Source: Cyanothece sp. BG0011 (lineage in GTDB: Bacteria > Cyanobacteriota > Cyanobacteriia > Cyanobacteriales > Microcystaceae). From it: a stretch of 51,178 nucleotides of DNA. The first letter of the stretch is position 1; every line of letters starts with the position of its first letter. The notes under the pieces are model-generated. The model made no database searches. It saw nothing but the letters and a program-made list of their open reading frames with translations, and had not been told where the DNA came from. Shown piece after piece: positions 1 to 51,178 of this stretch. The stretch covers positions 1-51,178 of the forward strand of contig NZ_PRLH01000141.1 of NCBI RefSeq assembly GCF_003013815.1. The letters run 5' to 3'. A program made the translations under genes and the position numbers.

Positions 1-551
1 GCAAACGCTTGACTTATGATCAGGAATATTTGCAAATTATGAGTCCTTTGATGGAGCATGAGAACAATAATTGCTTTATTTCCCGTCTAATCTTCATAAT
101 GGCTGAGGAATGGGATTTAAACATTAAAAGTGTTGGTTCTCTGACTCTAAAAAGAGATGATATTAAGAAAGGAATAGAGCCTGATGCGTCTTTTTACCTG
201 AAAAATGAACCATCAGTCAGAAATAAGCCACACATTGATTTGAATAGGGAGATGTCCCTCCAGATTTAGCAATTGAAATTGATATTACCCAGTGGTTCTC
301 TTGATAAGTTACCCATTTATGCTGCTTTAGGTGTAGCGGAAATATGGCGATATGATGGGCAAGTTTTACGGTTTTATGGATTGAATGAGGAGAGTAAAAG
401 CTATCAAGAAATTAGTCAGAGTTTAGCTTTTCCGTGGTTAGATATTTCCCTAATTCCTCAATGGTTGGAACAACGTTTAATTATTGGGGAAACAGCAGTT
501 CTCAAACAAGTTAGACAATGGGCAATAGAACAAAAAAAGTATAATATTTAA
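1..551 (+). pseudogene. Uma2-family (DUF820) endonuclease-like gene, 5' partial and frameshifted
   Basis: The reading frame is open to the window edge, so the true start lies upstream. Translated pieces match the Uma2/DUF820 family, a PD-(D/E)xK-nuclease-like fold very abundant in cyanobacteria: an EIMSP-like early block, a GIEPDAS block holding the predicted acidic residue, and a LPIYAALGVAEIWRYDG block. The first piece ends at a TAG at 267-269. The segment that should read DLAIEID sits in another frame (about 248-289) and the original frame resumes at 291. One base is therefore missing near 247-248 and one extra base is present near 287-290. The two shifts compensate but leave a stop, so the gene is probably inactive. 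A sequencing error cannot be excluded. It converges on gloA. Confidence 0.75.
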
Positions 552-561
552 CTCAAAAATA

Positions 562-590
562 TGAGAGTGCAAAAAACACTCTCACATTTT
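562..590. terminator. Bidirectional hairpin terminator
   Basis: Perfect 8-bp stem (tgagagtg at 562-569, cactctca at 577-584) with an A-rich loop, flanked by A-rich and T-rich runs on both sides. It lies between the convergent Uma2 remnant and gloA, so it can serve both. Confidence 0.7.
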
Positions 591-597
591 AATTCTA

Positions 598-1029
598 TTA
601 AGAGGCTGCCCCTGCGGTTTCTTTTTCTTGTTTCGCTGATCCTTGGGTTCCGAGTTGAATTAATTCAATTTTGTAGCCATTGGGATCTTCAACAAAAGCA
701 ATAACGGTTGTACCGTGTTTCATAGGGCCTGGTTCTCTGGTAACATTGCCCCCCTGTTGTTTGATTTTTTCACAGGTTTCGTAGATATCATCGACACCTA
801 AAGCAATGTGTCCATAGGCATTACCTAGGTCATAAGAATCTACACCCCAATTGTAGGTTAATTCAATAACTGCGGTGTCAGACTCGTCTCCATAACCCAC
901 AAAAGCAAGGGTAAATTCGCCTCCTGGATAATCTTTTTGACGAATCAGTTTCATTCCTAAAACATCACAGTAGAATTTTAAGGATTCTTCTAGGTTTTTA
1001 ACCCGAAGCATGGTGTGTAAAATACGCAT
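598..1029 (-). CDS. gloA: Lactoylglutathione lyase (glyoxalase I)
   Basis: Converts the hemithioacetal of methylglyoxal and a thiol cofactor into S-lactoylglutathione; cytosolic detoxification. The product has 143 residues, normal for a single-module VOC-fold glyoxalase I plus a short polar C-terminal tail (about residues 127-143). The four metal ligands of the bacterial enzyme are at the expected positions: His5, Glu56, His74 and Glu122, the last in the NGYKIEL motif. Absence of the long inserts seen in Zn-type enzymes suggests the Ni/Co-activated class. It starts 15 bp after the stop of the upstream MscS-type gene on the same strand, so the two may share a transcript. Function call is firm. 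Confidence 0.95.
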
Positions 1030-1044
1030 AATTTCTTAATTGAG

Positions 1045-2727
1045 TTAAACAACAATGTGATTATCGTGATCATTGCGATCTTTATTGTTCATGTTATCAT
1101 TTGTAAACCAAACTTTCTGTTGAGGAACAGGTAAGGGTAAACCTTGTTTATCAAATTCAACTTTGAGACGACGACGAAATTCTCTAGACACATCCCATTG
1201 CTTGAGGGGTTTGGTTTTGATCCAAACTCGAATAATTAAGCCTCGTTGCTCAAAGTTATCAACTCCTAAAATTTCAGGTTTATCTACGATACAATTCCGC
1301 CATTGTCTATCCTTTGCCATGATTTCAGCCACGTCTTTAACAATGTGTAAAGCTTGATCGATATCAGCGTCATAAGCAACAGGAATTAATAAATCAGCCC
1401 TTGACCAATTACTAGAATGATTGGCTACAATTTTTACTTCACTATTAGGAATGGTAATTAATCTTCCTTCTGGATCTCGCAGTTGTGTGATTCTTAAATT
1501 GATATTTTCTACCAATCCACCGAAGTCCTGAACTTGAATGACATCACCTACCGCATATTGATCTTCGAGAATAATAAAAAAGCCGTTAATTGCATCTCGA
1601 ATAAGGTTTTGAGAAGCCAAAGAAACCCCAACCCCTAAAATACCTAAACCTGCTAATAAAGGAGCCGTATTAACCCCAATTAACGATAAGCCAATCAGAA
1701 AACCTGATCCTGTCAAAATAATCGTTACGACACTACGAAACACTACGGTTACTGTATTAATTCGTAGTTGCAGACGTTGATTCTCATGAAAATCTAAGAG
1801 GTTACGAATCATCAAAATAGATGTCAACTTAGCAATTAAAGCATAACTTAAGCGAATTGCTAGATAAGTACCGACACCAACAACTCCCAATCTAGCAGGA
1901 ATTCTCAGCAATGAGATTAACCAAATTTGAGCAATTCTTGTGTAAGGAAAAAGTCCGACAATAATCAAACTTGAACCTACCCAAATACCAGCTTGAACTA
2001 ATTGTAATAAGCGATATTGAACTTCTTTAATATTCCAATGTTGACGATTGGTTAGCAACATGGACATGGGTTGATCGCTTCTTTCTTCTCCAATACTTTG
2101 TTGAGATATTTTTAAGTGGTTAATTTTGCGATTGATGAGTTTATTAATGATAAAAGCACCGCCTAAAATACCAATGGCAATTAATCCTCTAGAAATTAAA
2201 GATTCTAAGGTACGCTCATTTTTTGCCTGTCTTAATCCGTCTCTTAATTGCTCAATTATATTATTGGCTTTTGTCTCGGCATCAATCCCCTCATTTTGAA
2301 GATCAAGATTCCCAACGGTTATCAGTTGTATGGTTTCATCACCTACAGTCACATAAATTCTAGGATTTTCTTGCCCTCTTTGGCTAATTTCTAGGTCTGG
2401 GTTGTCTTGGGAAAAATAAAGATTAGTAATTCTCTCTAAACGATTATCAATCGTCTCGACTCGTTCAGCAATTTTTGATTTTGGGTAGGTGATATTGAAT
2501 AGACAACGGCCATCTAAACGAATACAAGTGGTTACATTGGTTTCTTGTGAATTTTGGGGAAGCCAGCTATTAGTATCCTTAAGTTCCGGTAAAAATGGAA
2601 GGATTTGAGGTTGTGCTTTTACAGGTAATGTCCCTTGAACTGTTGTTATAAAGAGTAGGGTGGTTGTAAAAATTTGACGATTAAAAAAACGAATGAGTGA
2701 GGATTTATTTTTCACAGATTTAAACAT
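1045..2727 (-). CDS. MscS-family mechanosensitive channel with N-terminal signal and extracytoplasmic domain
   Basis: A 560-residue member of the small-conductance mechanosensitive channel family, an inner-membrane pore that releases solutes on hypo-osmotic shock. Residues 1-39 look like a cleavable signal peptide ending near an AQ site. An extracytoplasmic stretch to about residue 170 follows, then several membrane helices (about 178-200, 235-258, 270-298, 330-350). The pore-lining MscS TM3 region is recognisable by its Gly/Ala pattern (LAGLGILGVGVSLASQ), followed by the beta domain block YAVGDVIQV and a C-terminal alpha/beta domain. It is roughly twice E. coli MscS length owing to the N-terminal addition. 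It lies immediately upstream of gloA on the same strand. Family call is secure; gating behaviour cannot be read from sequence. Confidence 0.9.
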   Translation of the reverse strand: MFKSVKNKSSLIRFFNRQIFTTTLLFITTVQGTLPVKAQPQILPFLPELKDTNSWLPQNSQETNVTTCIRLDGRCLFNITYPKSKIAERVETIDNRLERITNLYFSQDNPDLEISQRGQENPRIYVTVGDETIQLITVGNLDLQNEGIDAETKANNIIEQLRDGLRQAKNERTLESLISRGLIAIGILGGAFIINKLINRKINHLKISQQSIGEERSDQPMSMLLTNRQHWNIKEVQYRLLQLVQAGIWVGSSLIIVGLFPYTRIAQIWLISLLRIPARLGVVGVGTYLAIRLSYALIAKLTSILMIRNLLDFHENQRLQLRINTVTVVFRSVVTIILTGSGFLIGLSLIGVNTAPLLAGLGILGVGVSLASQNLIRDAINGFFIILEDQYAVGDVIQVQDFGGLVENINLRITQLRDPEGRLITIPNSEVKIVANHSSNWSRADLLIPVAYDADIDQALHIVKDVAEIMAKDRQWRNCIVDKPEILGVDNFEQRGLIIRVWIKTKPLKQWDVSREFRRRLKVEFDKQGLPLPVPQQKVWFTNDNMNNKDRNDHDNHIVV

Positions 2728-2940
2728 AAATCAAGATCAACGAAAGAATTACTTCTTTGGTAATATGCCTCTTTATAGAGTGGAAATGATGAATATAGAC
2801 AAGGATTAATTATCTATCCAATCAATTTCAGTATAACTTAACATTGAAATTTTGCAATAGATAGGGTTGATAATCTTCAATTACTTGTAACAAATAATAC
2901 ATTATCAACCCATTGAAAATCTATAACTTTTTAGACTGGT

Positions 2941-3735
2941 TTATGCTTTTAAAGCTGGTTTATAATTTAAGACACGAATTAAGGTTCCTTCTTTGGGTAA
3001 ATCTTCAAATCTCAAACGAATTTGATTGTTATTAAGTTGTTTGACATTCATCTCCTTAACTAAGTCCAAAAAGTTACCCAGTGGCTCAATGTCACAGCTT
3101 TGGTCATCGGCAGCCGAAGTCCGATAATGGGTAGGTATCATTACTTTAGGACGTAACGTTTCCATTGCTTGTTTCCCTTCGACGGAATTATAAGCTTTTG
3201 GTCCCCCTCCAACAGGGATACAAGCGACATCAGGACTACCTAATAAAATTTTTTGTTCGATATCAATCGGGGCAGCTGCACCGCCTAAATGGACAACACG
3301 AATACCCCCTTGAGTCCAACGCCAAGCGACATTGGTTCCGAAACGTTGACCCCCTTGGCGATCGTGATCAATACCAACCCCTTGAAGTCGAAAGCCGTTA
3401 ATTTCATAGACTCCAGGTTCATACAATACTTTGGGGTTCCCTGGTAAGTTTTCGGCTGCTCCTTCGTCCCACATTTGACTACTAATGATCACTAAGTCTG
3501 CTTCTACTTTCGGTAACCGATAGCCGGCCGTACAGCCAATCGCTCGGAATGGGTTGGCTAAAATTCTCATACCCCCTCCCGTAAACAAGAAGGCAGTATG
3601 ACCTAAATATTGAATCAATAAGGAATCTTTCGGTTGGGCTGAAACTGGTTGAAAACGAGAGCTTATGGAGATCCCTGCGGTGGCCGCAGCACTAGCACCA
3701 GCGTAACGGATAAATTGTCGCCGTTTCATTATCAA
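2941..3735 (-). CDS. Tat-exported MBL-fold (UlaG-like) protein lacking the canonical metal motif
   Basis: 264 residues. The N-terminus carries a twin-arginine signal (RRQFIR at residues 5-10, then an Ala-rich hydrophobic stretch and an SAQ cleavage-like site), so export folded through Tat is predicted. The start is either of two close ATGs (MIM). The rest resembles the metallo-beta-lactamase-fold hydrolases of the UlaG/YcfU type: LGHTAF at 44-49 and PTHYRT at 201-206. Where these enzymes have the HxHxDH zinc motif, this protein has VIISSQMWDEG (82-92), with no histidine, so it probably cannot bind the usual two zinc ions. It begins 15 bp after the trpG stop and looks like the last gene of the ybeY-dgkA-trpG run. 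Role unknown. Confidence 0.75.
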   Translation of the reverse strand: MIMKRRQFIRYAGASAAATAGISISSRFQPVSAQPKDSLLIQYLGHTAFLFTGGGMRILANPFRAIGCTAGYRLPKVEADLVIISSQMWDEGAAENLPGNPKVLYEPGVYEINGFRLQGVGIDHDRQGGQRFGTNVAWRWTQGGIRVVHLGGAAAPIDIEQKILLGSPDVACIPVGGGPKAYNSVEGKQAMETLRPKVMIPTHYRTSAADDQSCDIEPLGNFLDLVKEMNVKQLNNNQIRLRFEDLPKEGTLIRVLNYKPALKA

Positions 3736-3750
3736 TCTTAAAAATAAAAT

Positions 3751-4347
3751 TTATCGTGCATTTAACATCATAAGAAAGTTTTGCAACAGGGTTTTACCTG
3801 ATGTGGTTAAGATACTTTCTGGATGAAATTGTACCCCTTGAAGGTGGGGATAGTCTTTATGTTGTAGTCCCATAATGGTTCCATCTTCAGTCCAAGCGGT
3901 AATTTCGAGGACATCGGGGAGGGTTTCTCGTTCTACCACTAAACTATGGTAACGGGTGGCTTCAAACGGATTATCTAATCCCTTAAATACCCCTTGATTA
4001 TTATGATAAATAGGTGAGGTTTTACCGTGCATTAACAAAGGCGCAGAAATAACCTTTCCGCCGAACACTTGCCCCATACTTTGATGACCTAAACAAACTC
4101 CTAAAATGGGATAGGTTGAACCCAGTTCTTGGATCAAAGCTAAAGAAACCCCTGCATCTTCCGGGCGGCCGGGGCCTGGAGAAATAACAATGCCATCAGG
4201 GTTAAGATGACGGATTTTAGAGAGATCGATTTTATCATTACGGTAGACTTGGATGTCTGAAGCAACTGGCAAATTAAAGCCCAATTCTCCTAAATATTGC
4301 ACCAAGTTATAGGTAAAACTATCGTAATTATCGATAACGAGAATCAA
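3751..4347 (-). CDS. trpG: Anthranilate/aminodeoxychorismate synthase glutamine amidotransferase subunit
   Basis: 198 residues, the standard length of stand-alone TrpG/PabA. It hydrolyses glutamine and feeds ammonia to the chorismate-binding partner (TrpE or PabB) in tryptophan or folate synthesis. The class I amidotransferase triad is visible: Cys85 in GVCLGHQ, and His175 and Glu177 in QFHPES. The oxyanion-hole block [11 protein letters not shown] is intact. No trpE or pabB is nearby; a shared subunit serving both pathways is common in bacteria, so trpG versus pabA cannot be settled here. It follows dgkA by 46 bp on the same strand. Confidence 0.93.
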
Positions 4348-4393
4348 TGCTTATCTCCTCGATGATGATGATGAATGCGATCGCTACAACTGT

Positions 4394-4903
4394 TTACAGA
4401 GAAAACATCATAGCAAATAAGGGGGGAGCAATAATAAACCCTGCTACCAAAACTGCAGCCAGGGCTGAAATCATAACCGCACCGGCAGCGCAGTCTTTGG
4501 CAACTTTGGCTAATTCGTGATAAGACTGACCAACGGTTAAGTCTACCACTGATTCTAAGGCGGTATTGAGTAATTCTAAGACCATAACCAAAGCACAGGT
4601 TAAAGCGACGATGGCCATTCCTAGGGCAGTGACGTGGAGAAACAGCCCAAAACTGATGGCAGTCGCTGTCATGGCTGTATGAATACGGAAATTGCGTTGA
4701 GTGACAAAGGCGTAGGAAATACCAGCCCAAGCATATTTAAAGCTCTGAAATAAGTTAGGGGCAATATGCCAAGCGGAACTATTTCTAATCTCTGAGGGAC
4801 TTTTTTCCCTCGCATATTGGGCAATCTGGGGCTGTCTTAAGGCGGCTGCACTAGAAAAAAAGCTAGTGGCAGAGGATTGGCTCATTTTAAAATCGGCTTT
4901 CAT
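4394..4903 (-). CDS. dgkA: Diacylglycerol/undecaprenol kinase family membrane protein
   Basis: 169 residues: a polar N-terminal extension of about 45 residues, then a compact three-helix membrane domain typical of DgkA-type lipid kinases. The signature ELLNTALESVVDL (family pattern E-x-x-NTAIE-x-x-x-D) marks the ATP/Mg site at the membrane interface. In Gram-positives such proteins phosphorylate undecaprenol; in E. coli, diacylglycerol. The cyanobacterial substrate is not decided by sequence. It lies between ybeY (90 bp upstream) and trpG (46 bp downstream) on one strand. A ybeY-dgkA pairing is widespread in bacteria and supports the call. Confidence 0.88.
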   Translation of the reverse strand: MKADFKMSQSSATSFFSSAAALRQPQIAQYAREKSPSEIRNSSAWHIAPNLFQSFKYAWAGISYAFVTQRNFRIHTAMTATAISFGLFLHVTALGMAIVALTCALVMVLELLNTALESVVDLTVGQSYHELAKVAKDCAAGAVMISALAAVLVAGFIIAPPLFAMMFSL

Positions 4904-4993
4904 AATCTTAAGTTTTGCTAAGTTTGGTACAGAATAATTAAATATTTTTACGAAGTCTGTTCAATTAGAACATATAGTGTAGCAATTATGCAT

Positions 4994-5512
4994 TCAAAGA
5001 CCGACAATTTTTAACAAAGTTTCTTGTTGTTGTAGCATTTTTTGTAAACTGGGTTCGTCAGGGTGGTCCCATCCTAACAAATGAAGGAAGCCGTGAGAGG
5101 CTAACCAAGGAAGTTCTCGCTTGAGAGAATGACCTTGTTGTTGTGCCTGTTTTTGGGCCGTTTCTACTGAAATAATAATATCTCCGATATATAATGGTTC
5201 TAAAAATTCTGGCTGATCAGGGATTTTTGGAAAATTTCCTTCTAAAGTCGCAAAGGCGAGTACGTCAGTAGGCTGATTTTTCTGACGATATTGAGCATTT
5301 AAGCTTTGAATTTCTTGATCTCCAGTTAATCTTAGGGTTAGTTCATAATGATCGCCTACCGGTAAATAGGAAATAAGGCTGTTTCCCCAGGTTTGAAACC
5401 AGTTTTTCCAAGTTTGGGATGAAATAGGGTAAGAAATTGGTGTTTGATCTGAACTAACCGCAAAAGCGTCTTGAACATTCAAGTCAATGATTGGATCAGA
5501 AGCTATCATCAT
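4994..5512 (-). CDS. ybeY: Endoribonuclease YbeY (16S rRNA 3'-end maturation / rRNA quality control)
   Basis: 172 residues, with the family hallmark HGFLHLLGWDH near residues 140-150. Its three histidines bind the catalytic zinc of this single-strand endoribonuclease, which acts in 16S rRNA 3' processing and ribosome quality control. The upstream block LTGDQEIQSLNAQYR and TDVLAFA also match the family. The N-terminus is about 30 residues longer than many homologs; two ATGs in a row open the frame. It starts 10 bp after the DUF3285 stop and precedes dgkA, in what looks like one operon. Confidence 0.93.
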   Translation of the reverse strand: MMIASDPIIDLNVQDAFAVSSDQTPISYPISSQTWKNWFQTWGNSLISYLPVGDHYELTLRLTGDQEIQSLNAQYRQKNQPTDVLAFATLEGNFPKIPDQPEFLEPLYIGDIIISVETAQKQAQQQGHSLKRELPWLASHGFLHLLGWDHPDEPSLQKMLQQQETLLKIVGL

Positions 5513-5522
5513 CCTAGGTTTG

Positions 5523-5711
5523 CTAACGGGTTAAATAGGAAATGCCAATGAAAAAAGCCAGAAGTCCCACTGTGGTGAGAAAAAAGTGTTTCAGAGAGGT
5601 TCCTCCTTTGCGAACCATATTACGCATAGCTAGTTTAGTGTAACTGGGTTGAGGTTCTTCTGTGGGGGTTTTGGGGGTATTTTCTTGGGTAGATGGAGGT
5701 GTATTAGTCAT
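5523..5711 (-). CDS. Small single-pass membrane protein, DUF3285 family
   Basis: 62 residues. A Pro/Thr-rich N-terminal half is followed by a conserved-looking segment NMVRKGGTSLKHF and one C-terminal transmembrane helix (FLTTVGLLAFFIGISYL). This matches DUF3285, a small family I know only from cyanobacteria and related plastids; no function is established. The stop lies 10 bp before the ybeY start, so it is probably the promoter-proximal gene of that operon. The 199-bp region upstream is shared with the divergent pmbA-like gene. Confidence 0.75.
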   Translation of the reverse strand: MTNTPPSTQENTPKTPTEEPQPSYTKLAMRNMVRKGGTSLKHFFLTTVGLLAFFIGISYLTR

Positions 5712-5910
5712 ATAATTTTTCCGTGTTTTTCCATAAGTCTGCTTCTTAATGTAACAGTTTGTTACTAAAGATCAATGATTTGAAACAGCTTACTTACTGA
5801 TCGAGATCACCCCTCTAACTATAAAGGTTCCCAAATTCGGTAATAATCCTATCATCGGGAATAAGTAATCTCTCGTATTTTTAAGTAATTTTCTATCTTC
5901 GGTAAGATTT

Positions 5911-7194
5911 ATGACTCTTGATGCACAACAGTTAATCGAGTTAGCCCTAAAAGCCGGGGCTTCCCACGCAGAAGTTTATCAGTCGCGATCGCAATCTCGT
6001 CCTGTGTTTTTTGAAGCTAACCGTCTCAAACAGTTAGAAAGTTCTAACTCCGAAGGAACGGCGTTACGGGTGTGGAAGGAGGGATCACCAGGGTTAGCAG
6101 TGGCTTATGGAGAGGTAGAAAGTGAAGCATTAGTAGAACGGGCGATCGCTTTATCTGATCTCAATGATCCTGAAACTATCGAACTACATGAACCTCGTAC
6201 GGATATTCGGCCTTGTGTCGGAGAAGGTATTCCTGTGGAGAGGTTGATAGAAATAGGCAAAGAGGCGATCGCAAAATTACGTCAAGACTATGCAGAAGTG
6301 CTTTGTAGCGGTGAATTTAGCTGTCAAGAGGATTTTTCTTGTTTAGTCAATTCTTTGGGGCTTCAGTGTGAATACAGTGAGGTTTCTACGGATTTTTATC
6401 TAGGGGTGGAATGGGTTAGAGGTGAGGATTTTTTGGCTATTTATGATGGGGATCATAGTTACCATGAATTAGGGATTGATCCGATAGTAAAAGGGATTTT
6501 ACAACGGTTAGCATGGGCAAAGGAAACAGTTACGCCGAAAACAGGGCGTATTCCTGTGTTATTTACTCCCAACGGCGCAGCGATGCTATGGGATACGGTG
6601 TCTGATGCGCTGAATAGTAAAATAGTTTTAGAAAAGGCTTCTCCTTGGAGTGAAAAATTAGGGGAAACAGTGATTTCTGAGAAGTTAAGTTTATCGCAGC
6701 AACCCAACCTTGAACCCTATACTTGTCCGTTTGATGATGAGGGGACAGTGACACAACAATTATCTTTAATTACAGAGGGAAGATTAGAACAATTTTACAG
6801 CGATCGTACTAGGGCGAGATTATTAGGTAATAAAAGTACAGGGAATGGGTTTCGTTCGAGTTTAGGGAGTTATCCGACTCCTAGTTTAGTTAATTTAATT
6901 GTTGAACCTGGAAACAGTAATTTTGATCAGTTAGTTAAACAGTTAGATAACGGTATTATTGTGGATCAAATTTTAGGGGGTGGTGCGGATATTTCGGGAG
7001 ATTTTTCTATTAATGTTGATCTGGGTTACGGTGTAAAAAATGGAGTAATTACAGGAAGGGTTAAAGATACGATGGTGACGGGAAATGTGTATCAAGTGTT
7101 AAAAGAAGTTATTGCTTTAGGTAATGATTCTCGTTGGATAGATTCTTGTTTGACTCCTTCTTTATTGGTGGAAGGGTTATCAGTGACAGGATAA
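5911..7194 (+). CDS. pmbA: TldD/PmbA-family protein, TldE (PmbA) type
   Basis: 427 residues, the normal length of PmbA/TldE. TldD-TldE forms a heterodimeric metalloprotease that unfolds and trims peptides. TldD carries the HExxxH zinc motif; that motif is absent here, which points to the non-catalytic TldE/PmbA partner rather than TldD. Other family features are present: the early ASHAEVYQSR block, a central VLFTPNGAAML block, and the C-terminal GGGADISGDFSINVDLGYGVKNG block followed by VTGNVYQVLKEV. No tldD lies adjacent, so the partner must be elsewhere. ATG start at 5911; the next gene on the strand is 62 bp downstream. Confidence 0.88.
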   Translation: MTLDAQQLIELALKAGASHAEVYQSRSQSRPVFFEANRLKQLESSNSEGTALRVWKEGSPGLAVAYGEVESEALVERAIALSDLNDPETIELHEPRTDIRPCVGEGIPVERLIEIGKEAIAKLRQDYAEVLCSGEFSCQEDFSCLVNSLGLQCEYSEVSTDFYLGVEWVRGEDFLAIYDGDHSYHELGIDPIVKGILQRLAWAKETVTPKTGRIPVLFTPNGAAMLWDTVSDALNSKIVLEKASPWSEKLGETVISEKLSLSQQPNLEPYTCPFDDEGTVTQQLSLITEGRLEQFYSDRTRARLLGNKSTGNGFRSSLGSYPTPSLVNLIVEPGNSNFDQLVKQLDNGIIVDQILGGGADISGDFSINVDLGYGVKNGVITGRVKDTMVTGNVYQVLKEVIALGNDSRWIDSCLTPSLLVEGLSVTG

Positions 7195-7256
7195 AGTAGA
7201 TGGGCAAAATTTTGATTATTTAATCTATTTGATTTAACAGATCATATAATTAAGCA

Positions 7257-7592
7257 ATGGAGCAATCATTTAATAAAGTTCTCGTCTGGTTGAAAGGAGA
7301 AGTAAAAACACCGCCTTTTTCAAGTCAAGCTAGGATAGAAGTTGGCTATTTATTACGTCGATTACAACAAGGCAAATCTTTATCAATGCCTCAATCTCGT
7401 CCTATGCCTAGTATTGGTTCTCGTTGTCATGAATTGCGGATTAACGATAATGAACAGACATGGCGCATTATTTACCGAATTGACGAAGATGCGATCATTA
7501 TTGTAGATGTATTTGCTAAAAAGACTAACAAAACACCAGAAAATGTTATAAAACGTAGTCAACAACGATTAAAACAATATGACAATATCTAA
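7257..7592 (+). CDS. RelE/HigB-like toxin (phage Gp49-like, DUF891)
   Basis: 111 residues with the RelE/ParE-superfamily core: a two-helix start containing a GYLLRRLQQGK-type segment, then beta strands with the conserved block CHELRINDNEQTWRIIYR, and an IVDVFAKKT strand-turn motif before the C-terminal helix. This matches the phage-derived Gp49-like (DUF891) branch that includes HigB-type mRNA interferases. An XRE-family antitoxin begins 14 bp downstream on the same strand, the toxin-first order typical of higBA-like modules. mRNA cleavage is expected from the family and not demonstrated here. Confidence 0.85.
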   Translation: MEQSFNKVLVWLKGEVKTPPFSSQARIEVGYLLRRLQQGKSLSMPQSRPMPSIGSRCHELRINDNEQTWRIIYRIDEDAIIIVDVFAKKTNKTPENVIKRSQQRLKQYDNI

Positions 7593-7606
7593 GGAATAAA
7601 CCTATT

Positions 7607-7921
7607 ATGGATAACAATAAACGTCAAAAACTTGAGCAAGCTGGCTGGCAAGTAGGAACAGTATCTGAGTTTCTAGAATTGTCCCCATCTGAGTCACAAA
7701 TGATAGAGTTAAAATTAGCTTTAAGTCAACAGTTTAAATCATTAAGAGAACGTCAAAAACTTTCTCTACAAGCTTTAGCAGAAAAAATGCAATCGAGTCC
7801 ATCAAATGTGGCTAAAATTGAGGAAGGTGATTCTTCTGTGACCATTGATTTAATGATTCAAGGTTTATTTTCAATGGGAGCAACTTGTCAAGAAATTGCT
7901 AAAATAATGCTTGATTCTTAG
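7607..7921 (+). CDS. XRE-family antitoxin (HigA-like)
   Basis: 104 residues. The helix-turn-helix of the Xre/Cro type is visible at about residues 45-95: LRERQKLSLQALAEKMQSSPSNVAKIEEG, with the characteristic Gln-Ala-Leu-Ala turn and the Val-Ala-Lys-Ile-Glu recognition segment. The N-terminal 40 residues probably contact the toxin. It follows the toxin gene by 14 bp. By family analogy it neutralises the toxin and represses the shared promoter upstream of 7257. The 152 bp after it hold no gene on this strand. Confidence 0.85.
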   Translation: MDNNKRQKLEQAGWQVGTVSEFLELSPSESQMIELKLALSQQFKSLRERQKLSLQALAEKMQSSPSNVAKIEEGDSSVTIDLMIQGLFSMGATCQEIAKIMLDS

Positions 7922-8073
7922 TTAAATTAGATTTATATTAATTATACTTTAAGCAGTTCCCATACTTGTGAGGTACATAGGCTATCCCTCTGAGGCAGGT
8001 GTTAGGTGTTAAGTCTTAGGTGTGCCTTATGAGTCTGAGAAACGTTATGTCCAACATCCTACCCCTAATCGTG

Positions 8074-8754
8074 TCAAATACGCAAAACATAACCCACTCC
8101 TCGAACAGTATGTATCAATCTTGAAGAGTGGTTTAGTTCTAATTTTAATCGCAAAGCCCGAATATAAACATCGACAATATTCGATTCTCCTGTATAGTAA
8201 TAACCCCAGACATTTTCAAGTATTTGATTTCTACTCAAGACATGAAGAGGATGTCGCAATAAATATTCTAAAAGGTCAAATTCTTTTGCCGTTAATTCAA
8301 TTGACTGCTTGGCTCTATAAACCTCCCTTGTGAGCAGATTCATGTGTAAATCTTCAAATTCCAAGGTTTCTGAGGAGTCAGTGTCAGTCCCTATACGACG
8401 CAGACGAGCTTTAGCTCTGGCTAAAAGTTCTTCCATGCTAAAAGGTTTCGTTACATAATCATCAGCACCACTATCTAAACCTAGAACTCGCTCTGTAATT
8501 TCGTCTCTTGCCGTCAGCATAATAATGGGGATTTTAACTCCCGTCTTTCTCAGGCGTAAACAAATATCTAATCCCGATATTCTAGGTAGCATCCAGTCTA
8601 AGATAATTAAATCAGGACAACATTCACGAGCTATATTAAGGGCATCTATACCATCATGAGAAACGGTCACTTTATATCCTTCGACGAGCAATTCTGAAGA
8701 AATAAACTGTGCGATTTTAGTATCATCTTCCACCACCAGAATATGTTCGCTCAT
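8074..8754 (-). CDS. OmpR/PhoB-family response regulator
   Basis: 226 residues from the chosen ATG. An in-frame ATG at 8769 is less likely: the stop TAA of the upstream kinase overlaps the ATG at 8754 as TAATG, a classic coupling arrangement. The receiver domain has the acidic pair Asp10-Asp11 (VVEDD), phosphoacceptor Asp53 (ILDWMLP) and the switch Lys in VTKPFS. The C-terminal winged-helix DNA-binding domain is typical (LTAKEFDLLEYLLRHP, then HTVRGVGYVLR). It resembles cyanobacterial ManR/RppA-type regulators; the signal cannot be assigned. Its targets may include the divergent thiol-redox genes starting at 11,096, which is inference from position only. Confidence 0.92.
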   Translation of the reverse strand: MSEHILVVEDDTKIAQFISSELLVEGYKVTVSHDGIDALNIARECCPDLIILDWMLPRISGLDICLRLRKTGVKIPIIMLTARDEITERVLGLDSGADDYVTKPFSMEELLARAKARLRRIGTDTDSSETLEFEDLHMNLLTREVYRAKQSIELTAKEFDLLEYLLRHPLHVLSRNQILENVWGYYYTGESNIVDVYIRALRLKLELNHSSRLIHTVRGVGYVLRI

Positions 8755-10206
8755 TAAGCTGTCCTCCATAAAGGTAAAGTAATGGTAAACATACTGCCTT
8801 CTTGGGGTTTTGAACGAAGGGTAATCTTTCCTCCCATTCCTTTGATCAAACTTTTAGCGATCGCTAATCCTAGCCCTGTACCATCACGGGAGCGAGTCAT
8901 CATCTCATCCACTCGATAAAATCGTTCAAAAATACGCTGTTGGTAGGCCAAACTAATCCCTACACCATAATCACGCACATGAATCATTGCTACATCAACG
9001 GTTTTTTTCTAAAATGATATCAACTGATTGAGGAGCGAAAGAGTATTTAAGAGCATTGTCGACTAAATTAATTAACACTTGTTGTAAACGATTTTGATCG
9101 GCATAAGTCACAACATCCTCATTCGTTATAATTAAATTTATTGAGCGATCAGTTACTTTCTGAGTCATTTCCACAACTTCTGTTACCACAGTATTTAACA
9201 TAATAGGACGACACCGAAAATGTAAGTGACCACTATCAGCACGAGCTAAGTCAAGCAAATCTTCCAACATCCGAATCGTTCTTTCTGTTTCTCCCGTTGC
9301 TGTTTCTAAGGCTTGAATTTGGTGGGGACTCAAATTATCCCCTTTTCTGAGAAGACTGCTTAAGTAACCAATGATAATAGTTAGAGGAGTTCGTAACTCA
9401 TGGGAAACATTGCCGACAAATTGGCGTTGTTGTTCCCATGAACCAGAAAGTCGAAATAACATATCATTAAAGGCTTGAGCTAATCCTAAAATTTCTTTTG
9501 GAGCTTCATTTAGTTTTAATCTTGCACCACCTAAATCCTCAGCGGATACGGTCATTGCCACCTTACTCATTTGTTTAAGGGGGCGTAAACTTCGACCAAT
9601 ACGATAACAAATCGCCACAATCAAAATTATAATTGTGGCAAGACTAATAACCAATAATCGCCAAATACTTAAATTTAGTTTTTGTTGGTCAACAGTAATA
9701 TCTTGAGATAAGTATAATTTGCCGAGGGAATTACCATTGACAATCAGAGGAGTTCCACATAAGACAATATCACGGCCATTAAATCTTACCACTTGAGGTT
9801 TTACCGGTACTCGATTCATTGCTTCTATGGCTTGAAATTCAGCCCCAGAATCATCTAAAGTCGAGGATTTTCCTATAAGTTTTCCTTGAGAATTTCTAAC
9901 CCATAGGACTAAGTTAGAAGTGGAAACTTTACTAATAGTTTTTTGGATTCGTGTTTCCCAAGATTCAGACTGTGTATCAAATTCAAGTTCTTCAGGAAAA
10001 CGCATCGCAATGTATTCTAAAGTTTGTTTATGGGCAGAAACTAAATTTTGCTCCATTTGCCATCCTGCCCAAAAAGTGATGCCACCCAATCCGATAACTA
10101 ACAAAACGACTAATTCCAAGGTTAATTGAAATTGAAGAGAAGAAGGGCCTATTTTAGTGATCTGAGAAAATTTGAGTTGATGATCCAATCTTTTAATGAA
10201 ATTCAT
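8754..10206 (-). pseudogene. Sensor histidine kinase interrupted by a one-base frameshift
   Basis: Two adjacent frames together encode a complete kinase of about 483 residues. The first frame (10206-8995) has TM1 at about 28-48, an extracytoplasmic sensor region of about 130 residues, TM2 at about 182-202, a HAMP-like linker, His269 in GNVSHELRTPL and the N-box NLVDNALKYS. It stops just after ILEKNR. The G1 and G2 ATP-lid boxes (VRDYGVGI, GTGLGLAIAKSL) continue in the next frame to 8754. Removing one A from the A7 run (T7 on the plus strand, 9002-9008) restores a seamless reading. As read, the product lacks the ATP-binding end and would be inactive; slippage at the homopolymer or a sequence error could rescue it. 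It lies 49 bp downstream of the cupin gene and is coupled to the response regulator. Confidence 0.85.
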
Positions 10207-10255
10207 TCTATACTTTCCTTGTTAAGTAGAACAAAGTTGTTGAGTTTAAAGTCGG

Positions 10256-10867
10256 TTAAAAATTTTGCGCTGTCCCTTGAATGGGATCAAACTCATATCG
10301 ACTATCAAAATCAGTTTCCCCATATAAATTAAAGCTAATCGTTGGTTCATTACCCATAGCTTCTATTTGGTGAATAGCTGATGGCATAAAACACAGAATA
10401 TCTCCAACAGTCAAGATTTGTTCTCCGACCTCTTGAATTTGATCAGGCAAATTAGGTTGAGGTGATCGCTTCCAAAACCTATTTTTTTCTACACCACTTA
10501 ATAAAGCAACTAATCCCCAACAACCATGATTATGAATCGGTGAAATTGTTCCCTGTTTCCAGGCAACTAATTGTATTGTTAAAGGAAATGAAGGCTCATC
10601 ATAGAGTGTCATGATATCCCAGCCAGTTGTCGGATTTGGCTCAAGCATTGACAATAAAAGCCAAGGAGAATCATTTAATAACTGTCTCACTAAAGGGACA
10701 ATTTTCCTTAAGCGTAAATAATCATCCTTTATCGTATCTAAAATATTTTCTAAGTCTGTTAAAAAACGATACAGGCGATAAGGTGAAAATTGTTCCTTCT
10801 CAGGCGTAATTGTATCAAGACAGTGGCAATGTCCGTCATTCTCAACTAACCAATCTGGCTCATTCAT
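10256..10867 (-). CDS. Cysteine-dioxygenase-like cupin
   Basis: From the ATG at 10867 the protein has 203 residues, typical of the family; an upstream ATG at 10993 adds 42 residues without family character, so the shorter form is preferred. The cupin iron ligands are visible as His112 and His114 in PIHNHGCWG and His166 in PSAIHQI. Tyr182 (NLYGETD) sits about where the catalytic tyrosine of cysteine dioxygenase lies. Known members oxidise cysteine or related thiols to sulfinates. The substrate here is not proven. It precedes the two-component pair on the same strand and is divergent, across 228 bp, from the thioredoxin/CcdA genes, which fits a thiol-related role. Confidence 0.75.
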   Translation of the reverse strand: MNEPDWLVENDGHCHCLDTITPEKEQFSPYRLYRFLTDLENILDTIKDDYLRLRKIVPLVRQLLNDSPWLLLSMLEPNPTTGWDIMTLYDEPSFPLTIQLVAWKQGTISPIHNHGCWGLVALLSGVEKNRFWKRSPQPNLPDQIQEVGEQILTVGDILCFMPSAIHQIEAMGNEPTISFNLYGETDFDSRYEFDPIQGTAQNF

Positions 10868-11095
10868 AAACAAAATCTCAAACTTTAATAATACTTTGAT
10901 TGTAGGATATGGAGTGATTGATAAAATTAGTGATAAATGAAAATACAATGAATTTTCTCTAAGAATTCTTCTAGACTTGCTGAAAGTCGTCATTAAATAT
11001 TTTAATTGAATCTAAATCTAAAATTCAGCTTCCCCTCATCTTGGCACTGTTTAATCAAAGTAGAGTTTGATTGAAAATAATGAGGAGATTTAACT

Positions 11096-11602
11096 ATGTT
11101 CCCAAAATCAACATCATTGTGGCTGAGTCTTTATTTAACTAGCGTTGTTATTCCCTTCTCTTTAGTTACCAATCATGAGAAGGTCTCTGCTTCTAACGAC
11201 GTTTCAACATCACAACTTCATGCTTGTGCAGGTAGCTCTCGTAGAAATGTCGGTGGACCGTTAGCCAGAGAATTACAAGGAAAACCCGTTGTTGTTGACA
11301 TTTACGCGAGTTGGTGTGCAGCTTGTAAAAATATTGCTCCTACCCTCTCTCAATTAAAACAACAATATCAAGGAAAGGCTTATTTTGTTGTCTTGGACGT
11401 GAGTGATCAAGCCAAAGCACGTCAAGCAGAAGCTAGGGCAAGACAGTTAGGTTTAGGAGACTTTTTTGCTCAGCATAAATCACAAACAGGGACTGTTACC
11501 ATTGTTGACCCTGCTAACGGTAATATCCTAACTCAGCATCGTAATAATAATAAATTGAGCGATTATACCTCCGTATTAGATGCTGCTATTTCTCAGAGAT
11601 AA
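11096..11602 (+). CDS. Exported thioredoxin-fold protein with CAAC active site
   Basis: 168 residues. A hydrophobic N-terminal segment (about residues 7-25) followed by an SAS-like site indicates export to the periplasm or thylakoid lumen. The thioredoxin domain runs from about residue 55; the active site is Trp73-Cys74-Ala-Ala-Cys77 in YASWCAACKN, and the fold continues through VVLDVSDQ and a cis-Pro region (TGTVTIVDP). A single CAG tripeptide (residues 44-46, HACAG) sits before the domain, echoing the array in the next gene. ATG at 11096 is preceded by an AGGAG-like site. First gene of the plus-strand run; the following paralog starts 110 bp downstream. Likely a reductant carrier supplied by CcdA. 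Confidence 0.88.
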   Translation: MFPKSTSLWLSLYLTSVVIPFSLVTNHEKVSASNDVSTSQLHACAGSSRRNVGGPLARELQGKPVVVDIYASWCAACKNIAPTLSQLKQQYQGKAYFVVLDVSDQAKARQAEARARQLGLGDFFAQHKSQTGTVTIVDPANGNILTQHRNNNKLSDYTSVLDAAISQR

Positions 11603-11712
11603 TTGACGTGAAATGTAGAATTCTGAGATTTCTGCCGAAATATTGTCTAGTTCAAACTTCTCTTTTATAACTTCCTCACACAACAAACATCATTTATTCA
11701 GGAATTTGTCCC

Positions 11713-12360
11713 ATGAAGATTAAATATTTTTCTTTATTTGCCATAGTTTCATTGTTAAGTGTAGGAACATTAACAGCTTGTGCTAATCCCTGTGCTGGAC
11801 AATCTACCTCAACCACAGCTAATCAGGTTACTCAAAATGACCCATGCGCTGGAAAAAATCCTTGTGCCGGGGCTAATCCCTGCGCTGGAAAAAACCCTTG
11901 TGCCGGGGCTAATCCCTGTGCTGGAAAAAACCCTTGTGCCGGGGCTAATCCCTGTGCTGGGAAAAACCCTTGTGCCGGGGCTAATCCCTGTGCTGGAAAA
12001 ACCAAAACGATTGGTGCATCTTTAGCCCAAGAATTGCAAGGAAAACCCGTTGTTGTTGATATTTATGCGAGTTGGTGTGCAGCTTGTAAAAATATTGCTC
12101 CAACCCTTGCACAACTAGAAAAAGATTACGCCGAATCCGTGAATTTTGTGGTTCTCAATGTTAGTGATCAATCTACCACGACTCAAGCCCAGACCAAAGC
12201 TAAAAAATTAGGGTTAGCTAAATTTCTGAAGGAAAACAAAACTCAAACTGGAATGTTAACCATTATTGATCCGGCGACGGGAGAAATTTTAGCCCAACAT
12301 CGCAATAATCCTAATATTGCAGACTATCAAACCGTTTTAGATAAAGCCATAAGTCAGTGA
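11713..12360 (+). CDS. Predicted lipoprotein: Cys-rich PCAG-repeat linker plus thioredoxin domain
   Basis: 215 residues. A signal peptide ends in a lipobox (LTAC) with Cys23 as the predicted lipid-modified residue. Ten Pro-Cys-Ala-Gly units follow: one at residues 25-29 and nine contiguous six-residue units at 43-96 alternating PCAGK and PCAGA. The thioredoxin domain begins near residue 100 with the active site Trp121-Cys122-Ala-Ala-Cys125. Its domain is clearly paralogous to the preceding gene: the GKPVVVDIYASWCAACKNIAPTL block is shared nearly whole, in the same order. The Cys array could bind metal, carry thiols or act as a spacer; none of these is shown. Next on the strand is ccdA, 99 bp later. 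Confidence 0.88.
   Translation: MKIKYFSLFAIVSLLSVGTLTACANPCAGQSTSTTANQVTQNDPCAGKNPCAGANPCAGKNPCAGANPCAGKNPCAGANPCAGKNPCAGANPCAGKTKTIGASLAQELQGKPVVVDIYASWCAACKNIAPTLAQLEKDYAESVNFVVLNVSDQSTTTQAQTKAKKLGLAKFLKENKTQTGMLTIIDPATGEILAQHRNNPNIADYQTVLDKAISQ
11839..12000 (+). repeat. In-frame tandem array encoding nine Cys-rich hexapeptides
   Basis: 162 bp coding for nine six-residue units of the form (N/D)PCAG(K/A). At DNA level the unit is about 36 bp (two hexapeptides, K-type then A-type) and the copies differ by only a few synonymous changes, so expansion is recent or homogenised. Copy number is likely to vary between strains. Confidence 0.9.
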
Positions 12361-12459
12361 GCTTTCGTCTCACTTTAATCATACAAGCTTCTGGCTTGTC
12401 CTGAGCCGGATGCTTGTTCGACACAGGATTAGTGTTTCGATAAGGATAAGGAGATTTTA

Positions 12460-13311
12460 ATGACCCAATTACAGAAACCACCACCGAAAAAGAAGAGTTT
12501 AGGCCGTCCTAAACGCTCAAAAAAATGGTTGTTTTATTTCGGATTAGGTTTACTGGCTTTAATTATTGTTGTCACCCTCGGTCCAGTCATCAGCCATCCC
12601 ATTGAGCAACTCATTTCCATTGTCGAAAACCAATATCAACAGTGGTTTGACCAGCAAGATACAGCCAATCCTTTTGTCTTATTGCCTTTAGCTTTTTTGG
12701 GAGGATTATTAGCCAGTGTATCCCCTTGTATCTTAGGCTTACTACCAGTTAATCTCAGCTATATCGGTACGCTCAAAATTAAATCCCGTTGGGATGCTTT
12801 TACTAAAGCCGGCTTATTTGTACTAGGAGCAGTCACAATTTTAAGCTTATTTGGTTTAGTTTCCTCCTTTGCTGGAGCAGTGATGGTAGATTACCGAGGC
12901 TATATCAATATTGTGGTCGGACTAATTATGGCTCTCATGGGCTTATGGTTAATGGGGATCATCAAAATACCCTTACCAGAAATGAGTGCTAATCTCCCCA
13001 AAGCCGGTCCTTATGGAGTCGGGTTAACCTTTGCTTTAATTAGTGGTCCTTGTGCTAGTCCTGTATTATTTGCTGTACTAACAGCAGCAGCAGCCACAGG
13101 TTCTCAAGTTTTAGGGACTCTGACGATGGTTAGCTACGCTCTCGGTTATACCATTCTAATTTTCTTGGCGAGTTTATTTACGGGATTAGCTAAACAAAGT
13201 AATAATCTGTTGAAGCATTCTGAAACCATTATTCGCTTCGGTAGTGTGGCCTTAATTATGACTGGTGCTTATTACTTATTCACAGGGACTCAATGGTTTT
13301 TGGGAGGTTAA
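12460..13311 (+). CDS. ccdA: CcdA/DsbD-type transmembrane thiol-electron transporter
   Basis: 283 residues. After a basic cytosolic N-terminus and a first hydrophobic segment (residues 25-45), the core has about six helices with the two conserved Cys-containing motifs of the CcdA/DsbD-beta family: SVSPCILGLLP and SGPCASPVLF, symmetrically placed in helices 1 and 4. These cysteines pass electrons from cytosolic thioredoxin to extracytoplasmic thioredoxin-like proteins, in cytochrome c biogenesis among other uses. Neighbours match the role exactly: two exported thioredoxins upstream and thioredoxin reductase 3 bp downstream. The extra N-terminal helix makes it longer than minimal CcdA. It starts at ATG 12460 after an AAGGAG site. 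Confidence 0.92.
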   Translation: MTQLQKPPPKKKSLGRPKRSKKWLFYFGLGLLALIIVVTLGPVISHPIEQLISIVENQYQQWFDQQDTANPFVLLPLAFLGGLLASVSPCILGLLPVNLSYIGTLKIKSRWDAFTKAGLFVLGAVTILSLFGLVSSFAGAVMVDYRGYINIVVGLIMALMGLWLMGIIKIPLPEMSANLPKAGPYGVGLTFALISGPCASPVLFAVLTAAAATGSQVLGTLTMVSYALGYTILIFLASLFTGLAKQSNNLLKHSETIIRFGSVALIMTGAYYLFTGTQWFLGG

Positions 13312-13314
13312 ATC

Positions 13315-14277
13315 ATGGTAGAAAATTTAGTGATTATTGGCTCTGGTCCGGCTGGTTATACGGCTGCAATTTATGCAGGTCGAGCGCAACTACAACCCCT
13401 TGTTTTTGAAGGTTTTAGTGCTGGTGGTGTCCCAGGAGGGCAATTGATGACGACGACAGAAGTAGAAAATTTCCCTGGTTTTGCTAAAGGGATTAGCGGA
13501 CCTCAATTAATGAAGGAAATGCGTCAACAGGCTTTACGGTGGGGGGCTAATTTAATCACCGAGGATGTGGTTAAAGTGGATTTTCGACAATACCCCTTTA
13601 TTGTGAGAGCCAATGAGAAGGAAGTGCGAACTTTTGGGGTGATTATTTGCACGGGTGCGACGGCTAAACGATTGCATATTTTAGGAGAAGATGAGTTTTG
13701 GAATAATGGGATCTCTGCTTGTGCGATTTGTGATGGTGCCAGTCCTTTATTTCTTAATGCTGAGGTGGCAGTGGTAGGTGGTGGCGATTCCGCCGCCGAA
13801 GAAGCCCTTTATTTGACGAAATACGCTACTAAAGTTCATTTATTAGTTAGACGAGAACAATTACGGGCTTCTAAAACTATGCAAGAACGTCTTTTTGCCC
13901 ATCCTCAAATTAAGATTCATTGGCATTCTATTCCCATTGCTGCTTATGGTGATGAAGTTTTACAAGAGGTTAAAGTCCAAAATGCGATCGCTCAAGAGGT
14001 TTGGCAGTTACCTGTTAATGGTTTATTTTATGCCATCGGTCATACTCCTAATACCCAATTGTTTCAAGGACAAATTGCTTTAGATGCTCGTGGTTACATT
14101 GAAACTAGGGGCAAAAGCACTGCTACCAATATCGAAGGAGTTTGGGCTGCTGGAGACGTGCAAGATTCCTATTACCGCCAAGCTATTACCGCCGCCGGAA
14201 CTGGTTGTATGGCTGCTTTAGAAGCGGAACGTTGGTTATCAGAAAGGAAATCTTTGAGGTTTCTTTCAGCCGCTTAA
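13315..14277 (+). CDS. trxB: Thioredoxin-disulfide reductase (NADPH)
   Basis: 320 residues, standard for low-molecular-weight TrxB. FAD-binding motif [16 protein letters not shown] at the N-terminus, redox pair Cys136-Ala-Ile-Cys139-Asp, NADPH-binding [11 protein letters not shown] with the downstream RREQLRA block typical of NADPH specificity, and the C-terminal FAD block [14 protein letters not shown]. Start is 3 bp after the ccdA stop, so translation is probably coupled. Together with the following thioredoxin it would supply electrons to CcdA. Some cyanobacteria rely mainly on ferredoxin-thioredoxin reductase, so an NADPH-linked reductase dedicated to this locus is informative. Confidence 0.95.
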
Positions 14278-14325
14278 TTTAAAGGTTTTTTAGCTCAATC
14301 TATCAAATTTATGGAGGAAATGATG

Positions 14326-14634
14326 ATGACTAATTCTAATTTATTATCCCAATTACAACAGGAATCAACTAAACCTATTTTGGTCAAATTTGTTGCTCCC
14401 CATTGTCCCTCTTGTGAAACCCTTACTCCTGTTTTAGAGCAGTTAGCAGATGATCATCCTGATGATTTTCATTTAGTCACCATTGACATGACAGAAGACC
14501 CTGAATTAGCCATGAAATTAAAGGTCAGAAGTGCGCCAACAGTTGTCTTATTCCAAGGGGAAGAAGTCAAGGAAAAAATAGCAGGATTGAAGCCCAAAAA
14601 ATTCTATGAAGCTTTAATTGAGAAAACGGCTTAA
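14326..14634 (+). CDS. Cytosolic thioredoxin-like protein with CPSC active site
   Basis: About 102 residues from ATG 14326. GGAGGAA at 14313-14319 is a good ribosome site for the ATG at 14323 or 14326, so the ATG at 14311, which precedes it, is unlikely. No signal peptide. The active site is CPSC (APHCPSCETL) in place of the usual WCGPC, and the fold is otherwise ordinary: LVTIDMTEDPELAMKLKVRSAPTVVLF with cis-Pro76-like context. It lies 48 bp after trxB. Likely the cytosolic carrier linking TrxB to CcdA. The substitution of Trp by His before the first Cys would shift its redox properties. Confidence 0.9.
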   Translation: MTNSNLLSQLQQESTKPILVKFVAPHCPSCETLTPVLEQLADDHPDDFHLVTIDMTEDPELAMKLKVRSAPTVVLFQGEEVKEKIAGLKPKKFYEALIEKTA

Positions 14635-14640
14635 AGATCA

Positions 14641-14991
14641 ATGAATAAAAGGAAGAAAATCATTACTATTACCCATGCTCGTACAGGGGAATTAATTGCA
14701 AAGGGTGAAGAAGGATGGGGTTTTATGCCCTTTGAGGGTAATTATTACATCCGTGCAAAGTATATCAAAACCCAAGGGTTTCAATTTACCTTAATTCCGG
14801 GATTTTGTATTTACAAATTTCTCTATATTTGGTTAAATCTGAAAGTTAAAGGTAAAACCGAGAAATTTATTGCTTGGATGTATGTAATACCTAATCCCCT
14901 ACTTCCTTTTATCTGGTTTCGCATTGCTTTACCTCGAAATCATCCTTGTTTAAGAGTTGATATACAAACATTATATTACCTGAACATTTAG
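14641..14991 (+). CDS. DUF427-family protein
   Basis: 116 residues. The THARTGELIAKGEEG opening and the PFEGNYYIRAKY block match DUF427, a small beta-rich domain of unknown function. The C-terminal half continues with LPNPLLPFIWFR-like sequence seen in cyanobacterial members; the last dozen residues are divergent. No signal peptide. The start is 6 bp after the thioredoxin stop, so it may be co-transcribed with the redox genes, though no link of DUF427 to thiol chemistry is known to me. Confidence 0.75.
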   Translation: MNKRKKIITITHARTGELIAKGEEGWGFMPFEGNYYIRAKYIKTQGFQFTLIPGFCIYKFLYIWLNLKVKGKTEKFIAWMYVIPNPLLPFIWFRIALPRNHPCLRVDIQTLYYLNI

Positions 14992-15050
14992 AAATACCTG
15001 AGAGTTGGAAGAATAAATAATATAATAAACCTATTATAAGTCTATAATTA

Positions 15051-15665
15051 TTATCTTTTTCCTTGAAATATTTGATTCACCGTTAACTCTAGTTTAGGAA
15101 AACTTAAAGATTTAATTTGCTCATTATTTCTAAAATATTTCACTTGATATTCACCATCAAACAGATTATAAATAGAAATAGTAGGCTTTTTAGGATTACC
15201 AATATAACGAGAACCACCAATCCCTAAATAATCTACAATCCAGTATTCATTAATACCAATTTCTTCATAATCTCTTAGTTTTGTTAGGTAATCATCTCGC
15301 CAGTTACTACTAACAATTTCTATCACTAAAGGAATTGATTTTCCTTTGGTTAACGTTGAATATTTTTCCCATAATGGTTCCTCTTCCAATACATTTCTAT
15401 CCACAACTAAAACATCAGGTAAATAACCAGTATTTTCATTTAAAACTTTTACGATTGCTTGTTTAGGTAAAAAATAATCTAAGTTTTTTTGTCTAAATAA
15501 ACAAGCAAATTCTACTGCTAAAAAACCCGAAATCTCTTCATGTTTTCCCTTGGGTTGCATTTCAATAACAACTCCTTTATGTAACTCATAACAACTATTT
15601 TCGGGTTTCCAGTCTAAAAACTCAGAAAAAGTCATTAAGTTAGGTGAAACTTTAGCTTCTATCAT
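15051..15665 (-). CDS. Uma2-family (DUF820) endonuclease-like protein
   Basis: 204 residues from the ATG at 15665; the frame extends upstream to 15686 but that start would lie inside pepP. PD-(D/E)xK-like features are visible: YELHKGVVIEMQPKG near the N-terminus, LPDVLVVDR with the predicted acidic ligand, and PLVIEIVSSNWRDDYLTKLRDYEEIGINEYWIVD, where Glu-Ile-Val and the following Lys/Arg are the usual core. The family is expanded in cyanobacteria and often mobile; activity is unproven. It follows pepP by 4 bp on the same strand. Confidence 0.85.
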   Translation of the reverse strand: MIEAKVSPNLMTFSEFLDWKPENSCYELHKGVVIEMQPKGKHEEISGFLAVEFACLFRQKNLDYFLPKQAIVKVLNENTGYLPDVLVVDRNVLEEEPLWEKYSTLTKGKSIPLVIEIVSSNWRDDYLTKLRDYEEIGINEYWIVDYLGIGGSRYIGNPKKPTISIYNLFDGEYQVKYFRNNEQIKSLSFPKLELTVNQIFQGKR

Positions 15666-15669
15666 CTTT

Positions 15670-16986
15670 CTAAATAATCTCATCAATCGCTTTAGGAACC
15701 GCAGAAGTTAACACTTCATAACCTGTTTCTGTTACTAAAATATCATCCTCAATTCTAATACCAATTCCTCGCCATCTTTCAGGAATTTCGGGTTGTCCTT
15801 CTGCTGGTTTAATATCGTTACCGATGTAAATTCCTGGTTCTACGGTTAAAACATGACCCGGTAACAAAGGATGCCAGTTTTCTTCATCTTTTTTATAAAC
15901 CCCTACATCATGCACATCTAACCCTAACCAATGACCGGTTTTGTGCATATAAAAAGGTTTATATTTTTCTTCTTTAATTATCTCTTCTAAGTCCCCTTTT
16001 AATAACCCTAAATCAATTAATCCTTGCACTAAAACACAAACAGCAATATCATGAAACTCATTATAAGGGTTTCCTGGTTTAACTTCTTCAATAGCTTTTA
16101 GTTGTGCTTCTAAAACCAACTCGTAAATGGCTTTTTGTTCCCCTGTAAATTTACCATTGACGGGAAAAGTTCGGGTTATATCTCCATTGTAATAACCATA
16201 GGAACAACCAGCATCAATTAATAATAAATCATTCTCTTGAATTTGACGGTTATTTTCAATATAGTGGAGAATACAAGCATTAGAACCGGAGGCTACAATA
16301 GAAGGATAAGCAGGGCCTATTCCTCCATGAAGTTTAAAAGTATGCTCTATTTCTGCTTGAATTTGATACTCATAATGACCGACTTTAACAAATTCTCTTG
16401 CACGGTTATGAGCAGCAGCAGAAATGTCCATCGCTTGACGTAACATTTTTAATTCTGAAGCACTTTTAACCTGTCGCATGGGGTGTAAAATAGGGTTAGT
16501 ATCTTCAATAGCAACGGGGCCAGTTCCTCGTTTGGGATAAGTAGCCATTAATCGTTGCCAATGAGATAAAATAACCTCATTAAAATGCTTATCTCGCCCT
16601 AAATGGTAATAGATACGGTCAGCTTTCTTGAGATAGTCGGGTAATTTTTCGTTTAATTCTGTGATGGGATAAGCAATATCTGCGCCATACTTTTCTTTGG
16701 CTGCTTCTACCCCACACCGATAACCGGTCCATGTCTCTTTTTCGGGGTCTTTGGGTTGTACAAATAGGATAAAATGGTGTTCTTCGTGATGTGGCGCAAA
16801 TACGGCCACTGCTTCGGGTTCATTAAACCCTGTTAAGTAGAAAAAGTCACTATCTTGACGGAATATATATTCTACATCATTGTGCATTACTGCGGTGGGT
16901 GCGCTGCGAAAAATGGCCGTTCCTTGACCGATTTTTTCCATTAATTTTTGTCTACGTTGGCGGTATTCGCTACTGTCAATTACCAT
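15670..16986 (-). CDS. pepP: Xaa-Pro aminopeptidase (M24B)
   Basis: 438 residues, the normal length for aminopeptidase P. It removes an N-terminal residue preceding proline. An N-terminal creatinase-like domain (RRQKLMEKIGQGTAIF, then QDSDFFYLTGF) is followed by the pita-bread catalytic domain. The dinuclear metal ligands are in place: two Asp in LLIDAGCSYGYYNGDITRTFP, His in HKTGHWLGLDVHDVG, Glu in VEPGIYIG and Glu in GIRIEDD. Cytosolic, no signal peptide. The Uma2 gene begins 4 bp downstream. Confidence 0.95.
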   Translation of the reverse strand: MVIDSSEYRQRRQKLMEKIGQGTAIFRSAPTAVMHNDVEYIFRQDSDFFYLTGFNEPEAVAVFAPHHEEHHFILFVQPKDPEKETWTGYRCGVEAAKEKYGADIAYPITELNEKLPDYLKKADRIYYHLGRDKHFNEVILSHWQRLMATYPKRGTGPVAIEDTNPILHPMRQVKSASELKMLRQAMDISAAAHNRAREFVKVGHYEYQIQAEIEHTFKLHGGIGPAYPSIVASGSNACILHYIENNRQIQENDLLLIDAGCSYGYYNGDITRTFPVNGKFTGEQKAIYELVLEAQLKAIEEVKPGNPYNEFHDIAVCVLVQGLIDLGLLKGDLEEIIKEEKYKPFYMHKTGHWLGLDVHDVGVYKKDEENWHPLLPGHVLTVEPGIYIGNDIKPAEGQPEIPERWRGIGIRIEDDILVTETGYEVLTSAVPKAIDEII

Positions 16987-17093
16987 AACACTCTATTTTA
17001 CTTTTCCTGTCTTCTTAGCATAACTTAAAAACTTGCGAAAGGGTAGGAATTTTAGTTTATAACAGTTCTCAAAAGTTATTAAAGATTTAAGTG

Positions 17094-17225
17094 GTCATTG
17101 CGAGGGGTAGAAATTAATATTAATCTCTGACTCTCATTGATAATACCCCGAAGCAATCTTTAAATAACATACAGATGTTATAGTAACCATCAAAGCCTAT
17201 TGTTTATATTACCCCTCGCAATGAC
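17094..17225. repeat. Inverted-repeat element with 16-bp perfect arms
   Basis: The 424-bp gap 16,987-17,410 has no convincing gene. It contains gtcattgcgaggggta (17094-17109) and its exact reverse complement at 17210-17225, with AT-rich DNA between them and an internal gaagcaatc segment. This is the pattern of a small non-autonomous palindromic element. The rest of the gap is AT-rich leader for the secreted protein at 17,411. Confidence 0.75.
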
Positions 17226-17410
17226 AATTTAGGCGATAGGATAATGATGAAGTTTGATATAGTTGCCCATGAGTTAATAAACATAATTATCTTCATAAAA
17301 GTTAACGGCAACTAATTGTAAGCACTACGAATAAATTATAATCTAGCTTTTTTTGACTTTTTGTACTATCCTGTAAAAAATTATTATCACCTTCTGCTTT
17401 TGAAAAGAAA

Positions 17411-17887
17411 ATGAATATTTCTACATTATTCAAATCTCTTCCTGTTTTTGCTTGTTCTACTCTTGTTTGCTTAGCTAATTTTTCTGTAGTGCAAGCTTCC
17501 CCTTTATCCCCATCTAATCCTACTAAACAAATTAGTGATAAGGCAATGCCTACCCATGAAACCAATGGCATTCGTTATCAGTTTGCAGGGTGTAAACAGT
17601 CAGGTGAAAATTTAAGTTGTGCTGTTTTATTAACCAGTTTAACGCAAGATTATGGTATGTATATTCATAACAATGATGTCAGAATAATTGACTTAGGAGG
17701 TAATCAATATTCTCCTCGTATGTTTCAATTTGGTGATTACGGTAATCAATTTCCAAGTGGACGCATTAATTTAGTTAAAGGTGTTCCTTTAAAGATTGTT
17801 GTTCATTTTCAAGGTGTTGGTACTAAAATGAATGGTGCATCTTTATTACAATTTCAAAATAGTCAATTAAAAAATCTGTCTTTTTAA
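17411..17887 (+). CDS. Secreted protein of unknown function
   Basis: 158 residues. Residues 1-29 form a signal peptide (hydrophobic LPVFACSTLVCLANFSVV, then VQASP as a cleavage-like site). The mature part has the look of a beta-sandwich: alternating hydrophobic strands, two cysteines in GCKQSGENLSCAVLLTS that could form a disulfide, and a block DLGGNQYSPRMFQFG. The pattern resembles small domains mediating protein contacts on cyanobacterial cell surfaces, but I do not recognise a named family. It stands alone, followed by a good terminator at 17,896. Confidence 0.7.
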   Translation: MNISTLFKSLPVFACSTLVCLANFSVVQASPLSPSNPTKQISDKAMPTHETNGIRYQFAGCKQSGENLSCAVLLTSLTQDYGMYIHNNDVRIIDLGGNQYSPRMFQFGDYGNQFPSGRINLVKGVPLKIVVHFQGVGTKMNGASLLQFQNSQLKNLSF

Positions 17888-17895
17888 AATTTCTG

Positions 17896-17922
17896 AGGTA
17901 GGTATTGCCTACCTTACTATTT
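17896..17922 (+). terminator. Rho-independent terminator of the secreted-protein gene
   Basis: Stem aggtagg (17896-17902) / cctacct (17908-17914) with a 5-nt loop, closely followed by a T-rich tail. Confidence 0.7.
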
Positions 17923-17974
17923 TTTTGTAGTGCATTCTCTACAAGAGACTAAATAGACTAACATCCCTTAATTT

Positions 17975-18200
17975 AAGACGATAGGGTGGGCAAGTCAAAA
18001 ACTTATCTAAATTAACTTCATCCTTAAAAACCTTGCCCACCTTACAAAATTCGTTATTATTGCTTTAGGAACAGTCTCTAAACACATAGACGGTAGGGTG
18101 GGCAAGTCAAAAACTTATCTAAATTAACTTCATCCTTAAAAACCTTGCCCACCTTACAAAATTCGTTATTATTGCTTTAGGAACAGTCTCTAAACACATA
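17975..18200. repeat. Tandem duplication, two copies of about 112 bp, each with an inverted repeat
   Basis: Two near-identical copies lie head to tail (about 17975-18087 and 18088-18200), differing by a base or two. Within each, ggtgggcaag is matched by cttgcccacc some 40 bp on, so each copy can form a stem-loop. This fills the 323-bp gap between the secreted-protein gene and the gamma-glutamyltransferase; no gene is seen. Confidence 0.85.
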
Positions 18201-18210
18201 GCATAGCTTC

Positions 18211-19803
18211 TTAATAACCTAATGCTAAACCATCAGCCCGAGGTTCGGAACCTGCTATAAAAATACCGTTATTTTTTAAGATTATTTGACCTTTTCCAAA
18301 CATGGTTTCAGGGGCTAATTTAACATCATGACATCGTTGTTTTAACCCTTGAACTATTTCAGGAGGTGTACCCCTTTCTAAAAGTATTCTATTTCCTTCT
18401 AAAAATCGCCATCTAGGGGCATCTAAAGCAGCTTGAGGATTCATTTGATAATCAGTTAAATTGACAACCATTTGTAGGTGTCCTTGGGGTTGCATCGGCG
18501 CACCCATTACTCCAAACGAGCCAATGGGTTGATTATCTTTGGTTAAAAATCCAGGAATAATAGTATGAAAAGGTCGTTTATTAGGTGCGATTTCATTAGG
18601 ATGACCTTTTTCTAAGGTAAAAGCTGATCCTCGATTATGTAAAGAAATTCCTGTTTCTGGAACTAAAATGCCACTACCAAAACTATCATAATTAGATTGA
18701 ATAAAAGACACCATTAACTCTGAATCTGCGGTACATAGATAAACCGTTCCTCCTTGGGGAATTCCAGGATTAGCTAAAGAAATAGCTTGATGAGTAATTA
18801 ATTTTTGACGCTGTTTTGCATAATTTTTATTCAATAAATTTTTATTAGAAATGTTCATGTAATCAGCATCACTAACATAAGTGTAAGCATCAGCAAAAGC
18901 TAATTTCATCGCTTCTATTTGATAGTGAAAACTTTCGATAGAATCACGATTATACTGTTCAAGGTTGAAATTTTCTACAATATTTAAAGCCATTAATGCA
19001 GCAATTCCTTGGCTATTTGGGGGCATTTCCCATACTTTCAATTGTTTGTATTCAGTGACAATAGGGTCAACCCATAAAGGGGTATGACTAGCTAAATCTT
19101 CAGCTGTTACATAACCTCCTGTATCGGCTGCAAAATTGTTTATTTTTTCAGCTATTTTTCCTGTATAAAAACTCTCTCCTCCTGTCTTAGCAATCTCTTC
19201 TAAGGTTTCAGCATGGAGAGAACTACCCCATATTTCTCCTGCTTTCGGCGCACAATCTTTAGGAAAGAAAACTTGTTTAAAATATTGATATTCGGGTCTT
19301 TTTTTAGTGAGATAAACTGCTTCTTTGCGTCGCCATATTGCTGCGGTAACTGGAGAAACAGGAAAGCCATTTTTAGCGTAACGAATGGCAGGAATAAACA
19401 ACTGTTCAAAGGGTAATTTTCCCCAACGGTTCCATACCTCGTACCACACAGAAACTGCCCCCGGAACCGTTACCGTTAACCAGCCTAACTCTGGCATTTT
19501 TTCTAAACTCGAAAAAGCGTCTAATGATAAATGTTTCGGGCTTTTTCCTGACCCATTAATTCCTTGTAACTTTCCATCCCAAACTAAAGCAAAAGCATCA
19601 CCCCCGATACCATTAGAAGTGGGTTCAACTACGGTCAAAGTAATAGCAGTAGCAATAGCAGCATCAACGGCATTTCCTCCTGCTTGAAACATTTCGATTC
19701 CTGCTAACGTAGCTAAGGGTTGACTGGTAGCAACAGCGCAATTTTTAGCTAAAATAACACGGCGTTGAGAACCATAAGGATAAGCATTCAGATTAAATTG
19801 CAT
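18211..19803 (-). CDS. ggt: Gamma-glutamyltransferase family protein
   Basis: 530 residues. GGTs transfer or hydrolyse the gamma-glutamyl group of glutathione and related compounds after autocatalytic cleavage in front of a Thr. The predicted nucleophile is Thr353 in PQGGTVYLCTAD. Other hallmarks are AGGNAVDAAIAT, the GIGGDAFALVWDG block, MPPNSQGIAAL, and GAPMQPQGHLQ toward the C-terminus. There is no signal peptide, so a cytosolic location is likely, as in YwrD-type members; the processing region lacks the usual THFSVVD wording, which also suggests this branch. Stands alone on its strand. Confidence 0.88.
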   Translation of the reverse strand: MQFNLNAYPYGSQRRVILAKNCAVATSQPLATLAGIEMFQAGGNAVDAAIATAITLTVVEPTSNGIGGDAFALVWDGKLQGINGSGKSPKHLSLDAFSSLEKMPELGWLTVTVPGAVSVWYEVWNRWGKLPFEQLFIPAIRYAKNGFPVSPVTAAIWRRKEAVYLTKKRPEYQYFKQVFFPKDCAPKAGEIWGSSLHAETLEEIAKTGGESFYTGKIAEKINNFAADTGGYVTAEDLASHTPLWVDPIVTEYKQLKVWEMPPNSQGIAALMALNIVENFNLEQYNRDSIESFHYQIEAMKLAFADAYTYVSDADYMNISNKNLLNKNYAKQRQKLITHQAISLANPGIPQGGTVYLCTADSELMVSFIQSNYDSFGSGILVPETGISLHNRGSAFTLEKGHPNEIAPNKRPFHTIIPGFLTKDNQPIGSFGVMGAPMQPQGHLQMVVNLTDYQMNPQAALDAPRWRFLEGNRILLERGTPPEIVQGLKQRCHDVKLAPETMFGKGQIILKNNGIFIAGSEPRADGLALGY

Positions 19804-19806
19804 AAT

Positions 19807-19841
19807 TTTAGAATTTAGAATTTAGAATTTAGAATTTAGAA
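19807..19841. repeat. Short tandem repeat, five copies of a 7-bp unit
   Basis: The heptamer tttagaa is repeated five times head to tail just upstream of the gamma-glutamyltransferase start, in the leader of that gene. Heptameric short tandem repeats of this kind are common in cyanobacterial intergenic DNA. Confidence 0.85.
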
Positions 19842-20002
19842 TTTATTTTTTTGCTCATTTTGTATTCCTCATTATTGTCATTCTCCACCCTACAAACTTT
19901 TACCTATTTAAAAACGATCTAAAAAAATCCTAATGAATTATCCTTGCTCTTAACTCCTACCATAAAATTGACGGCAACAGAAACATAAAATCATAAAAAT
20001 TG

Positions 20003-21181
20003 ATGGAAACTACCATAAAAATTAATCCTAAACCTGATACACCCAAAGATGAAACATTTATCAATATACTTTCTGATAAAGGGGCAAACGTTATCCTCGG
20101 TGAACAAACAGCCGAAAGTTTAGTTATACCTCTCGAACCTTCTCCTACCACTATGTTTGGTCCGAGAGGGGCCTGTTTAGTCTCTGAAAATGGTCCATTA
20201 TGGGTGTGTGATACCGGTCATCATCGCCTATTAGGGTGGAGACATCGCCCCGAAACCGACGGTCAACCGGCAGACTGGGTGATTGGTCAACCGGACTTTT
20301 ACCACGAAGGACAAAACGCCAAAGGAACCCCCCAAGCTAATACGGTGAGTGTTCCTACAGGAATATGCGTTTGTGGGGAAGGGTTAGCAGTAGCGGATGC
20401 TTGGAATCATCGGGTGTTAATTTGGAAACAATTGCCACACAATAATAATATTCCTGCGGATATTGTTTTAGGACAAGCCGATTTTCACCATAACCAAGTT
20501 AACCGAGGGGAAACGGACACCGCGGCCGATAGAATGCACTGGCCCTATGGAGTGATGTATCATCAAGGACGGTTATTTGTGGCTGATACGGGTAACCGTC
20601 GGGTGTTGGTATGGAATGAACGACCCACCCGTAACGGACAACCAGCAGATTATGTTCTCGGACAAGAGAATATGAACCGACGAGACGAAAACGGGGGAGG
20701 AAGTCCCACTGCGAGTAGTCTACGGTGGCCCCATGCTTTGGCTATTTGGCAAGATAACTTAGTGTTGGCCGATGCGGGTAATAATCGTTTAATGATATGG
20801 GAAGGAATACCTACGGAAAATAATGTCCCTTGTCGTCTAGTATTAGGACAAAGCAACTTTCAAGGGGCCGAGTTAAATCAAGGTGGCTATTTTCCCACCC
20901 CTAGCAGCCTCAGTATGCCCTATGGAGTGGCAGTGATGGGTCAATGGTTAATTGCTGCGGATACGGCTAATTCTCGCCTAGTCGGATGGACTGAGGAATT
21001 AATGACGGGGAAAGTTGCCCAGGGGTTAACTGGACAATCTCATTTTGGTAGTAAGAGTGAAAACCGTTCTTATGGTGGGCCGACTCGTCAAAGTTTAAGC
21101 TGGCCCTATGGTATTACAGTTTGCGGTCAGACGGCGGTTATTGCTGATTCTGGTAATAACCGTGTTCTATTGTGGAGATGA
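20003..21181 (+). CDS. NHL-repeat beta-propeller protein
   Basis: 392 residues from ATG 20003 (a TTG lies directly before it). Six NHL-type blades can be read by their Ala/Cys-Asp-x-x-Asn/His-x-Arg cores: WVCDTGHHRLLGW, VADAWNHRVLIW, VADTGNRRVLVW, LADAGNNRLMIW, AADTANSRLVGW and IADSGNNRVLLW, spaced about 55-65 residues, often after a W-P-Y-G-V/I block. A VLGQ/IGQ phrase recurs between blades. No signal peptide or membrane helix is seen. Such propellers are binding scaffolds; ligand and partners are unknown. tRNA-Ser lies downstream on the other strand. Confidence 0.88.
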   Translation: METTIKINPKPDTPKDETFINILSDKGANVILGEQTAESLVIPLEPSPTTMFGPRGACLVSENGPLWVCDTGHHRLLGWRHRPETDGQPADWVIGQPDFYHEGQNAKGTPQANTVSVPTGICVCGEGLAVADAWNHRVLIWKQLPHNNNIPADIVLGQADFHHNQVNRGETDTAADRMHWPYGVMYHQGRLFVADTGNRRVLVWNERPTRNGQPADYVLGQENMNRRDENGGGSPTASSLRWPHALAIWQDNLVLADAGNNRLMIWEGIPTENNVPCRLVLGQSNFQGAELNQGGYFPTPSSLSMPYGVAVMGQWLIAADTANSRLVGWTEELMTGKVAQGLTGQSHFGSKSENRSYGGPTRQSLSWPYGITVCGQTAVIADSGNNRVLLWR

Positions 21182-21247
21182 AAGCCTAGTCAATATCTTA
21201 GTCGCAACTCTCGATGACTGCCGAGTCACTCTTCAAACTTCTGAGAA

Positions 21248-21334
21248 CGGAGAGGGAGGGATTCGAACCCTCGTTAAAGTTTCCCCTAAACAGCATTTCC
21301 AGTGCTGCGCCTTCAACCACTCGGCCACCTCTCC
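21248..21334 (-). tRNA. tRNA-Ser(GGA)
   Basis: An 87-nt sequence on the minus strand folds as a class II tRNA. The acceptor stem ggagagg pairs with cctctcc, the D-arm begins with ggccgagtgg, the anticodon loop holds GGA (ctggaaa), a long variable arm follows, and the T-loop is ggttcgaatcc. The long variable arm and anticodon agree on serine. CCA is not encoded. Confidence 0.95.
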
Positions 21335-21667
21335 TTATGGGGTCACAAATATTAATTGTACACCACTGATAAACTTTTTTTAACCCTTTTTTCGAGAAAA
21401 TTGTCAGTAAATCATAACTTAACTAACCTCAAACAACAGTCAAGCACCGAACAGACAAGGGTTACAGTGATCTGTTATGGTAACTTAACGGGTCATTGCT
21501 TTTTTTCTCAGTTACTAACCCAATCTTGTCAAGTTTTTTTAAAAAAATTAATATTATGAGGAAAATTACCCTTAAATTGTTACATTACTTAACGGAACTA
21601 GCTTTTTACCCCCAAAAGATTGCAAAATGTAAAGAGAAGGCTAACCCAATCGCCCCTTGAATCTACT
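21335..21667. other. Intergenic region upstream of cytochrome cM
   Basis: 333 bp between tRNA-Ser and the cytM-like start. AT-rich, with a T-run/A-run near 21534-21548. No convincing gene, hairpin terminator or repeat seen; it presumably carries the cytM promoter and, on the other strand, the tRNA promoter. Confidence 0.5.
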
Positions 21668-22042
21668 GTGACTGAAGAGTTAATCCAACCCAAGGATGCT
21701 ATCCAACGACTAATCCTAATTATTTTAGGCATGATTTTTCTGGCTATCGTTATGGTAGTCGGTTGGTATCTTCATCAAATTTCTGATCCCTACATCAATG
21801 ATGTGTTATCCCGTCAAGGAGATATAAGTCGGGGACAGGCGATTTTTGAGATTAATTGTGCTGGTTGTCATGGGATAGACGCAGATGGAATTGTCGGACC
21901 GAGTTTGCATCGTGTTCAAAAGCATAAATCTAAACTCAGTTTAATCCAACAAGTGATTAGTGGAAAAACCCCACCGATGCCAAAATTTCAACCCAATCCC
22001 CAGGAAATGGCCGATTTATTAAGTTATTTAGAAGAATTGTAA
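21668..22042 (+). CDS. cytM: Cytochrome cM-like membrane-anchored c-type cytochrome
   Basis: 124 residues from GTG 21668; a TTG at 21620 opens the frame further up but adds 16 residues of no evident character. An N-terminal uncleaved hydrophobic anchor (LILIILGMIFLAIVMVVGW) is followed by a single class I haem-c domain with CAGCH as the covalent haem site and PPMPKF carrying the axial Met. The block RGQAIFEINCAGCHG and the C-terminal EMADLLSYLEEL match cytochrome cM, a cyanobacterial protein implicated in suppressing respiration or photosynthesis under particular conditions. It ends convergently with topA across a strong hairpin. Confidence 0.85.
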   Translation: MTEELIQPKDAIQRLILIILGMIFLAIVMVVGWYLHQISDPYINDVLSRQGDISRGQAIFEINCAGCHGIDADGIVGPSLHRVQKHKSKLSLIQQVISGKTPPMPKFQPNPQEMADLLSYLEEL

Positions 22043-22048
22043 CAACTA

Positions 22049-22075
22049 TGTCGGATAGATTGATCCTATCCGACA
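22049..22075. terminator. Hairpin terminator between convergent cytM and topA
   Basis: Perfect 10-bp stem (tgtcggatag at 22049-22058, ctatccgaca at 22066-22075), 7-nt loop. No long T-run follows on either side, so efficiency is uncertain. Confidence 0.6.
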
Positions 22076-22082
22076 AGTAACC

Positions 22083-24728
22083 TTAAGAGTTTGTCTTTTT
22101 CGGGGTGCTGGTTTTACTTTTCGTGGTTCGTTTTGTGGTCGTTTTCTTAGTTTTGCTAGTGCTTTTACGGGTGGTTTTCTTCTTAGTAGAGGCTTTGGCT
22201 GCTAACAATTCTAAGGCCTTTTCTAAGGTAATGCTTTCAACGGTTTCCCCTTCGGGTAGACCAGCATTGACCTTACCATGTTTGACGTAAACCCCATAAG
22301 GACCTTCGTAAACATTAACCGCTTGTTGATCGTCAGGATGAACCCCCAACTCTTTTAAAGGTTTCTTGGTACGACCGCCACCCCGTCCTTTTTTGGGTTG
22401 GGCCAATAATTCTAAAGCCCGTTCTAAGGTCACCGTTAAGACATCATCCTCTTTTTTGAGCGATCGATAGTCTTTGCCATTTTTCCCTTGATCATGAACC
22501 ACATAGGGGCCAAAGCGTCCGATACTGGCTTTAATTTTTGCTCCAGTCTCAGGATGAGTTCCCAATAAACGGGGTAAGGCCAATAATCCCACCGCCATGT
22601 CTAGGGTGACAGTTTCAACATTAGTTCCTTTGGGTAAAGAAGCCCGTTTTGGTTTTTTATTTTCCTCTGTGACTTCTCCTAACTGAACATAGGGACCGTA
22701 ACTACCGATCAAAACATAAATCGGTTCACCGGTTTCCGGGTGTAACCCTAACTTCTCAGGGCCTTCAGTTTTTTGCTTCAATAACTTATTAACTTGTTCC
22801 GGATTAAGATCCGAAGGGGTTAAGTCAGCCGGGATAGAGGCGGTAATTTTCTCTTCCCCGTCCAAAACTTCAACATAAGGACCAAACTTACCAATTTTCA
22901 CCGTTGCGTCTAAATTGTCCAAATTAATGGCTTTAGCCACCCCTGGATCAATTTGATCCACTCGTACTTTAACTTGAGTGTCTAACCCTTCTTCTCCTGA
23001 ATAGAATTTTTGGAGATAGGGAACCCATTGAGCTTCCCCTGTGGCAATTTCGTCGAGGGTTTGCTCCATTTTTGAGGTAAATTTTGTATCCACCAAGTCA
23101 GGAAAATGGTTTTCCAGTAAATTTACCACGGCAAAGGCGGTAAACGTAGGCACTAACGCCTTACTCCGCATTTGAGCATAACCGCGATCGCGGATCGTCC
23201 CGATAATACTGGCGTAGGTACTGGGCCGGCCCACCCCTTCTCCTTCCAACATTTTCACTAAAGACGCTTCGGTATACCGCGCCGGGGGTTGGGTTTCGTG
23301 GCCCAAGACATCTAATTCTTTGCAGTCCGGGTGATCCCCTTCTGCTAGGGGCGGTAAGATCACCTCTTGATCTTCGATCGCTGCATCGGGATCATCAGAC
23401 CCTTCCACATAAGCCCTGAAAAAGCCAGGAAAATCGATTCGTTTACCAGAGGAGCGAAACCCTGCGTCTTCTACGTCCAAAAGAACGCTAATCTGAGTTA
23501 ATTTGGCGTTAGCCATCTGACAAGCGACGGTACGCTTCCAAATGAGGTCATACAGGGCAAATTCTTGTCCCGATAACCCGGTTTCTTGGGGCGTGCGAAA
23601 ACGGTTGCCGGCCGGGCGAATGGCTTCATGGGCCTCTTGGGCGCCTTTGCTTTTGGTGGTGTATTGTCGGGGTTTTGGACTTAAATATTCCTTGCCATAT
23701 TTTTCTTCAACGCAGGTTCTCGCTGCTTTAATGGCTTCATCAGACAAGTGAACCGAGTCAGTCCGCATATAGGTGATATAACCTTCTTCATAGAGTTTTT
23801 GAGCAATGCGCATGGTATCTCGCGCTGATATGCTCAATTTGCGGTTTGATTCTTGTTGGAGGGTGGAGGTGGTAAAGGGGGCGTAAGGTTTACGGGTGGT
23901 GGCTTTTTCTTCTTTTTTGGTAACGGTCCAAGTTTTCCCGTCTAATCTTTCTTTAAGGGTGTTGGCTTCTTGTTCGTTGAGCAGCACCACATCGCGCCCC
24001 TGAGCAATTTTCCCGGTGTTGGGGTCAAAATCTGACCCTGTGGCGATTTTCTTGCCTCCTAGGGTGATTAATTTGGCTTCAAAGGGACTGTTTTCCTTTT
24101 CGAGTAAGGCTTTAAGATCCCAATAACCCCCAGATTGGAACGCCAGGCGATCGCGTTCCCGTTGCACTAATAACCGTACGGCCACGGATTGAACCCGTCC
24201 GGCAGACAGTCCCCAAGCGATTTTTTTCCAGAGTAGAGGAGAGAGGGTGTAACCGTATAAACGGTCTAAAATTCTTCTGGTTTCTTGGGCGTGAACTAAG
24301 TTTTCGTCAATATCCCGACAATTTTGGAGGGATTTTTGAATGGCTTCACGGGTAATTTCGTGGAACACCATCCGTTTAATAGGGACTTTGGGCTTGAGAA
24401 GTTGTAATAAATGCCAACTGATGCTTTCCCCTTCTCTATCTTCGTCAGTGGCTAAGATCAATTCATCTGCGCTTTTTAAGGCTGATTTTAACCCCTGAAC
24501 CACCTTTTTTTTGCCCTTGGGGATAACATAAATGGGTTCAAAGCCATTTTCTACATTGACCCCTAGGTTTGCCCAGTCTTTATCTTTGTAAGAGGGTGGT
24601 ATTTCATCGGCCGAGGCCGGGAGATCTCGAACATGGCCCATGGATGCCTCCACTTGGTATCCTTGGGGTAAATAATTTCTAATGGTACGGGCTTTGGTGG
24701 GTGATTCAACAATAACAAGGGTTGACAT
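22083..24728 (-). CDS. topA: DNA topoisomerase I
   Basis: 881 residues; relaxes negative supercoils by single-strand passage. The Toprim domain opens the protein ([13 protein letters not shown], with acidic metal ligands in [11 protein letters not shown]). The central type IA domain has the catalytic tyrosine in [12 protein letters not shown]. In place of C-terminal Cys4 zinc fingers there are four repeats centred on G-P-Y-V ([40 protein letters not shown]), a C-terminal layout known in other bacteria, ending in a roughly 35-residue Lys/Thr/Ser-rich tail that probably grips DNA. The gene stands alone; upstream is a 556-bp gap. Confidence 0.96.
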
Positions 24729-24973
24729 AATCGTTGTTAATAATCAAGCAAGTTTAGCGGATTTGATCTAAGCCTGGGTAATGGACTTATTCCTAGCTTA
24801 TCAATTACCACAAAAGGTTATAAGGAAAATCTATTATAGAGAATTATCTCTCATTACGATAATAGAGATTTTTGATAAGTTTGTTGACCTCTTTTAGGTA
24901 ACTTACCACGAGGTTTAGTTAAGTAATGCCTAATTTAATGGGAATTTTCGGGTGTGGGCTGTGGGGAGTTGGG

Positions 24974-25183
24974 CAATACTGCGTAGGTTTTGGATTTTGA
25001 CTTTTCTTTAAGGCAAGCAGAGGAGCAGGGAGACCTTCGCTGAGGAGAGGGCTTTTCGGTTTTCTCCCCCGCAAGAAAGCTCCCTTCTCCTCGCGCGTTC
25101 ACGCTTGTCGGGGAACCCGACCGGGGTCGCTCGTCTCCCTTGAAGTCTCAACTAGGGTTTTGAGTAAAACCTGAGTAGTATTG
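24974..25183. repeat. MITE-like element, family 1, copy A
   Basis: The gap 24,729-25,284 holds no gene. Within it an 18-bp terminal inverted repeat (24974-24991 against 25166-25183, 15 of 18 matching) bounds about 210 bp that is rich in GC and in alternating purine/pyrimidine blocks. The 20-bp segment at 25121-25140 is identical to 36323-36342, which lies in a second such element (36,080-36,383). Both copies also share ctcgcgcgttc-like and ctaaactagg/tcaactaggg-like segments. No transposase reading frame, so non-autonomous. Confidence 0.7.
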
Positions 25184-25214
25184 GGATTTGGGGGTGAGAC
25201 AGAGGGATTAAGAG

Positions 25215-25262
25215 AAAAATGCAAGAATTTTCTCGCTTTTTTACCGAAAATCTTGCATTTTT
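25215..25262 (-). terminator. Terminator of the epimerase/ABC operon
   Basis: 12-bp perfect stem (25215-25226 with 25251-25262), extended past a one-base bulge, A/T-rich at both ends. It lies 23 bp beyond the epimerase stop, correctly placed to end the minus-strand operon. Confidence 0.65.
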
Positions 25263-25284
25263 ACCCTAAGTTTCCCTAGTTTTT

Positions 25285-26217
25285 CTAGACATTGGAATAA
25301 ATACTATTGCGGAGAATGGTATAACCTTTAATTAATTCTCGAATTCCCCGACTTAAAGGCCATTCTGGTTCAAACCCTGTTTTGAGAATGCGCGCATTAG
25401 AGACAATATAGTCTCGTTTGTCGGGATCTTCGCCAATGGGCGCTTCTAAATAGACAAATTTAGGTAAATATTTTTTTATTTCAGCGCATAATTCTAATTT
25501 AGAGAGATTGGCATCTTCTAAACCCACGTTGTAGGGTTTGCCTTTCATGGTTTCAAAATTTTCAATCCCATGGACAAAGACTTTAGCGACATCTCGAATA
25601 TGAATATAATTCCGCTTAAAATGCCCTTCAAAAATGACCACAGCGCGATCGTAAAAAGCACGATAAACAAAGTCATTAACCAACAAATCAACCCGCATTC
25701 TCGGGGACATTCCGAACACAGTGGCCAGTCGGAAGGTCATACTATTTTCCCGTTCTAAAACCGCTTTTTCGGCTTCGACTTTGGTGGTTCCGTACAGAGA
25801 AATGGGACGTAACGGAGACTCTTCTGTACAGAATTTACCGGATTCTCCAATGCCATAACCACTATTGGTCACAGGCATTAAAATCCGTTGTTGAGGACTC
25901 GCTAAATCACAAATCATTTTAACCGCTTCGTAGTTAACGGTACGGGTTCCCACTTCATCCCGACTACATAGGGGCGCACCCACCAAAGCAGCTAAGGGGA
26001 TAATTACATCAGCGTCTTTGAGTAATTCTTTGATTAAAGATTCATTACGACAGTCTCCCCGTACCACATTAAAGGTGTCATACTGACAGCAATCAGCCAA
26101 ACTATTTTGGCCAAACATAAAACTGTCTAATACGGTCACTTCATAGCCTTGGGCCAATAAAGTTGGGGTTAAAATCGAGCCAATATAGCCCGCACCCCCA
26201 GTAATTAAAATTTTCAT
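25285..26217 (-). CDS. NAD-dependent epimerase/dehydratase (extended SDR)
   Basis: 310 residues. N-terminal Rossmann motif GGAGYIG, with LVRGDCR-like second strand, a nucleotide-sugar-epimerase type catalytic tyrosine region (LYGTTKVEAEK: Tyr-x-x-x-Lys) and NYIHIRDVA. It likely acts on a nucleotide-activated sugar in the cytosol; substrate unresolved. The ATG overlaps the stop of the upstream ABC ATPase by 4 bp (ATGA), so the three genes 25,285-27,804 form one operon in which a modified sugar is probably made for the exported polymer. Confidence 0.87.
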   Translation of the reverse strand: MKILITGGAGYIGSILTPTLLAQGYEVTVLDSFMFGQNSLADCCQYDTFNVVRGDCRNESLIKELLKDADVIIPLAALVGAPLCSRDEVGTRTVNYEAVKMICDLASPQQRILMPVTNSGYGIGESGKFCTEESPLRPISLYGTTKVEAEKAVLERENSMTFRLATVFGMSPRMRVDLLVNDFVYRAFYDRAVVIFEGHFKRNYIHIRDVAKVFVHGIENFETMKGKPYNVGLEDANLSKLELCAEIKKYLPKFVYLEAPIGEDPDKRDYIVSNARILKTGFEPEWPLSRGIRELIKGYTILRNSIYSNV

Positions 26218-26984
26218 AGATGATTATGTAATTCTAATGTTGAATTTTCTTGAACAGAGATCAGATAACGATGAATCGCTTCATCGGTATCGCCAATAAA
26301 GCGAACTTTGCCTTGATCGAGCCAAATCGCGCGATCGCAAGATTGTTGAATGAAATCCAATCCATGGGAAACCACTAAAATCGTTGTATGATGTCCCCAT
26401 AATCTATCCATCCGCTTTTGACATTTATGCTTAAAGCTTTCATCGCCAACGGATAACACTTCATCTAGGATTAAGATATCTGGCTCGACATCTGTCGCAA
26501 TGGAAAACCCTAAACGGGCAGTCATCCCTGAAGAAAGAGCTTTAACCGGAGCTAAGCTATAGTCCGTTAAATCGGCAAACTCTAAAATAGAGGCCACACG
26601 CTCTTTCATCTCTTGACGAGGGAAGCCTAACATAACGCCGTAAAGAATTATATTATCAGTTACGGACAATTCTCCGTCAAATCCTGCCCCTAATTCTATC
26701 AAGGGTGCGATTTCGCCCTTAACCCGAATTTGGCCGGATGTGGGTTCTAAAATCCCTGTGATCACTTTGAGTAGGGTGGATTTTCCTGACCCATTAGCGC
26801 CGATGATACCGATTTTTTCCCCAGCATGAACCGTCAGATTAATACGGTCAAGAATTAATTTTCTTGACGGTTGACGGTATTTCCCCTCTAACATAGATAG
26901 GATGGTTTTCTTTAAATCATAAGAAAACTCTTCTTGGGTTCTACGCCATAGGGAAACTTGATCGAGTCTAATTGCTTCTACCAT
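26214..26984 (-). CDS. ABC transporter ATPase, polysaccharide/teichoic-acid export type (Wzt/TagH-like)
   Basis: 256 residues. Walker A GANGSGKST, signature ALSSGMTARLGF (the LSSGM wording is typical of polysaccharide exporters), Walker B ILILDEVLSVGD, and switch His in VVSHGLDF. The N-terminal RRTQEEFSYDLKK stretch and lack of a C-terminal carbohydrate-binding domain resemble TagH/short Wzt forms. It pairs with the permease gene starting 7 bp before it. Together they would drive export of an O-antigen-like or sheath polysaccharide across the inner membrane. Confidence 0.93.
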   Translation of the reverse strand: MVEAIRLDQVSLWRRTQEEFSYDLKKTILSMLEGKYRQPSRKLILDRINLTVHAGEKIGIIGANGSGKSTLLKVITGILEPTSGQIRVKGEIAPLIELGAGFDGELSVTDNIILYGVMLGFPRQEMKERVASILEFADLTDYSLAPVKALSSGMTARLGFSIATDVEPDILILDEVLSVGDESFKHKCQKRMDRLWGHHTTILVVSHGLDFIQQSCDRAIWLDQGKVRFIGDTDEAIHRYLISVQENSTLELHNHL

Positions 26985-26991
26985 TTAACCT

Positions 26992-27804
26992 TTAGAGCAA
27001 GTCCATAAAGTTTTTTTGCCAGGAGCGGAAACACATCCAGCCTAACACCAAAAGGATGAAACCATTTAAAAATGAATGTAAAATTAAGGTTACATCAGGG
27101 AAAGCACCGGATAAAGATATCTGGCGAATACTCTCAATAATTGGAATGAGCGGGTTAAGGAGTAAGAAGGATTTGACCGAACTGGGAACAATTTCAGCCG
27201 GATAAAAGACAGGGGAGCTAATCCAAAGAACAAAACAAATTAGCTCATAAAAATAGGGTAAATCTCGGAAAAAAACATACAACGCACTGACAAAAAACCC
27301 TACCCCTGTACACACAAAACTCAAGGCTATCAAAGGGAAGATTAGCGCAATAACGTTGAGGACATTTTTAGAAATGATTAAAGTAACAATGGCCAATAAA
27401 GGCAATGGCCCCATGAGAAATTGAAAGATATTGGCCACAATCATTGAAACCGGAAAAATGGTAATGGGTAAACGAACCTTATTCAACAATGACCCATTTC
27501 CCACCACACTAGTTAACGCTTGGCTGGTAGAAGAGGAAAAAAAATTGATGACAATTAAGCCAGTGAAGGCAGCCAAAATATAGTTAAAGGTCGAATCATC
27601 GTAATATTGTGCAAACGCTGTGCCAAAAATAGCTGAATACAACCCCGTCATAATCAGGGGATTCAACAATGACCAATACACCCCTAAAAATGAGCCTCGA
27701 TAGCGTCCTTTTAAATTTCTTTCGACTAAGATTTGTAGCAGTTCTAGGTATCGTCTGGTTGACGACCCTTGAAGACTAGCTTTTAGGGTAATGGTCATAA
27801 TCAA
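26992..27804 (-). CDS. ABC-2 type permease, polysaccharide export (Wzm/TagG-like)
   Basis: 270 residues, six predicted membrane helices with amphipathic N-terminus. RNLKGRYRGSFLGVYWSLLNPL is the recognisable start of the polysaccharide-export ABC-2 permease family. Two start ATGs lie close together (27804 and 27798). It is the first gene of the operon with the ATPase and epimerase; about 160 bp separate it from the divergent petP. Confidence 0.92.
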   Translation of the reverse strand: MIMTITLKASLQGSSTRRYLELLQILVERNLKGRYRGSFLGVYWSLLNPLIMTGLYSAIFGTAFAQYYDDSTFNYILAAFTGLIVINFFSSSTSQALTSVVGNGSLLNKVRLPITIFPVSMIVANIFQFLMGPLPLLAIVTLIISKNVLNVIALIFPLIALSFVCTGVGFFVSALYVFFRDLPYFYELICFVLWISSPVFYPAEIVPSSVKSFLLLNPLIPIIESIRQISLSGAFPDVTLILHSFLNGFILLVLGWMCFRSWQKNFMDLL

Positions 27805-27965
27805 TTATTAATACCAACAAGTTAGGAATTAATGGCGTATTGTATTAAATGTCAGCTACTTTTGTCGAGTTGTTCCCGATAACTTCAGAAAATTTTAACC
27901 ATCAATAATGGGCCAGATTCGGCTAAACTGGGGAATGGTTCATTAATAGATTAGTAAATTTGGGC

Positions 27966-28160
27966 ATGGAAATCGGGCAGAAAGTAAAAGTAATCCGTCT
28001 TCGCGATCGCGTCTCTGGAAAACTGGTTGATAAACTGGGTAAAGAAGGGACCATCAAGGAATTTAAAATGACTGATGGCAGTGGAATCGGTGCAGTGGTC
28101 GAGTTTGCTGATCAAACCGCGACTTGGTTTTTTGGGGATGAACTCAAACCGGTGGAATAA
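27966..28160 (+). CDS. petP: Cytochrome b6f complex regulatory subunit PetP
   Basis: 64 residues from ATG 27966 (a TTG at 27960 is in frame but not needed). Short basic SH3-like barrel: MEIGQKVKVIRLRDRV, then FKMTDGSG and TWFFGDEL. This fits PetP (DUF2862), a cyanobacterial/red-algal peripheral subunit on the cytosolic side of cytochrome b6f that affects linear electron transport. HIP1 site lies within. No downstream partner close by; the next gene is 174 bp on. Confidence 0.9.
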   Translation: MEIGQKVKVIRLRDRVSGKLVDKLGKEGTIKEFKMTDGSGIGAVVEFADQTATWFFGDELKPVE

Positions 28161-28334
28161 TCTACTTTGTTTTGGGAGAAGCAACGGTTAACGGTGGCGA
28201 TGATTAAGGAATCTTGATTTTACCCATCTCAAAGCTTCTCCCTCACCCTCAGACAGAGTTCCCCTTATTTGTCTGTTGGTAAGATGGGAAACAGTGGGAA
28301 ACTGAATTCATAAAAAAATAATTTTTGATAACTC

Positions 28335-29420
28335 ATGGCTTTGATTTTAACCTTTTTAGGCAAAGGCGGTAGTGGTCGCTCAACAGTGGCCATCGCTACA
28401 GCTAAAAAACTGGCAAAGGGGGGCTCTCGTGTCCTCTTCTTGTCTCAAGATTCGAGTCCAGTCTTAAATCGTTTATGGGGAACAACTTTAGAAGCCTCTC
28501 CAACAGAAATTGAACCTAATTTAAAAGTAATGGCTTTACAATCGGCCCAGTTACTTTCAAAAGGATGGGAAGAGATTAAGGAATTAGAAGCGCAATATTT
28601 GCGATCGCCGACCCTAAAAAATGTCTACGGCCAAGAGTTAGGGGTGTTACCTGGAATGGATGGGGCCCTAGCTATGAATGCTTTACGAGAATACGAACAA
28701 AGCAAGGAGTATGATGTCATTGTCTATGACGGAGACAGTGCCTTAAACACCTTACGGATGTTTAGTATTCCAGAGATTATGAGTTGGTATGTTCGACGGT
28801 TTCGGGAGGTGTTAACGGAGTCTGATGTGGGTAAAGCGTTGGCCCCGTTTGTACAACCTATCACCAGTGCTATTTTAAATGTGTCCTGGAGTCCGGATGA
28901 TCTTAAAAATACCCCAGCTAATGATATTTTACAGTCAGGAAAGGCTGCTTTAGCCGATGCTAATCGGGTGGCGGCTTATTTGGTCACCACAGAAGACGAG
29001 ATGGCTATCGCCGCAGCTAAATATTTTTGGGGTGGGGCGCAACAAGTGGGTTTAACGGTTCGGGGTGTCATTGTTAACCAGGGTGAAACAACCGCTTTAG
29101 CCGAAGAATTTGACCCCTTAACCCTGTCTTCTTTCCCTAAACGTGAGGGGGATAACTGGCAACCCTTAATGGATGCGCTACCGCAATTTTTAGGGGACTC
29201 TCAAGCGCCTAAACCAGTGACCATTGATGTTACTAACCGTCAAGTCAAGGTATTTTTACCTGGATTTGAGAAAAAACAAGTCAAATTAACCCAGTATGGA
29301 CCAGAGTTGACCGTGGAAGCCGGAGATCAACGCCGTAATATTGAATTACCCGGACCCTTAGCCGGACAATCGGTAAAAGGGGCAAAGTTTCAGAATCATT
29401 ATTTGATTGTTTCTTTATAA
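28335..29420 (+). CDS. Get3/ArsA-family ATPase with C-terminal HSP20-like domain (Get3d-like)
   Basis: 361 residues. A P-loop of the deviant Walker A type opens the protein: GKGGSGRST, with the signature Lys10 kept but the P-loop Lys replaced by Arg15. A switch-I Asp is present in SQDSSPV where other members have STDPAH. The C-terminal part from about residue 300 is a small beta domain (QVKVFLPGFEKKQVKLTQYG) matching the ArsA HSP20-like (alpha-crystallin) domain that characterises cyanobacterial and plastid Get3d. Homologs bind hydrophobic helices of tail-anchored proteins; the role here is unproven. Lacks the Cys pairs of arsenite pumps. It precedes the DUF1400 protein by 44 bp. Confidence 0.85.
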   Translation: MALILTFLGKGGSGRSTVAIATAKKLAKGGSRVLFLSQDSSPVLNRLWGTTLEASPTEIEPNLKVMALQSAQLLSKGWEEIKELEAQYLRSPTLKNVYGQELGVLPGMDGALAMNALREYEQSKEYDVIVYDGDSALNTLRMFSIPEIMSWYVRRFREVLTESDVGKALAPFVQPITSAILNVSWSPDDLKNTPANDILQSGKAALADANRVAAYLVTTEDEMAIAAAKYFWGGAQQVGLTVRGVIVNQGETTALAEEFDPLTLSSFPKREGDNWQPLMDALPQFLGDSQAPKPVTIDVTNRQVKVFLPGFEKKQVKLTQYGPELTVEAGDQRRNIELPGPLAGQSVKGAKFQNHYLIVSL

Positions 29421-29464
29421 TAAGAAACATAAGAATATGAATAGTAATAGGTAATAAATTAACG

Positions 29465-30013
29465 ATGACAGCACAGCATAAAAAGCAAGGGAAGAAACCT
29501 CAAATGATCTTGAGTCTCTTGCTGGCTATTTTCGGAATCGTTTCAGCTAAACTGCCTAGTCAAGCGGCTGAAACAGTTATCTTGAAATATAGTATTTTAC
29601 GAGAATCGGTCTCCGTTGAAGAGTTAAGTCAATTGGCCGATACAGGAGAAGCGTCAAGATCCCTGAGAGCCTATCTTAAATTAGCAAATAAAGAGCCAGA
29701 AGAACTCAGGGCATTATTGAATAATAATGTCGATGTTGACCCGGTTTTCTTATCAAAAGTTCTCAATAGTTTTGCTGGTAGTATGGTTCTCGATCCTGTA
29801 GGAGAAGTGATTCATACCCCCTCAAAACGGGCTAACAGAGAATCCTTGAGAGGGGCGTTAGTGACCTCGGCCTTATCGGATAAAAATATACGCTTAATTG
29901 AAATCTTTGAGAACTATCCGACCGAAGAAATTCATGTAGACGGCGATCGCTTAGCGGAAATTTATCAAAGTATCGAAGGATTTGTCAGTAAAGTGCCTCG
30001 TCTTCCTTTTTAA
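29465..30013 (+). CDS. DUF1400 protein, exported, without hydrolase domain
   Basis: 182 residues. An N-terminal signal peptide (about residues 14-34, LSLLLAIFGIVSAKLPSQA) leads into a helical DUF1400 domain: ETVILKYSILRESVSVEELSQLADTG, then DPVFLSKVLNSFAGSMVLDP. DUF1400 is usually the N-terminal part of cyanobacterial alpha/beta hydrolases; here the hydrolase part is missing and the length is complete, so the domain acts alone. A second DUF1400-type protein with the hydrolase is at 45,574. It lies 44 bp after the Get3-like gene. Confidence 0.8.
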   Translation: MTAQHKKQGKKPQMILSLLLAIFGIVSAKLPSQAAETVILKYSILRESVSVEELSQLADTGEASRSLRAYLKLANKEPEELRALLNNNVDVDPVFLSKVLNSFAGSMVLDPVGEVIHTPSKRANRESLRGALVTSALSDKNIRLIEIFENYPTEEIHVDGDRLAEIYQSIEGFVSKVPRLPF

Positions 30014-30049
30014 CCGTGAACTGTGATGGTTCAACCTAACCAATATTAT

Positions 30050-30125
30050 AGGGGTCAACAGCCGTTGACCCCTACTATTTGTTACATACAAAAATGGGTA
30101 GGGGCATAATATATTATGCCCCTAC
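30050..30125. terminator. Two adjacent perfect palindromes between convergent genes
   Basis: First stem aggggtcaac/gttgacccct (30050-30059, 30064-30073) with a 4-nt loop. Second, 14-bp arms without loop (30098-30111, 30112-30125; gtaggggcataata). They sit between the DUF1400 gene and the M50 protease, which converge. They may end both transcripts; they also look like palindromic repeats copied around the genome. Confidence 0.65.
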
Positions 30126-30167
30126 ACTCTATTTTATAAAGTCGCAAACTGATCTCAATATCTTGGC

Positions 30168-31289
30168 TTACGCAGCTTGAGCTTGTTTGTCTTTTTCGAG
30201 TAATTTGATAATAGAATTCTTTTCGAGTAGTCCTAAAACTCTTCCATTATCGCCTATGACTGTTAGTTGTTGTTGGGGATCATTTTCTAGCATTTTCACC
30301 ACTTCTAACAGGGTTTCATTGGACTTAATCGTAATGATGTCTTTGACAGGTTCCATAACTTCAGAAACCGTCATCTCAGTCCAACTAGAGGTAGGAACTT
30401 TTTTCAATCCGTCTACTTTTAAAACCCCAGATAAGTTACCTTCTGTATTAACCACTAAGAACTTTCTCCACTGATTTTTCCCAATGACATAATCATTGAC
30501 AAATTCACGAATGGTTAACTCACTAGAAACAATAGGACTATCAGGAATTACCGCGTCTTCTGCTGTATAACCATTGAGGGTTTCTTGTACCTGTGCAGAC
30601 TGGGCAGAAACACCAGCATTTTGTAACAAGAAGAAACCAATTAATAGAGTCCAAAAGTTACCAAATTGGATCAGACCTAAAATGGATAAACCACCAACGG
30701 CAACCGCTAACCAGCCAAAGACTTGACCTACGCGACTGGCAAAAATAATCCCTTTATTAGGGTTCCCTGTAATCTTCCAGACCAAAGATTTTAAGATGTT
30801 TCCTCCATCCAAAGGGAGACCAGGAATTAAGTTAAATAATCCTAGCACTAAGTTAATAGAAGCTAACAGTTGAATAATGGCTTCAATGGGTGCCGGAAAA
30901 GCAACATTAAAAGCAACAATAAAGAGAATAGCAGCCAGTAATAGACTAACCACCGGTCCGGCTATTGCAACTAAAAAAGCCTCTAACGGACTGTCAGATT
31001 CTTTTTCTAAACTAGCCAATCCTCCAAACAAAAATAAAGTAATCGATTTAACATTAATTCCTTGAGAAATAGCCACAAAACTATGACCTAATTCGTGAGC
31101 CAATACAGAAGCAAATAATAAGATAGCAGCCACAAACCCTAAAATCCAAGGGACAACGCCATTCAATTCTTGAAAGTAGGCTAACTGTCCCCCATAACTA
31201 AACGTAACTAACCCCAATACTAAAAACCATGAGGGGTTAACATAAAAAGGAATACCAAATAAATTTCCAACTCTTATATTGTTATTCAT
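30168..31289 (-). CDS. Site-2-type M50 metalloprotease with CBS domains
   Basis: 373 residues with about six membrane helices. The zinc-binding HELGH lies in ASVLAHELGHSFVAI, and the third ligand in NLIPGLPLDGGNI. From about residue 235 two CBS domains follow, a common regulatory module that binds nucleotides. Such proteases cut membrane proteins within the bilayer, including anti-sigma factors. The substrate here is unknown; the anti-sigma-like gene at 33,178 is a soluble kinase type and not an obvious target. Upstream is a 237-bp gap. Confidence 0.92.
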   Translation of the reverse strand: MNNNIRVGNLFGIPFYVNPSWFLVLGLVTFSYGGQLAYFQELNGVVPWILGFVAAILLFASVLAHELGHSFVAISQGINVKSITLFLFGGLASLEKESDSPLEAFLVAIAGPVVSLLLAAILFIVAFNVAFPAPIEAIIQLLASINLVLGLFNLIPGLPLDGGNILKSLVWKITGNPNKGIIFASRVGQVFGWLAVAVGGLSILGLIQFGNFWTLLIGFFLLQNAGVSAQSAQVQETLNGYTAEDAVIPDSPIVSSELTIREFVNDYVIGKNQWRKFLVVNTEGNLSGVLKVDGLKKVPTSSWTEMTVSEVMEPVKDIITIKSNETLLEVVKMLENDPQQQLTVIGDNGRVLGLLEKNSIIKLLEKDKQAQAA

Positions 31290-31526
31290 ATGAATAACCT
31301 CCTATCGTGTCAGCGATTTTATCTTACATCGCTGTTTCTTAATCCCATTGTAACGAAATGTAAAATTTAAAAAAATGAGAAGTTAGGGTGAAACCCGTCC
31401 TCAAAGGTTCGGTTTCTCACAAAACCATTTCTTAACGCCAGTCCACCCAAAACTATGAGCCTTTCAACCAGAATTTTTGCTAAGATAAAATCCTGAGATA
31501 ATAAATAAAAGAATTGTTATAAGACT

Positions 31527-32174
31527 ATGACCTATGTAACTTCTTCTGCTAGAGCAGAAATGAGTGAGCTAAGGCGGTTAAAAACATTACTGCCCCCAGA
31601 ACTACAAAACTGGGTAATGGTAGAAGGGAGTACGGAAATCAATCCCCCTCTCATACGCTGTGAAGAATTGGGAAGAGACGAAGTAGAAATTCAAATCGAC
31701 TTAGCTAAATGGGAAAATTTAGCCATAGACCAGCGAAATCTATTATTCTGGCACGAAGTCGCCCGTATTCAAAACGATACCATTCCCAGAGAAGGATGGG
31801 AAATGGCCGCCCTAGCTATTGGTTTAGGTGGGGCAGTGGGAGAACTTTGGGTACAAGATGGCTTGCTTCTCCTCTTAGCTTTGGCTTTATGTGGTATTTC
31901 TGGGTATCGACTCTGGCAGAAAAACAATGGAGAAAAAAAATTAAAAGAATCCATTGAAGCTGATGAGAAAGCTATTGCCTTAGCCACCCGTTTTGGTTAT
32001 ACTTTGCCCAACGCCTATAAAAGTCTTGGCAGTGCGTTCAAAACACTCATTGAACAGACCCCTAACCGTCGGCAACGGAAACAATATGAATCTCGTCTCC
32101 AAGCCCTCAGACGCAGCGCAAGCAAGGCAAAAGAAAAAATGCAGCAGGAAAAAGGAAAGCGTCCCCTGCGCTAA
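31527..32174 (+). CDS. DUF3318 membrane protein
   Basis: 215 residues. N-terminal soluble region with ARAEMSELRRLKTLLPPELQ and a HEVARIQ-type motif, then a Gly/Ala-rich hydrophobic hairpin (about 90-130) and a highly basic C-terminal tail (about 165-215, Lys/Arg-rich). This matches DUF3318, known mainly from cyanobacteria, function unknown. It ends 27 bp before the STAS-sugar transferase start and is probably co-transcribed with it. Confidence 0.8.
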   Translation: MTYVTSSARAEMSELRRLKTLLPPELQNWVMVEGSTEINPPLIRCEELGRDEVEIQIDLAKWENLAIDQRNLLFWHEVARIQNDTIPREGWEMAALAIGLGGAVGELWVQDGLLLLLALALCGISGYRLWQKNNGEKKLKESIEADEKAIALATRFGYTLPNAYKSLGSAFKTLIEQTPNRRQRKQYESRLQALRRSASKAKEKMQQEKGKRPLR

Positions 32175-32201
32175 TATCAATGGACTAATCCATAACAGGT
32201 G

Positions 32202-33191
32202 ATGACTATCCAAACGCCAGACACCCCTTTTCCCATTGTTATTGTTGACAATTACCCTGTGATGAAAATGCCCAAACGCCTCACCGTATTAGAGGCAGTC
32301 CATTTCAAACAGGTGTGTCATCAATATTTGGCTTCAGGATCTCTCCCTAAGCAGCTAATTCTAGACTTCAGCGAAACTGAATTTATGGATAGTAGTGGGG
32401 TCGGGGCGTTAGTCCATAATTTTAAGGCCGCAAAAAGCCAAAATGTGTCTCTAATTCTCTATCAAACCCCTCCCCCAGTGATGGCGGTGTTATCTATGAC
32501 GGGACTTGATGAGATTATCCCCATCACCGCCACCCTCGAAACTTATCAAACCCCCACTACCTCCATACAGCCCCCTGAAACCCACCCCTCTGTTCGTTGC
32601 TGGATAAAGCGAACCCTGGATATTGTGGGGGGGTCAGTGGGTTTATTAATTACGGGTGTTTTATTCATCCCCATCGCCATTACCATAAAATTAGATAGCC
32701 CAGGCCCAATCTTTTTCCAGCAAACCCGTTGTGGTTGGATGAGCAAACGCTTTAAGATTATTAAGTTTCGTTCCATGTGCGCTAATGCTGAAGCCCTCAA
32801 ACAGAAGGTTCCCAACCAAGCACAAGGGGCGATCTTTAAAAATACCCATGACCCTCGTATTACAAAAATAGGGCGTTTTTTACGGCGTACTAGCTTAGAC
32901 GAATTACCTCAATTTTGGAATGTTTTAAAAGGAGAAATGAGTTTAGTGGGAACCCGTCCCCCAACCCCAGACGAAGTGGAACGGTATGAAGTTCCCCAAT
33001 GGCAACGCTTAAACGTTAAACCCGGTATGACAGGAGAGTGGCAAGTGTACGGGCGATCGCGGATTACGAATTTTGAACAGGTGATCGAATTAGATTTAAG
33101 ATATCAAAAAAATTGGAGTCACTGGTACGATCTGCAACTGATCTTTAAGACTGTGTTGATTTTATTTAATAAGAATAGTGGTGCAGTCTAA
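32202..33191 (+). CDS. STAS domain fused to a bacterial sugar transferase (polyprenyl-phosphate glycosyl-1-phosphate transferase)
   Basis: 329 residues. Residues 1-110 form a STAS/anti-anti-sigma domain with the phospho-acceptor region DFSETEFMDSSGVGALV, whose DSSG serines are the usual phosphorylation sites. After a Pro/Thr linker (110-130) an ExoY/WcaJ-type transferase follows: one membrane helix (about 147-170), then QTRCGWMSKRFKIIKFRSM, FLRRTSLDELPQFWNVLKGEMSLVGTRPP and the YDLQLIFKT ending. Such enzymes place the first sugar phosphate on undecaprenyl phosphate for exopolysaccharide. The next gene, overlapping by 14 bp, encodes an anti-sigma-type kinase, so partner-switch control of priming is plausible. 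Both a GTG (32199) and ATG (32202) can start it. Confidence 0.9.
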   Translation: MTIQTPDTPFPIVIVDNYPVMKMPKRLTVLEAVHFKQVCHQYLASGSLPKQLILDFSETEFMDSSGVGALVHNFKAAKSQNVSLILYQTPPPVMAVLSMTGLDEIIPITATLETYQTPTTSIQPPETHPSVRCWIKRTLDIVGGSVGLLITGVLFIPIAITIKLDSPGPIFFQQTRCGWMSKRFKIIKFRSMCANAEALKQKVPNQAQGAIFKNTHDPRITKIGRFLRRTSLDELPQFWNVLKGEMSLVGTRPPTPDEVERYEVPQWQRLNVKPGMTGEWQVYGRSRITNFEQVIELDLRYQKNWSHWYDLQLIFKTVLILFNKNSGAV

Positions 33192-33649
33192 TAACGGCGA
33201 TAAAAAACATCAGTCTTTACTTAAGCCTTTTCAACTGGTTGTTAAGACTGAAATCATAGCACTAGAAAGAATTTTAGTTTGGTTTGAATCCATTGCGAAA
33301 GCGTATTTATCCCCGAGAATCTTATGGGAATGTAAACTCGCTTTATCCGAAGGGTTTACCAATACGGTTTCTTTATGCTCACAATCATTTACCCCCCACC
33401 GTCCCGATTATTATTAACGTTAATTTTTATCAGACTTGGGTTGATATTCTAATTTGGAACCAAGGGCCGTTTTTTGATCTACAAGGAAAATTAGCTGAAC
33501 TGACACAACAAAACATTGACCCGCTAGAATTAGAAAGCGATCGCGGTCTTTTTTTTATGGATAAATTAACCGACGAATTAGACTATATTCGGGTTGACGC
33601 TGATAGAAATTGTTTAAAAATGAGAAAGTTCTTAACAACTCATCGTTAA
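33178..33649 (+). pseudogene. Anti-sigma-factor-like serine kinase (RsbW/SpoIIAB type), one-base frameshift
   Basis: Two overlapping frames jointly encode a GHKL-type kinase of about 156 residues. The first gives ECKLALSEGFTNTV, the N-box of RsbW-type proteins; the second continues AHNHLPPTVPIIINVNF and WNQGPFFDLQGKL and ends with the DRGLFFMDKLTDEL block (G-box). Removing one T in the run near 33368-33374 joins them as FTNTVLYAHNH. The frame begins with GTG at 33178 inside the STAS-transferase stop region. Family members phosphorylate Ser in STAS partners. As read, the product is truncated after about 80 residues, so the switch may be lost unless the shift is an error. Confidence 0.8.
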
Positions 33650-33663
33650 TAATTCATAATTGT

Positions 33664-33897
33664 TTAAGGAAACGCTTGCCATGCTTGGCGAACTAAATCA
33701 CTTAACCAGCGACGTTGGACTCTATCCAACAAGGGATCATCTTGTAAGACTTCGGCCGTTAACTCGTCTAAAGATTGTCCCTGAGAACGGGCAAGATTAA
33801 TCACTCCAGTAATGGCAACGGCGATCATTTCCTCATCAACGGGCCGACTACGGAGGGCAAATATTTCTTCTGGACTCTCTGGAATGGGATAATGCAT
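33664..33897 (-). CDS. Small conserved-looking acidic protein, function unknown
   Basis: 77 residues, mostly helical: PIPESPEEIFALRSRPVDEEMIAVAITGVINLARSQG, followed by DELTAEVLQDDPLLDRVQRRWLSDLVRQAW. No signal or membrane segment. The periodic hydrophobic pattern and clean coding frame support a real gene; family not recognised. It ends 15 bp from the anti-sigma-like gene (convergent) and is divergent from the flavoprotein at 34,044. Confidence 0.6.
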   Translation of the reverse strand: MHYPIPESPEEIFALRSRPVDEEMIAVAITGVINLARSQGQSLDELTAEVLQDDPLLDRVQRRWLSDLVRQAWQAFP

Positions 33898-34043
33898 AAG
33901 GTTATTGTTAATTGTCTGAATCGATCACAAAATGTAAACTTTTCTTAAGCGTCTCTCAGAATACAGTAACGGAAAGTTTAGCTTACTTTCAACCGAATGA
34001 AACCTGCACTTTGGCTTAATTTTGATTTTCTTAACATATCGCA

Positions 34044-36038
34044 ATGAAGGAAATTACTTATCTAGAAATTCCCAACCCCAACACCGATGAAGTTCGTCAC
34101 TGGTTACAACAGCATTGGACTCCTCTAACCGGCAAAAAGAAGATTACACCAGATGGGGTTCGTTTACAAGGAATTTCTCCTGTTGCCCCATCCTTGTCAC
34201 AAGAGACAGAATTATCGATCTTTGTCTGGTCCGTACAGCGAACCACCTATCTGAAAATTTTTCGTTGGGGACCTCAACCCTTTCCCTCACAAGCAAAGGT
34301 CTGTCTTCAGTTAGAAAATGAGATTAGAAAGGCATTTCCTCAACGATATCCTCAGTTACCAGAGTTAGATAGTTCTGCTTCCTCAATTTTTGAAGCCTTA
34401 GAACCTCATTACCCGAAAACAGTGCATTTTTTTCGGAAAATGCCCCAAGGAAACACGGATTTGCAACGGGTCTATTGGTGGGAAAAACGATGGCGAGAAG
34501 GGGTCAAAAATCCTCAACAACCCAAACAAGTTATTTTTCAACAAAATCAGCCCCCGACCCCTTCAACCACTACTTATGACCTAATTTATGTTGGCGGGGC
34601 TTTAGGGGTCATTCACGCTGCTGTCATGGCACAATTAGGCTATCGGGTTGTTCTAGTAGAACGGTTAGTGTTTGGACGGATGAACCGGGAATGGAATATT
34701 TCTCGATCTGAGTTTCAAAGTTTGATTGATTTGGGTTTATTTACAGTAGATGAATTTGAATCAATTATTGCCAAAGAATATATTGATGGATTTAATAAAT
34801 TTTTTGATGGTAATAATCCGCCGCATTTAAAAGCCGATGTGTTACACACGCCCAAGGTTTTAAATATTGCCATTGATACCACGAAATTTCTTAAACTCTG
34901 TGGCGATAAATTAAAACAAGCGGGGGGAGAAATCTGGGAAAGAACGGAATTTATTAAAGGGAATATTGACCCAGAAGGAGTAACCGTTAACTTAGTTAAT
35001 TTAGAAACAACAGAAACGAAAATAGTTCGAGGACGGTTATTAATTGATGCCATGGGGACGGCTTCCCCTATTGCTTGGCAATTAAATGGTCAGCGTACAT
35101 TTGATAGTGTTTGTCCTACGGTTGGGGCGATTGTTGAAGGGTTTGCCCCTGAAGTTTGGGATCATCAATATGGGGATGTTTTAAACTCTCATGGTGATAT
35201 TTCTCGGGGTAGACAATTGATTTGGGAATTGTTTCCAGGGGAAGGAGATGAATTAACGATTTATCTGTTTCATTATCATCAAGTTCATCCCGATAACCCC
35301 GGTTCTTTATTAGAAATGTATGAAGATTTCTTCAATATTTTGCCAGAATATCGTCGTTGTGATCCCGAACAATTGACGTGGAAAAAGCCAACCTTTGGTT
35401 ATATTCCTGGTCATTTTAGTGGGAGTAAAAGCGATCGCAAGGTGGCTTTTGATCGATTGTTAGCCATTGGAGATGCAGCCTCCTTACAATCTCCCTTAAT
35501 TTTTACAGGTTTTGGCTCCTTAGTCCGTAATTTAGACAAATTAACCTATCTATTAGATTTTTGTTTAAAACAGGATTTACTCAAGGCAGCGGATTTGAAC
35601 CAAATTCGGGCTTATCAAAGTAATGTGGCAGTGACTTGGTTATTTTCTAAAGGAATGATGGTTCCTACCGGTAAAACCTTACCGCCACAGCGTATTAATG
35701 CCATGTTAAACACTTTCTTTGGTTTATTAGCTGATTCTCCCCCAGAGGTAGCCGATACGTTTATTAAGGATAAGACAACCTGGTTGATGTTTACCCGCCT
35801 TGCTTTAAAAGCAGCCAGAAAAAATCCTGCTTTATTGCTGTGGATTTGGGAAATGGCCGGAAATAAAGACTTAATTCGTTGGTTGGGGTCTTATTTTGAC
35901 TTTACTGCTGATAGTTTGAAAAATCTCTTCTTTTCTTCCTGGTTTTCCCAAGCCTTGAAGCAACTGTCTGAGGGAACAAAACAACGATATCCTTCTCTGT
36001 GGTTGCGTTTATTGAGTTTTCAAAGGAATTTAACTTAA
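34044..36038 (+). CDS. CruA/CruP-like FAD-dependent oxidoreductase (lycopene cyclase family)
   Basis: 664 residues. A roughly 165-residue N-terminal region precedes the FAD-binding part, which opens with YDLIYVGGALGVIHAAVMAQLGYRVVLVER, a Rossmann motif with VGGALG in place of the usual GxGxxG. FGRMNREWNISR follows and is typical of the CruA/CruP group of lycopene cyclases and relatives. The second FAD block DRLLAIGDAASLQSPL is normal. Cyanobacteria of this type carry CruA (lycopene cyclase) and CruP (related, role in oxidative stress) together, and I cannot assign which this is. No carotenoid gene lies nearby. Confidence 0.8.
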   Translation: MKEITYLEIPNPNTDEVRHWLQQHWTPLTGKKKITPDGVRLQGISPVAPSLSQETELSIFVWSVQRTTYLKIFRWGPQPFPSQAKVCLQLENEIRKAFPQRYPQLPELDSSASSIFEALEPHYPKTVHFFRKMPQGNTDLQRVYWWEKRWREGVKNPQQPKQVIFQQNQPPTPSTTTYDLIYVGGALGVIHAAVMAQLGYRVVLVERLVFGRMNREWNISRSEFQSLIDLGLFTVDEFESIIAKEYIDGFNKFFDGNNPPHLKADVLHTPKVLNIAIDTTKFLKLCGDKLKQAGGEIWERTEFIKGNIDPEGVTVNLVNLETTETKIVRGRLLIDAMGTASPIAWQLNGQRTFDSVCPTVGAIVEGFAPEVWDHQYGDVLNSHGDISRGRQLIWELFPGEGDELTIYLFHYHQVHPDNPGSLLEMYEDFFNILPEYRRCDPEQLTWKKPTFGYIPGHFSGSKSDRKVAFDRLLAIGDAASLQSPLIFTGFGSLVRNLDKLTYLLDFCLKQDLLKAADLNQIRAYQSNVAVTWLFSKGMMVPTGKTLPPQRINAMLNTFFGLLADSPPEVADTFIKDKTTWLMFTRLALKAARKNPALLLWIWEMAGNKDLIRWLGSYFDFTADSLKNLFFSSWFSQALKQLSEGTKQRYPSLWLRLLSFQRNLT

Positions 36039-36079
36039 AGTGTCATAATATTTGCCTACACCCTACCCCCCATCTAAAC

Positions 36080-36383
36080 TCAGTAGATCGAAAACTTACT
36101 GGTAAAAGGCTGCTGGGGAGCAGGGGGAAGGGGAGCGCCGGAGAAAATTTTGACTTAAATCAAGCCTTAATAAAGCTAAATTCTTATTTTTTAAAGTTTT
36201 TTAGATCGAAACTAAATAATACTAAGTTTTAAATCACTTTACTCGGTGTTTTTGCTCTCCCCTGCTCCTTACTCGCGCGTTCCCAAGGCGAATTCGATAG
36301 ACTTCGTCCCTCTTCGAGTCCGCCGGGGTCGCTCGTCTCCCTTCTCCCTTGCAATCTAAACTAGGATCTTTGTGATCTACTGA
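36080..36383. repeat. MITE-like element, family 1, copy B
   Basis: The 349-bp gap between the flavoprotein and the MFS gene is almost filled by this element. Terminal arms tcagtagatc (36080-36089) and gatctactga (36374-36383) match perfectly. Inside, 36323-36342 is identical to 25121-25140 in copy A and flanking GC-rich parts are related. The right end touches the stop codon of the MFS gene, so it could supply its terminator. No reading frame of its own. Confidence 0.72.
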
Positions 36384-36387
36384 AACT

Positions 36388-37809
36388 TTAACGTGAGCTT
36401 AAATGGGGTTCATTCACCGATTCTAAGGAAACCCCTTTGGTTTCAATGCCGAAGAAATAGGTGATCACAGCCGCCAGCAGACAACACACAGCTAAAAGAA
36501 TCATCAGGGTTGAAACACCGATACTTTGTTTGAGAAGGGGAAGGGTAAAGGTCCCTAAAACCGCCCCAGATTTGGCGATCGCGGCTGCTAACCCGGCCCC
36601 ACTGGCACGCAGGGCAGTGGGAAACACTTCCCCAGAAATGAGAAAAGTGGTGGAATTGGGTCCCATATTCATCAACAGATTAAAAATAACAAATCCTGAG
36701 AAGATTAACAGCAGATTCGGGTTAGTGGTTTGAGTGGGATCACCGGCCACCGCTAAAATAGACAAACCGATGGCCATACCGATAAATCCCATGATTTGTA
36801 AGGAAATCCGTCCTAAACGGTCCACTAAGATAACGGCAAGGATAAAACCAAGGATTAAAAATAAATCCACCACCGCCGAACCGGTGGCCGACGCTAGTTC
36901 ACGGTTCAAAAAATTAGTTTCGTTGGAAAAGGCCAGGAAAGCGATAATACTGGGGGTAAACACTCCAATACCATAGGTGGCAATGTCTTGTAAGAACCAG
37001 GGAACGGAGGCAAAAACAGTATTGCGCCAGTATTTAGTAGAAAATAAGGCTCCGTAGTTTAAATCCGTATCTTGTGGTTCGGGTTCCGTTTCTGGGGTAA
37101 TCATGACTGGTTCATTCAACAGTTGTGAGGCGGCCTCGGAGGCTGCTTTGTAGTCTCCTTTAGCAATGTAATAACGGGGACTCTCCAGTAAAAATTGAAA
37201 CCTGAGAATAGCAACCAGAATGGCCAACCCTAAACCGACTCCTAACATCCAACGCCAAGCATACTGTACCGCCGGTAAAATAGAATCGGGATAAAGGTAT
37301 TCAAACAGGGCAATCACAATAATGCCAGTCATTGCCCCTAAAAAGGACCCAATGGCTTGAAAAGTAAACGCACCAATCACCATCCTTCCTCGCAAGCGAG
37401 AAGGCACATTTTCCGTAATATAGGCCACGCTGATGGGATAATCTGCCCCAATACCCACCCCAACGAGAAAACGAAAGAAAATTAACGATTCAGCATTCCA
37501 CGCTAAAGCGGTTCCGGCACTGGCTAAAATAAAAATGGCCAGATCGACGATTAACATCTTTTGACGACCAATTTTATCGGTAATGGGGCCGAGGGTTAAA
37601 GAACCCAATAAAGCTCCTGCGATCGCAGCCACTGCCACCGCCCCGGTTTCCACAGAGGTTAAGTGAAAATCTTGTTTGAGAAAGGGTAAGGCAATGCCGA
37701 TGACGAAAAAATCAAAGCCATCTAAGGCAATTAAACCGGCTGCTAATATCCACAGTAACCACATTTCTAAGGTTAAGGGAGAATTGTCTAGTTTTTCTTC
37801 AAAGGTCAT
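36388..37809 (-). CDS. MFS transporter, sugar/organic-anion type
   Basis: 473 residues with 12 predicted helices. Motif A between TM2 and TM3 reads GPITDKIGRQKM, and the LSLTS/LDGFDFFVIGIALP opening resembles the sugar-porter and aromatic-acid:H+ symporter branches. A matching half-motif is found after TM8 (VDRLGRISLQ). An acidic central loop (TPETEPEPQDTD) separates the halves. Substrate unknown. It stands alone; the gene upstream on this strand starts 28 bp away (37,838) but in a separate unit. Confidence 0.87.
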   Translation of the reverse strand: MTFEEKLDNSPLTLEMWLLWILAAGLIALDGFDFFVIGIALPFLKQDFHLTSVETGAVAVAAIAGALLGSLTLGPITDKIGRQKMLIVDLAIFILASAGTALAWNAESLIFFRFLVGVGIGADYPISVAYITENVPSRLRGRMVIGAFTFQAIGSFLGAMTGIIVIALFEYLYPDSILPAVQYAWRWMLGVGLGLAILVAILRFQFLLESPRYYIAKGDYKAASEAASQLLNEPVMITPETEPEPQDTDLNYGALFSTKYWRNTVFASVPWFLQDIATYGIGVFTPSIIAFLAFSNETNFLNRELASATGSAVVDLFLILGFILAVILVDRLGRISLQIMGFIGMAIGLSILAVAGDPTQTTNPNLLLIFSGFVIFNLLMNMGPNSTTFLISGEVFPTALRASGAGLAAAIAKSGAVLGTFTLPLLKQSIGVSTLMILLAVCCLLAAVITYFFGIETKGVSLESVNEPHLSSR

Positions 37810-37837
37810 TTTTATTTTTCAAAAGATTGAGGGTTTA

Positions 37838-38245
37838 TTATAATCTTAATAATTGAGCGATCGCAGGTAATAATTGATTACATTCTTGCACAAATTTTGT
37901 TGCTTTAGGTAAGTTGGATGTAATTCCTATTAAGGCATTTTTTGAGAGTTTAGCTAATTTTTTAAATTGACTATCCTCTGGTTTATTAGCTGATTGCGCT
38001 AAACTTTCAACGGCTTCTAATGCTTCAACTTTATGGACATCTTTGAGATTTTCTTCTGTTTCTATGGCTTTTTGTAGTTGACTTAATAGCTCTTTTATGG
38101 TTGCTTGTCCTTCTTTATAATTATCAGGAAGTTGTTGGATATGATTAGAAACTTGTTCGCTAATATCTCGTAAATTAACCGTAGATTGATTAGGGTGCAT
38201 GTCTTTTGTGTTAAGGGGTTGGCTATTGTCTGAACTATTATTCAT
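37838..38245 (-). CDS. Helical protein of unknown function
   Basis: 135 residues. A polar Asn/Ser-rich N-terminus is followed by amphipathic helices (HIQQLPDNYKEGQATIKELLSQLQKA, EALEAVESLAQSANKPED) and a C-terminal LPAIAQLLRL end. No membrane segment or catalytic motif. The C-terminal part is reminiscent of helical tails attached to pentapeptide-repeat proteins of cyanobacteria, but I see no repeat domain. About 114 bp separates it from the YqhA-like gene upstream. Confidence 0.6.
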   Translation of the reverse strand: MNNSSDNSQPLNTKDMHPNQSTVNLRDISEQVSNHIQQLPDNYKEGQATIKELLSQLQKAIETEENLKDVHKVEALEAVESLAQSANKPEDSQFKKLAKLSKNALIGITSNLPKATKFVQECNQLLPAIAQLLRL

Positions 38246-38359
38246 TAGTTTATTATCGATAATATTGTTTACATTCGGTTGATGGTTTAAAGCTAGTTTA
38301 ACAATTTTTGTAATCTATTTAGTTATTTCTTTATTCTTTTCTCAACGACGACTTAAAGA

Positions 38360-38887
38360 TTAGCTTTCTTTCTCAGTTAAAATTAAACGAATACTAAGAG
38401 CGATCGCAATGATTGAAATAGGAATCACTAAAACATTCCAAGTTAAAATTTTAATGGTTTCTGATTCTAAAATCCCCTTAATAAAAACCACCGTTAATAA
38501 GACAACTAATATCTCTAACAAAGTCTTTTTTAGGTTAGTAATACTATTAACACGCAACCAACTTGCATAATTAACTAAATCATCTTTAGCTCCCAGAAAT
38601 AAAGAATAAATTCCCCAAGCAAAATATAACAAAGCTAAAGCAACTAAAAAATCATCCAATGCTTCTAATAAATCAACAATTATAATAATACTTGATTCTA
38701 CTTGTCCTCTTGCCACTTCATTGCCTGTTGCCACTCTGATAAACACTTTGACGGTGTCTACTGTTCCTAACCCAAACATAAATATGGCACTAATAAGAGA
38801 AGAGGCGATGGCTAAAATACTACTAAAACGACTCCACTTGATTATTTTGAGGAGAAGATCGGTTTTTGGGGGTTCTGATGTTGACAT
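38360..38887 (-). CDS. YqhA family (UPF0114) inner-membrane protein
   Basis: 175 residues with four predicted helices (about 18-42, 72-95, 118-142, 150-170) and the conserved internal block LLEALDDFLVALALLYFAWGIYSLF. This matches UPF0114/YqhA, membrane proteins of unknown function. A cytosolic loop with GAKDDLVNYASWLRV follows the second helix, as in other members. The next gene upstream is the outer-membrane protein beyond a palindromic element. Confidence 0.85.
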   Translation of the reverse strand: MSTSEPPKTDLLLKIIKWSRFSSILAIASSLISAIFMFGLGTVDTVKVFIRVATGNEVARGQVESSIIIIVDLLEALDDFLVALALLYFAWGIYSLFLGAKDDLVNYASWLRVNSITNLKKTLLEILVVLLTVVFIKGILESETIKILTWNVLVIPISIIAIALSIRLILTEKES

Positions 38888-38941
38888 AGTTATGGGTTAA
38901 AAATTTTTGACGATCTCTGATATATCTTACATTAAACTCAT

Positions 38942-39085
38942 ATCTTGCACCTTCGATATCCTCCAACCCCCCTATACCCCCCTTTGAAAGGGGGGATAGT
39001 AATGGTGTTTTATTTTGATGGCTTATGATTCAAAATTGATTATATTTTCATCATTATTAAGTTTATTTGTAAGGCGTGCAAAAGT
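38942..39085. repeat. MITE-like element, family 2, copy A
   Basis: Bounded by atcttgcacctt (38942-38953) and the related inverted aaggcgtgcaaaagt (39071-39085), with an internal palindrome ccccccttt-g-aaagggggg at 38977-38995. A related element occurs at 47,223-47,477, in the opposite orientation, sharing the tcttgcacctt end and the C/G palindrome. No coding content. Confidence 0.7.
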
Positions 39086-39103
39086 AAAAGGATGATTCAG
39101 TGC

Positions 39104-41380
39104 CTAAAAATGAAAGGTTGCTGAAACAAAAGGTCCGTTTAGATTTTCTTCAAATCTAAAGTCATTATCATTGCCAGTTTTATAGTCGATCTCATAGAAA
39201 TGATAACCGAGTTGTAATGAAATTTGTTGATGAATCCACCAATCTAACCCAAACAATAAGTTCCAACTAATATCTGTTTCTCCTGCTAGTCCAAACCCCG
39301 AAGCATCACCTCTTAACCAAAAAGTAATGGGGTCTGAGATTTGGATACCGAATTTTCCTCCTAATAAGGGTTCAAACCAAGTCCGTCCTCGCTCAAACTT
39401 TCGTTGAACCGTACCCTGAATATTGATTAAAGAACTCGATAGCTCAAACCTATTAATTGTATCAATTTCAATACTAATATCATTGAGGCGAACCCCGACG
39501 ATGGGTTGAAACCAAATCAAAGGAAAATTGCGATTAGAAGGTTCTTTCGGCAATTCATGAGAAGGAAGATCCCCAATATGATAACTAAGGGCAAAATCAT
39601 AAATTCCTTGATCAAATTGTAAACTTGCTCCGATGGTTGCTTCAAGTTGTTGAGGTTGTTGATTTTCTAGAAAGTCTTGAATTTGGTTAACTGCTTGAAT
39701 TTCTCGATCTAATAATACTTTTGCTTGCTCAAGTTGATTATCGAGATTTTGCAAAGTTTCACTATCTTGTTGCGAGCGCAGTTCTTTAACTCGTTGACTA
39801 ACACGCTCTAAATTATCTCTGGTTTGTATTAATTTTTGTTCAATTTGATTAACATCGGTAAGTCTATTTAACTCTTTAATTTGGTTATTTAAGTCTTGTA
39901 AATCGTCAATAATAGGTAAATCTTGAACCCTCAAAGAAATAATGTTTTCTAATGATTCAATATCATTAATTCCCAGTTCTCTCACCAGGTCAATTTGTGA
40001 TTCAATGGCCTTTAAATCTTCAATTTTAACTAAAAGTTCCTCTAATTTTTGCTCATCTGTAATCACTCTATCATCTAGTAACGTTTTCACTTCTTCTAGC
40101 TTAGATTCAAGGTTTTGTAAAGCTACGCTGTCTTCCCTATTTCGTAATTCTGTGACTCTTGTACTAAGGTTGTCTAAATTATTTCTAGTTTGTCTTAATG
40201 CTTGTCCTACTTGTTCAATACTACTAAATTCATTTTCTAATTGATTTAAGTTTTGAAAATCAAGGTCAAGAAACTCTTGAAATTGTTCAGTATTGATATT
40301 ATTAATAAAGTTTATTCTTAAATCTTCTATAGTTGCAATTTGTGATTCGAGGTTTTGTAAATTTTCTACTTTTGTTTCTAATACTTCTATAGTTTGACGA
40401 CCTGTAATTACTTTATCTTCAAATTCTTGGAATCTAATTTGTAATTCCTGAAGTTTTTGGGTATCTTCCGAAACAACAACTTTTAAATCTTGAACTTGAC
40501 GTTCCAAATTTTGAAAAGGTTGAGCATCTCTTACTTGTTGAATATTATTAGCGACTTGAATTTCTTGATCAATGACATTAACCACTTCTTGTAGTCTAGT
40601 ATTAATTCCCCTATTTAATAGAAAGTTTAAAACATTAATAGGATTAGGATTTCTCGAACGAGATATTTGCAGATTACCAATATCTTGTAAACTAGCAAAA
40701 TAACCATCAATAATAAATCCCCAACGACCGTTCCAACCTTCAAAACGACCGCTTGCAGTTGCTCTTAATGTATCTAATAATTCCCCTAAACTTAAATGAT
40801 AACTAACCGTTTCTCCCCTCGCTGAAACCGTTCCATAGGTATTAACGGGAATGGTTGCATAAGGTTGTAATTTAAAATGCCATCGGTTATCTTCAACGGT
40901 TTGAGTTGTTTCTATAACAGGTAAATCTTGTGACAACTTAGGTGAAGTTTCTGGAAGATTTAAAGAAGAATCAGAGTTGTTATCTGAGAATATTTTTAAG
41001 GGTTTAGGATTTGAAATTTCTATCAAATCTGCGGCACAATTACTGGTCGCTTTTATTTCCTTTTCCTTCTCTTTAGTAGATGATATATTAGGCGTAACAG
41101 TGTTAGTTAAAGGCGTAAATGTAAGACAAGAAGATGTTGTCTCAACTTGGTTAGAATTAACTGTATTTTCTAAAATAGTAAAACTATCTTTTTCAACTTC
41201 GGTAGCTAAATGTCGCTCTTCTATAACGAATAAAGTTGATGGTTCATCTAAAATGTCTTGGTCGGTTTTAGTTATTACTGGGTTGGCTTGTACATTTGCG
41301 GAAAACAAATAACAACTAACTAAAATAGTCCCCTGTATTATAGCTTTTAAATAAGCAAGTTTTAAAATTTTGTGTAACAT
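39104..41380 (-). CDS. Outer-membrane beta-barrel protein with long coiled-coil insertion
   Basis: 758 residues. Signal peptide (about 1-32, ending NVQANP). A Ser/Thr-rich linker (to about 155) precedes beta strands RWHFKLQPYATIPVNTYGT and YHLSLGELLDTLRATASGRFEG. Residues about 270-590 are coiled coil, with a repeat of about 120 residues: LRQTRNNLDNLSTRV and LIQTRDNLERVSQRV lie 122 residues apart. The end (about 600-758) returns to amphipathic strands and stops in FVSATFHF, an aromatic C-terminal residue typical of BAM-inserted proteins. Probably an outer-membrane barrel carrying a rod into the periplasm or outward. Family not recognised. No porin-type SLH domain is seen. Confidence 0.75.
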   Translation of the reverse strand: MLHKILKLAYLKAIIQGTILVSCYLFSANVQANPVITKTDQDILDEPSTLFVIEERHLATEVEKDSFTILENTVNSNQVETTSSCLTFTPLTNTVTPNISSTKEKEKEIKATSNCAADLIEISNPKPLKIFSDNNSDSSLNLPETSPKLSQDLPVIETTQTVEDNRWHFKLQPYATIPVNTYGTVSARGETVSYHLSLGELLDTLRATASGRFEGWNGRWGFIIDGYFASLQDIGNLQISRSRNPNPINVLNFLLNRGINTRLQEVVNVIDQEIQVANNIQQVRDAQPFQNLERQVQDLKVVVSEDTQKLQELQIRFQEFEDKVITGRQTIEVLETKVENLQNLESQIATIEDLRINFINNINTEQFQEFLDLDFQNLNQLENEFSSIEQVGQALRQTRNNLDNLSTRVTELRNREDSVALQNLESKLEEVKTLLDDRVITDEQKLEELLVKIEDLKAIESQIDLVRELGINDIESLENIISLRVQDLPIIDDLQDLNNQIKELNRLTDVNQIEQKLIQTRDNLERVSQRVKELRSQQDSETLQNLDNQLEQAKVLLDREIQAVNQIQDFLENQQPQQLEATIGASLQFDQGIYDFALSYHIGDLPSHELPKEPSNRNFPLIWFQPIVGVRLNDISIEIDTINRFELSSSLINIQGTVQRKFERGRTWFEPLLGGKFGIQISDPITFWLRGDASGFGLAGETDISWNLLFGLDWWIHQQISLQLGYHFYEIDYKTGNDNDFRFEENLNGPFVSATFHF

Positions 41381-41720
41381 AGTTTGTCGGAGAAAGTTAA
41401 AGTTATTTTTAAAAAAAGACCAGAAAACAGGATTTTTAAAACAGACAATAGATTTGCGTATTAGTCAGTTTTTAGATAATTTCTTATTAATTTTTAACTT
41501 ATTATCCGCACTCTATAGAAGTTACTCGTTCCCGTTCTCTATCTTACCTAACTTTTTTCCAACTTAAGTGAAATTAAGTCAGTATTCTTACTGTTTTTAT
41601 CGACTATTATCAGCTTGAATCATGGATTGAAGTTGACTTTTCACGTCTTCAACGTAATTTTCGTGGGTAGCAACACCATAATTATTACTAAGAACGCAGG
41701 CTTTAATTGCTGCTTGTACA
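41381..41720. other. Intergenic region with a short minus-strand remnant
   Basis: 340 bp, AT-rich. On the minus strand a 47-codon open stretch without a start (about 41597-41739; contains VQAAIKACVLSNNYGVATHE) reads like the tail of a lost gene. No other coding signal or repeat seen. It holds the promoters of the divergent genes 39,104-41,380 and 41,721. Confidence 0.4.
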
Positions 41721-42047
41721 ATGTCTGAGGAAAGTCCTCGTTATCTCAGCATTTTGTATAAAACCTTTATTTATACTGTAGCCGTTTTGATACTGGGAAT
41801 AATTGAACATTTGCTTCATGCTTATCATCAAACTAAATCCCTTATTCCTGCTTTTAAAAGTTTTATCGGTTCAGAAAATATCTATCAAGTTTTAGCCGTC
41901 ACATTGTGCATATTAATTGTTTTTTTAATACACAATATTTTTAAAGAACTTGAGATTTATTTAGGAAAAGAAAATGTTCACCAATTTTTCTTTGCTCTCC
42001 CTGAGTCTAGAATCAAAAATCCCACGATTCCTAGTAAAAAATCTTAA
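41721..42047 (+). CDS. Small two-helix membrane protein, unknown
   Basis: 108 residues with two hydrophobic segments (about 15-32 and 55-75) separated by a short loop with His-rich elements (HLLHAYHQTKS), and a polar C-terminal tail ending PTIPSKKS. No family recognised. The frame is clean; the start follows an open stretch without good Shine-Dalgarno. It precedes the DUF202 remnant by 72 bp on the same strand, so the two small membrane proteins could share a transcript. Confidence 0.6.
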   Translation: MSEESPRYLSILYKTFIYTVAVLILGIIEHLLHAYHQTKSLIPAFKSFIGSENIYQVLAVTLCILIVFLIHNIFKELEIYLGKENVHQFFFALPESRIKNPTIPSKKS

Positions 42048-42119
42048 ATGAGGTTAAATTTGCGGACAATTATGGCCCGACAGTAGGTAAAACAGCAAAA
42101 AGATTCTGTGATTTCTAAG

Positions 42120-42546
42120 ATGAATCAATCTCCTATCAACTCAGAAAACCCTAAACCGCTTAATAATAATGACTTAGCCGCAGATCGGACTGAATTGGCT
42201 AAATACCGTAGCCGTGCTGCCGCAGATCGTACCCTAATGGCTTGGATACGTACTTCCCTCTCCTTAATTGGCTTTGGTTTTGGCATTCCCACCATTGTTA
42301 AAGCGATTGAAAGTACCCATTTACGTCCTCATATTAATCCTATTCGATTCTCGGTGATTGTGGGATTAGCCTTTATTAGCATAGGAATGCTTGGGATGGG
42401 GTTAGGGTTAAGAATTACTCAAACAAATTGAAAGCGATCGCTATACTTACCAAGGTTTTCACAGTGCGGAAATTGTGGGAATTGCTTTGTTAATGATTGG
42501 TTTAGTCAGTTTTATCGGAGTTGTTGTTAAATCCCTCGATTTTTAA
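42120..42546 (+). pseudogene. DUF202 (YidH-type) membrane protein, one-base frameshift
   Basis: From ATG 42120 the reading frame gives TELAKYRSRAAADRTLMAWIRTSLSLIGFGFGI, the DUF202 signature, with two membrane helices, then hits TGA at 42429. The remaining third continues in the next frame with YTYQGFHSAEIVGIALLMIGLVSFIGVVVKSLDF to TAA at 42546. Deleting one A near 42413-42414 restores about 141 residues reading LRLLKQIESDRYTYQG, the expected length for a DUF202 protein. So one inserted base separates the third helix; inactivation or sequence error. Confidence 0.82.
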
Positions 42547-42604
42547 CCTGATTTGCTCCTCATTAACAGCCAATTTTTCTTTTTAATCAAAAACATAAGG
42601 TTTT

Positions 42605-43942
42605 ATGACCATGACCCCTTTATCAGAAGACCAAGCATTTCAACTGGGCGTTGAAGCCTATATCTTTGGTTATCCTTTAATTTTAATGGAGATTACCAAA
42701 GCAATCACAACGGCCGTCTCTTCCTCCCAAGGATTTAAAGCCCCGATTAACCAATTTGCCCACCTAAAAGCCTTTCCTGATGCTTCCTTTACAGCAGTGG
42801 TGAGTCCCAATGCAGATACTTTATATTCCTCTGCTTGGCTTGAGCTTTCGGCTGAACCCATCGTTTTGAGTGTTCCCGATACAGGAGGGCGTTACTATTT
42901 AATGCCCATGCTAGACGCTTGGACAAATATTTTTGCTTCCCCCGGTAAACGGACAACAGGGACAGAAAAAGGGAATTTTGCTATTTTACCGCCGAATTGG
43001 ACGGGAGAACTTCCTGAAGGAGTCCAAAAGATTCAATCACCAACCTCGATGGTTTGGATAATTGGACGAACACAGACGAACGGAAAAGCCGATTATGAGG
43101 CAGTTCACGCCATCCAAGACCAATATCAGCTAACACCGTTAAGTCAATGGGGTAAATCTTATCAACCGCCCACTAATGTCCCCATTGCGGGGGGAATTGA
43201 TACCCAAACCCCTCCCGTTGAACAGGTCAAAAACCTCGATGCGGCTTCCTTTTTCACTCGAATGTGTGCTTTGATGACAGCGAATCCTCCGGCGGCTCAA
43301 GATCAAGAAATAGTGAAAAAATTAGCAGAAATTGGGTTAATACCCAGTGAAAATTTTGATTTTCAAGCACTTGATCCCGTAATCATCAAAGGACTTGAGC
43401 GTAGTATTTCTGTTGCCTATGAACAAGTTGTCAAAGCCGGTCAAACCCCTAAAGCAGAGGTAAAAAATAACTGGTTAATGACTTATGACTTGGGAAGCTA
43501 CGGAACAGACTATTTACACCGTGCAGGGGTTGCCTGGGTTGGATTAGGGGCAAATGTACCCGAAGATGCCATGTATCCCTTGACACGAGTGGATGAGGAA
43601 GGCCACCCCTTGAGTGGGGAACATGATTATGTCATTCATTTTGAACCCCAAGAAATCCCCCCTGTTAATGCCTTTTGGTCGATTACGATGTACAATAACC
43701 AACAATTTTTTGTCGATAATCCTCTTAACCGTTATGCCATCGGCGATCGCGATGGTTTGAACTTTAATGACGATGGTTCTCTCGATATTTTCATCTCCCA
43801 TGAGTCTCCTGGAGAAAATAAGGAAGGGAACTGGTTGCCCTCACCCTCAGATGATTTCAATCTCATTATGAGACTATACGCCCCTAAAGCACCTGTCTTA
43901 GAGAAAATCTGGTCGCCTCCCTTAGTTAAGGGTGTTTCCTAG
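42605..43942 (+). CDS. DUF1254/DUF1214 protein
   Basis: 445 residues, no signal peptide. The N-terminal half (about 20-180) fits DUF1254 (GVEAYIFGYPLILMEIT, VVSPNADTLYSSAWLELSAEP, GRYYLMPMLDAWTNIF), and the C-terminal third fits DUF1214 (PVNAFWSITMYNNQQFFVDNPLNRYAIGDRD). These two domains often occur together in bacterial proteins of unknown function, sometimes near genes for envelope stress. The gene is followed at 54 bp by a DUF2092 protein. Confidence 0.88.
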   Translation: MTMTPLSEDQAFQLGVEAYIFGYPLILMEITKAITTAVSSSQGFKAPINQFAHLKAFPDASFTAVVSPNADTLYSSAWLELSAEPIVLSVPDTGGRYYLMPMLDAWTNIFASPGKRTTGTEKGNFAILPPNWTGELPEGVQKIQSPTSMVWIIGRTQTNGKADYEAVHAIQDQYQLTPLSQWGKSYQPPTNVPIAGGIDTQTPPVEQVKNLDAASFFTRMCALMTANPPAAQDQEIVKKLAEIGLIPSENFDFQALDPVIIKGLERSISVAYEQVVKAGQTPKAEVKNNWLMTYDLGSYGTDYLHRAGVAWVGLGANVPEDAMYPLTRVDEEGHPLSGEHDYVIHFEPQEIPPVNAFWSITMYNNQQFFVDNPLNRYAIGDRDGLNFNDDGSLDIFISHESPGENKEGNWLPSPSDDFNLIMRLYAPKAPVLEKIWSPPLVKGVS

Positions 43943-43996
43943 TCATACTTACTGAAAATTCATCAAAAATAATGAGTATAGAGAAATTGTCAAACT

Positions 43997-44800
43997 ATGT
44001 CTAGTTTATGGAAAAAATCTCTTCTTTTCTCCTTAGTCAGTGTTAGTTTACTGGCTATTCCCCAGAGAATAACCGCCCAAACAAAGAGTGAAATTGAACC
44101 TCAAGCGATCGCCTTAATCAAGTCCATGAGCGATCGCCTAACGGCTACCGATTCAATGACTTTTACTGCCGTCAGTACCTACGAAAGTCCCAGTCGCCTT
44201 GGCCCGCCTCTGATTTACACAACAATTTCTGAAGTTACAGTACAACGACCCAATCAATTAAAAGTGATTACCCCTGGAGATGGGCCAGCTAACGAATTTT
44301 ATTACGATGGTCAGACAATCACTGCCTACTCTCCTGCTGAAAATCTGGTGGCGGTGGCTGATGCGCCAGCAACCCTTGATGCTGCCTTAAAATTAGCCTA
44401 TGATTCTGCGGCCATCTATTTTCCTTTCACTGATGTCATTGTTAGCAATCCCTATCAAGATATCAGAGAAGGACTACAAATTGCCTTTGTTGTAGGTCAA
44501 TCTAGCGTGGTGGGGGGAACCACAACGGATATTGTCGCGGTGGCCAATGACAGTATTTTTGCCCAAATTTGGATCGGGGCTGAAGATAAGCTACCTCGCA
44601 TGATTCGGGCTGTCTATCGAGATGATCCTTCAAGACTACGGCATCAAGTGGAGTTTTCTGATTGGCAGCTAGATATTCCGGTTTCTGCGGGGGATTTTAC
44701 CTCTTCCGAAGCAAAAAAGGCTACCACCATTCCTTTTGCACCCCCTGAACCCCCAAATTCTACTTCCACGGATACAACATCACCCACTCAATCTGAATAG
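43997..44800 (+). CDS. Exported DUF2092 protein
   Basis: 267 residues. Signal peptide (about 1-28, hydrophobic LLFSLVSVSLLAIP, ending ITAQT). The body matches DUF2092, a lipoprotein-carrier-like fold (LolA/LppX-type half barrel): AIALIKSMSDRLTATDSMTFTAVSTYESPSR, then FYYDGQTITAYSPAENL and IFAQIWIGAEDKLPRMIRAVYRDD. The C-terminus is Pro/Thr/Ser-rich. It lies between the DUF1254 gene and the Gly-rich repeat protein (12 bp downstream), a trio seen in other bacteria too. Confidence 0.82.
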   Translation: MSSLWKKSLLFSLVSVSLLAIPQRITAQTKSEIEPQAIALIKSMSDRLTATDSMTFTAVSTYESPSRLGPPLIYTTISEVTVQRPNQLKVITPGDGPANEFYYDGQTITAYSPAENLVAVADAPATLDAALKLAYDSAAIYFPFTDVIVSNPYQDIREGLQIAFVVGQSSVVGGTTTDIVAVANDSIFAQIWIGAEDKLPRMIRAVYRDDPSRLRHQVEFSDWQLDIPVSAGDFTSSEAKKATTIPFAPPEPPNSTSTDTTSPTQSE

Positions 44801-44811
44801 GAGAATTAATA

Positions 44812-45471
44812 ATGAAAACCTTAGTGATTAGCTTGATTACGCTTCTTTCTATGACTCTTACTTGCGATCCCTCTGCTGCTTTCTTCCACGCAGGAGCTAG
44901 AGGTGGTAGAGTCTCAGGAGGCGGTGGCTCTTGGAGTGGTACTGGATTTCGAGGTGGCACCGCTTCAGGGGGCGGTGGTTCCTGGAGTGGTACCGGAGCT
45001 AGGGGTGGCACAGCCTCAGGGGGTGATGGCTCTTGGAGTGGTACCGGAGCTAGGGGTGGCACAGCCTCAGGGGGTGATGGCTCTTGGCGTGCTACGAGTC
45101 CTTATGGAACCACTGTTAACGGGGGCGTTGGGTATGGCGATTATCATGGTGGAACCTACTCTACTTATCATCCCCCTGCTGTGGTCAATCACTACGGCTC
45201 TGATTGTTATAATTGCGGTGGTTGGGCGGCGGCAGGAGCAGCCGCCGCCGGGGCAGCGATCGGAGCAGCTAGTGCCACAGCAACCAATAATTCTGCACCC
45301 GAAGAGACATCTGGAAGTGCTTATACTGTAGGGGCTATCTATCCCAGTCTTCCGTCAGGATGTGTCTCTAGTCAATCTGATGGAGAAAATTTTTATAATT
45401 GCAACGGAACTTGGTTTAGTCCAGCAGCCGGGGCTAATGGTGTTTACTATCGTGTCGTTCCTGCTCCGTAA
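44812..45471 (+). CDS. Exported Gly-rich tandem-repeat protein
   Basis: 219 residues. Signal peptide (about 1-23), then four 17-residue repeats at residues 30-97, pattern RGGTASGGxGSWSGTGA, followed by Gly/Tyr/His-rich sequence, an Ala-rich hydrophobic segment (AAAGAAAAGAAIGAA) and a C-terminal region with four cysteines in DCYNCGG and SGCVSSQSDGENFYNCNGTWFSP. The end looks like a small disulfide-bonded domain. The Ala/Gly segment might be weakly membrane-active. It starts 12 bp after the DUF2092 gene and is followed by a 12-bp-stem terminator. Confidence 0.8.
   Translation: MKTLVISLITLLSMTLTCDPSAAFFHAGARGGRVSGGGGSWSGTGFRGGTASGGGGSWSGTGARGGTASGGDGSWSGTGARGGTASGGDGSWRATSPYGTTVNGGVGYGDYHGGTYSTYHPPAVVNHYGSDCYNCGGWAAAGAAAAGAAIGAASATATNNSAPEETSGSAYTVGAIYPSLPSGCVSSQSDGENFYNCNGTWFSPAAGANGVYYRVVPAP
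44899..45102 (+). repeat. Coding tandem repeat, four copies of 51 bp
   Basis: Four head-to-tail 51-bp units encode the 17-residue Gly-rich repeats of the protein above. Units 2 to 4 are nearly identical; unit 1 has diverged. Confidence 0.85.
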
Positions 45472-45500
45472 TCTTTTTTGTTTGATCAATTTTTGTAACC

Positions 45501-45538
45501 AAGTGAGTTTAACTAGCTTTCTAAGCTTAAACTCACTT
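45501..45538 (+). terminator. Terminator of the DUF1254-DUF2092-Gly-rich unit
   Basis: 12-bp perfect stem aagtgagtttaa (45501-45512) / ttaaactcactt (45527-45538) with a 14-nt loop that can itself pair, 30 bp past the Gly-rich gene stop. Confidence 0.7.
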
Positions 45539-45573
45539 TAATTATTAATCTTTTACGATTTAGCAATATTAAC

Positions 45574-47190
45574 ATGATTAATTTAACTCAAAGATTCGGA
45601 TTGACTTTAGGACTAGGAATACTATCACTGTTGCCATCTTTCCCAATTTTAGCAGCAGAAAAAATCACATTTTCTATTGCCCCATTAGGAGAATTTGATG
45701 TTTCTGTGGACAGTTTAGTAGTTTTTGCTAAAGATGGAACAATAACACCTGACTTTGCTTTCTATACTAAGCATTTCACCCCTGAAGAATTGACAAAATT
45801 CAGGGCTTTACTCAATAAATCGTTCCCTTTAAATGAAGTAGAAGCATTTGAGTTTTTTAACACCAATTTCGGCAAAGAAATTGTCAGCCAACTGAGTCGA
45901 GCAATTAAAAGTCCATCTGATCAAAGTGAACCTTTTTTACAGGGAGCTATTTTACTAGCAGCTGCCAATCCAGATGGATTGAAAATTATTAATGTTATTA
46001 AAAATTACGATAGTTCAACCGTCGCTGTTAATTTAGAAACGATTCGTAATACGATTAATGAAGCTGATCACTTATATCAATCAACAGAACGTATTTTTAA
46101 TTGGTTAGATCGTCAAATTGAAACAGACACATCAACTGCTTCTTCTGTTAACTTATCTGACTTATCTAAAGCTGGAAAAATCACCTGGACATCAGAAACC
46201 ATAACCATTCCTCGTCCTAATGAAGATCCCTTAACTATCTTCGTTTATGTACCTCAAAATCTGTCTAAACCTGCCCCGACAATCGTTATTACCCCTGGCT
46301 TAAATTCTGATTTTCAAGGTTTACGCTATGCAGCCGAACATTTAGCTTCTCATGGCTTCGCTACTGTAGGAATTGACTTTCCTGAAAGTGATACTGAAAG
46401 AATGAAAGATGCCTTAGCAGGGTTAGATACATTTCCCACTCCTAATGCTTGGATGGATCAGCCAAAAGATGTTACTTTAGCTTTAGATACCCTAGAACAA
46501 AAAATGCAATCAGATCCCAATTTTCAGGGTAAATTAGACCTTAAAAATGTCGGGATTTTGGGTCAATCTTTAGGGGGATATACCGCAACAGCAACCGGTG
46601 GGGCTAATGTTCAATGGGAGTATTTAATTAAAGAATGTGCTAAGTTGAATAATCCCGATGTAATTAACTTAAATCCCGCCTTACTTTGGCAATGTAAAGG
46701 AATAACAAATGCTCCTCCGTTGCCAGAACTTCAAGATCCAAGAATCAAAGCTGTTATTGCTATTAATCCTGTGACTAATCCCGCTTTTGGCAATCAAGGC
46801 ATTAATGAAATCTCGGTTCCAATGATGTTTATTGCTGGAAGTGCGGATATTTTTGCTCCTTCTTTACCTGAGCAAATTACTCCTTTTTCTAATGTTAATA
46901 AGGAAGATAAATATTTGATTTTAGTTCAGAATGGTACTCACTTATCCTTCTTACAAGGAACGGAGCAATTACCTGATTTTCTTGTGGGAGAAGGACAAGA
47001 TTTAGCTTATAATTATCTGAGAAGTATTAGTCTAGCCTTCTTTAATTTTTATTTGAATCAACAACAGGAATTTGAGCCTTATTTAACGGATGCTGCTGCA
47101 CAGCAAATGGGACAAAATCCTCTCCCTCTTCATTTAATTAAGTCTTTGACCCAAGAGCAATTAAATGAAGCCTTGAAACCAACTAATTAA
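45574..47190 (+). CDS. DUF1400 plus alpha/beta hydrolase, exported
   Basis: 538 residues. Signal peptide about 1-27 (LTLGLGILSLLPSFPILA). The N-terminal DUF1400 domain (about 30-180: FSIAPLGEFDVSVDSLVVFAKDG) is followed by an alpha/beta hydrolase domain from about 200: APTIVITPGLNSDFQG with oxyanion-hole Gly, and nucleophile Ser in GILGQSLGGYTATA. A candidate acid (ADIFAP) and His (NGTHLSF) are in place. Resembles the platelet-activating-factor acetylhydrolase-like lipases and esterases of cyanobacteria. Substrate unknown. Confidence 0.85.
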   Translation: MINLTQRFGLTLGLGILSLLPSFPILAAEKITFSIAPLGEFDVSVDSLVVFAKDGTITPDFAFYTKHFTPEELTKFRALLNKSFPLNEVEAFEFFNTNFGKEIVSQLSRAIKSPSDQSEPFLQGAILLAAANPDGLKIINVIKNYDSSTVAVNLETIRNTINEADHLYQSTERIFNWLDRQIETDTSTASSVNLSDLSKAGKITWTSETITIPRPNEDPLTIFVYVPQNLSKPAPTIVITPGLNSDFQGLRYAAEHLASHGFATVGIDFPESDTERMKDALAGLDTFPTPNAWMDQPKDVTLALDTLEQKMQSDPNFQGKLDLKNVGILGQSLGGYTATATGGANVQWEYLIKECAKLNNPDVINLNPALLWQCKGITNAPPLPELQDPRIKAVIAINPVTNPAFGNQGINEISVPMMFIAGSADIFAPSLPEQITPFSNVNKEDKYLILVQNGTHLSFLQGTEQLPDFLVGEGQDLAYNYLRSISLAFFNFYLNQQQEFEPYLTDAAAQQMGQNPLPLHLIKSLTQEQLNEALKPTN

Positions 47191-47222
47191 ACCTGTTTAG
47201 TCTAATACTTTTTTAAACTGAC

Positions 47223-47477
47223 ATCTTGCACGCCTTACAAAATAACTTGATGGCTAAAAAAAAGACAGTCAATGCTCAAGCAGTTACCCTTAAAATAAGA
47301 TACTTTTGCCTGTCTTGGTGAGCGTTCCCTTGCGCAGATGCGAAGGCGCGGGGTCTCACCGCTCTTGCCTCTTGCCTTTTGCCTACCCCCCCTGCCCCTA
47401 CCCCCCCTGCCCCCCTTTGAAAGGGGGGTGTGGGGGGGTGTGGGGGGGTGTGGGGGGTTTAATCGAAGGTGCAAGAT
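47223..47477. repeat. MITE-like element, family 2, copy B
   Basis: The 394-bp gap 47,191-47,584 contains an element with ends atcttgcacgcctt (47223-47236) and the inverse aaggtgcaagat (47466-47477), the same ends as the element at 38,942. Its interior carries the ccccctttgaaaggggg palindrome at about 47411-47428 and a minisatellite. The other parts of the gap are AT-rich and empty of genes. Confidence 0.7.
47385..47459. repeat. Pyrimidine/purine-strand-biased minisatellite
   Basis: Units of tgccccctacccccc-type on the left and three or four tandem ggggggtgt units on the right, joined by the palindrome at about 47411-47428. Strong C-on-one-side, G-on-the-other asymmetry; could form quadruplex or hairpin structures. 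Confidence 0.75.
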
Positions 47478-47584
47478 ATGAGTAAAAGTATGTGATACCT
47501 ATTAGAGAAACTTAAGACAAAACAATTTTGGAAAAAATTAAATTCATACTGCTTATGATTACTTTCACTTAATAAAAAACTTTT

Positions 47585-48262
47585 ATGCTAGATATATTAA
47601 CTAATTCTTATTTAATTCTTCTGCTGACTGTTATTAGTATTGTAATTGCGATTGTTAGTGAAAATACAGTGCAATTGCTATCTGTCAATCTTCTTTTTTT
47701 ACTAACGATGTCTTTAATTAGTTTGCGAGGCTTTTACAAGCACCGTCATATTTATTCTAATCGCAGCCTTCAGATTTTATTGGTCTTAATTTTAACGGCT
47801 TTAATTGCAGATTTTTTTATGTATTTTAGTTGGTTTCCTGATTTTAAAAATTTTTTTCTGATTTATACTGGGTTGATTAAAATTAGCATATTTGGATACG
47901 GTTGGCTTACTTTAGTTAAGATACTGGCACACAGGCAAACAGTGACTAACCAAACTATTGTTTTAGCAATTACTGCTTATCTTTTTATTGGAATCATTTG
48001 GTCATTCATCTATTACACGATTTGGCAGATTAATCCTCAATCTTTTCACATTGATGTTTCTAGGGAATATGAACTCAAACCCTGGAATTTAGCCATGTAT
48101 TTTAGTTTAATTACCTTAACAACAGTTGGTTATGGAGATATTTTTCCCATAGGTAAATGGGTCATGGTTTTGTCTAACTTTGAAGCCATGGCAGGGGCGA
48201 TTTATTTGACCGTAATCGTGGCTAGATTAGTGTCTTCATATAGCACCTCTGATGAGAATTAA
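47585..48262 (+). CDS. Two-pore-domain-like K+ channel (single pore loop)
   Basis: 225 residues with about six hydrophobic segments. The pore helix and filter TLTTVGYGDIF near residues 178-190 carry the potassium signature TVGYGD. No voltage-sensor arginine array is seen in the earlier helices, and no C-terminal RCK domain. So this is a leak-type or regulated K+ channel subunit of the Ion_trans_2 family. It converges on the ClC gene with only 4 bp between stops. Confidence 0.88.
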   Translation: MLDILTNSYLILLLTVISIVIAIVSENTVQLLSVNLLFLLTMSLISLRGFYKHRHIYSNRSLQILLVLILTALIADFFMYFSWFPDFKNFFLIYTGLIKISIFGYGWLTLVKILAHRQTVTNQTIVLAITAYLFIGIIWSFIYYTIWQINPQSFHIDVSREYELKPWNLAMYFSLITLTTVGYGDIFPIGKWVMVLSNFEAMAGAIYLTVIVARLVSSYSTSDEN

Positions 48263-48266
48263 AACA

Positions 48267-49634
48267 TTAACTGGATTGTTCTCCCTGAATACGTCTTAAG
48301 TTTCGCTTCAGAAGCACGCTGTAAATTGGCTCTCCCCCCAAAGCATGAGCCGTAATAGTAGAAGTTAAACAGGTCACTAACAAAGGCAAAATTAACAAAT
48401 AATTATCTGTCATCTCAATGGTTAACACAATTGCCGTCAAAGGAGCGCGCACAGTAGCAGCGACCAATGCCCCCATTCCGGCCACAGCAAAAGCATCTGG
48501 TTCGGGAAGTAGAAAAGGAAACTCAAACCAATCATGAACTTGCTGAGTAGCCCCCATACTGAAGGTCGTGGCCAGGGCAAGCATGGGTGCAAAGATACCG
48601 CCAGGGGCCCCACAACCGTAGCAGAACATCGTTAGTCCAAAACGAAGCAAAAACAGCGAAAGTAAGACATAGCCAGGTGCTTCATTTCTAAACGCCCAAA
48701 AAATTGTCTCATCACCACCTCCAATAATTGGAGGATATAACCAACTCAGGAAACCGATCGCAGCACCGACATATAAACCAGTAACCAGATAGGACAAACC
48801 TCTTTGGTTGGAAAACCAGTCAAGGGTGCGAAAGAGACACAAATTAAACACATAACCGATGATTCCTAAACAGATACCTAAGAGAGCAAAGCCTAAAAGT
48901 GAAACCAAGGGGGGTGCCTCGAATTTAGTAATCTTAATATCAGCACCTTGACCGAGGAAAACTCTTACGACAATAGTTGCCATCACTGAGGCCAGTGCCA
49001 CTGCCCGATAGGAACTAATGCGATCTTTAAAGTTAGGACGCATTTCTTCGTTAACAAACAAAATACCAGCCAGGGGTGCATTAAAAGCACTCGCCAGTCC
49101 TGCTCCTGCCCCGGCAGCCACTAGGATCTTAATCTGTTCTCCCGAACTACGAAAGTAACTGCCCACCATCTTGCCAATGCTTCCTCCCATTTGAATGGTT
49201 GGGCCTTCTCGCCCTAATACCATGCCACTACCCAGAGCTAATAGTCCCCCCAAAAACTTAACAGGGAGAACCCATTGCCAGCGTATAGGGAGAAGTCCAT
49301 CGAGAAACCCTTCAATTTGAGGAATGCCACTCCCTCCAGTTTCAGGGGCTAATCGACGCATCAACCCAAAGGCTAAATAGACCATGATGGCTGAGAGTAC
49401 GGTTGGCACTAACCAGTTTAAGACAGCATCATTTTTGACCAACTGTAGTAAATATTTTCTTCCTTGGATCACTTGAGAGACAGCTACTTGAAATAAAGTC
49501 CCCACTCCTCCTGTTAAAATACCCACTAAGGCTGCCCACAGGAGAAGCTTAATCTTGAGCTTTTGTTTTGCCTCCAACAAAGCTTGGGGCATGAGCCTCG
49601 AACTGACCTGACTAATTTTTTCTCGGTTTTCCAT
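48267..49634 (-). CDS. ClC-family chloride channel/H+ antiporter
   Basis: 455 residues, about 17-18 membrane helices expected. The three anion-site motifs are present: GSGIPQ, GREGPTIQMGG with the gating glutamate, and GGIFAPML. The internal glutamate of E. coli ClC-ec1 (in EEMRP) is conserved here as NEEMRPNF, which favours a Cl-/H+ exchanger over a pure channel. No CBS domains follow. It is alone on its strand; the 271-bp upstream region is shared with the metallo-hydrolase. Confidence 0.92.
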   Translation of the reverse strand: MENREKISQVSSRLMPQALLEAKQKLKIKLLLWAALVGILTGGVGTLFQVAVSQVIQGRKYLLQLVKNDAVLNWLVPTVLSAIMVYLAFGLMRRLAPETGGSGIPQIEGFLDGLLPIRWQWVLPVKFLGGLLALGSGMVLGREGPTIQMGGSIGKMVGSYFRSSGEQIKILVAAGAGAGLASAFNAPLAGILFVNEEMRPNFKDRISSYRAVALASVMATIVVRVFLGQGADIKITKFEAPPLVSLLGFALLGICLGIIGYVFNLCLFRTLDWFSNQRGLSYLVTGLYVGAAIGFLSWLYPPIIGGGDETIFWAFRNEAPGYVLLSLFLLRFGLTMFCYGCGAPGGIFAPMLALATTFSMGATQQVHDWFEFPFLLPEPDAFAVAGMGALVAATVRAPLTAIVLTIEMTDNYLLILPLLVTCLTSTITAHALGGEPIYSVLLKRNLRRIQGEQSS

Positions 49635-49841
49635 TCTTCAAAACAATTAGGTTAATAACTAAGGTGACGGCAACATTATGATTCAATTTGTGGCAAACTT
49701 ATAAGTAAAGTTACAATTTCCCTCAAAGACACCAAACACCTGGGAGTGTACATTACCCATAACTTTACCCCGTAGCAAAATTGCTATTCACAGAGTTAGT
49801 TAATGAGCTAACCTAGAAAGAAGTGTAATTTAAAAATGTGT

Positions 49842-49870
49842 AACCCATAGGTATATTTATCCTATGGGTT
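49842..49870 (+). promoter_or_regulatory. Perfect hairpin in the leader of the metallo-hydrolase gene
   Basis: 10-bp stem aacccatagg (49842-49851) / cctatgggtt (49861-49870) with a 9-nt loop, about 35 bp before the start codon at 49906. Could be an operator, a leader structure or part of a palindromic repeat. The position supports 49906 over the in-frame ATG at 49864, which falls inside the stem. Confidence 0.5.
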
Positions 49871-49905
49871 GCTTATTTAGCCATAAAGTGGACGATAAGG
49901 AAGGA

Positions 49906-50769
49906 ATGTCTAGCAACGGCGATCGCTTTGAGATCAAATTTTGGGGAGTTCGAGGTAGTATCCCCTGTCCCGGAACCCAAACTGTCCGTTATGGGGGGAA
50001 TACCTCCTGTGTGGAAATGCGTGTCGGTCAAGAAAGATTGATCTTTGATGGAGGAACCGGACTTCGCATCTTAGGGGAATCTTTGTTATCAGAAATGCCA
50101 GTGACGGGTCATTTATTTTTTACCCATTCCCATTGGGATCATATTCAAGGGTTTCCTTTTTTTGCTCCTGCTTTTATTCCTGGTAATAAGTTTCATATTT
50201 ATGGTTTACCAGCCCCTAATGGAGCAACCATTAAACAGCGTCTACATGATCAAATGTTACACCCTAATTTTCCAGTTCCTTTGCAAATTATGCAAGCTAA
50301 TTTGGAATTTTACGATCTTGAAGCCAGGGAAATTATTAACATTAATGATGTCACCATAGAAACGGGAAAATTAAATCATCCTGGGGAAGCTTTAGGCTAT
50401 CGGGTAACTTATCAAGATTTAACCGGGGTTTATATTACAGATACAGAACATTTTCCCAATCATTTAGATCACAATGTTCTCCATCTAGCTAGAAATGCAG
50501 AGGTATTAATTATTGATACCACTTATACGGATGAAGAATACTATGATCCAAAATCAAGTAAAGTGGGTTGGGGTCATTCGACTTGGCAAGAAGCAGTAAA
50601 AATAGCTCAGGTGGCTAATGTTAAAAAATTAGTTTTATTTCATCATGATCCTTCTCATCATGACGATTTCTTAGACAACATTAAACGACAAGTTCAACAA
50701 GTTTTTTCTAACGCTATTTTAGCGAAAGAAGGTTTAACGATTGATTTAACGCAATTTGCAAGTCATTAA
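49906..50769 (+). CDS. MBL-fold metallo-hydrolase (phosphodiesterase-like)
   Basis: 287 residues from ATG 49906, preceded by a good AAGGAAGG ribosome site. The opening KFWGVRGSIPCPG and the zinc motif HSHWDHIQG (HxHxDH) belong to a broad MBL group that includes cyclic-nucleotide phosphodiesterase-like and RNase Z-like members. Further ligands: His in LNHPGEAL, Asp in IIDTTYTDEE, His in HHDPSHHD. The complete motif contrasts with the degenerate MBL protein at 2,941. No signal peptide; cytosolic. Substrate not determined. Confidence 0.85.
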   Translation: MSSNGDRFEIKFWGVRGSIPCPGTQTVRYGGNTSCVEMRVGQERLIFDGGTGLRILGESLLSEMPVTGHLFFTHSHWDHIQGFPFFAPAFIPGNKFHIYGLPAPNGATIKQRLHDQMLHPNFPVPLQIMQANLEFYDLEAREIININDVTIETGKLNHPGEALGYRVTYQDLTGVYITDTEHFPNHLDHNVLHLARNAEVLIIDTTYTDEEYYDPKSSKVGWGHSTWQEAVKIAQVANVKKLVLFHHDPSHHDDFLDNIKRQVQQVFSNAILAKEGLTIDLTQFASH

Positions 50770-50918
50770 AGTACACTCTAGGTAATTCTAAATTCTACAT
50801 TCTTAAGTTCTACATTCTGATTGACTGTTTCAACCGTTGGTTAATAAGCTAACATAAACATAGGAAAAGGAATGACCTATCAAATCAAGCTACTGATGGG
50901 TTACATAAGGGAGAAGCA

Positions 50919-51178
50919 ATGAATTACGATGAACAATTAGAAATTCTTATTAACGAAGCCCCTCAACAAGGGGTTCCTATTCCGGTGATGGAAAAAGCTG
51001 TGGCCCCAACCCTCAAATTTTTTGCCAGTCAGCTACAACACGAAAAATATTATGTTTTACATGGCAAAAATCGCTCTTGGTTAGTGACAACCTTAAGTAA
51101 TCGTAAAAACCCCAAGGAAGAAAAGCGGGTAATTTATGCTTTTGCGACTAAGAAAGATGCTGAAACCTTTCAAGGTAT
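50919..51178 (+). CDS. Unknown soluble protein, 3' partial
   Basis: ATG at 50919 with a GGGAGAAG site before it; the frame stays open for 86 codons to the window end. Visible sequence: ILINEAPQQGVPIPVMEKAVAP, then LQHEKYYVLHGKNRSWLVTTLSNR. No signal peptide or membrane segment. It resembles a conserved cyanobacterial protein, but I do not recognise the family from this fragment. Confidence 0.7.
   Translation, partial: MNYDEQLEILINEAPQQGVPIPVMEKAVAPTLKFFASQLQHEKYYVLHGKNRSWLVTTLSNRKNPKEEKRVIYAFATKKDAETFQG

Follow-up and report, generated by a model that had tools for sequence, protein, structure and literature searches.

The window analysed here, a stretch of 51,178 nucleotides from Cyanothece sp. 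BG0011, contains a compact group of thiol-redox genes, which raises the question of whether they form a dedicated assembly and, if so, what it would do. The original prediction described a complete electron path from NADPH to two exported thioredoxins, with a cysteine-dioxygenase-like cupin and a sensor pair encoded opposite.

Gene content of the locus

The genes that had been named are all present where they were placed (Table 1); the two-component system is there as well, at 8074-10206, outside the interval assigned to the island. Both sensor-pair genes exist, and the kinase gene of the window is split by a frameshift at a run of 7 identical bases (sequence at 8981-9015), where relatives have one long frame. 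The cupin with thiol-dioxygenase ligands lies in the ORF at 10256-10993, with a probable start at ~10867, near the Met where most relatives begin.

Table 1. Features of the locus, with coordinates in the window
Feature	Position	Strand	Evidence
OmpR-type response regulator (RR)	8074..8769	-	Pfam Response_reg and Trans_reg_C
Histidine kinase, C-terminal piece (ATPase)	8754..8987	-	HATPase_c, 67 bits; split off by the frameshift
Histidine kinase, N-terminal piece	8995..10206	-	Pfam HAMP and HisKA; two hydrophobic stretches flanking an extracytoplasmic domain (by eye)
Cys150 codon of the kinase, presumed extracytoplasmic domain	9757..9759	-	Conserved column
Thiol-dioxygenase-family cupin (CUP)	10256..10867 (probable true extent)	-	Profile matches, structure model, His ligands
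Candidate response-regulator box, degenerate copy (11-nt direct repeat)	11024..11042	+	13/16 consensus positions; 54 bp before T1
T1, exported thioredoxin-fold protein	11096..11602	+	WCAAC; without cis-proline
T2, Cys-array thioredoxin-fold lipoprotein	11713..12360	+	Pfam Thioredoxin, 47 bits; lipobox LTAC (by eye); 10 PCAG; WCAAC; without cis-proline
Tandem repeat encoding the PCAG array	11848..12001	+	36 bp x 4.3; TRF score 287
CcdA2, predicted membrane thiol electron carrier	12460..13311	+	DsbD_TM, 48 bits (cut-off 27)
NADPH-thioredoxin reductase (TrxB), NTR1-type by neighbour	13315..14277	+	TIGR01292, 380 bits (cut-off 343)
TrxE-type cytosolic thioredoxin	14311..14634	+	Pfam Thioredoxin, 72 bits; HCPSC active site; cis-proline kept
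Small protein	14641..14991	+	Recurs beside CcdA2/NTR1/TrxE in a few loci

Conservation of the gene neighbourhood

The original prediction proposed a check of adjacency across cyanobacterial genomes, and the island is indeed a recurrent module, with an adjacency that is both conserved and specific. A CcdA match is present in at least 194 of 195 genomes; among the matches listed, CcdA2 occurs in 53 genomes and other forms only in 141. Short pieces do not enter the CcdA2 count (in genome G129, 67 residues at 81%; in loci L038/L115, a second short CcdA piece). Exported thioredoxin-fold proteins of the T1/T2 type (T) are present in 39/195 genomes, all 39 of which have CcdA2. Of 55 T genes, 50 lie within 3 kb of CcdA2, and four of the other five lie within 1 kb of a cupin. 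Seen from CcdA2, a T or a VKOR-type Trx gene is found within 2.5 kb upstream in 53/58 and 77/80 loci of two locus sets, which overlap and are not independent (identical CcdA2 C-termini form 15 groups, of which 14 are common to both); these, like all genome and locus counts reported here, are raw numbers, with the relatedness (phylogeny) of the genomes not factored in.

Exported thioredoxin-fold proteins without a cis-proline

The two supposed thioredoxins are exported proteins with the expected fold, but they are not ordinary thioredoxins. In an alignment of 143 T sequences, from which a motif filter excluded three YHS-array proteins and in which ORFs below 110 aa were not used, the CxxC cysteines are kept in 143/143 and 142/143. 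The cis-proline that a thioredoxin/TlpA-type partner in CcdA pathways keeps is absent: 0/143 sequences have Pro at or around the site, and Gly132 of T is the aligned counterpart of the TrxE cis-Pro. Mutants of human TRX1 with Ser, Thr or Ala at this position acquire a [2Fe-2S] cluster, as described in a part of PMC6210436. Loss of the cis-proline is known to allow metals to bind; T is a naturally occurring family with the thioredoxin fold but no cis-proline, and binding of metals to it is directly testable.

Predicted electron supply through CcdA2

CcdA2 has one conserved cysteine in each of two membrane segments (Cys90 and Cys198), both kept in 140/140 relatives. The TrxB of the window, with the motifs CAIC, GGGDSA and VRREQLR, is the only NTR homologue found in its genome (a single match), and the active-site cysteines of TrxE are kept in 16/16 aligned sequences. 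Together they look like the published NTR1/TrxE pair of Anabaena (Alr2204/Alr2205), in that an NTR with CxxC, FAD and NADPH motifs adjoins a Trx with an xCPSC active site (YCPSC in the published protein, HCPSC here); the NTR1 label is given by the adjacent TrxE-type Trx. For the published pair, electrons come from NADPH and TrxE is not reduced by FTR (PMC7242069; PMC9025218, section 4). The passages on it place two Trx-like genes with WCXXC motifs upstream of NTR and describe conservation across several cyanobacteria (PMC7242069), and give the name NTR1/TrxE along with a mention of ‘PDI’ neighbours (PMC9025218, section 4); in a passage of PMC12830090, Alr2205 is cited as acting against heavy metals and H2O2. 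The term CcdA occurs nowhere in the texts of PMC7242069 and PMC9025218 and, in contrast to the present locus, their passages on the pair do not mention an array, a cupin, regulators or a transmembrane role.

Each of the best 15 TrxE matches, among the matches listed, lies within 1.4 kb of a CcdA2. Viewed from T, TrxB is found within 3 kb downstream in 10/33 and 16/60 loci and TrxE in 13/33 and 23/60 loci (two locus sets). The complete NADPH path in one cluster thus stands as regards the retained active-site cysteines of the carriers and the adjacency of their genes, but it is a minority form. As TrxE and NTR1 are missing from most T loci, other donors must serve there. For the orphan NTR1/TrxE pair of cyanobacteria, these data suggest a likely destination: the envelope, via CcdA2.

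The cysteine array and the cupin

The array protein of the window has 13 cysteines. The PCAG array (defined as at least three PC[AGS] units, so that other spellings are missed) is a separate module, found by itself as well as in fusion with Trx or YHS domains; the PCA unit is missing from 48/143 T proteins. One array spelling, used as a DNA pattern, gave matches in 16/195 genomes, and 53/53 of these matches are near T/CcdA2 or a cupin.

Cupin matches are present in 106/195 genomes. The profile matches are to 3-mercaptopropionate, mercaptosuccinate and cysteine dioxygenases, and all 50 of the 50 PDB matches listed for an AlphaFold2 model are thiol dioxygenases. The HxH plus distal His arrangement is present, H154 and H156 being invariant among relatives and H208 nearly so. 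Fold and ligands are therefore those of the bacterial thiol dioxygenases (3MDO, MSDO, CDO), from which the window cupin differs in its linkage to arrays and kinases and in having no Pfam match at all (for CDO_I, one relative reached 11.8 bits, cut-off 23). An array is nearby for 41/122 cupins and is divergently oriented in 41/41 cases, in a count that left out cupin ORFs below 90 aa, duplicates with the same last 80 residues, and two cupin fragments in genome G111. The kinase gene adjoins the cupin directly, and in many relatives the RR gene lies next to both. The cupin had been grouped with the electron path, but what accompanies it steadily is the Cys-array gene and the kinase. A group of unassigned thiol-dioxygenase cupins is thereby tied to exported Cys-array proteins.

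Regulators and upstream motifs

The T output is found under either a kinase/RR pair or an ECF sigma factor with an RskA-type anti-sigma factor, and an extracytoplasmic Cys is kept in each. Cys is found at the Cys150 column in 37/37 module kinases and 0/13 other kinases, whose alignment is gappy there. The best NCBIfam model for the N-terminal kinase piece, the piece covered by the scan, is TIGR01386 (heavy-metal sensor kinase), in which the window system resembles the CopRS and CztRS heavy-metal two-component systems. This piece of the broken gene scores 157 bits, below the cut-off of 292; the single conserved extracytoplasmic Cys and the target genes also set the window system apart from CopRS and CztRS.

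Upstream of T there is a candidate RR box or an ECF-type motif, each tied to its own regulator. Box scores of at least 13 occur at 29/33 kinase loci, where a high score is partly built in by drawing the consensus from these loci, at 0/31 sigma loci, at 19/40 others and in 1/104 shuffles, which preserved base composition only. For the box, any kinase- or regulator-like gene within the retrieved stretch decided the class of a locus, with the kinase taking precedence (31 sigma loci); for the ECF-type motif, sigma took precedence (33 sigma loci). In 16 chosen genomes, the RR pattern with 0-1 mismatch gave 10 matches; T promoters account for 8, and the remaining 2, at other sites, both come from genome G090. 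We do not claim a wider RR regulon, because at 2 mismatches the reversed-pattern control was equal or higher in several genomes. With regulators exchanged on one output module, the inducing signal can be approached by two independent routes. Picosynechococcus sp. PCC 7002 offers one of these routes, on its plasmid pAQ7.

Possible function of the cassette

We propose, with a probability of roughly 0.55, that the genes form an inducible envelope thiol-defence cassette against thiophilic metal(loid)s or oxidants, a reading based on gene linkage, conserved cysteines, the missing cis-proline, upstream motifs and regulator exchange. Exported proteins with clustered cysteines (PCAG arrays and/or the thioredoxin fold without cis-proline) would bind or neutralise these agents outside the cytoplasm, and those with a thioredoxin domain would have their dithiols recharged from NADPH via NTR1, TrxE and CcdA2 across the membrane to T. 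A membrane sensor that has a conserved Cys outside the cytoplasm would induce expression, here HK/RR and elsewhere the ECF sigma/RskA-type pair; the cytosolic cupin, encoded next to the kinase, is the steady genetic partner of the array. We infer the direction of electron flow through CcdA2, and likewise the metal or oxidant target, the sensor's ligand and the cupin's substrate.

We have moderate confidence in the link to metals. Metal(loid) genes are found near 8/37 and 14/68 T loci, versus 0/16 and 0/9 loci of the other CcdA2 type (two locus sets; P = 0.09, not significant, for the unselected sample alone and 0.007 for the pooled samples, which overlap). MerF scores above cut-off in 2 loci, a CopZ-type FeS metallochaperone also exceeds its cut-off, and in 4 cupin loci ArsS lies beside array-YHS genes or one gene away. 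Classical mercuric reductase carries a C-terminal vicinal Cys pair; this pair is present in 0/11 of the neighbouring MerA-like FAD oxidoreductases, which are not classical mercuric reductases.

Each part of the cassette is from a known family, as it would be if common redox genes had come together by chance, but the adjacency counts (T/CcdA2, TrxE/CcdA2, array/cupin) exceed chance and exclude this explanation, whose probability is negligible. A role of CcdA2 in cytochrome c or b6f assembly, similar to chloroplast CCDA/HCF164 and with incidental neighbours, would fit its DsbD_TM family, which is annotated for cytochrome c biogenesis. We consider this very improbable: because a separate CcdA, the paralogue of CcdA2, directly precedes ResB in the genome, CcdA2 is probably not the cytochrome-c copy, and exclusive service in cytochrome c assembly, which the original prediction had named as the outcome that would count against it, is unlikely. 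Moreover, 141 genomes do with other CcdA forms (among the matches listed), and the neighbours of CcdA2 are T, TrxE and NTR1. General disulfide repair or peroxide scavenging in the envelope by a path resembling ScsB-TlpA-PprX, with T reducing either oxidised envelope proteins or a peroxiredoxin and the arrays serving as additional thiol buffer, is rather unlikely. It would account for a CcdA/DsbD-family member with an exported Trx fold, for the AhpC/TSA-like gene near 5/37 and 6/68 T loci, and for Alr2205 being called a 2-Cys peroxiredoxin partner in the title of a reference within PMC12830090. However, T, lacking the cis-proline, is unlikely to act as an ordinary disulfide reductase, and both the recurring metal(loid) genes and the arrays that occur without CcdA2, alone or with YHS domains, argue against general repair.

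For the cupin, a possible if less probable reading is that of an ordinary free-thiol dioxygenase, which adjusts cysteine or small-thiol pools during the synthesis of Cys-rich proteins, with sensor and array answering to cytosolic or imported thiols. The fold and His ligands, the 81/122 cupins without an array nearby, and the ergothioneine genes found no more than 5 kb from the PCC 7002 cassette fit this role, whereas the constant divergent position of the array, when present, suggests a more specific link. Bufferins (BufA) are short exported Cys-repeat proteins encoded beside a metal-dependent oxygenase-type enzyme (MNIO). By analogy, the array protein might be a metallophore or metallothionein-like lipoprotein of ribosomal origin, with the cupin as its maturase, a thiol dioxygenase acting on array cysteines before export, with the window version an array fused to a metal-binding thioredoxin fold recharged via CcdA2; we regard this as doubtful. 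Membership of the bufferins themselves, represented in NCBIfam by the BufA2 bufferin-type metallophore family, was rejected: 0/5 array proteins scanned have a BufA precursor match above cut-off (one weak match, 16.9 bits against 60), T2 of the window has no BufA match either, the window's genome has no match to MNIO (PF05114), and the enzyme is a cupin.

The proposed defence cassette shares a DsbD_TM carrier and an exported Trx-fold partner with the CcdA/ScsB/DsbD pathways (ScsB-TlpA-PprX, ScsABCD and chloroplast CCDA-HCF164, as presented in parts of PMC5403849 and PMC3842002), but differs in a partner that lacks the cis-proline and often carries a Cys array, in NTR1/TrxE in part of the loci, in the cupin and in the exchanged sensors. 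In our literature search NTR1/TrxE was found to be published, and nothing was found on the cis-proline loss, the array module, the cupin link or the regulator exchange. The small protein encoded at the end of the cluster has no Pfam or NCBIfam match, and its homologues are found in loci L041 (same genome as L118), L085 and L117.

Genes of the locus

The genes named in the original prediction are all present where it had placed them (table below). One long kinase frame is found in 29 relatives of 430-560 aa, and the break in the window could reflect either a true frameshift or a mistake in the draft assembly. In a profile search the cupin matched 3-mercaptopropionate dioxygenase (1.6e-14), mercaptosuccinate dioxygenase and CDO, and the best 50 structure matches of its AlphaFold2 model (pLDDT 83.6) are thiol dioxygenases only, consistent with a predicted fold of that kind.

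Features of the window around the thioredoxin genes.
Feature	Position	Strand	Remark
T1	11096-11602	+	exported thioredoxin-fold
T2	11713-12360	+	with PCAG array
CcdA2	12460-13311	+	
TrxB	13315-14277	+	
Trx	14311-14634	+	HCPSC
Small gene	14641-14991	+	no named family
Cupin ORF	10256-10993	-	start probably close to 10867, judged by relatives
Histidine kinase (two pieces) and response regulator		-	
Break in kinase frame	8981-9015		at 7-base homopolymer
Candidate response-regulator box	11024-11042		degenerate, 13/16
Two small genes	7257-7921		resemble, by eye, a toxin-antitoxin pair (RelE/HigB-type toxin, HTH antitoxin)

Linkage of exported thioredoxin-fold proteins to CcdA2

Among 195 genomes of the order Cyanobacteriales, 194 have a CcdA match. 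The paralogue CcdA2 (47-100% identity) accounts, among the matches listed and with short fragments left out, for 59 loci in 53 genomes, and the full-length listed matches below it reach at most 38% identity. T, the family of exported thioredoxin-fold proteins lacking the cis-proline, comprises 55 genes in 39 of the 195 genomes (alignment A1), all 39 of which have CcdA2 (Fisher 1.4e-29, kinship ignored). The adjacency that had been predicted is thus borne out as a conserved linkage, with 50 of the 55 T genes within 3 kb of CcdA2. Four of the other five are within 1 kb of a cupin gene, and the last is on a separate contig of a fragmented genome (G164).

In the unselected sample of 58 CcdA2 loci (window apart), T is encoded upstream in 37, an exported thioredoxin named VKOR-type after its motif in 16, and neither in five, three of which start within 230 bp of the contig start. 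The overlapping named-genome sample (80 loci) gives 68, 9 and 3, respectively. In a tree of the unselected set the T-type CcdA2 proteins form one group (support 100/98; 38 rows and one contig-end row). A second branch pairs with the VKOR-type thioredoxin in place of T (L145-L148, L150, L151, L154-L157, L160-L164, L166); the 8 kb around these loci contain neither a cupin nor sensor or metal genes.

Two Cys columns are near-invariant across T apart from three proteins (L049 5726, L053 1711, L082 2821), in which the [WFY]CxxC pattern is unmatched. One locus titled Candidatus Gracilibacteria (L086) bears a cyanobacterial T-CcdA2 pair and is probably a mis-binned contig.

Electron path

Of the complete path from NADPH to the envelope that had been proposed, the components stand: TrxB and Trx of the window look like the Anabaena NTR1/TrxE pair, and both CcdA2 cysteines are kept in 140/140. 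Having the whole path in one cluster is, however, the minority arrangement: TrxE lies within 3 kb downstream at only 13/33 and 23/60 T loci, and TrxB at only 10/33 and 16/60 (two samples). The 15 best TrxE matches in the 195 genomes (134-191 bits) are all within 1.4 kb of a CcdA2, by eye from coordinates; the next matches listed (at most 112.6 bits) fall mostly in frames as long as NTRC, about 460 aa. The window TrxB is the sole NTR homologue found in its genome. A second DsbD_TM protein of that genome is followed by ResB and therefore probably covers cytochrome-c work.

According to passages of two reports (PMC9025218, PMC7242069), the Anabaena TrxE (Alr2205, YCPSC) receives electrons from NTR or NTRC but none from FTR, two WCXXC thioredoxin-like genes lie upstream of the pair, and 'PDI' proteins are among its neighbours. 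CcdA is mentioned in the text of neither.

The cysteine array

The array of PCAG-type Cys repeats is a module separate from T. One spelling of the array, PCAxKNPCA, written as a DNA pattern, has 53 matches in 16/195 genomes and its reversed control none in the 195. Every one of the 53 is inside or close to T/CcdA2 genes or, in seven genomes without T, next to a cupin gene (distances measured for 32, the outer ones of each cluster, between which the others fall). Nearly all cupin loci were fetched, yielding 122 distinct cupins. An array, taken as an ORF with at least three PC[AGS] units, occurs within 3 kb of 41, always in divergent orientation (41/41); 18 are arrays alone, 15 array with Trx and eight array with YHS. 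Arrays are near 36/55 cupins at least 50% identical to that of the window versus 5/67 others (P 6e-12). The 81 of 122 cupins with no array nearby count against the link. The 26 fetched CcdA2 loci without cupin (L145-L170, 405 kb) contain no array.

An array-alone protein (L226) has no Pfam match; among five array proteins compared with NCBIfam, three have no match, one matches via its YHS domain and one has two weak matches below cut-off. Fusions to a YHS domain occur in L081 (8973-9602), L082, L136, L173, L176, L189 and L229-L233, and at four of these cupin loci (L189, L229, L230, L233) ArsS, an arsenosugar radical SAM protein, is encoded adjacent or one gene away.

Regulators and upstream motifs

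Many T loci carry either a histidine kinase and response regulator or an ECF sigma factor with an RskA-type anti-sigma factor. The cupin is on the kinase strand within 500 bp in 33/33 fetched loci with both, and on the anti-sigma strand within 1.2 kb in 11/19. A gene for the nitrate/nitrite transporter NrtS recurs between anti-sigma gene and cupin (L033, L034, L037, L042 and others), and also lies near TrxE in L041, L066 and L069.

The candidate response-regulator box upstream of T is an 11-nt direct repeat, TTCATCTnAnACTCATnTT. Scores of at least 13/16 occur at 29/33 kinase loci, a figure partly built in because the consensus was drawn from these loci, and at 0/31 sigma loci, 19/40 others and 1/104 shuffles, which are not built in. 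The box is retained at T-CcdA2 promoters of three genomes (G113, G130, G183) with the kinase about 15 kb off or on another contig. Two further good matches (one mismatch) off the T promoter, G090:C1:5068593 and G090:C3:396647, are possible extra targets. TAAATCC is upstream of T at 31/33 sigma loci versus 7/72 other loci, accompanied by TCGTCTTA in 17/33 sigma loci. The kinases have one extracytoplasmic Cys in common (37/37 versus 0/13 other kinases, in a gappy part of the alignment), as do the anti-sigma factors (one common Cys, 92% of 25).

Metal context and proposed role

Metal(loid) genes (MerA-like, ArsM, ArsS, CopZ, MerF, YHS; within 8 kb) accompany 8/37 T loci in the unselected and 14/68 in the named-genome sample, and 0/16 and 0/9 loci with the VKOR-type thioredoxin (P 0.09 for the unselected sample alone; 0.007 pooled, the samples overlapping). 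MerF exceeds its family cut-off in two loci, and the C-terminal Cys pair is absent from 11/11 MerA-like neighbours.

We consider an inducible envelope thiol/metal defence the best account, with a probability of about 0.55. Gene linkage, residues and motifs are observed; the flow of electrons, the ligand and the substrate are inferred. In this account the envelope would be defended by exported proteins of the Cys-array and/or cis-Pro-less Trx kind, the Trx form being recharged via NADPH-NTR1-TrxE-CcdA2, and the thiol dioxygenase (cupin) would belong to the same cassette. Alr2205 is reported to have a role against heavy metals and H2O2 (Banerjee 2023, as cited in a passage of PMC12830090). Among the open-access PMC papers listed in our searches, no title or abstract start covers CcdA2 together with such partners, the link between array and cupin, or the boxes of the regulators, and a search of that literature for cysteine dioxygenase, histidine kinase and thioredoxin together in cyanobacteria gave no paper.

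A tractable model is the cassette on plasmid pAQ7 of PCC 7002 (L224), within 5 kb of the ergothioneine genes egtB/egtD, where cupin, kinase and response regulator diverge from a MauE-like gene and an ORF encoding a Cys-array lipoprotein on its own (2458-6335). The PLSDB table for pAQ7 lacks the array ORF and gives an opposite-strand ORF of the same stretch instead. The Pseudanabaena galeata cassette, also on a plasmid, has an ArsR gene, TVP38 and a 'mercuric reductase' as neighbours.
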